From positions 1-33,635 of the IMG/VR virus record IMGVR_UViG_3300049728_000089: DNA of 33,635 bases, one strand, 5' to 3'. Under the pieces are notes generated by a model. The model saw nothing but the letters and a program-made list of their open reading frames with translations. It was not told where the DNA came from and searched no databases. Source of the stretch: a virus. Positions 1 to 33,635 of this stretch are shown piece after piece (position 1 is the stretch's first letter; every line of letters begins with the position of its first letter). The translations under genes were made by a program, and so were the position numbers.

Positions 1-192
1 GTCAACAATAGGGTTGAGTGGCAGGGCGAGAATCTTACCGCCTTTTCCGGGATCGATAGCGCCGTCCTTGTCGTTGTCTAGTCCGAGGGAGAAGACAAGA
101 TACTTTTGGCCGCCAGCAGTGCCGGTCGTCGCGGCAGATGCGATGTCCGTGACGACTTTCGCCACAGCAGTGATTACAGCGTTGCTGTTCAC
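1..192 (-). CDS. Small phage protein, truncated by window edge
   Basis: A GTG start at 192 is preceded by GGAGG with 8 nt spacing. The frame stays open for 64 codons to base 1, so the 3' end is missing. The visible protein begins MNSNAVITAVAKVV, an Ala/Thr-rich probable helix, and later has a DNDKDGAID stretch that looks like an EF-hand or dockerin-type calcium-binding loop (DxDxDG). It is the last gene seen after the lysis cassette on the same strand. I do not recognise a family. The calcium-loop reading rests on the short acidic motif alone. Confidence 0.6.
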   Translation of the reverse strand, partial: MNSNAVITAVAKVVTDIASAATTGTAGGQKYLVFSLGLDNDKDGAIDPGKGGKILALPLNPIVD

Positions 193-254
193 GAGTTATA
201 CCTCCAGGTTGATTTGCTGCCGCTTTGGGCAATGGTTAAATATGCCGTCGCAGT

Positions 255-303
255 CCCCGCGTTCGACGGCGGGGCAGGGCAAGGCGCCGCCGAGACAGGG
301 CGG
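255..303 (-). terminator. Tandem GC-rich hairpins after the DUF1003 gene
   Basis: Just downstream of the 314-781 gene on the minus strand there are two inverted repeats. One pairs 287-291 with 299-303 (CCGCC/GGCGG). The other pairs 255-260 with 269-274 (CCCCGC/GCGGGG, 8-nt loop). There is no clear U-run, so they may be a weak terminator, a pause or an mRNA-stability element ahead of the next gene. Confidence 0.35.
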
Positions 304-313
304 ATTGCAGATA

Positions 314-781
314 TTAGCGGGATGCGTGGTTGATGGGGTGGGTACAGTTCGTACCCTGGTTGATCTCTTTACCATCATCGGTAGACTCCGCCTGTAGACT
401 GCGCACTAACGCGCCCATTCCAGTATTGAGCCATTGCTGTTGCCGTTTCACAATTGCTAGCTCACTACTGATGTGGAGTATATTTTCATGATCGATGTCG
501 GCTCTGATTTGGTCATGCCTCGATTGGATATTTTGTGCAACCATCAACATCGGCATGAGGGAGAGCTGAATGTAATTCGAGATGAGTAGCCAGAGGACGC
601 ACCCCGGCAGTGGGTCAAACGGCTTGGGACAGAGCGCATTATAGCCCAGCCAAATTACCGTCCAGCCTTGCACGAGAAAGAAGACGCTAGGAGTCCCCAC
701 TCGGGAGGAGATCCAACAGGCGATGCGTTCACCGGTCGTCAATGAGTCGGCATGTTCTATATTCGCATGACGATGAACCAT
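314..781 (-). CDS. DUF1003-like membrane protein in lysis cassette (holin candidate)
   Basis: This 155-residue protein starts at ATG 781, close behind AGGAGGGG and 8 nt after the endolysin stop. A longer reading from 826 is possible but lacks that ribosome binding site. Two membrane segments are visible (about residues 31-50 and 61-83), with CPKPFDPLPG between them. A charged helix follows (QSRHDQIRADIDHENILH). The pattern of an N-terminal TTGERIACWISSRVG block, two closely spaced TMs and a basic/acidic amphipathic helix matches the DUF1003 family (PF06210). Those proteins are usually bacterial integral membrane proteins of unknown function. Position next to the endolysin suggests a holin or other lysis-membrane role, which is inference. 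A cargo gene from the host is the alternative. Confidence 0.7.
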   Translation of the reverse strand: MVHRHANIEHADSLTTGERIACWISSRVGTPSVFFLVQGWTVIWLGYNALCPKPFDPLPGCVLWLLISNYIQLSLMPMLMVAQNIQSRHDQIRADIDHENILHISSELAIVKRQQQWLNTGMGALVRSLQAESTDDGKEINQGTNCTHPINHASR

Positions 782-789
782 ATCCCCTC

Positions 790-1263
790 CTAGACGATCT
801 TGATCGCCTTGTATCCCGGCCCCCACGTTCGCCAGTTACTGGCAACCTCTTCCCCGTCACGGGAGCCGTTGCTATTGCTATTGCCCTCGACGGTACGGAA
901 TTTGTTGCCCTGTACCTCAGCGATAAGCCCGGTATGGGCATACCGATTTAGTGAGGGAAACCACTCCACAAAGACCATACCAGCGGCAGGGGTATCGCTC
1001 ACCAGCTTGTGCGACTTTGCCCAATCGTAGACCGCTTGCACAAGGCCCGTCTTCGGCCACAGCGCCGAAATGCCTAGCTCTTTTGCCGCCTGTTGGACAC
1101 GAAAGAAGACAAAGGCGGCACACCAGGGATTACCGGGAGGAAGGCCGACAGACGCGAGGTAGATATTGACATATTTGCCACTATTGCTGCCGGGCGGGTC
1201 TTCCTTGACACCGAGATTCGCGAGGCCATCCTTGACGGCCTGTAAGCCTAATGCGTTTTCCAT
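790..1263 (-). CDS. CHAP-like endolysin
   Basis: This 157-residue protein starts at ATG 1263 with AGGAGG 7 nt upstream. The layout fits a CHAP/NlpC-P60-type amidase or endopeptidase. A helical start (residues 4-18) precedes a GSNSGKYVN segment. The putative catalytic cysteine is C48 in NPWCAAFV, a histidine is H110 in RYAHTGLI, and a third polar residue lies in VEGNSN (E126/N128). It would cleave peptidoglycan peptide stems or cross-bridges at the end of infection. There is no signal peptide or TM segment, so it needs a holin. Candidates are the membrane proteins encoded on either side. It is a single-domain enzyme with no separate cell-wall-binding domain visible. Confidence 0.85.
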   Translation of the reverse strand: MENALGLQAVKDGLANLGVKEDPPGSNSGKYVNIYLASVGLPPGNPWCAAFVFFRVQQAAKELGISALWPKTGLVQAVYDWAKSHKLVSDTPAAGMVFVEWFPSLNRYAHTGLIAEVQGNKFRTVEGNSNSNGSRDGEEVASNWRTWGPGYKAIKIV

Positions 1264-1274
1264 GGAATGTCCTC

Positions 1275-1604
1275 CTAATGATGCATAACGAACGTCAATA
1301 CAATGCCCAACACCGTGCCGCCAATTCCGCAGAGTATCGGGATGAGCCACGCCGCGAAGCGCGTCCCTCCCTCGGCTTGCCCCTTGGCGCTCTCAATTAC
1401 CCGTAACCGGGCCTCATGGTCATCCATGCGCGCCTTCAGTGGGCAGATTTCCGGCGTGTGTTGCCCCTTGGCTTTTTCATCCAAGCGCATGACAATCTCA
1501 AGGATCATTTCCAGTTTGGCGCTGTCTTCACGACGCAAGGATTCGAGCGTGTTGATGCGTTCTTCATGGCCAGCGAGGGAGGGGCGGGCATTGGTGGGAG
1601 CCAT
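1275..1604 (-). CDS. Coiled-coil protein with C-terminal TM (XhlA/holin-like)
   Basis: This 109-residue protein starts at ATG 1604 behind AAAGGA. Residues 13-78 are charged and helical with heptad-like spacing (ERINTLESLRREDSAKLEM, then RMDDHEARLRVIES). A single hydrophobic segment follows at residues 84-106 (AAWLIPILCGIGGTVLGIVL) with a two-histidine tail. This N-coiled-coil, C-TM architecture is that of XhlA-type haemolysin/holin accessory proteins. The gene sits 11 nt upstream of the endolysin in the same operon. It probably helps permeabilise or organise the membrane at lysis. Direct pore formation is not shown, and a membrane-anchored tail-associated protein is the alternative. Confidence 0.7.
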   Translation of the reverse strand: MAPTNARPSLAGHEERINTLESLRREDSAKLEMILEIVMRLDEKAKGQHTPEICPLKARMDDHEARLRVIESAKGQAEGGTRFAAWLIPILCGIGGTVLGIVLTFVMHH

Positions 1605-1633
1605 AACGGAAGTCCTTTCGGGTGAGGAGTCGG

Positions 1634-2038
1634 TTAGCGGGTGAGTGTCGGCAGTCCAGTGAGCGGGAAGGGCAATGCAGGGAGTGTGACGGCGCTCGTG
1701 TCCGTAGTGTCCGGCAAACGCAAGAGCGCCCGGCACGCGGCCCGTATCGGTATCCACGTCGGCATATCGCTGGGATATGGCGTGTCGGCCAGCATCTTGC
1801 AATCTGTCTTGTCTAGCACGGCTTGCGCCCAGGCTTTGATGCTGGCAAGGGAGGGGGCGTTGGCACGGGCATTCCTCGCTTCAATTGCTGCAGAGGCCGT
1901 CGTGTCATCTGTACTTATCCAGGACTGTCCCGCAAGCAACGTCGGAGTATCAACCGCCGTAGTGTCAAACACTACGCGTGAGTCGTCAACTGTCCCATCA
2001 CTATTGAGCCTTACAAAGGCTGGTGCACTGTCTGCCAT
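1634..2038 (-). CDS. Small protein after tail fibre; fibre assembly chaperone candidate
   Basis: This 134-residue protein starts at ATG 2038 with GGGAGGATAAC upstream, overlapping the stop of the giant fibre gene (TAA at 2040). It begins MADSAPAFVRLNSDGTVDD and has an Ala-rich helical middle (TTASAAIEARNARANAPSLA). Its C-terminal half contains TPYPSDMPTWIPIRAACRAL and ends Pro/Leu-rich. A small protein coupled directly behind the fibre gene is the usual place for tail-fibre assembly or attachment chaperones. The sequence itself is not diagnostic. It has no TM segment. Confidence 0.6.
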   Translation of the reverse strand: MADSAPAFVRLNSDGTVDDSRVVFDTTAVDTPTLLAGQSWISTDDTTASAAIEARNARANAPSLASIKAWAQAVLDKTDCKMLADTPYPSDMPTWIPIRAACRALLRLPDTTDTSAVTLPALPFPLTGLPTLTR

Positions 2039-2039
2039 G

Positions 2040-5000
2040 TTATCCTCCCGTCGCAATCGGATTCAATGCCAAATTCCCCCCGGCGCTCAGTACCGCCATA
2101 ATCGGCACTGCCGGTAGCGCCGCGCAGGTCACAAACGCAGCAGCGATGGTTGACCCCGGCGCACCAAACTTCTTACAATTTGTCACGCTAGCTCCGGACT
2201 TCTGAATAATGGACAGCAGTGAACTATTGGAGGGAGTCATCGTCAGAGCATGAGGATTCTGGTTGCTAAAATAGGTATTGCCTGCCGCGTCAATGGCAAC
2301 CTGGAGCGGCGCGATGGCGGTGACCGTCGTCTGGTTTGTCCAGGCGTTCGTCGCCGCGAGTTGTGTCAGCCACACGCCACCCGTCGAAAGCACGGTCGCG
2401 TTATCGGCGGAATCGACCACCACTCCAATGGGATAGGAAGCCACCGTCGAATCATACGTTGTCCACGTCGTCCCGTTGAACACGGCGCGAGTAATCTTAT
2501 TGGACGTCGATGAGACTGGATTCTCACAAATGATGTAGGGGTAGCCCGTGCTGGCGTTGACCTTGAGGAAGATCACGCCGGATGATGACATGCCACGCGT
2601 ACCCGTAATGACGGTGGCCGCAGTACCCCACACACCCGCCGTGCGCTTGCGATAGATCACGTTGATGACGTTGAAACTGTAGGCGACATGCCAGTTGCCT
2701 GACGTATCGACGGCTAATGCGGGGATAAAACACCCCGTCCCGGAAGACGACACTAATTCTGGCGCGCCCCACCCACTACCAACGGTGTAGAGGCTAAAAA
2801 ACACCAGCCCAATGGTGGGACTAGTCGCATTCATACCCGTCCAGATCACGCCAATATTCCCGGTAATCGGGTCAACTTTAACGCTTAATACGCAGCCACT
2901 CCCCGAGTTGCCAAACCCATAGCCGATGTTGCCAAAGGGATTGCCGATACGTGTCCAGGTGGTGCTGCCGGGGGCGCATTTCCACACTTCGAGCTGGCTG
3001 GGTCCTGAATTGGCGGTTTGCGTAGCGCTATAAAAGCCAAATGATGTCCCGACCGCATAAGTGGTTCCATCGGCGACCTGGTAGAACGTCGCGCCGAGGG
3101 CGTTGAACCCGAATGGATCAATGGGGGGGGCGTTATTGTATATGCTCCCCCCGCTTCCCGCATGTGCATCCACATACGTCTTCACGGCATTTTGCGACGG
3201 CACCAGCGTATCATCCGTGCCGAGCGCCGTATTGGTCGAGAGGTGAGAGGCTTTGAGTTGTAGATCGTTGGTGACGTTGGGGAGGCCAACGTCTGCTGCA
3301 GTGAGCACGATATCGGCGGTGAGGGCATGGCCGCTAATTTGGCGCGTGGCGGGTACTGCCGCGTTGGCCGTACTTTCCACGGTAGCGACAGCCGAGGCCG
3401 TGGCAAAGTCGGCAGCCGAGTGGGTGGACGCCGTTCCGAGTATTACACTGGCCAACTGATTAAGATCGTTTACCGAGGCCGTCAGTCCGGGTATCGCCGC
3501 CTCGAGACTTCCCGATATCACCCATGCTGCGCCGTTGAATGTATAATAAATTCCCTCGTCGCTAATAAAGAGTTGCGAACCGATTAATGGTGCGGCATCA
3601 GTAGTGATGCTAATAGTGCCCGAGATCGGCAGACCCGTAATAGATATATCATCAATATAGGCTGTCTGATCCCCCGGATACATGTCAACATGGATAGTTA
3701 GGTTGCCGCTAGTGCCTGCGGGGATTGTTGCCAGAGAACTATAGTTTACCCACCCGGTTTCACCTCCAACGATAGACTCCTCGCTATAAACGACTGTTTG
3801 ATCAATGCTACAGTAGACAGTCACTCGCTCATGTTTAATCCAATATGATACATTTATGGACTTATCTACAGATTGCGTTGTGTATGGCACGACAATCGAA
3901 CAGTTTTGACCACCAGGAATGGCAAGACAATGCCCTTCTCCAGAATGAGAATCGGTGTTAATGATGCTCGCGCCCGCGCCGAATGACCATTCCCCCTGGC
4001 CTAAATCAAAATTCTCATAAAAATCTTGCGAGGTGAATGCGCTATTCGCAACGACAATACGATTACTGTTACCAGCGAGCGCCCCGGCAGGATCTGGATT
4101 GATAGCGAGGAATCGGTCTCCAGCAGTTGCGGAAGCCGGGGTGGTAGATATTCTCTTAATAACGGGGTCAGGATTTGACGCGGACACTTTAGCGATAAGC
4201 GTCGCCACATCGCTTGCGGTGGCAAAATCGGTAGACGCATGAGTAGACGCGGTGCCAAGTGTTGGCTTGTTCTTGATATAATCTGCCGCGCCACTATCCG
4301 CCTCATTCCAGTCGGATTGTACTTGCGCGGCAGGGATGGTGGGTTTGCTGGTTAGATCGGCGTAGCTGCCGGTGGTGGCGACGGTGGCGAGGCCAAGGTT
4401 ATCGCGTGCTGCCGCTACGTCGTCCAGATCGGCGAGGTTTTGCGACTGTTGGAGGTAGCGGGCGTCGGCGGCGGATTGGGAGAGGCCAGCGGCCCCTGTT
4501 ATCACACCCGGGTCATAGATACGAGCTGTTGTTGAGTAGCAGGGCATCACGAAGACACGCCCATCATTCATCAACACGCCCCCGAGGAAGCCTTCCTGAT
4601 CAACGCGTCCACTCCCGTCCGTATTACCCACCTGGTAATAATAGTCGTTCACTTGGGTGACGGTATCGGCCACAGGATCGTAGATATACGCATACGAACC
4701 GTAAGCCGGAACGCAATACACCCGCCCATCCCGCATCAAGACACCACGGGAGAGTGACCCATTCCCCGGATAGGTGCCCCCCGGCGTCGTTAAAGTATTA
4801 GCCACCGGGTCATAGATACGAGCAGTGGTGGAATACATCGGAATGATAAAGACACGACCATCGTTCAGTAGGACAGGCCAGCCGAAGGCACTTGAATTCT
4901 GGATGAGGCCGGGGAACGTGCCGTTGGGCGTCGTTAGCGTGTTGGCTATGGGGTCGTAAATACGGGCAGTCGTCCCCGACCCATACGGAGCCATGTAGAC

Positions 5001-7445
5001 CCTACCGTCATTCAATAAGGCGGCCCCGTACACGTTTGCCACGCCTGGATAGGTGTGCGGGAGGGCCACTACTTGATCGGTGGTCGGATTATAAATGGCA
5101 GCTTTTGTGCTATACAGCGGCACACAAAACACGCAGCCATCCTTGAGTAAGATGCCGTCGCCAAAATTCCCCTCGTCTGGGGGATCACCCGGATAGATAC
5201 CGGACAGCGTGGTGTAGGTGTTCGTGTCGGGATCGTAGATCACTGCCGTGTTGCCCGTATGTGGAACGAAGTACACCCGCCCATCGTTCAGTAATACCCC
5301 GCCCGAATAACTGCCGTTCGAGGGCGCAGGCCCCGTGAACGTCACCGTATCCGTTACCGGATTGTAGATGGCTGCGGGATAGCCGGAAGCGGGCGACATG
5401 AAGACCCGCCCATCCTTCAGTATCAGTGTGTTGATATATTGTGCGGTGCCCGGATAGGTGCCCCCCGGCGTTATCAACTTATCCAGCGGATGCGAATGGA
5501 GTCGGGTGATACTCTGGTTGGTGATCTGATCAACACTCGCCTGGGTTACGGTGCTATCTTGGAGGATCACCGTGGGCTTGTCCCAAATGTTGTTCCAGTT
5601 AATTTTCAACAGGGGTTCCACGAGGGGTACCCAGGCTGACCCGTCATAGAAGTATTCTGCCGCACTATCCTTCAGATAAGCAAACATCCCTTTGACGGGA
5701 GCCGTGAAGGTCAACACGCAGGCCGTGAGAAAGATGGAGTCAATATCACAGCGTTGTCCCGCGTCGTTCACGCATTCCAGATGGAGAGACGTGACGCCTG
5801 GGCCTGCCGTGAAGAACGACGCGGTGCCGATGTAGGACGAAGGATCGGAGGTATGGTCGGACACGTCGCGTTGGACCCCGTTGATGGTCAGGTGGATCGT
5901 GAGCGGATAGTCGTGGTCAATATATAAGCAGTAACTCGTCCCCGGCGTGAGGCCGGTGTAATCTATCGTGACGCCGTTGACCCCTGCTGCCCCGGACGGC
6001 ATTGTGACGGTGTACCGGTAATCGCTTGTCCCGCCGTGATCCACCATCGTGGAAGCTCCGGTGAGCGTCACCGTGGCGTTCGTGTTGCCGAGATCGATCA
6101 AGCCCCCGTGCCCCGAATCTTGGGCGCTATCCAGGTAGCTCCACGCCCCACCCGACACGATAGCGTTTACTTGGGTGTCGAAGGGAATGGGCAGTCCGCT
6201 CCCGACAATATACCGCTTACCGGCAAGGTGTTGAAAATCGTTCAGCGTAACGAGCGTGGTCAAGTGGCCATCAATATCCGGTAATTGGGTAGTGGGCATA
6301 AAGGGACCACCCGTGACGTTGTCCCATGCGACAGCACCGGCTATGTCGGCTATGTCGGCTAGCAGGGCGTGATCGACGACACCGGCGGCGACGACGAGTG
6401 GGGCCGGGGCGGAATAGGCTAATCCCGTGTCAGTGTTATATTCATCGTAGAATTGCCATTGTCCTACGATTGGATTATCAGCATAGATATTGCCATTATT
6501 ATTATATCTGGTGCCCTCTCCAGGCGATGCAGGAATTACACTCGATATTCCCCACATTTCAAAATCTGGATTGGTATATATTCCCATCTTAACAAAATAT
6601 AAAAATGGGGCTACACCACTGCCATTAATAGTATAAACCGGACGCCCTTGAAATGTATCTGTGCCGTGCTGTGAGTAGACACCATTGACGGTGGATTCAC
6701 CAGCCCCTGATACTATAAATGATGTTGGTGAATGCACAATACCTGTCGCGTATTCACTGGCGAGCATGTCGCCGGAACCGCTACCGTCGACCGCAATCTG
6801 CACCTTTCTCTTACCGCCATCTGTGACTTCGGAGATGGTGACATTGTCCCCACCGGCCTTTAGTGTGTCAATGAGTGTCGCGGGAGCGCTATCATCTTCC
6901 CCAGCCATAACCTTGCCGATATTGGCATGATTGTAGGCGGCAGTATGCGTGGTTATTGCGGTTGATCCTCGGTCAGTATTGGCGATAACGCCGCCAACAA
7001 TAGCGATTCCAGTTCCGGCGGTATAGGTGACGGTCGCTCCGTCGCCACTAACACTACCCACTACCGTGCCCGCACCATCAAAAAACGTCGCGAGGCTGAA
7101 CGATTGCCCTGCCGCAAGGCTTCCCTGCGCGCCACCGTTAATAAAGGGGAAAAAGGTACCACTTCCCGCACTGTCATAAAGACCAATACTAAACGACACC
7201 GTATCGGTATCCATATTACACAGTGTCAGTCCTGTAATGATATGCGTTAGGCCGGTTGTCGGGGCAGGCACTGCGATAACACGCGTTGTTCCAATCATTA
7301 CTAGTGCGCTGTTTTCCTCGGTAATTGATGACGCCGTGGGATTTATTACCGAATAGAATGCCGTGATGACTGGCTGGGTTACAGTGGGTTCGCCAGATAA
7401 TAGTGCAACAAGGGATATGGTAGGGTTGTTGAGGATAATGCGCAT
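2040..7445 (-). CDS. Giant multi-domain tail fibre / receptor-binding protein
   Basis: This 1,801-residue protein starts at ATG 7445 behind GGGAG; a longer reading from 7547 would run into the upstream gene. The N-terminal third has beta-structured virion segments. Residues about 655-980 hold seven repeats with an (N/K/R)DGRV core, consistent with a closed Kelch-like propeller. Next come helical/linker repeats (LGTASTHASTDFATASDVA and LGTASTHSAADFATASAVA). A jelly-roll-like domain lies near residues 1138-1275 and ends in YIDDISITG, as in carbohydrate-binding modules. A linker of the type LVPSQNAVKTYVD follows. The C-terminal 360 residues have a repetitive Trp/Gly pattern that could be a second propeller. 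It probably binds surface glycans at the tail tip. No chaperone-type autocleavage domain is evident. Confidence 0.85.
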   Translation of the reverse strand: MRIILNNPTISLVALLSGEPTVTQPVITAFYSVINPTASSITEENSALVMIGTTRVIAVPAPTTGLTHIITGLTLCNMDTDTVSFSIGLYDSAGSGTFFPFINGGAQGSLAAGQSFSLATFFDGAGTVVGSVSGDGATVTYTAGTGIAIVGGVIANTDRGSTAITTHTAAYNHANIGKVMAGEDDSAPATLIDTLKAGGDNVTISEVTDGGKRKVQIAVDGSGSGDMLASEYATGIVHSPTSFIVSGAGESTVNGVYSQHGTDTFQGRPVYTINGSGVAPFLYFVKMGIYTNPDFEMWGISSVIPASPGEGTRYNNNGNIYADNPIVGQWQFYDEYNTDTGLAYSAPAPLVVAAGVVDHALLADIADIAGAVAWDNVTGGPFMPTTQLPDIDGHLTTLVTLNDFQHLAGKRYIVGSGLPIPFDTQVNAIVSGGAWSYLDSAQDSGHGGLIDLGNTNATVTLTGASTMVDHGGTSDYRYTVTMPSGAAGVNGVTIDYTGLTPGTSYCLYIDHDYPLTIHLTINGVQRDVSDHTSDPSSYIGTASFFTAGPGVTSLHLECVNDAGQRCDIDSIFLTACVLTFTAPVKGMFAYLKDSAAEYFYDGSAWVPLVEPLLKINWNNIWDKPTVILQDSTVTQASVDQITNQSITRLHSHPLDKLITPGGTYPGTAQYINTLILKDGRVFMSPASGYPAAIYNPVTDTVTFTGPAPSNGSYSGGVLLNDGRVYFVPHTGNTAVIYDPDTNTYTTLSGIYPGDPPDEGNFGDGILLKDGCVFCVPLYSTKAAIYNPTTDQVVALPHTYPGVANVYGAALLNDGRVYMAPYGSGTTARIYDPIANTLTTPNGTFPGLIQNSSAFGWPVLLNDGRVFIIPMYSTTARIYDPVANTLTTPGGTYPGNGSLSRGVLMRDGRVYCVPAYGSYAYIYDPVADTVTQVNDYYYQVGNTDGSGRVDQEGFLGGVLMNDGRVFVMPCYSTTARIYDPGVITGAAGLSQSAADARYLQQSQNLADLDDVAAARDNLGLATVATTGSYADLTSKPTIPAAQVQSDWNEADSGAADYIKNKPTLGTASTHASTDFATASDVATLIAKVSASNPDPVIKRISTTPASATAGDRFLAINPDPAGALAGNSNRIVVANSAFTSQDFYENFDLGQGEWSFGAGASIINTDSHSGEGHCLAIPGGQNCSIVVPYTTQSVDKSINVSYWIKHERVTVYCSIDQTVVYSEESIVGGETGWVNYSSLATIPAGTSGNLTIHVDMYPGDQTAYIDDISITGLPISGTISITTDAAPLIGSQLFISDEGIYYTFNGAAWVISGSLEAAIPGLTASVNDLNQLASVILGTASTHSAADFATASAVATVESTANAAVPATRQISGHALTADIVLTAADVGLPNVTNDLQLKASHLSTNTALGTDDTLVPSQNAVKTYVDAHAGSGGSIYNNAPPIDPFGFNALGATFYQVADGTTYAVGTSFGFYSATQTANSGPSQLEVWKCAPGSTTWTRIGNPFGNIGYGFGNSGSGCVLSVKVDPITGNIGVIWTGMNATSPTIGLVFFSLYTVGSGWGAPELVSSSGTGCFIPALAVDTSGNWHVAYSFNVINVIYRKRTAGVWGTAATVITGTRGMSSSGVIFLKVNASTGYPYIICENPVSSTSNKITRAVFNGTTWTTYDSTVASYPIGVVVDSADNATVLSTGGVWLTQLAATNAWTNQTTVTAIAPLQVAIDAAGNTYFSNQNPHALTMTPSNSSLLSIIQKSGASVTNCKKFGAPGSTIAAAFVTCAALPAVPIMAVLSAGGNLALNPIATGG
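4495..5480 (-). repeat. Seven Kelch-like repeats within the tail fibre
   Basis: Seven units of roughly 43-55 codons carry LL(N/K)DGRV(F/Y), then a hydrophobic strand, then (A/T)(A/R)IY(D/N)P and a TPGGTYPG-type strand. The DGRV cores lie near 5405, 5280, 5135, 5005, 4857, 4723 and 4555. An orphan TPGGTYPG strand precedes the first full repeat, and the last unit stops after IYDPG. This is the 'velcro' permutation expected for a closed seven-bladed propeller. The third unit has DGCV instead of DGRV. The repeats are also visible in the DNA, for example CCATCNTTCAGTA variants. Confidence 0.85.
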
Positions 7446-7447
7446 AG

Positions 7448-7888
7448 TTAGACTCCCATGAGGGCGCGTTGCTGGAGGTAGAAAATAGTGGACAAGGAAA
7501 CGCCGCCGCCCGTACCGCCTTCGCCGTCGCGTGCCACCACCGTCCAATATAGGCTGCCGTTCGCCGGGGTGTTACCGAGGTTGTCCGCAACGAGCGACGC
7601 CCATGATGTTGTGCCATAGCGCACAATATCGTTTAAGGCATAGTTCGTCGTTCCTGCCCACGGAGCGGAATCAAAGTGCGGTGCGGGGCCTGTATCGCCC
7701 TTCACTCCCGGTGTGGGCGGTATCGTCGGCATGGCAGGCGCGCCCACCGGAGTACCACCCGAGACAATGCCGCCGTTGCCGCGCGAGGTGGGGGCCGTGT
7801 TACCCGCCGTGCCGGTGGTGCGTTGTGCGGTGCGGTCGGCCAAGCGGTCAAGGCCCTGGCGTAATGTGGAGGTATCGATATTAGGCAT
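7448..7888 (-). CDS. Tail protein with collagen-like stub and CBM5/12-like domain
   Basis: This 146-residue protein starts at ATG 7888, overlapping the stop of the upstream hub-like gene by 8 nt. The N-terminal 60 residues are Thr/Gly/Pro-rich and probably flexible, followed by a short Gly-X-Y stretch (PGVKGDTGPAP). Residues 76-120 contain APWAGTTNYALNDIVRYG, then SWASLVADNLGNTPANG and LYWTVVA. This is the familiar layout of small chitin/cellulose-binding (CBM5/12-type) modules used in phage tails. It sits between the hub-like gene and the giant fibre and may be a fibre adaptor or accessory carbohydrate binder. Confidence 0.7.
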   Translation of the reverse strand: MPNIDTSTLRQGLDRLADRTAQRTTGTAGNTAPTSRGNGGIVSGGTPVGAPAMPTIPPTPGVKGDTGPAPHFDSAPWAGTTNYALNDIVRYGTTSWASLVADNLGNTPANGSLYWTVVARDGEGGTGGGVSLSTIFYLQQRALMGV

Positions 7889-9989
7889 TGATAGACCGGT
7901 CCTCTCCAATAAGCGTCGGGGTATTCAAGCCCAGTCCGAGCGTCTGCCGCATTTGCGTGATAAGCAGCGGATGGGCGTTGCCGTTGCGGTCGGTGGCCTG
8001 TACGGTCATATTGGGCAGCAAAAACGACATAGCGTAATAGCCCAGGTCGCTGTTGCTCTGATCGCTCGCCGGGGTGCCTTCGAGTTGGAACCAGGGCCAG
8101 CCAGCGTGGCGCGTGGCGAATTTCTCCGCCGTGGCACTTGTCAGCGAGGTCGGCGTCAGGCAGTCAGGGATGTTAAGGTATTCGATGCAGGGGTAGCCCA
8201 CAAAGCGTGGTGACGACGGGCTGGTGATGGAGTTCCAGTCGATCATCGACGCTTCGTAGCGTTGCCCATCCGGCCCCATGCCCTCGGCAAAAACGCCGTT
8301 GATAATGCCCTCGGTGTCCGTGCGCAAGAGCATCTTTGTCAGCGACTGCGCGGCGTTCGTGGTGGCACAAATGGTATAGGCCCCACGGCAGGTGGTGTCG
8401 CGGCTTCCGGTAACCACCAATTGCCCATACGGATTGAAGTAGGCCAAGAAGCCCTTGACCTCGCAGATATGCTTAATGACTTCTGCGGCCCGCGTACAGC
8501 GCTGTGGGAGCCACGGCGGCGACGTGTAGTCAGTGCCGGGATCGTCCAAATAGATCGCATAGGCCGCGCTATCAATCACCATGTCACCGGGCGCGATACC
8601 AGCCCAGGCGGCGAGGGCGGCAATAGCCCCCCCCACGGAGCGTGACTGTAGGCAAGGAGGATACATTAGTGAGCACTCCTGCAACTGCTTCCAGCGATCC
8701 TTGGCGCGAAACTTAACGCGCTCCACTTCGCTGATATTTACCGGACGATCAGCGAAGCCGAGTAATCCTGTCATACGGGTATGCGTTTCGCTGCTTCCGT
8801 CCGAGTATTTCAGCCCCACCGTGTAGCGAAACGGGACCTGTCCGTAGATATCGCCGACAAACTCGCTAAACGTTTGCCCATTAACTGTCTTCTGCGGGGT
8901 GATTTCAAAGGTGAGCTGGTTTGTAACAAAGTCAGCGGTCAGCTCCTCGGTCGGTGGGGACTGCGCATAATCCACCCACGGCGTTATCTCTTTTTCGGCG
9001 AGGGTGGAGAGTGTGGCAAATTTCGGCGCGTACTCCACATAGATACCCTGTACTAAAGGCGTGGCGGTCCCGTCGCTGGTGTAGCTCACCCGGTATTGTT
9101 TCATCGTCCCACTGGACGCCTCAACCGCAATGTCAACGGAGGTCCCTGCCGGTTGCAGACTCGCTGGGGGAAACGGCACGGCTACCAGGTCGCTGTTATT
9201 GAAGGCGTAACTATGCTCCACCCACGGCGTAATAAGGTACCCGCTCGTCTGGAAGGTCAGCGCCGAGACGTTAAACCAGAATTGCCCGCCGCCGCCGATG
9301 ACCGTAAAGGGCGCGCTAGGAATATCGCCCACGCCATTGACTACCCATGTCCCGCTAAAAGCGTTGCTGGTGATGGTGAGCTGTCCGAGCTTGTTGTTAA
9401 GCTGGAACAGTGTCTCTTGCGCGAAGAAAAATTTCATTTTGTCTTCGTTGGGAATGACGAATTGGCTGATAATCTCGCCATCGTGCCAGAGCGCCGGAAA
9501 GAAGCTGCTCGTCCAATCGAGTACGTAGCCGCCACCAAAGCAGAACTGCCAGCGCAACTGCGTCATGTCCTGCCCGACGGGCGGGGTCGGTTGCCGTACC
9601 AGGTCGAGCAGGATGGATGGAGAAGCCGGAAGGTTGTAATCCGAGGCGACTTCCGTGGTGGTATTGGCGGTGTTATCCACCATGCCGATATATTTGTTAT
9701 GGATATTGTTCGGCGGGGTAACAAGGGTGAGCGCGTCGCGTCCGGTGCTGGTGAAGTGCGCCGTGTCCATATCGACGAACTCCGTCGCCGGGGTGAGTAC
9801 GACGCCTTTGAGTTCCTGTGAGAGCGTGACATTCCCGTCCGTGGCGTAATCGTACCAACACTGGTGCGTGCCCTGCTGCTCGGTCGGCACGAGGTATTTC
9901 GCCGCCCCTGGTGCGGTCATGAACGGAAAGTAGACGTTCGGGCTCCCAATATAAAAATGGTTGTCAGTACCAACGACTTGTTTTGTCAT
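7881..9989 (-). CDS. Large distal tail / hub-like minor tail protein
   Basis: This 702-residue protein starts at ATG 9989 with TTAGGGG upstream. It is rich in beta-strand-like segments with several paired 'PWVEHSYAFNNSD' and 'PWVDYAQ' type turns. Its C-terminal third has VKGFLAYFNPYGQLVVTGS, like the hub domains of tail-tip proteins (gp27/Tal-type), preceded by RAAEVIKHIC. It follows two smaller genes in the distal tail cluster and precedes the fibre genes, which suits a baseplate hub. No lysozyme or peptidase motif is visible. The family assignment is by position and general pattern. Confidence 0.65.
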   Translation of the reverse strand: MTKQVVGTDNHFYIGSPNVYFPFMTAPGAAKYLVPTEQQGTHQCWYDYATDGNVTLSQELKGVVLTPATEFVDMDTAHFTSTGRDALTLVTPPNNIHNKYIGMVDNTANTTTEVASDYNLPASPSILLDLVRQPTPPVGQDMTQLRWQFCFGGGYVLDWTSSFFPALWHDGEIISQFVIPNEDKMKFFFAQETLFQLNNKLGQLTITSNAFSGTWVVNGVGDIPSAPFTVIGGGGQFWFNVSALTFQTSGYLITPWVEHSYAFNNSDLVAVPFPPASLQPAGTSVDIAVEASSGTMKQYRVSYTSDGTATPLVQGIYVEYAPKFATLSTLAEKEITPWVDYAQSPPTEELTADFVTNQLTFEITPQKTVNGQTFSEFVGDIYGQVPFRYTVGLKYSDGSSETHTRMTGLLGFADRPVNISEVERVKFRAKDRWKQLQECSLMYPPCLQSRSVGGAIAALAAWAGIAPGDMVIDSAAYAIYLDDPGTDYTSPPWLPQRCTRAAEVIKHICEVKGFLAYFNPYGQLVVTGSRDTTCRGAYTICATTNAAQSLTKMLLRTDTEGIINGVFAEGMGPDGQRYEASMIDWNSITSPSSPRFVGYPCIEYLNIPDCLTPTSLTSATAEKFATRHAGWPWFQLEGTPASDQSNSDLGYYAMSFLLPNMTVQATDRNGNAHPLLITQMRQTLGLGLNTPTLIGEDRSINA

Positions 9990-9998
9990 GAGAGGCCC

Positions 9999-10292
9999 CT
10001 AAATCACCTTCGTCCAGGTGCGCCCATAATTGTCGGTATAGGCATTGTGAATGTCGTTATCCGTCGTTGTCGTCCAACAGAGTTGCCAACGGCCTTGATC
10101 GGTGAGCAAGCGTAGTGCGTTAATGCCGGTATCGCCCGTGTCATAGCTGGCCGTTCTGTCGGGTTGTCCCGGCACGGTAATCACGATGGATACTGCGGAA
10201 TTGCTGCCATCATTGAGGTAGCTAGATGCAACTTGCTCGCCCACGCGCGTGAGGCCATAATCGAACAGGGTGATCGGTGTGGTTGCGCTCAT
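9999..10292 (-). CDS. Small distal tail protein
   Basis: This 97-residue protein starts at ATG 10292, overlapping the upstream stop (ATGA), which suggests translational coupling. The sequence starts MSATTPITLFDYGLTRVGEQ and ends YTDNYGRTWTKVI. The last part (NAYTDNYGRTWTKV) resembles an Asp-box strand (S/T-x-D-x-G-x-T-W) of sialidase-like propellers, so this peptide could complement the propeller-like protein encoded just upstream. No TM or signal is seen. Function is inferred from position only. Confidence 0.6.
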   Translation of the reverse strand: MSATTPITLFDYGLTRVGEQVASSYLNDGSNSAVSIVITVPGQPDRTASYDTGDTGINALRLLTDQGRWQLCWTTTTDNDIHNAYTDNYGRTWTKVI

Positions 10293-11827
10293 GCCTGCAC
10301 CCAGCTTCCCGCGATGCCGCATTTCGCCGACGTGTAGGTAGTGATCGAGCCGTCAGCCTGCACGAGTTTCGCGATAAGATCTCCATGCGGCGTCAGGATC
10401 ATCCCGCCGGATGACGTCCCCGCCCCAATGAGCGTACCGGGAGAGACGCCGGTCGCCAACTCCTTGCCCGTGAGCACGTAGCAATTACTATCGGCGTGAT
10501 TATAGTAGAGGATGAATCGTTGTCCCATGGCCCCGATCGGCGTTGCGGCAAGGATCACTGGGGCGTTAGCGGCAGTTCCGCCCCCCCCCGTCCCATCATC
10601 CAACGTGGTGATGGTATAGGCGGTGACGAGTGGCCCCCCAAACGGAGATCGCGCCTCGGCAAGCATGGTTGTCCATCGGTCGTCGGGATAGGAAAGGATG
10701 AGAAAGACCTTGCCCGACGCGCCGTCAACAGCAAGACTCGTCATGTGCGGATAGTCACCGCCATTTTCTGACGTGACCATTGGCCCTAATACCGCGTTGT
10801 TGCTGTCATACCATGTGCCGAGTGCATTGCCGCTCGTGTAGTACATCGCCGTGGAGAAGTTGTAGCCTTCGGCAATTACCCATCCAATAAAGGGCGCTCC
10901 GCTGTCAATGCTGAAATAGAGGTAGAAGTCATTCGCATTCTTGTAGACCGGCCAGCCACTACTCGCATACACCCCTAGAGGGCGATATGTTCCATTGACG
11001 CCGATAGACCCTGTGCCAAAGGTGTATGTGCGCTCTGCCACTAATGGGAATGAGTACGTCGCCAGCACCGTGAGATTTGACGAGACGGCGTAGATGCTGT
11101 CAGTTTGTTCGGCGAAGGCCCCCAATATCCAATATTTATCGTTTAGCGCGTCATACGTCGCGTCATACCAGACGCGTTGCTGCGGAGTCACGGTGTCAAC
11201 CGCGTGAGTGAGCGCGCCCGCCGCGTCATGTATGCCATCTGTGCAGAAGAATCGTGTGCCGTCCGGTGAGATACAGAAGGGTTGCCCGCCCGCGTAATCA
11301 GCGACGTAGACCCCGCCCGGCGTAAAGATCCCGGTGTAATTCGCATTGGAGGTTACGTAGAGATTGCCGGACGTGGGATGAACAGCAATCCCCATGACCT
11401 CGTTATAGATTACGCCTGGATCTGTCGTGCTATTGCGCGTCAAGCGAAATAATGACGACACTGCCCAACTATCGCCACTGCAATTGATGGTGGCAATGAA
11501 AGCCTCCCGTGAGGACATCGAATCGCCATCATTGTTTGATGAGGGCGTACTCACCCCGACATAGCACTGTGAGCCGCTACTATTAAACGCCACACCACCG
11601 ACATAGTGGGAGATATAGTTATAGTCGTAGGTGCTCGACGGCCCCAAAATGCTAAAGTCAAAACCCTGGGTAATGGGAACCGCCTCAGTACCGTCCTTGC
11701 GGATACGGTAGATAAAGTTTGTTCCTACTGCCACTGCATACGGCCCATTGGGTTGTGTGGCGACATGAAAGAGCAGGGAGGCGGTCATTGCGCCCGTATC
11801 GAAGGATTTGGTGAGCACGTAGGACAT
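10289..11827 (-). CDS. Beta-propeller-like distal tail protein
   Basis: This 512-residue protein starts at ATG 11827 with GCGAGG upstream. It contains several propeller-like strands separated by Gly/Asp turns: PNGPYAVAVGTNFIYRIRKDG, MGIAVHPTSGNLYVTSN, CISPDGTRFFCTDG and MTSLAVDGASGKVFLILSYPD. This pattern is typical of NHL/WD-like or YncE-like beta-propellers. It is the first gene after the plus-strand island, so it restarts the minus-strand tail block. A nine-C homopolymer (10581-10589, G on the coding strand) encodes a Gly run near residue 415. It may be a minor tail or receptor-contact protein; the exact role is unknown. Confidence 0.6.
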   Translation of the reverse strand: MSYVLTKSFDTGAMTASLLFHVATQPNGPYAVAVGTNFIYRIRKDGTEAVPITQGFDFSILGPSSTYDYNYISHYVGGVAFNSSGSQCYVGVSTPSSNNDGDSMSSREAFIATINCSGDSWAVSSLFRLTRNSTTDPGVIYNEVMGIAVHPTSGNLYVTSNANYTGIFTPGGVYVADYAGGQPFCISPDGTRFFCTDGIHDAAGALTHAVDTVTPQQRVWYDATYDALNDKYWILGAFAEQTDSIYAVSSNLTVLATYSFPLVAERTYTFGTGSIGVNGTYRPLGVYASSGWPVYKNANDFYLYFSIDSGAPFIGWVIAEGYNFSTAMYYTSGNALGTWYDSNNAVLGPMVTSENGGDYPHMTSLAVDGASGKVFLILSYPDDRWTTMLAEARSPFGGPLVTAYTITTLDDGTGGGGTAANAPVILAATPIGAMGQRFILYYNHADSNCYVLTGKELATGVSPGTLIGAGTSSGGMILTPHGDLIAKLVQADGSITTYTSAKCGIAGSWVQA

Positions 11828-11849
11828 GGGAAGCCTCGCAACAAGAAAC

Positions 11850-11872
11850 GCCCCGCACGAGGTGTGCGAGGC
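11850..11872 (-). terminator. Hairpin upstream of the distal tail genes
   Basis: Bases 11850-11858 pair with 11864-11872 over nine positions (one G-U) around a 5-nt loop. On the minus strand the stem is followed by GTTTCTTGTT, a partial U-run. It lies between the plus-strand island and the 10289-11827 gene. It could end minus-strand readthrough coming from the tape-measure block, or act as a 5' leader hairpin of the distal tail mRNA. Confidence 0.45.
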
Positions 11873-11899
11873 GCTGGTTACATTAGAGCAGGATAGCTG

Positions 11900-11928
11900 T
11901 TGACAGGGATAGGGTACGGTGGTAAGCT
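11900..11928 (+). promoter_or_regulatory. Sigma-70-like promoter with operator-like element
   Basis: TTGACA (11900-11905) is followed by a 17-nt spacer and TAAGCT (11923-11928), which drives the plus-strand island beginning at 11976. Inside the spacer lies GGTACGGTGGTA (11913-11924), overlapping the first two bases of the -10 box. The same element, with one mismatch, sits at the identical offset (13 nt from the start of the -35 box) in the promoter at 30808. A repressor binding there would block the -10 region. Confidence 0.7.
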
Positions 11929-11975
11929 ACTATTCAATACAAATAACACTAAATGTTTAAAGAGAGGAGGTAGTA

Positions 11976-12155
11976 TTGCCCGAATGGATTGACACTAAAC
12001 AGTTGTGTGAATGGCTCAACGTAACCCCCCAGACGGCCTACAACTGGCGTCAGCAGGGTCTTCCGTATATCGGTCAGGGGAAAGCTATTCGTTACAACAA
12101 AGAAGAGATTGAAAAATGGCTCCGCGAGAGAGCCGAGATTAAGAAGAATAAGTAA
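11976..12155 (+). CDS. HTH_17 / excisionase-like DNA-binding protein
   Basis: This 59-residue protein uses a TTG start at 11976, positioned 5-6 nt after AGAGGAGG. The sequence reads EWIDTKQLCEWLNVTPQTA, then YNWRQQGLPYIG, then IRYNKEEIEKWLRERA. This is the MerR-like winged helix-turn-helix of the HTH_17/excisionase family: an N-terminal HTH, a G-(L/I)-P-Y wing and a C-terminal 'IRY..EEIEKWL' helix. It is the first gene of a plus-strand island inside the minus-strand tail block, and precedes the antirepressor with two hairpins between. It could be an excisionase/directionality factor or a small transcription regulator of this island. No integrase is present in the window, which favours the regulator reading. 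Confidence 0.8.
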   Translation: MPEWIDTKQLCEWLNVTPQTAYNWRQQGLPYIGQGKAIRYNKEEIEKWLRERAEIKKNK

Positions 12156-12156
12156 A

Positions 12157-12195
12157 GGGAAGTCCGTTGACTTTGGCGAGCACACCGGACTTCCC
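12157..12195 (+). terminator. Strong hairpin after the HTH gene
   Basis: GGGAAGTCCG (12157-12166) pairs perfectly with CGGACTTCCC (12186-12195), with a 19-nt loop. The stem begins one base after the HTH stop codon. There is no U-run, so it may be an attenuator, RNase barrier or protein-binding element, not a simple terminator. Confidence 0.55.
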
Positions 12196-12215
12196 CGCAT
12201 CCCAACTCCCGAGAG

Positions 12216-12244
12216 GGTGAAGGTATTTCTATTGTACCTTCACC
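12216..12244 (+). terminator. Second hairpin between HTH gene and antirepressor
   Basis: GGTGAAGGTA (12216-12225) pairs perfectly with TACCTTCACC (12235-12244), with a 9-nt loop. It follows the first hairpin by 20 nt and lies 77 nt before the antirepressor start. The two stems together suggest transcriptional attenuation or an mRNA structure that sets antirepressor levels relative to the HTH protein. Confidence 0.55.
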
Positions 12245-12321
12245 TGCCGGGAAAATCAAATTTTCAAGGAGTGGACAATTTGCCCCCACCTTGAACGGTT
12301 ATTTTTTTGGAGGTATAAATA

Positions 12322-13377
12322 ATGGCAGACACCAGTCTTGCGCTAGTGAAGTCAGAAAACTTCGGCACCGTACCCTGTAACTTCTATCGGCAGGGTGAAG
12401 AAATAGTTATGACCCGCGAGCAGGTCGGCACAGCGCTTGGGCTAGCTGAACCCGCTATCGCCATTTCAAAAATCCACAACCGGCATAAAGACCGAATTGA
12501 CCGTTTTTCAGGGTTAACCAAATTGGTTACCCCTTCCGGCACGCAAGAAACTGTCGTATACAGTTATGATGGGATATTTGAGATCTGCCGATTCTCTCGC
12601 TCAAAGGTCGCTGACTCATTCATGGACTTCTGTCGGGAGATTACAAAATCCGTCTTTACCACAGGCCAGTATGTTCCGCAAACCATCCCCACCCCACCCG
12701 CGCTCGACTACAAAGCCAAGCGGCTAGAGATCCTGAACATGAACGCCGTCACCCGGCAAGCGAAGATGCTCAAGTCGATGATTCCCGACAATGCCCCTGC
12801 TGCCTATCGGCAAGTGGTGTATTCCAAAATCTCGCATATGATTACCGGCGAGCACCTTATCCCGTTACCGGCGATGACCGGGCGCGTCTATAGCGCGTCG
12901 GAGATTGGGCTACTGCTCGGTATATCGGCCACGATGGTTGGACGGCTAGCAAACCGCTATCACCTAAAAGCGCCTACCGGACAGCATAACGAGCATGGTG
13001 AGTGGATCTGGGACAAAGCGAAGCACGCTGATAAGCAAGTGCAAAGCTGGGTGTATAGCGAGGCGGGACTATCCCGCTTGCGTGAACTCATGCAAAGCGG
13101 TACTCCGGAGGCAGCGGTCATGCATGCCGAGCCGCCTGCGAACCTGTTAAGCACCTATAATGTCGCCAGTGTCCTCGGCACGACCTGGGAGAACGTTAAC
13201 GAGACCGCCGAACGGCTGCGGCTAAAATCCCCTGACCACGCAGTCGCCAACTGCTACGGGCAATGGCATCGCTGCCCACTCGCCAACGGTACCGGGGTAT
13301 GGTCATGGTATTTCAGCGAGCGCGGGGTAAACACCGTGCGCATAAACTTGCGAGGTGGGGAGCAGTTGACGATCTAG
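12322..13377 (+). CDS. Bro-N antirepressor with duplicated C-terminal domain
   Basis: This 351-residue protein starts at ATG 12322, 8 nt after GGAGG. Residues 1-115 form a Bro-N domain (NFYRQGEEIVMTREQVGTAL, then SYDGIFEICRFSRSK and FMDFCREI). Residues about 190-255 form an HTH-like unit (SASEIGLLLGISATMVGRLA, ending WVYSEAGLSRL). Residues about 277-340 form a related second unit (STYNVASVLGTTWENVNETA, ending WSWYFSERGVNTV). Bro-N proteins of phages act as antirepressors or DNA-binding regulators. The gene lies on the plus strand, opposite the structural genes, in an island with its own promoter and terminator. It probably takes part in switching gene expression, though its partner repressor is not seen here. 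Confidence 0.85.
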   Translation: MADTSLALVKSENFGTVPCNFYRQGEEIVMTREQVGTALGLAEPAIAISKIHNRHKDRIDRFSGLTKLVTPSGTQETVVYSYDGIFEICRFSRSKVADSFMDFCREITKSVFTTGQYVPQTIPTPPALDYKAKRLEILNMNAVTRQAKMLKSMIPDNAPAAYRQVVYSKISHMITGEHLIPLPAMTGRVYSASEIGLLLGISATMVGRLANRYHLKAPTGQHNEHGEWIWDKAKHADKQVQSWVYSEAGLSRLRELMQSGTPEAAVMHAEPPANLLSTYNVASVLGTTWENVNETAERLRLKSPDHAVANCYGQWHRCPLANGTGVWSWYFSERGVNTVRINLRGGEQLTI

Positions 13378-13400
13378 ATGGTTGCGAAAGGGAAAAAGGG

Positions 13401-13430
13401 ACAGCGCCCTCGTGAAGGCGGGGGCGCTGT
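13401..13430. terminator. Bidirectional terminator between convergent genes
   Basis: ACAGCGCCC (13401-13409) pairs with GGGCGCTGT (13422-13430). The stem is followed on the plus strand by TTGTGTTTAATT and preceded by an A-rich stretch that becomes T-rich on the minus strand. It separates the antirepressor (plus, ends 13377) from the zinc-ribbon gene (minus, ends 13437), so it can stop transcription from both sides. Confidence 0.75.
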
Positions 13431-13436
13431 TTGTGT

Positions 13437-14060
13437 TTAATTATAGGTTATTTGTGATGATGCCCACCACGTATCCGCCTGTACGCCAATGGAAATATCC
13501 TCTATTCTATATCGGGACAAATCTAACGGTACCCCTGCATGGCACACAAATGAAGATAGTGGGTATTCTGTTGTTGTGTTAGCGGGTATTACCAATGATT
13601 TGTCAGGATAGAAGTATATCCGCTGCCCCTCTGGTGCTAGCGTGTAGTCAATATATGCAACATCTATCATAAAGCAAATATCGGTATCCTTGCCTCCGTA
13701 GTTAAAGGAATCTCCATTAACTACCACCACATTTCTATTCGCGCAAGCAATGGAGCAATTGAGTTTCACCTCTTTTTGAGTTGAATTAGAATCGCTCGAT
13801 TGAACGGGGATATTATTGGAACTATTAGGTAATGGGGATTCGTCTGACCCTAATCGATACAATCCAACAACCACCAACACAATAAGCGCCATAACGCCGA
13901 AGAGAATAGCATAGGCCGTCGTACTGCTCATCGTGCGAGACTGCGGAGGATTCAGTGGCGAACCATCCCGGTTCCTCCCGACAACGCGCCCTGACCCGAA
14001 GCACTTCGGGCACTCCGTAACCATTTGCGGCAAGACATATCCGCACTTTGGACACTGCAT
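13437..14060 (-). CDS. Zinc-ribbon, single-TM protein with outer domain
   Basis: This 207-residue protein starts at ATG 14060, 7 nt after GGGAGG; a longer reading from 14144 would overlap the end of the tape measure. Residues 3-20 form a zinc ribbon (CPKC then CPKC, 10 residues between). Residues 49-69 are one TM helix (AYAILFGVMALIVLVVVGLY). The remaining 135 residues are Ser/Asn-rich, then beta-like, with a few cysteines. The layout matches small bacterial zinc-ribbon membrane proteins with the ribbon in the cytoplasm. It sits between the tape measure and the plus-strand island and has lower GC than its neighbours, so it may be a moron acting at the host membrane. Superinfection exclusion is a possible but unproven role. 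Confidence 0.65.
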   Translation of the reverse strand: MQCPKCGYVLPQMVTECPKCFGSGRVVGRNRDGSPLNPPQSRTMSSTTAYAILFGVMALIVLVVVGLYRLGSDESPLPNSSNNIPVQSSDSNSTQKEVKLNCSIACANRNVVVVNGDSFNYGGKDTDICFMIDVAYIDYTLAPEGQRIYFYPDKSLVIPANTTTEYPLSSFVCHAGVPLDLSRYRIEDISIGVQADTWWASSQITYN

Positions 14061-14124
14061 CGCATGGCCTCCCTTGGCAAATTTGTGCTTGCATAATACC
14101 ACAAACCTGCCAAGGTTGGTGTAG

Positions 14125-17100
14125 CTATCGCCGTGAAAGATCATTTAGCATGTCCACCACGGCGGCAAGTGACTTATTCACAACCTTGCCTTCCAGCCCG
14201 TCCGTGAGCGATATTTGGATGACGATGGGCTGCTTTTCTGCCGCCGCCGTGCTGGTAGACACTGGCTGCGTCATGCCGACAAGTGGCGAACTCATACCTT
14301 GCAACGGGATAGACGGCCCGTTATAGTAACGGCTTCCATCATAGCCCCCACCGCCCATAAGTGCGTTCTGTGTCAGCCCTTGACTGCGTAGCGCTGTGGT
14401 TGCCCCCTTGCTCCATTCGGTGCCGCGATAGCCTTGCAGGTTGCTAAAGAGGTTGACGTAGAAGTCGCGAGTTTTGTCCAACGAGTCTTTTTTGATGTCG
14501 AGGTCAATCTGCCAGGTCTGGCGCTGGTACTTGGACTCGATATCTTTGATTGCCGATTGATAGGGATCGAATATCGCCTTGTATTCGCGTTCATATTTCG
14601 CGCTTGTTTTGTCGGTTTCCGTATTGTCGAGGTCGGCCATTTGCTGGTCGAACTTCGTTTTTAGGCGTTCCAATTCATCCGCGCGGTTGCCCGGAAGTTC
14701 GGCTTTCTGCTCATTCAGTCCGAAGGTCTTCGTGCCCCAAATACTGTCCAGTAAACCGGCTTGCCCTTGCGCGTAGAAGTTCTTATCGGATAGTGAGCGT
14801 GAGCGATCTGCTTGCGCCATGTCTTCATCGGAGTGAGTCGCCATACGCTTATCGGTGGCAATAGCGATGGCCTCTAGCTGACTTTCCAGTAGCTCATCTC
14901 TGTGTTGCTTCTCGGTGTTGTAGACGTGATTCGCCGCGTTGATAGCAGCAGTCTTGCGAGCCTCAATTCTGCGCAACTCATCCCCATCATTGCGCAGAAT
15001 GGCGGCTTGACTGTCCGCATTGGCCTTATCCTGTGCGGCCCGAATAGCCGTATCACGTACCGCTGCCGAATCGATATCCTGCTCGCTGTTTGCCAAACGG
15101 AGCTTTTGCGCCGCGTCCCCCGCGAAGGCGTACTGCTGTTCAATGAGCGCCCGTTGCCCTTGCAGCTCCTCTTGACTAAAGCCGAACTGCAGACCGGACA
15201 TCTTGCTGTCGTTTTTTAATCCGGCGATACGCTCGGCGTTCTGTGCTATCCGCTCATTGATGAATGATTGCGTGGCGTCGTTGCTCATCGCCTGCGCTTT
15301 GCCGGCGTTATCATTGATGAGCTGCTGATCAAGCACCGCCTGCCGGGTTTTGCGCTCCTCGTCCCTGATCCATTTGTTATTAACGTTCGCCATCCCGGCG
15401 AGCTTGTCGGCCTCAATGCGTCGATCCCAGTCGAGTTCATCCTGTTTCGTGCCGATCATATCCGCGTAGCGTACGGACTCGCTCGCACTGTTCGCGTAGC
15501 CTGCCTGTATGCCGAGGTTGCGGAGGTCGTTGCCGCCTACGCTCTTATTCGCCGCAGCCTGCGTGGATTCAAGGGCAATCGCACGGACACCGGCGTTATA
15601 GCGCTCCTGCTCGTCCAGGATCTTCTTCTGCAGTTCGTAGCGGGCTTCGAGGTCGGCTTTCGCGATGGCCTGCGTGGCGTCAAGGTTGGCCTTATCCTTG
15701 GCGTAGGCGGCGTCCGCGTCCTTCTTCATCTGCTCGGCTTTACTGGTGTTCGCCTCCTTGGAGGCTTTAATATAGTCGGCATCGCGCGTGGCAATCTTCT
15801 CTTGTTGTGCGGCGAGCTGGTCAAGGGAGAGCTGCTGCATATCGCTATTCTTCTGGATATCCAGTTGCTCTTGCGCGGAAAGCGCCTGCTGCAATTTGCG
15901 CCGTTCGAGGTTGACGTTATGGGCGGCGATGTTCCAATCGGACGTATATTTAGCGACGTCTTCGGATTGGTGTTGATGGGCTTCTATCACCGCTTGCGCG
16001 TCGTCACCTAGCTGCCCATCACCGGGGTTTCCGCTCGCGTCTTTCACGGACTTATGTAGTTGCGCGGCCTGATTATCGGCGATGTCTTTCGCGAGCTTGG
16101 ATTGTGCGGACAAATACCCTGTATTACCGTTGAGTGTTTGCCGAGCAGCCTCCTCGTAAGTCTTCGCCTTGATAGTTCCATCAATGTTTGTTGAGGCGGG
16201 AAAGTTGTATGCCGAACCGATCTTGTTGAAACGTAGATAATTCCGACGGTCGCGCTCTATTTTTTCAATATCTGCGCGGTCCTGCTTGATACCAGCATCC
16301 CGTACCAGCTGTTCTGCCGTCGCCTGATCATTGGTGACCTTTACGGTTCCAGAAGCAAGAAGAGCTTGCCATTTCTCGGTGAGCGTTCCCACTTGCGGAA
16401 TTTGGATGCCGAGCACAGAAGAGATTTTCTGCATCTCCCCTTCAAGCATCCCTTTCACTTTGGTGAGGTCGCCCTGTGTTGCCCCTGCCTTGCTCGTAGA
16501 GGTGGAAAGACGGTCGTAGGCTTCTCCGACAGTTTTTAGGCTGTCGAGTTCTGACTTATGCGCTTCAACAACCATACCCGCCGCGTCTGCCGCTGCCTGT
16601 GCATGGTGTGCCTCTGCATCAATGGCATGATCCATCGCCGCGTTAATTCCGCCAATGACCGCCGGAACGGCCATTAGGGCCATGATGCCGATACCGACCG
16701 GGCCACCGAGGGCTGCTAATGCCCCGCCGCCCGCGACTTCCGCACCTGCGGCCCCTACCCCACCAGCAACACCTTTCGCACCTGCGCCTAATGCGGCAAT
16801 CCCTGCTTTTCCCGATGCCCCGGCTTGAATATTGAGCGCTTCGGCAGTGGCGAGGGCTTGCGCGGCCATTTCCCGCGAGGCGAGGATTTCCCGTGCCTCT
16901 TCCGTGGTGAGTTCCTGCGTGGCAAGGACGGCTCGTGCCTGCGCCGTGGTGAGTTCGGCATGAGCCCCGGCGTTGCGTGCCGCAGCTTCGGCAGATTCGT
17001 TGGCTGCTACTGCCTTACGGGTATTGCCTGCCGCAGCGGTGTTAATGACTACGGCTTCGGCGCGCTGTGCGGCAGTGCTTTCGCCATCGGCAAGCGTGGC

Positions 17101-18546
17101 CCGCATCACGTCGGCGGTGCGCTTCTCTTCGGCACGCGCGGCAATAAGGTTCTCTTGCGCAAGCAACTGTGTGGCCTGCGCGCTTTTCAGCTTTTCCGCC
17201 GCGCCCTGCTCATCGGCCAGACGGCTTTTAATGGTAGAGTCGGCGAATTGATTGGTAGAGAACGCACCCTGATAGCGACTATCGGCCTCGTTAAACAGTC
17301 CTTGTGGCCCCTTGCGGGCATTGCTAATATTTTGTCCAGCCGTGACGAAGTTGCCGAAGGTACCAGAGAGCCCCTTGTTAAAGTTCCCCGCCTGCATTTG
17401 CTGGGTGAGGGTAATAATCTTCCCGATACCGACCGAGACCGGAATCACCGCATTATTCACCAGCCCAAAGGCTACCGCGAGCTTCGCGACATTCATCGCC
17501 GCATCATTCTTCAAGAGCGGGGCGACCATCTTTTCAATGCTGGAAATCACTGGTACGGCATCCTTGGCAATTTTGATCAGTTCCTTGCCCAGTGGTTCCA
17601 GTGCGAGCGTGGTCTGATTTTTCAGTCGTTCGAGGTCAGCACCGAGGGTCTTGTCGATGAGCCCGCTTGCCGCGCCTTTGCTGTTGCCGATTTGCGCCTG
17701 CATGTCGGTGGTATCCAGCGCCCCGCGCTTAATGGCGTCGAACACATCACCCATGCCGCGAGCACCGAATCCCATGGTCTTCTTAAGGAAGTTTATTGCC
17801 CCTTCCTTGTTGCCAGATTGGGACATGACTTGTGCTTTTTCTAGATCCTTGCCAAATTGTGCCTCATCACCACTCTCGCCTTGAATCCCCATATTCATCG
17901 CCGCCATTACGCGGCCTGTACGAACTCCCTGAAGTTCAAAATTTGCCATAAGCGCGGTGGAGTGTTCGTAATTGTATCCCATCATACGCAGGGTTGCGCC
18001 GAATTCGTTCATCGTTCCCATCAATGAAGCGATAGGGGCACCAGAAGTTTGCGCTGCTTTGACGAGCGTATCCAGCCCTTCCGCGCCAACGCTCCATGAG
18101 TTCATGATCGCCGTGTAATCGTTAGCGAGCCCGTGGACTTCCCCGCCGTTCAACGCATGGCCCACTTTGAGCAGGTTATCGGTAAGCTCTTCTGCGGCTT
18201 TCCCGGTCAGCTTCGTGCGCTGCGTGACAAGCGAGAGAGAATCACCGATCTTGTCAAAGCCCTCCGTGGCATTGGGGGCAATCTGGTGCATCTGCTCGTT
18301 GAGTTCACCTAGCGCCTCGCCGGTCTTCCCGGTCTGGAACTCGATTTGCTGCAGGCTCTTGCCGATTTCCCCTGCCGCCGCCACCGCCGCCGCCGATACA
18401 CCCAACACGGACATTTCCAGCATGTCGAATTTGCTAGAGATAGGCCCGAGCATATCGCCCAGCCCGCCGAACATCCCTTTGGCCTTGTTAATGCCTTGCT
18501 CGGCCTCGCTGGTATCAAAGCCTAGTTTTGCTTGTACATCGGTCAT
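14125..18546 (-). CDS. Tail tape measure protein
   Basis: This 1,473-residue protein starts at ATG 18546, six nt after the stop of the frameshifted chaperone. The N-terminal region (residues 1-350) contains GINKAKGMFGGLGDMLG and MNSWSVGAEGLDTLVKAA, followed by GAPIASLMGTMNEFGATLRM, as in TP901-type tape measures. A hydrophobic Gly/Ala-rich block lies near residues 580-660. Long charged helical stretches rich in Ala, Glu, Lys and Gln (about 680-1370) would be coiled coil. The C-terminus has a Gly-rich turn and IVIQISLTDGLEG. It sets tail length and occupies the tail lumen. At about 1.5 angstrom per residue, the usual rule for tape measures, a tail near 0.2 micrometres is expected. No peptidase or lysozyme insert is evident. 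Confidence 0.92.
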   Translation of the reverse strand: MTDVQAKLGFDTSEAEQGINKAKGMFGGLGDMLGPISSKFDMLEMSVLGVSAAAVAAAGEIGKSLQQIEFQTGKTGEALGELNEQMHQIAPNATEGFDKIGDSLSLVTQRTKLTGKAAEELTDNLLKVGHALNGGEVHGLANDYTAIMNSWSVGAEGLDTLVKAAQTSGAPIASLMGTMNEFGATLRMMGYNYEHSTALMANFELQGVRTGRVMAAMNMGIQGESGDEAQFGKDLEKAQVMSQSGNKEGAINFLKKTMGFGARGMGDVFDAIKRGALDTTDMQAQIGNSKGAASGLIDKTLGADLERLKNQTTLALEPLGKELIKIAKDAVPVISSIEKMVAPLLKNDAAMNVAKLAVAFGLVNNAVIPVSVGIGKIITLTQQMQAGNFNKGLSGTFGNFVTAGQNISNARKGPQGLFNEADSRYQGAFSTNQFADSTIKSRLADEQGAAEKLKSAQATQLLAQENLIAARAEEKRTADVMRATLADGESTAAQRAEAVVINTAAAGNTRKAVAANESAEAAARNAGAHAELTTAQARAVLATQELTTEEAREILASREMAAQALATAEALNIQAGASGKAGIAALGAGAKGVAGGVGAAGAEVAGGGALAALGGPVGIGIMALMAVPAVIGGINAAMDHAIDAEAHHAQAAADAAGMVVEAHKSELDSLKTVGEAYDRLSTSTSKAGATQGDLTKVKGMLEGEMQKISSVLGIQIPQVGTLTEKWQALLASGTVKVTNDQATAEQLVRDAGIKQDRADIEKIERDRRNYLRFNKIGSAYNFPASTNIDGTIKAKTYEEAARQTLNGNTGYLSAQSKLAKDIADNQAAQLHKSVKDASGNPGDGQLGDDAQAVIEAHQHQSEDVAKYTSDWNIAAHNVNLERRKLQQALSAQEQLDIQKNSDMQQLSLDQLAAQQEKIATRDADYIKASKEANTSKAEQMKKDADAAYAKDKANLDATQAIAKADLEARYELQKKILDEQERYNAGVRAIALESTQAAANKSVGGNDLRNLGIQAGYANSASESVRYADMIGTKQDELDWDRRIEADKLAGMANVNNKWIRDEERKTRQAVLDQQLINDNAGKAQAMSNDATQSFINERIAQNAERIAGLKNDSKMSGLQFGFSQEELQGQRALIEQQYAFAGDAAQKLRLANSEQDIDSAAVRDTAIRAAQDKANADSQAAILRNDGDELRRIEARKTAAINAANHVYNTEKQHRDELLESQLEAIAIATDKRMATHSDEDMAQADRSRSLSDKNFYAQGQAGLLDSIWGTKTFGLNEQKAELPGNRADELERLKTKFDQQMADLDNTETDKTSAKYEREYKAIFDPYQSAIKDIESKYQRQTWQIDLDIKKDSLDKTRDFYVNLFSNLQGYRGTEWSKGATTALRSQGLTQNALMGGGGYDGSRYYNGPSIPLQGMSSPLVGMTQPVSTSTAAAEKQPIVIQISLTDGLEGKVVNKSLAAVVDMLNDLSRR

Positions 18547-18551
18547 GGGGT

Positions 18552-19171
18552 TTACTCCTGCACGGGGTGATTGGCTTCGGCAAGCGCCATGGCATTAGCG
18601 TACCAGGCATTCCACTCGGTATCGGTCATCGGCTTTCCGTTGCCGTCTGTGCGGTCATCCGGTGGGGTGTTTGCCCAGTTCTCGGCCTGCACCATGTCGT
18701 CGAGTTGTCGAAGGGTTATTGTCCAGAGGCTGTGCGGGTCGCGGATTTTGAGGTAGCCGTAGGCGAGCTTGCGGAGGATGGGCCACCATTTGCCGGTGGC
18801 GTCTGTGCGTTTTTTGCTGCATCCTCAATAGGTGAGTCGTCGGCGGTCGGGGTATCGCGGGCGGTTAACGCCCGGTAGAGGGCGCGCATATTTTCAAAGT
18901 TCGCCACCGCATCGGCATTCCCATCGAGGATCTTGGATTCTTCCCACAACCAGAGCTTCCGCTCACTGTTCGAGAGCAGCTTGATCTCTTGCGGCAGACT
19001 GTTGTGGATGACCGCCAGTGTGAAGGCGATTGTGTCGGACACCTTTGCCACGCCAACACCGAAGAGGATTGACGGCAGCCCCTTATCGGTCATTTCTTCC
19101 ATAAGTTCGACGGAGAACGGGGTCAAGGCGGCTTCGTAGGTTTTCCCATTCAGGGTGAGTAATGCGGGCAT
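18552..19171 (-). CDS. Tail assembly chaperone GT, product of -1 frameshift
   Basis: Translation begins with the G frame at ATG 19171, slips -1 at AAAAAAC (18815-18809) and continues to TAA at 18552. The result is 206 residues, 121 from the G frame plus 85 new ones. The extension begins RTDATGKWWPILRKLAYG and contains TDTEWNAWYANAMALAEAN. It has no start of its own but keeps clean codon use right up to the tape-measure start, as expected for the T part of lambda-like G/GT. The GT protein should bind the tape measure and recruit tail-tube subunits, and is absent from the finished tail. The slip signal is annotated separately. Confidence 0.88.
18716..19171 (-). CDS. Tail assembly chaperone G (unshifted product)
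   Basis: This 151-residue protein starts at ATG 19171, 7 nt after TTTGGAGG. The first 95 residues are compact (LTLNGKTYEAALTPFSVELM, then NSERKLWLWEESKILDGNAD). The tail after the slip site is low-complexity Ser/Ala/Thr/Pro (ASSPTATSKSATRTASG), which is typical of the unshifted end of such chaperones. It is placed between the tube and tape-measure genes. G and GT act together in tail assembly; most ribosomes should make this form. Confidence 0.88.
   Translation of the reverse strand: MPALLTLNGKTYEAALTPFSVELMEEMTDKGLPSILFGVGVAKVSDTIAFTLAVIHNSLPQEIKLLSNSERKLWLWEESKILDGNADAVANFENMRALYRALTARDTPTADDSPIEDAAKNAQTPPANGGPSSASSPTATSKSATRTASGQ
18782..18815 (-). promoter_or_regulatory. -1 programmed ribosomal frameshift signal
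   Basis: The slippery heptamer A-AAA-AAC occupies 18815-18809 and is in phase with the G reading frame. After an 8-nt spacer, GCCACC (18800-18795) pairs with GGTGGC (18787-18782) around a 7-nt loop, giving a stimulatory stem-loop at a suitable distance. The -1 frame downstream is open until just before the tape-measure start. Confidence 0.9.
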
Positions 19172-19184
19172 GTGAGAGACCTCC

Positions 19185-19216
19185 AAAAAAGTTCGGCGGG
19201 CAGTTGCCTACCCGCC
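19185..19216 (-). terminator. Intrinsic terminator/attenuator after the tail tube gene
   Basis: On the minus strand GGCGGG (19216-19211) pairs with CCCGCC (19200-19195). GAAC and six U (19190-19185) follow immediately. It lies between the tail tube gene and the chaperone gene, overlapping the chaperone ribosome binding region. Partial termination here would keep tube protein in excess over chaperone and tape measure. Confidence 0.75.
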
Positions 19217-19268
19217 TGTCATAAAAACACCACTCAATGTGGCGGCGTGCGTGGTGCGTAGAGACTGC

Positions 19269-19751
19269 TTACGCCGGGAAAGTACCCGCGTAGGTCGCCG
19301 GAATACCACGGCGCACAATCGTCCACTCCATATCAGGGACGCCTTCCGTGCCGCCCTTCGTGGTGGTGACGCCCTTTACGTCAAAATAGGCGATAGTGGC
19401 GTTGCCGTCCGCTTCGACGACGACGAACTGCTTGCGCACCGCCATACCAGACAAGCCCTTGCAGGCGCGAATCGTGCCCAGCGAAGCGACCATCGCCGGA
19501 GTGGTGGCCGACGTCAGGAAGAGCTTGGCTGTGCATTTGTACGACTGCTTCTGCGCGGTAATCGCGCCATTCTCGTAGGCCGTGCCATCAGCACCCACGT
19601 CGGCAGAACTAAACCAGGTCTGCTCGACAGACTCGGAGTTCTCATCGATGGAGGTCGTGGGGACGAGGGAGAGGACGGGGGTAGATGCTCCGTCCGTCAG
19701 GTAGAGTTTGCGTAAGCCGTTAATGGCGGCTTGCTGTAGCGTTGAAGGCAT
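19269..19751 (-). CDS. Major tail tube protein
   Basis: This 160-residue protein starts at ATG 19751 with AAGGAG upstream. It has the expected length and position for a tube subunit, between the tail terminator and the chaperones. The sequence is rich in beta-strands and Thr/Ala (LYLTDGASTPVLSLVPTTS, then KQSYKCTAKLFLTSATTPAM) and ends with an EWTIVRRGIPATYAGTFPA segment. It would polymerise into the non-contractile tube around the tape measure. There is no additional Ig-like domain. The terminator directly behind it fits a highly expressed virion protein. Confidence 0.8.
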   Translation of the reverse strand: MPSTLQQAAINGLRKLYLTDGASTPVLSLVPTTSIDENSESVEQTWFSSADVGADGTAYENGAITAQKQSYKCTAKLFLTSATTPAMVASLGTIRACKGLSGMAVRKQFVVVEADGNATIAYFDVKGVTTTKGGTEGVPDMEWTIVRRGIPATYAGTFPA

Positions 19752-19760
19752 AGGGTCTCC

Positions 19761-20219
19761 TTATTGGATAGGGTGTAGGTTGCGAAGTCGCAGGTTGCAC
19801 ACGGCCTTGATGAGGTAGCCGCCGGTGATAGGGATGGATTCGACGTAGCCGAGGTAATGCACGGAGAGCGAGTAGGCCCCCCACGCGCCAAAGGTCAGAC
19901 CGGGATTCGCGGACGAGTCATCGTCAAACGGCTTGTAGGCGTCACGAATCGCGCGGCACTGCGCCTCTGCCGCGTCGATGGATGGTACGAGTTGCGCGTC
20001 GCCTAGCGCCGGGATATAGACCGCGATTTGTACCGGGTATTCTTCAAAGATGGCGCTGTCACGTCGGTCTATCGGCCCATAGGGACAGACGACCGTTTGG
20101 CGCATATCGCCGATAAGCTGATAGGGGCGAACTGTAAAGCCTCCTGACAGGTTCATCCCATCGGCGGCTTTAAAGTGCTCGAAAAAATCATGCAGCGGGT
20201 TAGTAGTCGGTGATATCAA
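19761..20219 (-). CDS. Tail terminator / tail completion protein
   Basis: This 152-residue protein has a TTG start at 20219, overlapping the glycosyltransferase stop by 20 nt; an ATG about 21 codons further in is a possible alternative. The first part is NPLHDFFEHFKAADGMN. Later there are PVQIAVYIPALGDAQL, a helix with AAEAQCRAIRDAYKPFDDD, and a final strand pair GGYLIKAVCNLRLRNLHP. Size, alternating alpha/beta pattern and position between the neck proteins and the tube fit a tail terminator (lambda gpU role). The terminator caps the tube and connects it to the head. Confidence 0.65.
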   Translation of the reverse strand: MISPTTNPLHDFFEHFKAADGMNLSGGFTVRPYQLIGDMRQTVVCPYGPIDRRDSAIFEEYPVQIAVYIPALGDAQLVPSIDAAEAQCRAIRDAYKPFDDDSSANPGLTFGAWGAYSLSVHYLGYVESIPITGGYLIKAVCNLRLRNLHPIQ

Positions 20220-21015
20220 AACGCATACCCCACAGTCGATAAGCGGCGCGCACGGCCTCCGGTAAGAAGCCCTCGGACATGACGTGTGCAGAGCGGATTG
20301 TCGTATCGATGAAGCGCGGGATGTTCAGCCGGGCGAGGTGCAGGCAGAACCCCACATCTTCGCCTGCCGAACCGTCAACCATATTTGCCTCATAGACGGC
20401 CGGTGAGTCAATCACGGTTTTATCAATGAGATAGGTGCCACAGGTCACATCAACGGGTGAGAGCTCGTCGAACTGATAGCCCTTCCATGCGCAATGGTTG
20501 CCAAAATAGTCAAAGACACCTGCGTTGATGTAGCCGCCGAGGAGTGGCGGGTAAATGCCAAGCTTACCGGTCCAGTGGCTGTCACAAAAGTTGATACTCC
20601 CCACCATGGGCTTCCCATGCGCCATGAGTCCGGGCACTAGGTCAGGGCGGAAGATGGTGTCGCTATCCACGGACAGCAGATACTCCGCGCCCCACTCTGC
20701 CGACTGCGCACGCAACAGGTTACGCATCATGCCGAGGTGGGCATAGACGGCCTGACGGTTCTGCGGGTCACGCGAAGAAGTGTTGTCGCCGATAGGGGTA
20801 ACCGGCGTAATACTAATGAGCGCGTACTCGTCGCGGTGGCGGTCGGCGAAGGCGCGCAGCATTTCAGTAGAGCCGTCTGTGCTGCCGTCGTCGGTGAAGA
20901 AGAGGGCGGTGTCCGCTTTCGGGTAATCGAGGGCGCGGATGGATTCTAGGTAGTAGGGGAGAATCCATGCGCGGTTTTTGATAGGGGCGTTAATGGCTAA
21001 TTTTGGTATTGACAT
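20200..21015 (-). CDS. GT2-like glycosyltransferase
   Basis: This 271-residue protein starts at ATG 21015, 4 nt after the stop of the gp10-like gene, behind GGGGAA. A GT-A fold is suggested by APIKNRAWILPYYLES near the N-terminus. A nucleotide-binding TDDGSTDGS follows (residues 41-49). LSVDSD at residues 114-119 supplies the metal-binding DxD-type site. Residues 218-220 (GED) and H244 are candidates for the catalytic and metal positions. It would transfer a sugar from a nucleotide-sugar donor. There is no TM segment, so it is cytosolic. Its location inside the head-tail gene block suggests it modifies a virion protein during assembly. Modification of host surface sugars or of DNA is the alternative. 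Confidence 0.85.
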   Translation of the reverse strand: MSIPKLAINAPIKNRAWILPYYLESIRALDYPKADTALFFTDDGSTDGSTEMLRAFADRHRDEYALISITPVTPIGDNTSSRDPQNRQAVYAHLGMMRNLLRAQSAEWGAEYLLSVDSDTIFRPDLVPGLMAHGKPMVGSINFCDSHWTGKLGIYPPLLGGYINAGVFDYFGNHCAWKGYQFDELSPVDVTCGTYLIDKTVIDSPAVYEANMVDGSAGEDVGFCLHLARLNIPRFIDTTIRSAHVMSEGFLPEAVRAAYRLWGMRFDITDY

Positions 21016-21019
21016 AAGT

Positions 21020-21391
21020 TTATTCCCCAAAGATCTCGTTAATAGCCCATTCTTTAATGCGGTTCAGCATATCTGCGTCGATTTGATTAACTGGGTCCTC
21101 GATGAATTTCGCCTTACTGCCAGCCTTGACAAAATGCTTGCCGACCGCCTCGTGTACCGCCGCCGCGTATTCACATCCGCGCGTCCCCACGGTCAGAATC
21201 GTGCCGTCAGCGTTCACCTCGGCAAAGAGCGAGGCTTCCAGTAGTCCGGTATCGTGCGGCACTTGGATGTGGATCTCGATGAGTAGCACTTGCCCAAGCT
21301 TTTGTAAGAACTTGATGCGGATTTCCGGTAACTTCGCCAGTGCCTTGTCGAGCCGGGCGTTTATTTTGGAGGTGTCAATCGTGAGACCCAT
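21020..21391 (-). CDS. HK97 gp10-like head-tail / minor tail protein
   Basis: This 123-residue protein starts at ATG 21391 with TTGGAG upstream, overlapping region with the previous stop at 21397; a TTG further upstream is a poorer start. The N-terminal helix has INARLDKALAKLPEIRIKFLQ. PHDTGLLEASL then matches the 'P-x-D-T-G-x-L-x-x-S' motif of HK97 gp10-like/minor tail proteins. The C-terminal part has RGCEYAAAVHEAVGKHF, with the expected Y-A-x-x-V/x-H core, and a final helix. It probably helps join heads and tails or complete the neck. Confidence 0.8.
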   Translation of the reverse strand: MGLTIDTSKINARLDKALAKLPEIRIKFLQKLGQVLLIEIHIQVPHDTGLLEASLFAEVNADGTILTVGTRGCEYAAAVHEAVGKHFVKAGSKAKFIEDPVNQIDADMLNRIKEWAINEIFGE

Positions 21392-21396
21392 AGTAG

Positions 21397-21759
21397 CTAC
21401 TCCAAATACACCAGACAACCGATAGCCTCACCGCCGAACCCCCTCCGCTCGTCAGTCGCCATCACCTTGTACGCCTTGCCGTCATACGTGACGGTATCCG
21501 GCTCATTAATGACCACGGAGGCGTCACAACGCACTACGGCGCTTGCGAGGGCGTAGGTGCCGTCTGCGAGCTTGACGCGGGTTTGCTTGTGGCTGAAAAA
21601 GACTTGTGCGGTGCGGCTCGTGCCTGCCAGTGGGCTATACGGATCATCGCTAGGCGAGGGCGTGGGCGGCGTGGTAATGGTGATGGTATGGGGCTTTAAT
21701 CCCGCCATCATATCAGCGCAGAGAGCTTGTGCGTGTAGAATGTCCCCGACAGAGAGCAT
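21397..21759 (-). CDS. Neck / head completion protein
   Basis: This 120-residue protein starts at ATG 21759 with a perfect AGGAGG 5 nt upstream. It starts MLSVGDILHAQALCADMMAG, then has a Pro/Ser-rich turn (TPPTPSPSDDPYSPLAG) and several strands. VFFSHKQTRVKLADGTY and VINEPDTVTYDGKAYKVMA are the clearest; the latter is typical of head-tail joining proteins in which a strand reports '(V/T)-x-Y-x-G-x-x-Y-x-V'. Order between the DUF4054-like connector and the gp10-like protein supports this. Function is inferred from pattern and position. Confidence 0.65.
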   Translation of the reverse strand: MLSVGDILHAQALCADMMAGLKPHTITITTPPTPSPSDDPYSPLAGTSRTAQVFFSHKQTRVKLADGTYALASAVVRCDASVVINEPDTVTYDGKAYKVMATDERRGFGGEAIGCLVYLE

Positions 21760-21767
21760 CGCGCCTC

Positions 21768-22211
21768 CTAAATGATAAAGGCCCCACCGAGGCCCATCAG
21801 CTTGGCTTCCGTGGCGAGGAGTCGCCCGTAGAGCGTCGCGTTCCACATGCCCCACGATTCAGTAATGAGCGCGGCATGATCCAGTGTCACACTCACCATC
21901 CCGTCAATCTTCTGCGAGGTAAGCAGTCCTCCCGGCAAACCGGATTTCACCGCGTCGTCAGTCGTGGTCGCATCGGGATTGTAGGCTTGCAGAAGCAGTG
22001 TGGCGTGATGAGCGATATACAGCCCGGCGGCATATTCCCACTTCACCCCCCAGCGCTCCTGCATGATGGCGGTGGTCGCGTGACTAATCAGCACGGTAAG
22101 CATCGTATCAGGCAACGCGGCGAACTGTGGAAACAGCCCGGTAAACATGGCGGCGGTGTAGGCGGGGTTCTCACTGGTGGTGGTATTCGCGGCGAGGGAT
22201 TGAATGGACAT
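21768..22211 (-). CDS. DUF4054-like head-tail connector
   Basis: This 147-residue protein starts at ATG 22211 with AGGGG upstream. FTGLFPQFAALPDTMLTVL is followed by a helical stretch (WGVKWEYAAGLYIAHHATLL), then a Gly-rich link (SGLPGGLLTSQKIDGMVSVT) and YGRLLATEAKLMGLGGAFI. This matches the DUF4054 family (PF13262) of small head-tail connectors found behind DUF2184-type capsid genes. It would form the ring docking on the portal. A run of nine G/C (22226-22234) lies in the leader of this gene. Confidence 0.8.
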   Translation of the reverse strand: MSIQSLAANTTTSENPAYTAAMFTGLFPQFAALPDTMLTVLISHATTAIMQERWGVKWEYAAGLYIAHHATLLLQAYNPDATTTDDAVKSGLPGGLLTSQKIDGMVSVTLDHAALITESWGMWNATLYGRLLATEAKLMGLGGAFII

Positions 22212-22258
22212 GGTAGACCCCTAGAGGGGGGGGGATTAGCCCCTCCCTGGTGGTTGCG

Positions 22259-22531
22259 TTATTCAGCGGGGGCGTTTGCGGCGTCGGCATCGGCCTTGGC
22301 GGCGCGTTTGGCGGCGATGGCGGGTTGTTCCGCGTTAGCACTGGCAACGGCGGCATCTACCACCGCGTCCCGGCTACTGACGATGGCGGTGATGGATCGA
22401 TCAGCGCAGCCCCACTGGAAGAGGTCTGTCTGCTCGACCCACGCCGGGATCTCGCCAATATACAGGGCGGGGATGTTGAACTTCTCCCCGCCCGCGCTGA
22501 ACTCATACGCTTGCTTACTTTGAATGAACAT
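22259..22531 (-). CDS. Small protein between capsid and connector
   Basis: This 90-residue protein starts at ATG 22531 with AGGAGG 6 nt upstream; a longer reading from 22645 would enter the major capsid gene. It begins MFIQSKQAYEFSAGGEKFNI, then has PALYIGEIPAWVEQTDLFQW. The last third is Ala/Lys/Asp-rich (AIAAKRAAKADADAANAPAE). Similar short proteins with an N-terminal 'KAYEF..GG' strand and a charged tail often lie behind capsid genes. I cannot assign a function. A minor head protein or chaperone is plausible. Confidence 0.75.
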   Translation of the reverse strand: MFIQSKQAYEFSAGGEKFNIPALYIGEIPAWVEQTDLFQWGCADRSITAIVSSRDAVVDAAVASANAEQPAIAAKRAAKADADAANAPAE

Positions 22532-22547
22532 GAGACCTCCTGTTAGA

Positions 22548-23582
22548 CTAGATACCATCCGCATAGCGCACGGTCGCGGTGTAGAAGAACTCCACCTGGG
22601 AGACATTCGCCATGTACACCGAGTCATAGGCGAGGGCGTCCACATTCGGCTGCGTCATGGTGCGAGCCAGCGGGACCAGCTCTTCCATGGCGATGAAGCG
22701 GTCGTTATGCACGTAGCAGACCATACGATCCGTCGAACCAGTGCCCGCCCCTGCACAATAGCGCGTCGCGGCAATTACGAGACTTCCGCCGTTCTGTGTG
22801 CTGATGTTGTTCTCCAATATGAAGGTCAGGATGGTCTTTTCTGCCAGCGTGGACACTTTCGTGGTCGCTAGGTAGTTGTACTGCGCGTAGGGCAGCAGGA
22901 TATGGTTCGGCAGTGCCGCGAGATCATACTCGGCTTGTGCCCAGGTGGCGGTGATGAGGCCGTTGACGTCGGCAAGGATCTCGTCCGGGGTCTTCGTTAC
23001 CCAGGTTTTCGCCGTGCCTGCCGCGTTGTTAGCGACTGCCGCCGCCGTAACAGCAGCGTTATTCACTAGGCCGGTCGTGCCATAGGCGGTCATACCGGTG
23101 TAGGTATTGGCGTCCATGTGCTTGTCGTAGGAGAGGCGAATACCATCGGTCAGCATCTTATCGAGCGACTGCCCGGTGACTTGCATGCGCTGCATGTCCA
23201 CAAAGCCGATGCGCATGACGGCGCTATAGACGTGCGAGCTGAAGATATCTTTGTTGAAGTTGGCCTGGATGACCGGTACACCCGTTGCCCCCGCAGCCGA
23301 GACGAGGCTATTGTCGCTGCCGCCGGAAATGCCGTAATCGATATTTAGCGCGGAAATGAACTCGACCCAACCGCCGCCAGTTTTCATCGGGATATCGCGG
23401 GGATAGGTCACGGAGGTGAGCGGCTGGCGTACCAGCGGGTCGCGTTTTTCCAGTTCGGAGGTGAGGAAGGCGTTGCCGTTAGCAATCGCCGCGTCATTCA
23501 TGCGGACCGGAGCCGCGCCGGAGCCAAGGCCAAAGCCGCCCGGGGTCACGATCCCACCGTTAATCGATGCGTTAATTTTCAT
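22548..23582 (-). CDS. Major capsid protein (DUF2184-like)
   Basis: This 344-residue protein starts at ATG 23582 with TTAAGGAG upstream. It includes FLTSELEKRDPLVRQPLTSV, YPRDIPMKTGGGWVEFISAL, a central FGTTGLVNN-like turn (YGTTGLVNNAAVTAAAVANN) and CYVHNDRFIAMEELVPLARTM. These are typical for the DUF2184 capsid family (PF09950), an HK97-fold group. It forms the icosahedral shell. It follows the decoration protein and the protease/scaffold gene in the expected order. No long N-terminal scaffold segment is present, which agrees with the scaffold-like region on the protease. Confidence 0.88.
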   Translation of the reverse strand: MKINASINGGIVTPGGFGLGSGAAPVRMNDAAIANGNAFLTSELEKRDPLVRQPLTSVTYPRDIPMKTGGGWVEFISALNIDYGISGGSDNSLVSAAGATGVPVIQANFNKDIFSSHVYSAVMRIGFVDMQRMQVTGQSLDKMLTDGIRLSYDKHMDANTYTGMTAYGTTGLVNNAAVTAAAVANNAAGTAKTWVTKTPDEILADVNGLITATWAQAEYDLAALPNHILLPYAQYNYLATTKVSTLAEKTILTFILENNISTQNGGSLVIAATRYCAGAGTGSTDRMVCYVHNDRFIAMEELVPLARTMTQPNVDALAYDSVYMANVSQVEFFYTATVRYADGI

Positions 23583-23596
23583 AATTCATGCGCTCC

Positions 23597-24106
23597 TTAA
23601 GCGTTGTTGCGGCCCTTGATGACCAGTTCGGCGACGTTGGACGCGTCTTTGGTAGTACGCCAGGCGCAGTTCGTCAGCGCGATAGTGTTGGTACTATCCG
23701 CAGCAGCCTCGAACCCGCCGACAACGCCGGTGGGAATGCTCGAATTCGCGACGATACGCACATATACTGCACCACCCGGGGCCGGAGTGCCCACGTTACA
23801 AATCACGGAGATCGCGCCGCGCTCAAAAGTGGCAACCGGTTCGCCGATGGCATAGGATCCGCCCGCGTTCTGGTTGGTGTAGGACGTGCCGACGGTCTTG
23901 ATCTCTTTCGATGCGACGCCGACGAAGGTTGCCAGCGTGCCGGTTGCGCCAAATAAAGCGACGGTGCCGTCACTCGCCAGCGTCAACGGATCACCGAAGG
24001 TGATGGCGGTGCTCGCCGGGAAGGTCTCGATGATCATGTCCGGCTGACGGGCATACGAACCCGCAAAGCCGTTTCGGAAGGATGCGCCAATTGTGGTACC
24101 AGGCAT
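23597..24106 (-). CDS. Capsid decoration / cement protein
   Basis: This 169-residue protein starts at ATG 24106, overlapping the protease stop (TAATG) and 6 nt after AAAGGAGG. It is Ala/Thr/Gly-rich with many predicted strands: FPASTAITFGDPLTLASDG, FVGVASKEIKTVG, SYAIGEPVATFERGAISV and TPAPGGAVYVRIVANS. This is the beta-barrel pattern of the structural cement proteins encoded between DUF2213 proteases and DUF2184 capsids. It would sit on the capsid surface and stabilise it. Confidence 0.8.
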   Translation of the reverse strand: MPGTTIGASFRNGFAGSYARQPDMIIETFPASTAITFGDPLTLASDGTVALFGATGTLATFVGVASKEIKTVGTSYTNQNAGGSYAIGEPVATFERGAISVICNVGTPAPGGAVYVRIVANSSIPTGVVGGFEAAADSTNTIALTNCAWRTTKDASNVAELVIKGRNNA

Positions 24107-25380
24107 TATTTGCCTCCTTTATTCATATGGGGATTGCGGGAATCATAGATTTCCTGCTGTTTCGCATTGTCGAAGGACGGTGCGGACTCGGCTTGCGCCC
24201 TAGCGGCGTCCTGCGTGGCCGTGACGAGCTTATTGGTCGCGTCGGTGCGTGCGGCCTTGCTTGGGGTGTAAAGGGTCAACAGCGCGTCCACGACGCGTTG
24301 GCGGTCGCCTGCGTCTTGAATGTCTGCCACCGGCTTGCGTAAGGCCTTAATGACCGTTACGGCGTCCGTGGTCGCGGGGGCGACTGCCGCGTCTTCGCTG
24401 ATTTCCTCGGCGGGGACGGTGACGCTTTCCTCGTTCTCGATCGGGTCAATCTCTTCGCCTTCGGGCTTGTCGCCCAAGGTAGTGAGGAGGTCGCCGATAG
24501 CGTCAACTGCAGGGGCCTCGCCCACTTCGCCAGCTTTCAGTTCGGCCAGTTCGGCCTTCACGGCGGCGAGTTCGGCGAGGATGGGCGCGAGGGCCTTTTC
24601 GATGAGCTGCGCGTCGGCCTGTGCGTCGGGATTCTCGGCAGGGGTATCCGTGACAGCAGGTACTTCAACCGGCTTCACGTCCATCGCCTCACTCATTTCG
24701 TCGGCGAGTTTGGCGAGGTCGTCCCCTTGCGCATCACGCGCCCGGGTTAACCAGTCCATTACTCTCCCGACAAGCGTTTTCGGGGTGTGCATAATTCGTT
24801 GACTCCTTATAGGGTTCGGTAGGGTTTCGCTCTCGGGGAGCGCACTATCGCGGATAGCTACGGTCTTTCCTGCACGTCCTTGGGGCACGACGGCGACGTG
24901 GTTGCCGCGTATGTGGGTTTGTGTGCTGGTGCCGTCCTCCTGCATCACGTGCATACACGAGTAGCCGCACGAGACTTCGCGCTTGACGTCGTGCTCAATT
25001 TCGCTAATCAGTGTGGGGTCGGTAATGTGGAGGTCAGCGACCACGTAGCCGTCTAACGCGCCCTCGCCCTTGCGCACATTCTGCACATGCCCCTTCTGGT
25101 ACATCGCGTAGTTTGATGGGTCCACATCTTCGCCGGGGTGGTTGCTGGTGACCGGCTTCCCCTCAAATGAGGCGAGCGCCGCCACATCGAACACTTCCTC
25201 GGGCGCGCGGAACTCCGTCACTTGCTGCATCGGGTCCGCGTCCTGGAGTCCGAGCTCGCCTGCGGTGTAGACCTGACTGCCCACGCGCGCAATCGGCACG
25301 TTTTGACAGATCAAGAAACCCTCTGGCGTGCGAGTCATGTTGGCGCTAATTTTGTCGCCGTAATAATAGAGCTTGGGCAT
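24106..25380 (-). CDS. Prohead protease (DUF2213-like) fused to scaffold
   Basis: This 424-residue protein starts at ATG 25380 with GCGAGG upstream. Residues 60-180 are the protease-like part. It has GKPVTSNHPGEDVDP with H81, KGHVQNV, EVSCGYSC with S137, and GNHVAVVPQGRAG with H161. This matches the DUF2213 family (PF09979). The region 200-345 is acidic and helical, with ALAPILAELAAVKAELAELK suggesting a coiled coil typical of scaffolds. The final 60 residues are charged. It probably cleaves itself and capsid-associated proteins during maturation, with the C-terminal half acting as the internal scaffold. Confidence 0.87.
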   Translation of the reverse strand: MPKLYYYGDKISANMTRTPEGFLICQNVPIARVGSQVYTAGELGLQDADPMQQVTEFRAPEEVFDVAALASFEGKPVTSNHPGEDVDPSNYAMYQKGHVQNVRKGEGALDGYVVADLHITDPTLISEIEHDVKREVSCGYSCMHVMQEDGTSTQTHIRGNHVAVVPQGRAGKTVAIRDSALPESETLPNPIRSQRIMHTPKTLVGRVMDWLTRARDAQGDDLAKLADEMSEAMDVKPVEVPAVTDTPAENPDAQADAQLIEKALAPILAELAAVKAELAELKAGEVGEAPAVDAIGDLLTTLGDKPEGEEIDPIENEESVTVPAEEISEDAAVAPATTDAVTVIKALRKPVADIQDAGDRQRVVDALLTLYTPSKAARTDATNKLVTATQDAARAQAESAPSFDNAKQQEIYDSRNPHMNKGGK

Positions 25381-25409
25381 GGGGATACCTCGCAGGCAGG
25401 CAAAGTTTA

Positions 25410-25436
25410 GGCCCGGCAGGTATATCCCACCGGGCC
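25410..25436 (-). terminator. Hairpin upstream of the protease gene
   Basis: GGCCCGG (25410-25416) pairs with CCGGGCC (25430-25436) over 7 bp, with a 13-nt loop. It lies in the 100-nt gap between the ferritin-like peptide gene and the protease gene. The run after it on the minus strand (TAAACTTTG) is only weakly U-rich, so an attenuator or RNA-processing stem is possible. Confidence 0.45.
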
Positions 25437-25480
25437 AGCGTAGGCCGCGCGTTGTCGCAACGGACTGCTACGAATAGGGG

Positions 25481-25669
25481 CTATTCACTGATAACGCGCA
25501 AGAGGATGGCGCTGATCTTCGCGGCGTGATCTTCCTCGTCGGTGAGTATTTCCTGCAGCGTCGCCTTGTCTGCAGCGGGGGCCGCGTCTAGCATCTGCGC
25601 GTAATCAGCGATGGATTCCTGTTCAAGTCGCCATGCGTTGAGTAGCTGATTTTGATAGGCGTCGTTCAT
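25481..25669 (-). CDS. Small ferritin-like / helical-pair protein
   Basis: This 62-residue protein starts at ATG 25669 behind GGAG. It is predicted to be two helices: LLNAWRLEQESIADYAQMLD and ATLQEILTDEEDHAAKISAI. Helix 1 has E..S..D-Y and helix 2 has E-E-D-H, as in half of a ferritin-like or rubrerythrin bundle. Such half-bundles can dimerise to form a di-iron site. It lies between the tRNA-like element and the protease in the head cluster. Whether metal is bound is not shown; a purely structural helical hairpin is the alternative. Confidence 0.7.
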   Translation of the reverse strand: MNDAYQNQLLNAWRLEQESIADYAQMLDAAPAADKATLQEILTDEEDHAAKISAILLRVISE

Positions 25670-25691
25670 GGGGTCACTCCGTATAAAATGA

Positions 25692-25787
25692 TGGCGGGGC
25701 TAGGCAGGATTCGAACCTGCGTGCGTCTGCTCCCCCCACTTGAGTGGGTTGTCAGTCGGGCTTAAACCACTCGTCCACTACCCCGCC
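25692..25787 (-). tRNA. Class II tRNA-like gene, isotype unresolved
   Basis: A clear tRNA 3' half is present: T arm GCAGG-TTCGAAT-CCTGC, then CTAGCCCC, G and an encoded CCA. The D region contains GGACGAGTGGTTTAAG, which resembles serine tRNAs. The length (about 95 nt) and the CCCAC-TCAA-GTGGG stem fit a class II tRNA with a long variable arm. However, no normal five-base-pair anticodon stem can be drawn: one fold gives a CAA loop, another gives GAC or UGA. The acceptor pairs well only if one bulged base is allowed. It could be an unusual, decayed or recoding tRNA. It sits between the minor capsid and ferritin-like genes on the same strand. Confidence 0.55.
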
Positions 25788-25793
25788 AATTCT

Positions 25794-27023
25794 CTACCAG
25801 GCGTTCGCCGCTTTCCGTTGTGCCGAAGGCGTCGGAGCGGTGCGCTCTTTCGTGTACTGCTCGGTACGCATGTAGGCGCGCGTCTGGCGACTTACCGCGT
25901 TGCTGTACGATAATCCCGGCTCTTTTAGCATCGTGGCGATGGCTTCTTGCCTACGCGCGTTAATACCGCTGTACCGGTATTTGGGCCCGCGTAACTCACT
26001 ATCTGGCACGCCCGGGTTGCCGCGCTTCCACTTGGCAACTTCATGCGTTGAGGTGAAGCCTTGGCGGCTCATCTGCTGCTTCTCGGGGTGCTCCTCGCGG
26101 AAACGTGCATACATGTCACGCTTTGCCGCGCTATCGGTGCCGAGTGCCCATGTCGGCGGTGCGTGGTCTTTGTCTTTGTCAGGAAAGGCGACAGGCTCAA
26201 AAGAATGACTGCAATTCGGGTGCTGTGGCAGCGAGATAGTTGCGTGTGACGGATAACCCATCTCCTCGCCCTTGGCGTCCAGCGCAAACACCGTGCCTTC
26301 TAATGGGGCGCAAATGTAGCAGAGCGTGCCGTGTGTCGATACCCGCAAACAGTTGACGTCCAGCGCCCGATACATATCCAGCGAGCCCTCGTTCATCGCG
26401 CCCATCATGCCGGTGTGCGTCGCCATCCTTGCGTATTCGTGCAGGCTGTGGACGGTGCCATTGGAGTAGATTACCCCTGTCGCCGTGTTCACCTTTGCGG
26501 CTAGCGCGCTAACGATCTCGCCATTGCGTTGTTGGTCAATGAGGCTTTCGCGTAGCGCCCTGCCGACCGCCGCCGTACCGTGGCCTAATCCCATCCCGCG
26601 TGCTATGTGCCCGGTGGTGAGATCGCGCAGGTAGTCGCGTGATTGTCGCAATATCGCCCGCAGGAAAATAGACCGCTGCCCCGCTGCGTCCTCGGCAAGC
26701 CGTTTCAACGCCTGCGCGGGCATCTGGTGGAACACGGACGCCACATCGCCGCTTACGCCGTGCATATGCGCCGTCTGCCCTCCGTAGTTCATACCGGCGT
26801 GGTAGGCGGCGGGGAGGTGCTTTGAATCCCATGCCAGCGACTCGGAGAGGATCGTTGATACCTGCGTGTCAAGGCTATCGAGTAGCCCCTTACAGCGCGT
26901 CCAGGTCCACGAGTTCACCGTGGCCGACACGATAGAGTTTGTCATCTCCTCTTCCAGTGCCGCGTAGTAGCGCAGCAGTTCGGCGGTCGCCGGGTCCATA
27001 TTGGGGAGGTGTGGTGTGGGCAT
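25794..27023 (-). CDS. Minor capsid / head morphogenesis protein
   Basis: This 409-residue protein starts at ATG 27023, 5 nt after AGGGTGA, close behind the portal gene. Helical segments fill the N-terminal half. A HSLHEYARMATHTGMMGAMN segment follows, then CLRVSTHGTLCYICAPLEG and a final HPNCSHSFEPV. The C-x-x-C, the 'ARMATHT' helix and the 'P-x-C-x-H-x' strand are typical of minor capsid protein 2-like or SPP1 gp7-type head morphogenesis proteins. It should attach to the portal and help scaffold prohead assembly. The C-terminal 110 residues are basic and rich in Arg/Lys. Confidence 0.82.
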   Translation of the reverse strand: MPTPHLPNMDPATAELLRYYAALEEEMTNSIVSATVNSWTWTRCKGLLDSLDTQVSTILSESLAWDSKHLPAAYHAGMNYGGQTAHMHGVSGDVASVFHQMPAQALKRLAEDAAGQRSIFLRAILRQSRDYLRDLTTGHIARGMGLGHGTAAVGRALRESLIDQQRNGEIVSALAAKVNTATGVIYSNGTVHSLHEYARMATHTGMMGAMNEGSLDMYRALDVNCLRVSTHGTLCYICAPLEGTVFALDAKGEEMGYPSHATISLPQHPNCSHSFEPVAFPDKDKDHAPPTWALGTDSAAKRDMYARFREEHPEKQQMSRQGFTSTHEVAKWKRGNPGVPDSELRGPKYRYSGINARRQEAIATMLKEPGLSYSNAVSRQTRAYMRTEQYTKERTAPTPSAQRKAANAW

Positions 27024-27031
27024 AGGTCACC

Positions 27032-28600
27032 CTACGAGCGGTCGTAATTGTCCTTGGGGTCGGCAACAGGCTGTGACGGTGGGCCAAAGACCGGACTGGC
27101 GATGGCATTAGCTTCCTCTTGCATCCCCGCGAAGGTGACGCCGGTGGCCGCAGCTATCTGTTCATCGGTGATGTTGGTAAACATGCCGGTGTCTTCGGCC
27201 ATTTCGCGCAGTTCCTTCATGGCCGTGCCCTTGTCAATGAGACCCACCTGCCAGACGTCAGATACCGCCTTTTCCTTGAATTCCGCAATGCGTGCCCGAT
27301 CGCTCACGTTCGCAGCGCGAATCGGATTAAAGACGTAATCGAGGTCGTCAGGGATTTCCCCCAGCGCACTCACCGCGAGAATCGGCAGCAGTTTGTCGAT
27401 GATAGGGCTTAAATCGGCTTCCTGCTTTTGCTCGATGTGGTCATAGTAGTTCTGCAGGTCGCCCTCGCCGGTGGAATTCAGCCCAGCCGGTGAGCGCCCG
27501 AAGAGCTTGGAAACGGGAATGTTCGCCGCCCCCGCCACATCGCACATGATATTATTGTAGACATCAGCAAGACCGGTGAAGGTGTACTGCCGCGTGTCGA
27601 ACTTATCGCCGCGATTGATGAGCTGCACACCGAAATTACTCTGCGCAATGCTCTGCGCCTGCATCATGGCCCAGAAGCGTTTTTGTGCATCCTGACTGCC
27701 CAAGCCATACATCTGGTCAAGCCCGTCGATTTCATAGACAGAGATATTCGCGCGGAAGGTGAGGGCGGCGATGTTCTCGGAGACGTTGTCGCGCTTGACG
27801 ATCTCGCTGTAAACGGATTCGATTTCCGACGCGCCCCATCCCAATTCTGCGACACTCTCCCAATAGGGCAACAGACGGCCCGCAAAGCGGATAAGGCGCG
27901 AATGATGCACGCGTTCCACGACTGTATCCGCGTCGTTGCGTACCTGGTAAAATTCCGGTAGGCCAAATTCCGGGTCGGCAATATCGCTGACGGTGTTGCC
28001 ATCGGGATAGAGGCCGCTCCACCGGTCCACGATATGCAAGCCGCGAAAGGTGCCGGGGAGGATGGTATTGAGGTCTAGCGGTTCGGCGAGCTGCTTCTCA
28101 TGGCCTTCGATAAGGATGAGTCCACCCGCGCCGCCGTACAGACGTCCCCATTTGAGGCCCTGCAGGATCTTGGCGCGCAGGCGAATGGACTTCTCGCACT
28201 TCTTAATCTTGTCGAGCTGCTCCGGGGAGGCTTGCGAGAGGATCTTGTACCAGTTCTTCGTCATGTCCTCGGGGATTTTATCGATGATGTTCTGCACAAT
28301 CCAGTTGCCGCGATAGAGGCTATTGAGCAGTTGGTAGTTCTGCGTCAGTCGGGTGAGCGGGTATTCGGTGGACTGCAGAAGGTTGGGGGTGTCAAAGCCG
28401 GTGCGTGCCGCCTGGTTGCTAAAGGCGTCGGTGGTGCGCACACTCATCGTCGGTTCGCACAACTCCACCGAGGCGTCATACCGCGCATTCTTCGCCGGGG
28501 TGAGGCTTCCGCGCTGCGGGATGATGGGGCTTGCATCGGCAACACGCGACGCGGGACGTTGGGGTTCGGTATGCTGTTTGTTGGTGCGTCGTCGTGTCAT
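27032..28600 (-). CDS. Portal protein (DUF1073-like)
   Basis: This 522-residue protein starts at ATG 28600 behind GGAGAATG. Recognisable features are FDTPNLLQSTEYPLTRLTQN, YRGNWIVQNIIDKIPEDMTK, GLKWGRLYGGAGGLILIEGH and PVSKLFGRSPAGLNSTGEGD, with ENYYDHIEQKQE-like YYDHIEQKQEADLSP following. They match the DUF1073/HI1409-type portal family. The portal forms the dodecameric vertex ring through which DNA enters and leaves. It follows the large terminase directly and precedes the minor capsid gene. Length is normal for the family. Confidence 0.9.
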   Translation of the reverse strand: MTRRRTNKQHTEPQRPASRVADASPIIPQRGSLTPAKNARYDASVELCEPTMSVRTTDAFSNQAARTGFDTPNLLQSTEYPLTRLTQNYQLLNSLYRGNWIVQNIIDKIPEDMTKNWYKILSQASPEQLDKIKKCEKSIRLRAKILQGLKWGRLYGGAGGLILIEGHEKQLAEPLDLNTILPGTFRGLHIVDRWSGLYPDGNTVSDIADPEFGLPEFYQVRNDADTVVERVHHSRLIRFAGRLLPYWESVAELGWGASEIESVYSEIVKRDNVSENIAALTFRANISVYEIDGLDQMYGLGSQDAQKRFWAMMQAQSIAQSNFGVQLINRGDKFDTRQYTFTGLADVYNNIMCDVAGAANIPVSKLFGRSPAGLNSTGEGDLQNYYDHIEQKQEADLSPIIDKLLPILAVSALGEIPDDLDYVFNPIRAANVSDRARIAEFKEKAVSDVWQVGLIDKGTAMKELREMAEDTGMFTNITDEQIAAATGVTFAGMQEEANAIASPVFGPPSQPVADPKDNYDRS

Positions 28601-28603
28601 ACA

Positions 28604-29860
28604 TCATTCTCCATAGCGCCACTTGAGTAAAAACGTCTCCACCAGATAACGCAGCGGGTCGCAAAGGTGGTCATTCTGCTTGACGGGCTTCTCTTCGCCG
28701 AGCTTGGCGGCTTTCTCATCCCAGGCGTACCCGGATAATTCTTTAATGAGGTGCGGGCAGCGGTCTTTGTTGATTTTGATACGCCGCAGCTTAAAGAGCG
28801 TGGTGAGGTGGGCGATACCGGACAGCACATCCTTTTTAGCCAGCTTCACCAGGAAACCCGCTCGCTTCAGCGATTCGATAAACGGCGCGGCCTCGGGGTC
28901 AACGGTGAGCTGCGGCGGAAACTCCGTCGCCTCGCCGCCAATAAACTGCAGGTAATCGGCCACATACTCTTCGTCGGTCTTTCGCGCGTGGGCCTTGTCA
29001 CTGTCGTAGTAGTACTCGTTGTCAATCCAGAGTGTCGCGCCGTCATCGAAGGCGTCCAGAAAGCCGCAAGGGGCCTTGGTGCCGTGGTCAATGGCGGTGA
29101 AGCGTTGCGTGGTGTATTCCAGCCCCAATGGGCGCGTGGCCTGCGTGTAGTAGTTCTCTTCCGTGAGCATGTCAAAGATGACGCCCTCGGCTACGCAGCG
29201 CTCGCCCAGGATATAGCGGCGATAGAACACCCCGGCGTATTGCGCGCGTAGCTCGGCCTTGCGCTGGTCACTAATGGCCAGATTGTCCTCAAGGTAGAAC
29301 TTCCAGAGATAGAAGCCCGGCAGGCACTTTTCCTCATAGGGATCAAGATACTCGGCATAAATGTAATGGTTGGGGTTATCGGGATTCAGCGTCCACAAGT
29401 GCTTGCGATCACGCGATACAATGGTGCGGCGGAAGGCCTCTTCGACAAAGGACCGCGCGTGCATGTTGATTTCGTCGGCATACCATCCACCGGCCGTTAA
29501 GCCACGCAGCGTGCCATACGACCGGTCATCATTCGCCCCGAAGCAGTAACACCTCTTGGGACCGCGTGGCGTCTTAATCGTCAGGATGCGATTGCCTTCG
29601 CGGTCAACCTTATAATCACCATCAACGCCAAGCATGGCGAGTAAGCCGAAATCGCCGCCGATCACGTTACGGTGTAGTGACCCTTGCGACCGCCCTGACA
29701 TAATAAACGTCGATTCGGGAGAGTTGGCAACATAATCAATCCACGCAAGCTCAGAGGCCACGGTTTTAGCAGATCGGACAGCCCCTTCCCAGACATTGAG
29801 ATAGCCGGTGTTACAGATCGACTGCAGGGCTTTCGGCGAGAGGGGTTGAACTTCCGGCAT
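28604..29860 (-). CDS. terL: Terminase large subunit (PBSX/Terminase_3-like)
   Basis: This 418-residue protein starts at ATG 29860 inside the end of the small-subunit gene. Walker A is GAVRSAKT (residues 26-33). Walker B is GGWYADE (125-130, with E130 catalytic). The nuclease domain shows D258 in TAIDHG, D321 in TVDPEA and D397 or D401 in NDHLCDPLRY. It drives ATP-dependent packaging of DNA into proheads and cuts the concatemer. All motor and nuclease residues expected for the PBSX-type family are present. Overlap with the small subunit points to coupled translation. Confidence 0.93.
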   Translation of the reverse strand: MPEVQPLSPKALQSICNTGYLNVWEGAVRSAKTVASELAWIDYVANSPESTFIMSGRSQGSLHRNVIGGDFGLLAMLGVDGDYKVDREGNRILTIKTPRGPKRCYCFGANDDRSYGTLRGLTAGGWYADEINMHARSFVEEAFRRTIVSRDRKHLWTLNPDNPNHYIYAEYLDPYEEKCLPGFYLWKFYLEDNLAISDQRKAELRAQYAGVFYRRYILGERCVAEGVIFDMLTEENYYTQATRPLGLEYTTQRFTAIDHGTKAPCGFLDAFDDGATLWIDNEYYYDSDKAHARKTDEEYVADYLQFIGGEATEFPPQLTVDPEAAPFIESLKRAGFLVKLAKKDVLSGIAHLTTLFKLRRIKINKDRCPHLIKELSGYAWDEKAAKLGEEKPVKQNDHLCDPLRYLVETFLLKWRYGE

Positions 29861-30419
29861 CGTGTTTCGCCTTTGTGATGGCTGCGGTGAAGGCGGCGAC
29901 GAGGGCGCCGTCAGTACCCTTATCGGGCGGTTCCGGATTAAACATACCGAGGTGCTTGCCGATCAATTCCAAGTTGCCTTTTTTATCGGCAAGCTTGATT
30001 TTGACCTTCTTTACATCACGAGCATATTCGCCCTTACCCTCGGTATACTCATCAATAGTAATCTCTTGAACAGCCGCCCATTGTTCTTTCGTGACAACGG
30101 ATAAGTCAACAAATGCTGTTCCGTCACCTTGTACCGTCACATAATCAGACATATTCGCAAAGCCCATTGCGGCTAACTCACGAAGCACCATGTCTGCACT
30201 AATCTCGGTGCGTCGTGAGCGTTCCTGCATGGCATCGCGAATAGAGGCGGCAACCCTAGCATTTCCTAGCAATCGCGGGCCGTTTGCCTCGGCAACCGCC
30301 TGGGAAATTGTGCGCTGCGAGGTGCTATATGCCTTAATATATGCTTGTGTGGCGTTAAGTTTAACGAGATACTCATCGCGGAATATTTGCATCTTCGGCG
30401 TTAGTTGGTCATTTGCCAT
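29811..30419 (-). CDS. terS: Terminase small subunit (Terminase_2-like)
   Basis: This 202-residue protein is read from ATG 30419, 4 nt after the preceding stop and behind AAAGGGTGA. A TTG at 30437 is in frame but gives an extension without a better ribosome site. KMQIFRDEYLVKLNATQAYI and SYRGPRLLGNARVAA-like NGPRLLGNARVAASIRDAM are characteristic of Terminase_2 proteins (PF03592): an N-terminal HTH followed by helices. The C-terminal portion is charged and includes KKGNLELIGKHLGMF, probably the terminase-large-binding segment. It recognises pac/cos and regulates the motor. Confidence 0.9.
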   Translation of the reverse strand: MANDQLTPKMQIFRDEYLVKLNATQAYIKAYSTSQRTISQAVAEANGPRLLGNARVAASIRDAMQERSRRTEISADMVLRELAAMGFANMSDYVTVQGDGTAFVDLSVVTKEQWAAVQEITIDEYTEGKGEYARDVKKVKIKLADKKGNLELIGKHLGMFNPEPPDKGTDGALVAAFTAAITKAKHDAGSSTPLAESPAVDL

Positions 30420-30423
30420 ACCA

Positions 30424-30573
30424 TCACCCTTTGCCAAGATACTGCATCAGCGAACAATACCGGGAACACTTATAGCGCCGTGGCTTGTGCCCACTGCCGA
30501 TGGAATACCAGCGATACTCAAACGAGTGCCAGCCATACCGGAAGAGTATAGAGCGAAACCATCTCATCATCAT
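30424..30573 (-). CDS. Tiny basic aromatic-rich peptide upstream of terminase
   Basis: A 49-codon frame starts at ATG 30573, which overlaps the stop of the 63-residue gene (ATGA), behind GGAG. It begins MMMRWFRSILFRYGWHSFEY and includes YKCSRYCS. The peptide is rich in Arg, Trp and Tyr and has a single C-x-x-x-C pair. Overlap on one side and a 4-nt gap to the terminase start on the other argue that it is translated. No family is recognised. It may be a regulatory leader peptide or a small DNA/RNA-binding protein. Confidence 0.5.
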   Translation of the reverse strand: MMMRWFRSILFRYGWHSFEYRWYSIGSGHKPRRYKCSRYCSLMQYLGKG

Positions 30574-30761
30574 AGCTTCTCCACCGCTCGCTTCAACCGC
30601 GCCGCCTCACTCACCCGCCCCCGCACGACGTCCGGCTTGGCCTGCCGCGCGTCTGCCGCGAGGCGTATCCCAGCATTCTCACGTGCCCGTTCCTGTCGTT
30701 CACCACGCAGCACGTGGGCGATAGCGAGGTTTGCGGTCGGATCTCGGTGGCAGTTACGCAT
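30570..30761 (-). CDS. Small helical RDPTA-type protein
   Basis: A 63-residue frame starts at ATG 30761. It begins MRNCHRDPTANLAIAHVLRG and ends ARLKRAVEKL. 'HRDPTAN-x-AI' is a motif I associate with tiny proteins encoded ahead of terminase genes in many siphophages. No clear ribosome binding site is seen upstream, so it could be leaderless or weakly expressed. It is coupled by ATGA overlap to the next ORF. The function is unknown. Confidence 0.5.
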   Translation of the reverse strand: MRNCHRDPTANLAIAHVLRGERQERARENAGIRLAADARQAKPDVVRGRVSEAARLKRAVEKL

Positions 30762-30807
30762 GGTTTCACACTGTCGGAATATAGTAACATCTATTTTCTA
30801 AAAACTG

Positions 30808-30836
30808 TTTACAGTACCGTGGTACCGTGGTATACT
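30808..30836 (+). promoter_or_regulatory. Sigma-70 promoter with overlapping operator repeats
   Basis: TTTACA (30808-30813), a 17-nt spacer and TATACT (30831-30836) form a near-consensus promoter for the plus-strand genes beginning at 30871. The spacer contains two overlapping copies of the partial palindrome TACC-GT-GGTA (30815-30824 and 30823-30832). The second copy is the core of GGTACCGTGGTA (30821-30832), shared with the promoter at 11900. The overlap with the -10 box is that of a repressor-controlled promoter. Confidence 0.85.
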
Positions 30837-30870
30837 ATATCCAGAGTTAAGGGAGAGGAGACCACGAACG

Positions 30871-31158
30871 ATGAGTTACATGCAAAACAATAAAACCAAG
30901 AGCGAATACACCCTACGCGACAAAGCACTATCATTGCCCCAGGGGCACCCTGCACGCGTCCTCTATCGCGACTATGTCCGCGCCAACCACAATATGGCCG
31001 AAGAGGTTAATGCGGGCGATCAGTCACATGGATATTTAGCATCAGGGCGCAATCAGCGCCAACTCGAAACCGTCACAGCCGCCGTTGAATCCGCCATTGC
31101 TGAAACTGGCGTCACACTCTATCACTTCACTCCAAGCGGGGGACGAATGAAGGGTTGA
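30871..31158 (+). CDS. Small accessory protein 1 of plus-strand island
   Basis: This 95-residue protein starts at ATG 30871 after GGGAGAGGAG, 35 nt downstream of a near-consensus promoter. It begins MSYMQNNKTKSEYTLRDKAL and contains GHPARVLYRDYVRANHNMAE. It is charged, with no TM, signal or known motif. It is the first of three genes on the strand opposite the structural genes, between the terminase genes and a tRNA. Its short length, own repressible-looking promoter and position fit early accessory proteins, such as inhibitors of host defence, but nothing in the sequence proves this. Confidence 0.75.
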   Translation: MSYMQNNKTKSEYTLRDKALSLPQGHPARVLYRDYVRANHNMAEEVNAGDQSHGYLASGRNQRQLETVTAAVESAIAETGVTLYHFTPSGGRMKG

Positions 31159-31201
31159 ATTTTCCCACACCCGTGGGGGTGAACTAAAAGGAGCGACCGA
31201 T

Positions 31202-31327
31202 ATGAAAAACATGCACGAGGACAAAATAGAATCGATCATCAATTGTATCGACGCGCACGTTAATGTGCCTGTGCCGGGCGTTACGCGAGCGCAGGCCATC
31301 GCCGACGCGTCAAAGATTATCCAGTAG
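31202..31327 (+). CDS. Small accessory protein 2 (41 aa)
   Basis: ATG 31202 follows AAAGGAG at 8 nt spacing. The 41-residue product begins MKNMHEDKIESIINCIDAHV and ends IADASKIIQ. It is probably two short helices linked by a Pro-rich turn (VNVPVPGVT). It lies 43 nt after the first island gene, so the pair should be co-transcribed. It is small but has good codon use and a good ribosome site. No family is recognised. Confidence 0.55.
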   Translation: MKNMHEDKIESIINCIDAHVNVPVPGVTRAQAIADASKIIQ

Positions 31328-31385
31328 GATGATCGGATTGACTCATCACAGATAGCTTCCGCATCGGGTAATTCGTTCAACGGCC

Positions 31386-31406
31386 TGCCGGGAGACCATC
31401 CCGGCA
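31386..31406 (+). promoter_or_regulatory. Perfect hairpin upstream of the third island gene
   Basis: TGCCGGGA (31386-31393) pairs with TCCCGGCA (31399-31406) over 8 bp with a 5-nt loop. It sits 25 nt before ATG 31432 and just upstream of AAGGAGA. No U-run follows, so it may be a leader element, mRNA-stabilising stem or protein-binding site. Confidence 0.55.
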
Positions 31407-31431
31407 CTATTCATAACACAAGGAGAACACA

Positions 31432-31827
31432 ATGAAATTTACCCTAGACGGTCGGCGCTTTGACACCGACAAAATGACCTGCATATCCAATAACGACGTA
31501 GAGTTAAGCGTTGGCCGCTGGCGGGGCGACATCTATCAGGCTCAGCGCTCACGCCGGGTCTTTGTCCACCACTGGTCGCAGTGGGACGGCGAAACCGCCG
31601 AATGGCACGAGGCCGACGCCGAGGAAATCGCCATGCTCGCCAATGAATACCCCGCACTCATGGACGATGTACCGGAGGGCGAGGAGGAAACGCACCGCGT
31701 CCACATCAGCCACTCACTCTATGTTCGGCTATTGGCACTTGCTCGTCAACGTGAGGACGAAACCGGGAAACGTGTGCACCCCTCCGAGATACTAGAGGAA
31801 ATAGCAAGCGCGAGCGTGAACTCGTGA
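31432..31827 (+). CDS. Accessory protein 3 with possible ribbon-helix-helix end
   Basis: This 131-residue protein starts at ATG 31432 behind AAGGAGA. The N-terminal half (residues 1-60) looks beta-rich: KFTLDGRRFDTDKM, then ELSVGRWRGDIYQAQRS and VFVHHWSQWDGETAEW. The middle is acidic. The C-terminal 45 residues have HRVHISHSLYVRLLALARQR followed by GKRVHPSEILEEIASAS, the strand-helix-helix order of RHH (Arc/CopG) DNA-binding domains. It may repress its own island promoter, while its N-terminal part could do another job. It is the last gene in the island, before a long hairpin. Confidence 0.7.
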   Translation: MKFTLDGRRFDTDKMTCISNNDVELSVGRWRGDIYQAQRSRRVFVHHWSQWDGETAEWHEADAEEIAMLANEYPALMDDVPEGEEETHRVHISHSLYVRLLALARQREDETGKRVHPSEILEEIASASVNS

Positions 31828-31846
31828 CAAACCCTCACGGCTTGCC

Positions 31847-31882
31847 GCTACCCGCCACCGTATACAACCAGTGGCGGGTAGC
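31847..31882 (+). terminator. Long hairpin closing the plus-strand island
   Basis: GCTACCCGCCAC (31847-31858) pairs perfectly with GTGGCGGGTAGC (31871-31882) over 12 bp with a 12-nt loop, 19 nt after the stop of the last island gene. There is no long U-run, so termination may rely on a factor. The hairpin also shields the minus-strand tRNA region. Confidence 0.65.
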
Positions 31883-31976
31883 ACGTCCTCACGGACACCC
31901 CGCAGTGTTATGCGCCCTGCGTTGCGGCACGTCTTGCCGGTGAATATAGCGTTAAACGACACGGCATGGAGCCGAT

Positions 31977-31995
31977 TTTTGTCCACCGGACAAAA
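31977..31995. promoter_or_regulatory. 8-bp dyad abutting the tRNA-Thr gene
   Basis: TTTTGTCC (31977-31984), a 3-nt centre and GGACAAAA (31988-31995) form a perfect dyad ending one base before the tRNA CCA complement. As RNA it would be a 3-nt-loop stem right after the tRNA 3' end. Possible roles are RNase processing, transcription stop for the tRNA, a repressor site or a recombination site. Confidence 0.5.
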
Positions 31996-32070
31996 TGGAG
32001 CTGACACGAGGACTCGAACCCCGAACAGCAACCTACAAGGCAACTGCTTTACCCGTTAAGCTATATCAGC
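31996..32070 (-). tRNA. tRNA-Thr(UGU) with encoded CCA
   Basis: The acceptor arms GCTGATA/TGTCAGC pair (one G-U). The D arm is GCTT..AAGC. The loop CTTGTAG puts TGT at the anticodon. The T arm is CGGGG-TTCGAGT-CCTCG and CCA is encoded. The anticodon stem is weak, with a T-T mismatch and two wobble pairs. Seventy-five bases is a normal class I length. It would decode ACA/ACG threonine codons and may supplement the host supply for the Thr-rich virion proteins. It follows the regulator gene on the minus strand. Confidence 0.85.
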
Positions 32071-32313
32071 AAGGATGCTGTAACCGCCCACCTGACGAGC
32101 GGATACGTTACTCCTCCTGCACATGGCAGGCGAGTCTAAATAAGTACCCCGCGAATTTCGCTTATGGCAGAGGCGCGCGGGGTTGAACACATCCCTGTGC
32201 CGATAATCAATCAAAGTGATACGCCGCCCGGCTGTGTGAACCGGACGGCGCTGGAGGAGAATGAATGGGGACGGGCGGAAAGGAGACGCCCGGGTGTATT
32301 AGAACCGTACACA
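32071..32313. other. Gap of 243 nt with hairpins, no convincing gene
   Basis: This region lies between tRNA-Thr and the ArpU-like gene. Two stem-loops are visible: 32222-32231 with 32241-32250 (9 of 10 pairs) and 32272-32277 with 32287-32292. Both lie just after the regulator gene on the minus strand and probably form its transcript end or a tRNA-processing signal. An overlapping plus-strand reading frame across this area lacks support and looks like chance. I see no second functional tRNA. Confidence 0.5.
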
Positions 32314-32970
32314 TTATGCCTGAAAAAACTGGCCGCTTGTACAATTACTAACCACTCTTCGCCCATACCTTGCCCATGGTTTGAGCAACATTTTTCTTGC
32401 AAGTGCAGGCGATAAAAAGAACGCGCCCTGCGTCTCGTAGCCATCAATAAATAACGCGATGTCCTTGTACGATTTCTTGAGATTGTTATAAACCGTATTC
32501 TTGCAGGTGCATTTACGAGCCGCTATATCCTCGGCACTCACGTTGTCGCGGTGGAATAATTCGATAATGTCGCGGTGATCCTCATCCTGTTTGGCTATCG
32601 CCGCCGCTATCGGCTCACACTTCACTGTAAGCTCATTAAGCCGTTGCTGCTTGTCATTCTTTACCTGCTGTAGATCGCGTATTCCTTGACGCACAGCATT
32701 GATACCACGTTGCTGTTCAAGCTCTATCTGTGCGAACGCCGCCCCTGTGGGGTCGCTTACAGTTCCCCCTCCACGCCCCACATCCCCCTCATACGACGCG
32801 ATACCCTGTGACTTCATATCTTCATAATGAGCGACAATAAGCACCTCTTCCCCATGTTTATCGCTAATAAGGCCATTCAGCGACGAGATTTGACGCGGGA
32901 GGCTGGCGAGTATCTCAAGATCAATATAATATTGCGTTAGTGCTTCGGAGATAGGGTACTGTTCGCTCAC
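32314..32970 (-). CDS. ArpU-like / sigma region 4-like phage regulator
   Basis: This 218-residue protein has a GTG start at 32970 that overlaps the stop of the HNH gene (GTGA) and is preceded by AGGAGG. Residues 1-60 are helical, then a GRGGGTVSDPTGAAFAQIEL turn occurs, which is reminiscent of ArpU/RinA-type late regulators. Residues 85-125 are coiled-coil-like. Residues 133-170 form an HTH similar to sigma-70 region 4 (DIIELFHRDNVSAEDIAARK, then NTVYNNLKKSY). Position just upstream of the terminase operon fits a late-gene transcription activator. The basic C-terminal tail is unusual. Confidence 0.72.
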   Translation of the reverse strand: MSEQYPISEALTQYYIDLEILASLPRQISSLNGLISDKHGEEVLIVAHYEDMKSQGIASYEGDVGRGGGTVSDPTGAAFAQIELEQQRGINAVRQGIRDLQQVKNDKQQRLNELTVKCEPIAAAIAKQDEDHRDIIELFHRDNVSAEDIAARKCTCKNTVYNNLKKSYKDIALFIDGYETQGAFFLSPALARKMLLKPWARYGRRVVSNCTSGQFFQA

Positions 32971-33587
32971 TCCGGGCCTCCTTTAGTTTGTGGAACAAAC
33001 TTATATTTCTTCAGGTATTCAAACGCGAGGGCAACAATGTTGGGGCTATCACGCAAGAAACCTATCCCCGTATTACATCTTGAGCAAAGCAATCCTCTAA
33101 CTTCTCCCGTTTCGTGATCGTGGTCTAGACAGGCTTTTGTTCTTTTAGACTTATCTTTCAAGCTGGTATATCCGTGTATTTCATCGCCACATATAGCGCA
33201 TTTACCGCCCTGGTCCCGTAAAATCTGTTCCTGCAGGAGAGGTGATATGCCATAATTTTTCTTCCGACTTTTCTTTGTTTTGCAGTCTTGGCAAAGACAA
33301 TTTCGGCGCTCGCTTACCGTATAACCATCCATAATTTGTGATAAATTCATGTAGAGATGATCCTTGGCCTTCCGATTATCGGTTATCGGGCGATTACATA
33401 AAGAGCAGTAACGATATCCGTTAGCCCTTACCTTATCGTATCTCTCAATACGTACTCCCAGGGGTGCAGCTTGCACTTTGCTGTAATTGCATTTTTCGCA
33501 GGTCGGAGCGTCTTTATCATTAGTTTCAAAGCAGTGCTGACAACGAGGACAAAACCAGCACGTCAATTTATTTACCAAATTGCCCAT
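32967..33587 (-). CDS. Endonuclease VII-type HNH protein with extra zinc sites
   Basis: This 206-residue protein starts at ATG 33587 behind AAGGGA. Zinc-binding pairs are C13-C16 and C30-C33 in the N-terminal ribbon, C61-C64 and C99-C102 in the middle, and C130-C133 with C168-C171 in the nuclease domain. The C-terminal domain has CLDHDHETGEVRGLLCSRCN, the hallmark of recombination endonuclease VII (T4 gp49-like). It may resolve branched DNA or nick during packaging. Related small HNH proteins near terminases help genome cutting. Lower GC than most of the window suggests recent acquisition. It is coupled to the next gene. Confidence 0.87.
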   Translation of the reverse strand: MGNLVNKLTCWFCPRCQHCFETNDKDAPTCEKCNYSKVQAAPLGVRIERYDKVRANGYRYCSLCNRPITDNRKAKDHLYMNLSQIMDGYTVSERRNCLCQDCKTKKSRKKNYGISPLLQEQILRDQGGKCAICGDEIHGYTSLKDKSKRTKACLDHDHETGEVRGLLCSRCNTGIGFLRDSPNIVALAFEYLKKYKFVPQTKGGPE

Positions 33588-33635
33588 CTATCCCTTCCCC
33601 CTCTCCACTAACAACTCACTATCCCGGCTGAAATC

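What the first reader, a model, noticed from the sequence alone, without database searches (positions are those of the whole stretch)
20200..21015. Glycosyltransferase embedded in the head-tail joining genes
Seen: a GT2-like enzyme (TDDGSTDGS, LSVDSD, GED) lies between the gp10-like and tail-terminator genes, with 4-nt spacing on one side and a 20-nt overlap on the other. Known: phage glycosyltransferases usually lie with DNA-modification or serotype-conversion genes. Inference: co-expression with late genes suggests glycosylation of a virion protein, possibly the Thr/Ser-rich tail or decoration proteins.
Basis: partly seen in the sequence, partly recalled or inferred. Interest (0 to 1): 0.6.

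Follow-up and report, generated by a model that had tools for sequence, protein, structure and literature searches.

The report
Sugar-transferring enzyme inside phage particle genes
This virus of bacteria carries an intact sugar-transferring enzyme gene in the middle of the genes that build its particle, and relatives show the same habit, which suggests (without proof) that it decorates its own particle with sugars as some mycobacterial phages are known to do.

Summary
Window 20200-21015 (minus strand) encodes a 271-aa soluble GT-A glycosyltransferase (Pfam PF00535, E 2.5e-6). It sits 4 nt after a Neck1/tail-completion gene and overlaps the next gene by 20 nt. Its predicted structure best matches the N-terminal domain of human collagen galactosyltransferase COLGALT1 (Z 26.5).

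The only close relative found, a 47.8-kb contig (G001), has a 60% identical gene in the same slot. Between its capsid and connector genes G001 carries three more sugar enzymes, including a pyruvyltransferase-like protein. One of them is a Che8-gp109-like transferase fused to the small protein that other phages encode separately next to the capsid gene. Distant members of the family lie in particle-gene modules of several unrelated phages. Mycobacteriophage Cluster J has the same layout (PMC3706429), and capsid and tail-tube glycosylation is reported for mycobacteriophages.

Best explanation (about 0.62): a late enzyme that adds sugar to a virion protein. The acceptor is unknown. The cement protein has a weak Ser/Thr excess; capsid and tail-tube C-termini show no Ser/Thr-rich tail. 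The window gene is a new member of a known kind; the fusion in G001 is the most unusual part.

The parts
20200..21015 (-). GT-A (GT2-like) glycosyltransferase, 271 aa, ATG start
   Evidence: Pfam PF00535 E 2.5e-6, Anp1 E 1.1e-5 but below its cut-off; AlphaFold2 model pLDDT 82.7, pTM 0.85; COLGALT1 N-terminal domain Z 26.5, rmsd 2.7, 252 aligned; 60% identical gene in the same slot of G001
20659..20667 (-). DxD motif (residues D117-S118-D119), predicted metal/nucleotide-sugar site
   Evidence: both Asp invariant in 8 family members
20356..20364 (-). GED of the GEDVGFC motif (residues 218-220), predicted catalytic region; with H244 (20284-20286)
   Evidence: G218-C224 and H244 invariant in 8 family members
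21020..21391 (-). Neck1 / tail-completion (gp10-like) gene directly upstream; ORF can open at TTG 21418
   Evidence: PHROG 5, E 4.2e-6; 4-nt gap to the transferase
21397..21768 (-). head-tail attachment/connector-like gene (ORF 21397-21855, true start uncertain)
   Evidence: PHROG 3881 E 0.0023; Phage_attach E 0.0012, below cut-off
21768..22211 (-). head-tail connector-type virion structural protein
   Evidence: PHROG 302, E 1.4e-19
22259..22531 (-). small conserved head-module protein; its homologue is fused to a glycosyltransferase in relative G001
   Evidence: 27-member alignment; family profile matches residues 237-285 of the G001 fusion, E 1.1e-7
22548..23582 (-). major capsid protein
   Evidence: PHROG 264, E 5.8e-60; 45 relatives
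23597..24106 (-). structural cement (decoration) protein; candidate acceptor
   Evidence: Pfam Phage_cement E 6.3e-19; Ser+Thr 0.195 against 0.134 (sd 0.021) in homologues
19761..20219 (-). gene downstream of the transferase, tail terminator by position only; overlaps it by 20 nt
   Evidence: no family match; homologue at the same place in G001
19269..19751 (-). major tail (tube) protein; candidate acceptor
   Evidence: G001 homologue matches PHROG 820 major tail protein, E 1.2e-4; position
18552..19171 (-). tail-assembly chaperone with a -1 frameshift extension, slippery A_AAA_AAC at 18809-18815
   Evidence: extension frame conserved in G001, with C_CCA_AAC at the same place
14125..18546 (-). 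tape measure protein
   Evidence: PHROG 991, E 7.5e-7

Best explanation
The gene encodes a soluble, metal-dependent GT-A glycosyltransferase made late, together with head-completion and tail proteins. It most likely moves a sugar from a host nucleotide-sugar onto a protein of the phage's own particle, or extends a glycan already there, before or during assembly. Shown here: the gene is intact, of GT-A type, conserved in its slot, and distant members lie in particle-gene modules of several unrelated phages. In the closest relative it belongs to a larger sugar-enzyme set in the head genes, one member being fused to a conserved head-module protein. Inferred: late expression (from tight same-strand packing), catalytic activity, that the acceptor is a virion protein, which protein (cement, capsid or tail tube are candidates), the sugar, and the benefit (masking, stability or adsorption).
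For: Fold and motifs: PF00535 above cut-off; invariant DxD, GEDVGFC and His; confident model; top structural match the N-terminal domain of COLGALT1, a protein-modifying enzyme (Z 26.5), then LH3 (22.5) and Mnn9 (22.4), all other listed entries at or below 18.6. No membrane segment. Conserved slot: connector - neck - transferase - tail terminator - tail tube - chaperone - tape measure in both the window and G001. G001 also has, between capsid and connector, PF13524 (E 2e-28), pyruvyltransferase PF04230 (E 2e-10) and a GT7C-like enzyme (E 1e-5). The last is homologous to Che8 gp109 (E about 1e-10 to 1e-11) and is fused to the small head-module protein (E 1.1e-7, no other copy in that genome). 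Distant family members: MCP-hyp-GT-tail tubular A and the same place in MW202462; MCP-GT in Mel-JY34; tail terminator-GT/MT-GT in L060; GT-head/tail adaptor in L064 and TerL-GT-portal in L065. Thibault gp11, after the capsid gene, is a distant homologue (hhalign 96.7%). Precedent: PMC3706429, PMC11600133, PMC12363180.
Against: No direct evidence of glycosylated virions, of expression timing or of activity. Only one close relative was found. Capsid and tail-tube C-termini show no Ser/Thr-rich tail. The best-studied virion transferases (Che8 gp108-110) lie outside the structural genes, so position is neither necessary nor sufficient. Some family members lie elsewhere: L059 on the opposite strand to its neighbours, L063 beside another transferase. 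How often any phage transferase falls in structural modules by chance was not measured. Other GT-A enzymes with cell-wall or glycan acceptors score only somewhat lower in structure.
Confidence: 0.62

Rival explanations
1. The enzyme modifies host surface glycan (LPS O-chain, capsule or teichoic acid) to block superinfection, as proposed for transferases of pelagimyophages and known for Gtr systems.
For: Weak PHROG 841 GtrB-like match (E 0.004). Structures of teichoic-acid transferases (TarP, TarS, RmlT) are in the match list at Z 17-18.6. The pelagimyophage paper proposes this role for transferases in a tail-fibre region (PMC7029224). Pyruvyltransferases such as G001's usually act on envelope polysaccharides (general knowledge).
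Against: No membrane segment as GtrB has, no GtrA/flippase-like neighbour, a slot among head-tail joining genes in two diverged genomes, and a fusion of another transferase to a head-module protein in G001.
Confidence: 0.17
2. An adaptively neutral or selfish insertion (moron) that tolerates this slot and has no virion role.
For: The capsid-connector gap is an insertion hot spot in relatives: an HNH-type protein in L034 and a 511-aa protein in L006/L007. The nearest relatives outside G001 lack the gene.
Against: 60% identity with all motifs intact between two contigs whose major tail proteins match only at E 4e-16. Tight spacing and gene overlap, and no separate promoter room.
Confidence: 0.12
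3. The enzyme glycosylates modified bases of the phage DNA.
For: Foldseek lists one TET-associated glycosyltransferase (phiRSL1) at rank 35. G001 encodes DNA methylase-like genes.
Against: No TET or hydroxymethylase among the ten G001 genes scanned; no match to such a Pfam family; position far from replication genes; structure closest to protein-modifying enzymes. The window lacks most of the early region, so a partner cannot be excluded there.
Confidence: 0.05

Closest known systems
Glycosyltransferase insertions between capsid and head-tail connector genes of Cluster J mycobacteriophages (Thibault, Omega; PMC3706429)
   Same: Several transferases inserted in the head-tail joining part of the structural operon. 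Thibault gp11, directly after the capsid gene, is a distant homologue (hhalign 96.7%).
   Different: Unrelated head and tail proteins. The window has one transferase, placed one step later, between neck and tail terminator. The paper left open whether targets are viral or host.
Che8 / Corndog virion-glycosylating loci (Freeman et al. 2023, read only through citing papers)
   Same: Phage-encoded transferases. G001's fused enzyme is homologous to Che8 gp109.
   Different: The Che8 genes lie at the right genome end. The window enzyme gave no significant phmmer match to Che8 gp108-110, and profile matches were weak.
Human COLGALT1, N-terminal glycosyltransferase domain
   Same: Best sequence match among solved structures (E 1.6e-6) and best structural match, over the whole protein (Z 26.5).
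   Different: 17% identity, only one of COLGALT1's two domains, and no collagen-like repeats in the window or G001.
Uncultured Manatee Spring phages (MW202711, MW202496, MW202462)
   Same: GEDVGFC-type transferase a gene after the capsid gene and before a tail tubular gene (unannotated in MW202462).
   Different: Different capsid and tail genes, shorter enzyme, about 30% identity to the L060 member used as query.

Membership tests
Glycosyltransferase family 2 / GT-A | Significant match to the Pfam GT2 model | tested here: met
   PF00535 28 bits against cut-off 23.3
Glycosyltransferase family 2 / GT-A | GT-A fold with a DxD motif | tested here: met
   Model pLDDT 82.7, pTM 0.85; the VIA-align rows are glycosyltransferase entries; D117xD119 invariant
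Glycosyltransferase family 2 / GT-A | Transferase activity with a nucleotide sugar | not testable with these tools
   needs purified enzyme
Phage virion-protein glycosyltransferases (Che8/Corndog type) | Homology to an experimentally implicated enzyme | tested here: inconclusive
   Window enzyme gives no significant match to Che8 gp108-110; the G001 companion matches Che8 gp109; Corndog was not found under the accession tried
Phage virion-protein glycosyltransferases (Che8/Corndog type) | Glycan on capsid or tail-tube subunits | not testable with these tools
   needs virion mass spectrometry
Structural-operon glycosyltransferase insertions (Cluster J type) | Transferase gene co-directional between capsid and tape measure genes | tested here: met
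GtrB serotype-conversion transferases | C-terminal membrane segments | tested here: not met
   maximum 19-residue Kyte-Doolittle mean 0.82
Phage DNA glycosyltransferases | Partner enzyme making hydroxylated bases | tested here: inconclusive
   none among ten G001 genes scanned; the window lacks most early genes
COLGALT1 / GT25 collagen galactosyltransferases | Two-domain enzyme acting on hydroxylysine of collagen repeats | tested here: not met
   single domain, aligned only to COLGALT1 residues 49-328; no collagen-like repeats

The most novel reading that the evidence does not exclude
These phages carry a glycan-building line inside the head operon, with at least one transferase held at the assembling particle by fusion to a head-module protein. 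They coat the virion with a multi-sugar, possibly pyruvylated glycan, outside the actinobacteriophages for which virion glycosylation is documented.
Probability: 0.25. Interest if true: 0.65.

Novelty: new member of a known kind. Interest (0 to 1): 0.42.

Why it matters
If true, virion glycosylation, so far shown by experiment for a few mycobacteriophages, would extend to unrelated environmental phages. The gene slot would then give a sequence signature for finding more. The fusion of a transferase to a head-module protein offers a direct, testable clue to how such enzymes find their acceptor, and to what sugar coats do for phages that do not face animal antibodies.

Tried and rejected
Direct searches of phages, viral contigs and genome contigs with the single protein found no relative; the relative came through the terminase gene, and a two-sequence alignment then reached distant members. 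Searches with the tail protein and tape measure found nothing in viral contigs. A collagen-like acceptor, suggested by the COLGALT1 match, was rejected: no Gly-X-Y runs beyond four units. A Ser/Thr-rich C-terminus of the gene before the tape measure was rejected as acceptor evidence: it is the short product of a frameshifting chaperone. The fold of the small head-module protein could not be identified. GtrB membership was rejected for lack of membrane segments. The key paper, Freeman et al. 2023, is not held and is cited only through papers that quote it. Corndog was not found under the accession tried.

Full report
Observation. The minus-strand ORF 20200-21015 starts with ATG, ends with TAA and encodes 271 aa. 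Pfam Glycos_transf_2 matches above its cut-off (E 2.5e-6). The best sequence match among solved structures is procollagen galactosyltransferase 1 (E 1.6e-6). The gene lies 4 nt after a Neck1/tail-completion gene (PHROG 5) and overlaps the next gene by 20 nt if that gene uses TTG 20219, a start consistent with the homologue in G001. The next gene is a tail terminator by position only.

Setting. Reading with the transcription direction, the window holds small and large terminase, portal, DUF2213 protein, structural cement protein (Phage_cement, E 6e-19), major capsid protein (PHROG 264), a small conserved protein, connector, attachment-like gene, neck, transferase, tail terminator, tail tube, tail-assembly chaperone, tape measure and tail tip genes. 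All lie on one strand. From cement to tail tube the junctions are short (-20 to 47 nt), so co-transcription is likely but not shown. The window is the whole of a 33.6-kb virus record and lacks most early genes.

Relatives. Single-sequence searches for the enzyme found nothing. The capsid gene has 45 relatives, but outside G001 these have other tail modules and no member of this transferase family in the stretches held. A terminase search found one true relative, IMGVR_UViG_3300025316_000002 (L047 = G001). It has a 60% identical transferase in the identical slot, followed by homologues of the tail terminator, tail tube, chaperone and tape measure.

The relative's sugar genes. Between capsid and connector G001 has three more genes: a PF13524 glycosyltransferase (E 1.9e-28), a polysaccharide pyruvyltransferase (PF04230, E 2.3e-10) and a GT7C-like enzyme (PF02709, E 1e-5). 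The last continues in frame into a copy of the small protein that other phages of the group encode separately right after the capsid gene: a profile of that family matches residues 237-285 with E 1.1e-7, and the genome has no other copy. The GT7C part is homologous to Che8 gp109 and Thibault gp16 (E about 1e-9 to 1e-11). In the jumbo phage Tunturi_5 homologues of the pyruvyltransferase and the GT7C enzyme are also neighbours, away from structural genes.

Distant family. A two-sequence alignment reached nine further contigs. Eight members compared share an invariant DxD, GEDVGFC and a C-terminal His. Contexts: after the tail terminator, beside a transferase-methyltransferase fusion (L060); before a head-tail adaptor (L064) and between terminase and portal (L065); one gene after the capsid gene in three Manatee Spring phages; after the capsid gene in Microcystis phage Mel-JY34; upstream of baseplate genes in cyanomyophages and L066. 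Exceptions are L059 and L063, and L062 is unclear. This is a tally of what searches returned, not a controlled frequency.

Structure. The AlphaFold2 model is good except residues 144-166. VIA-align gives COLGALT1 residues 49-328 at Z 26.5 (rmsd 2.7, 252 aligned), LH3 at 22.5 and Mnn9 at 22.4; all other listed entries are at or below 18.6. A shared fold does not show the acceptor.

Acceptor. The cement protein is Ser/Thr-rich relative to 33 homologues (0.195 against 0.134, sd 0.021), with G001 intermediate (0.169). This is weak. Capsid and tail-tube C-termini, the sites reported in mycobacteriophages (PMC12619734), have no Ser/Thr-rich tail here. No collagen-like repeats were found.

Literature. 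Cluster J mycobacteriophages carry 8-10 genes, several of them glycosyltransferases, between capsid and connector genes, with viral or host targets left open (PMC3706429). Citing papers report glycosylated capsid and tail tube in mycobacteriophages (PMC11600133; PMC12363180). Pelagimyophage authors instead favour host O-chain modification (PMC7029224).

Conclusion. Virion-protein glycosylation is the best explanation, at about 0.62, with acceptor, sugar and benefit open. The window gene is a new member of a known kind. The fused transferase in the relative is the most unusual element and the best handle for testing.

Noticed in passing
window 18809-18815 (-), gene 18552-19171: Canonical -1 frameshift site A_AAA_AAC in the tail-assembly chaperone gene before the tape measure. 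G001 has C_CCA_AAC at the same place, and the -1 frame extension (WWPxLRxLxYGYLKIRDP) is conserved.
   Followed up: yes
L056 7726-8592 (G001 27226-28092): Glycosyltransferase fused in frame to the small conserved head-module protein that is a separate gene in other phages.
   Followed up: yes
L006, L007, L034, L008, L012 between capsid and connector genes: The capsid-connector gap is an insertion hot spot: a 511-aa coiled-coil-like protein, an HNH-type protein and small unknown proteins in different relatives.
   Followed up: partly
window 12322-13377 (+): A Bro-N antirepressor-like gene (E 4e-4, below cut-off) on the opposite strand inside the tail gene block.
   Followed up: no
window 32967-33587 (-): Recombination endonuclease VII-type gene (E 1e-19) near the right end of the window, beyond the terminase genes.
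   Followed up: no
L073 5971-7709 (Tunturiibacter phage Tunturi_5): Neighbouring homologues of G001's pyruvyltransferase and GT7C-like enzyme in an acidobacterial jumbo phage, both annotated as galactosyl transferase.
   Followed up: partly
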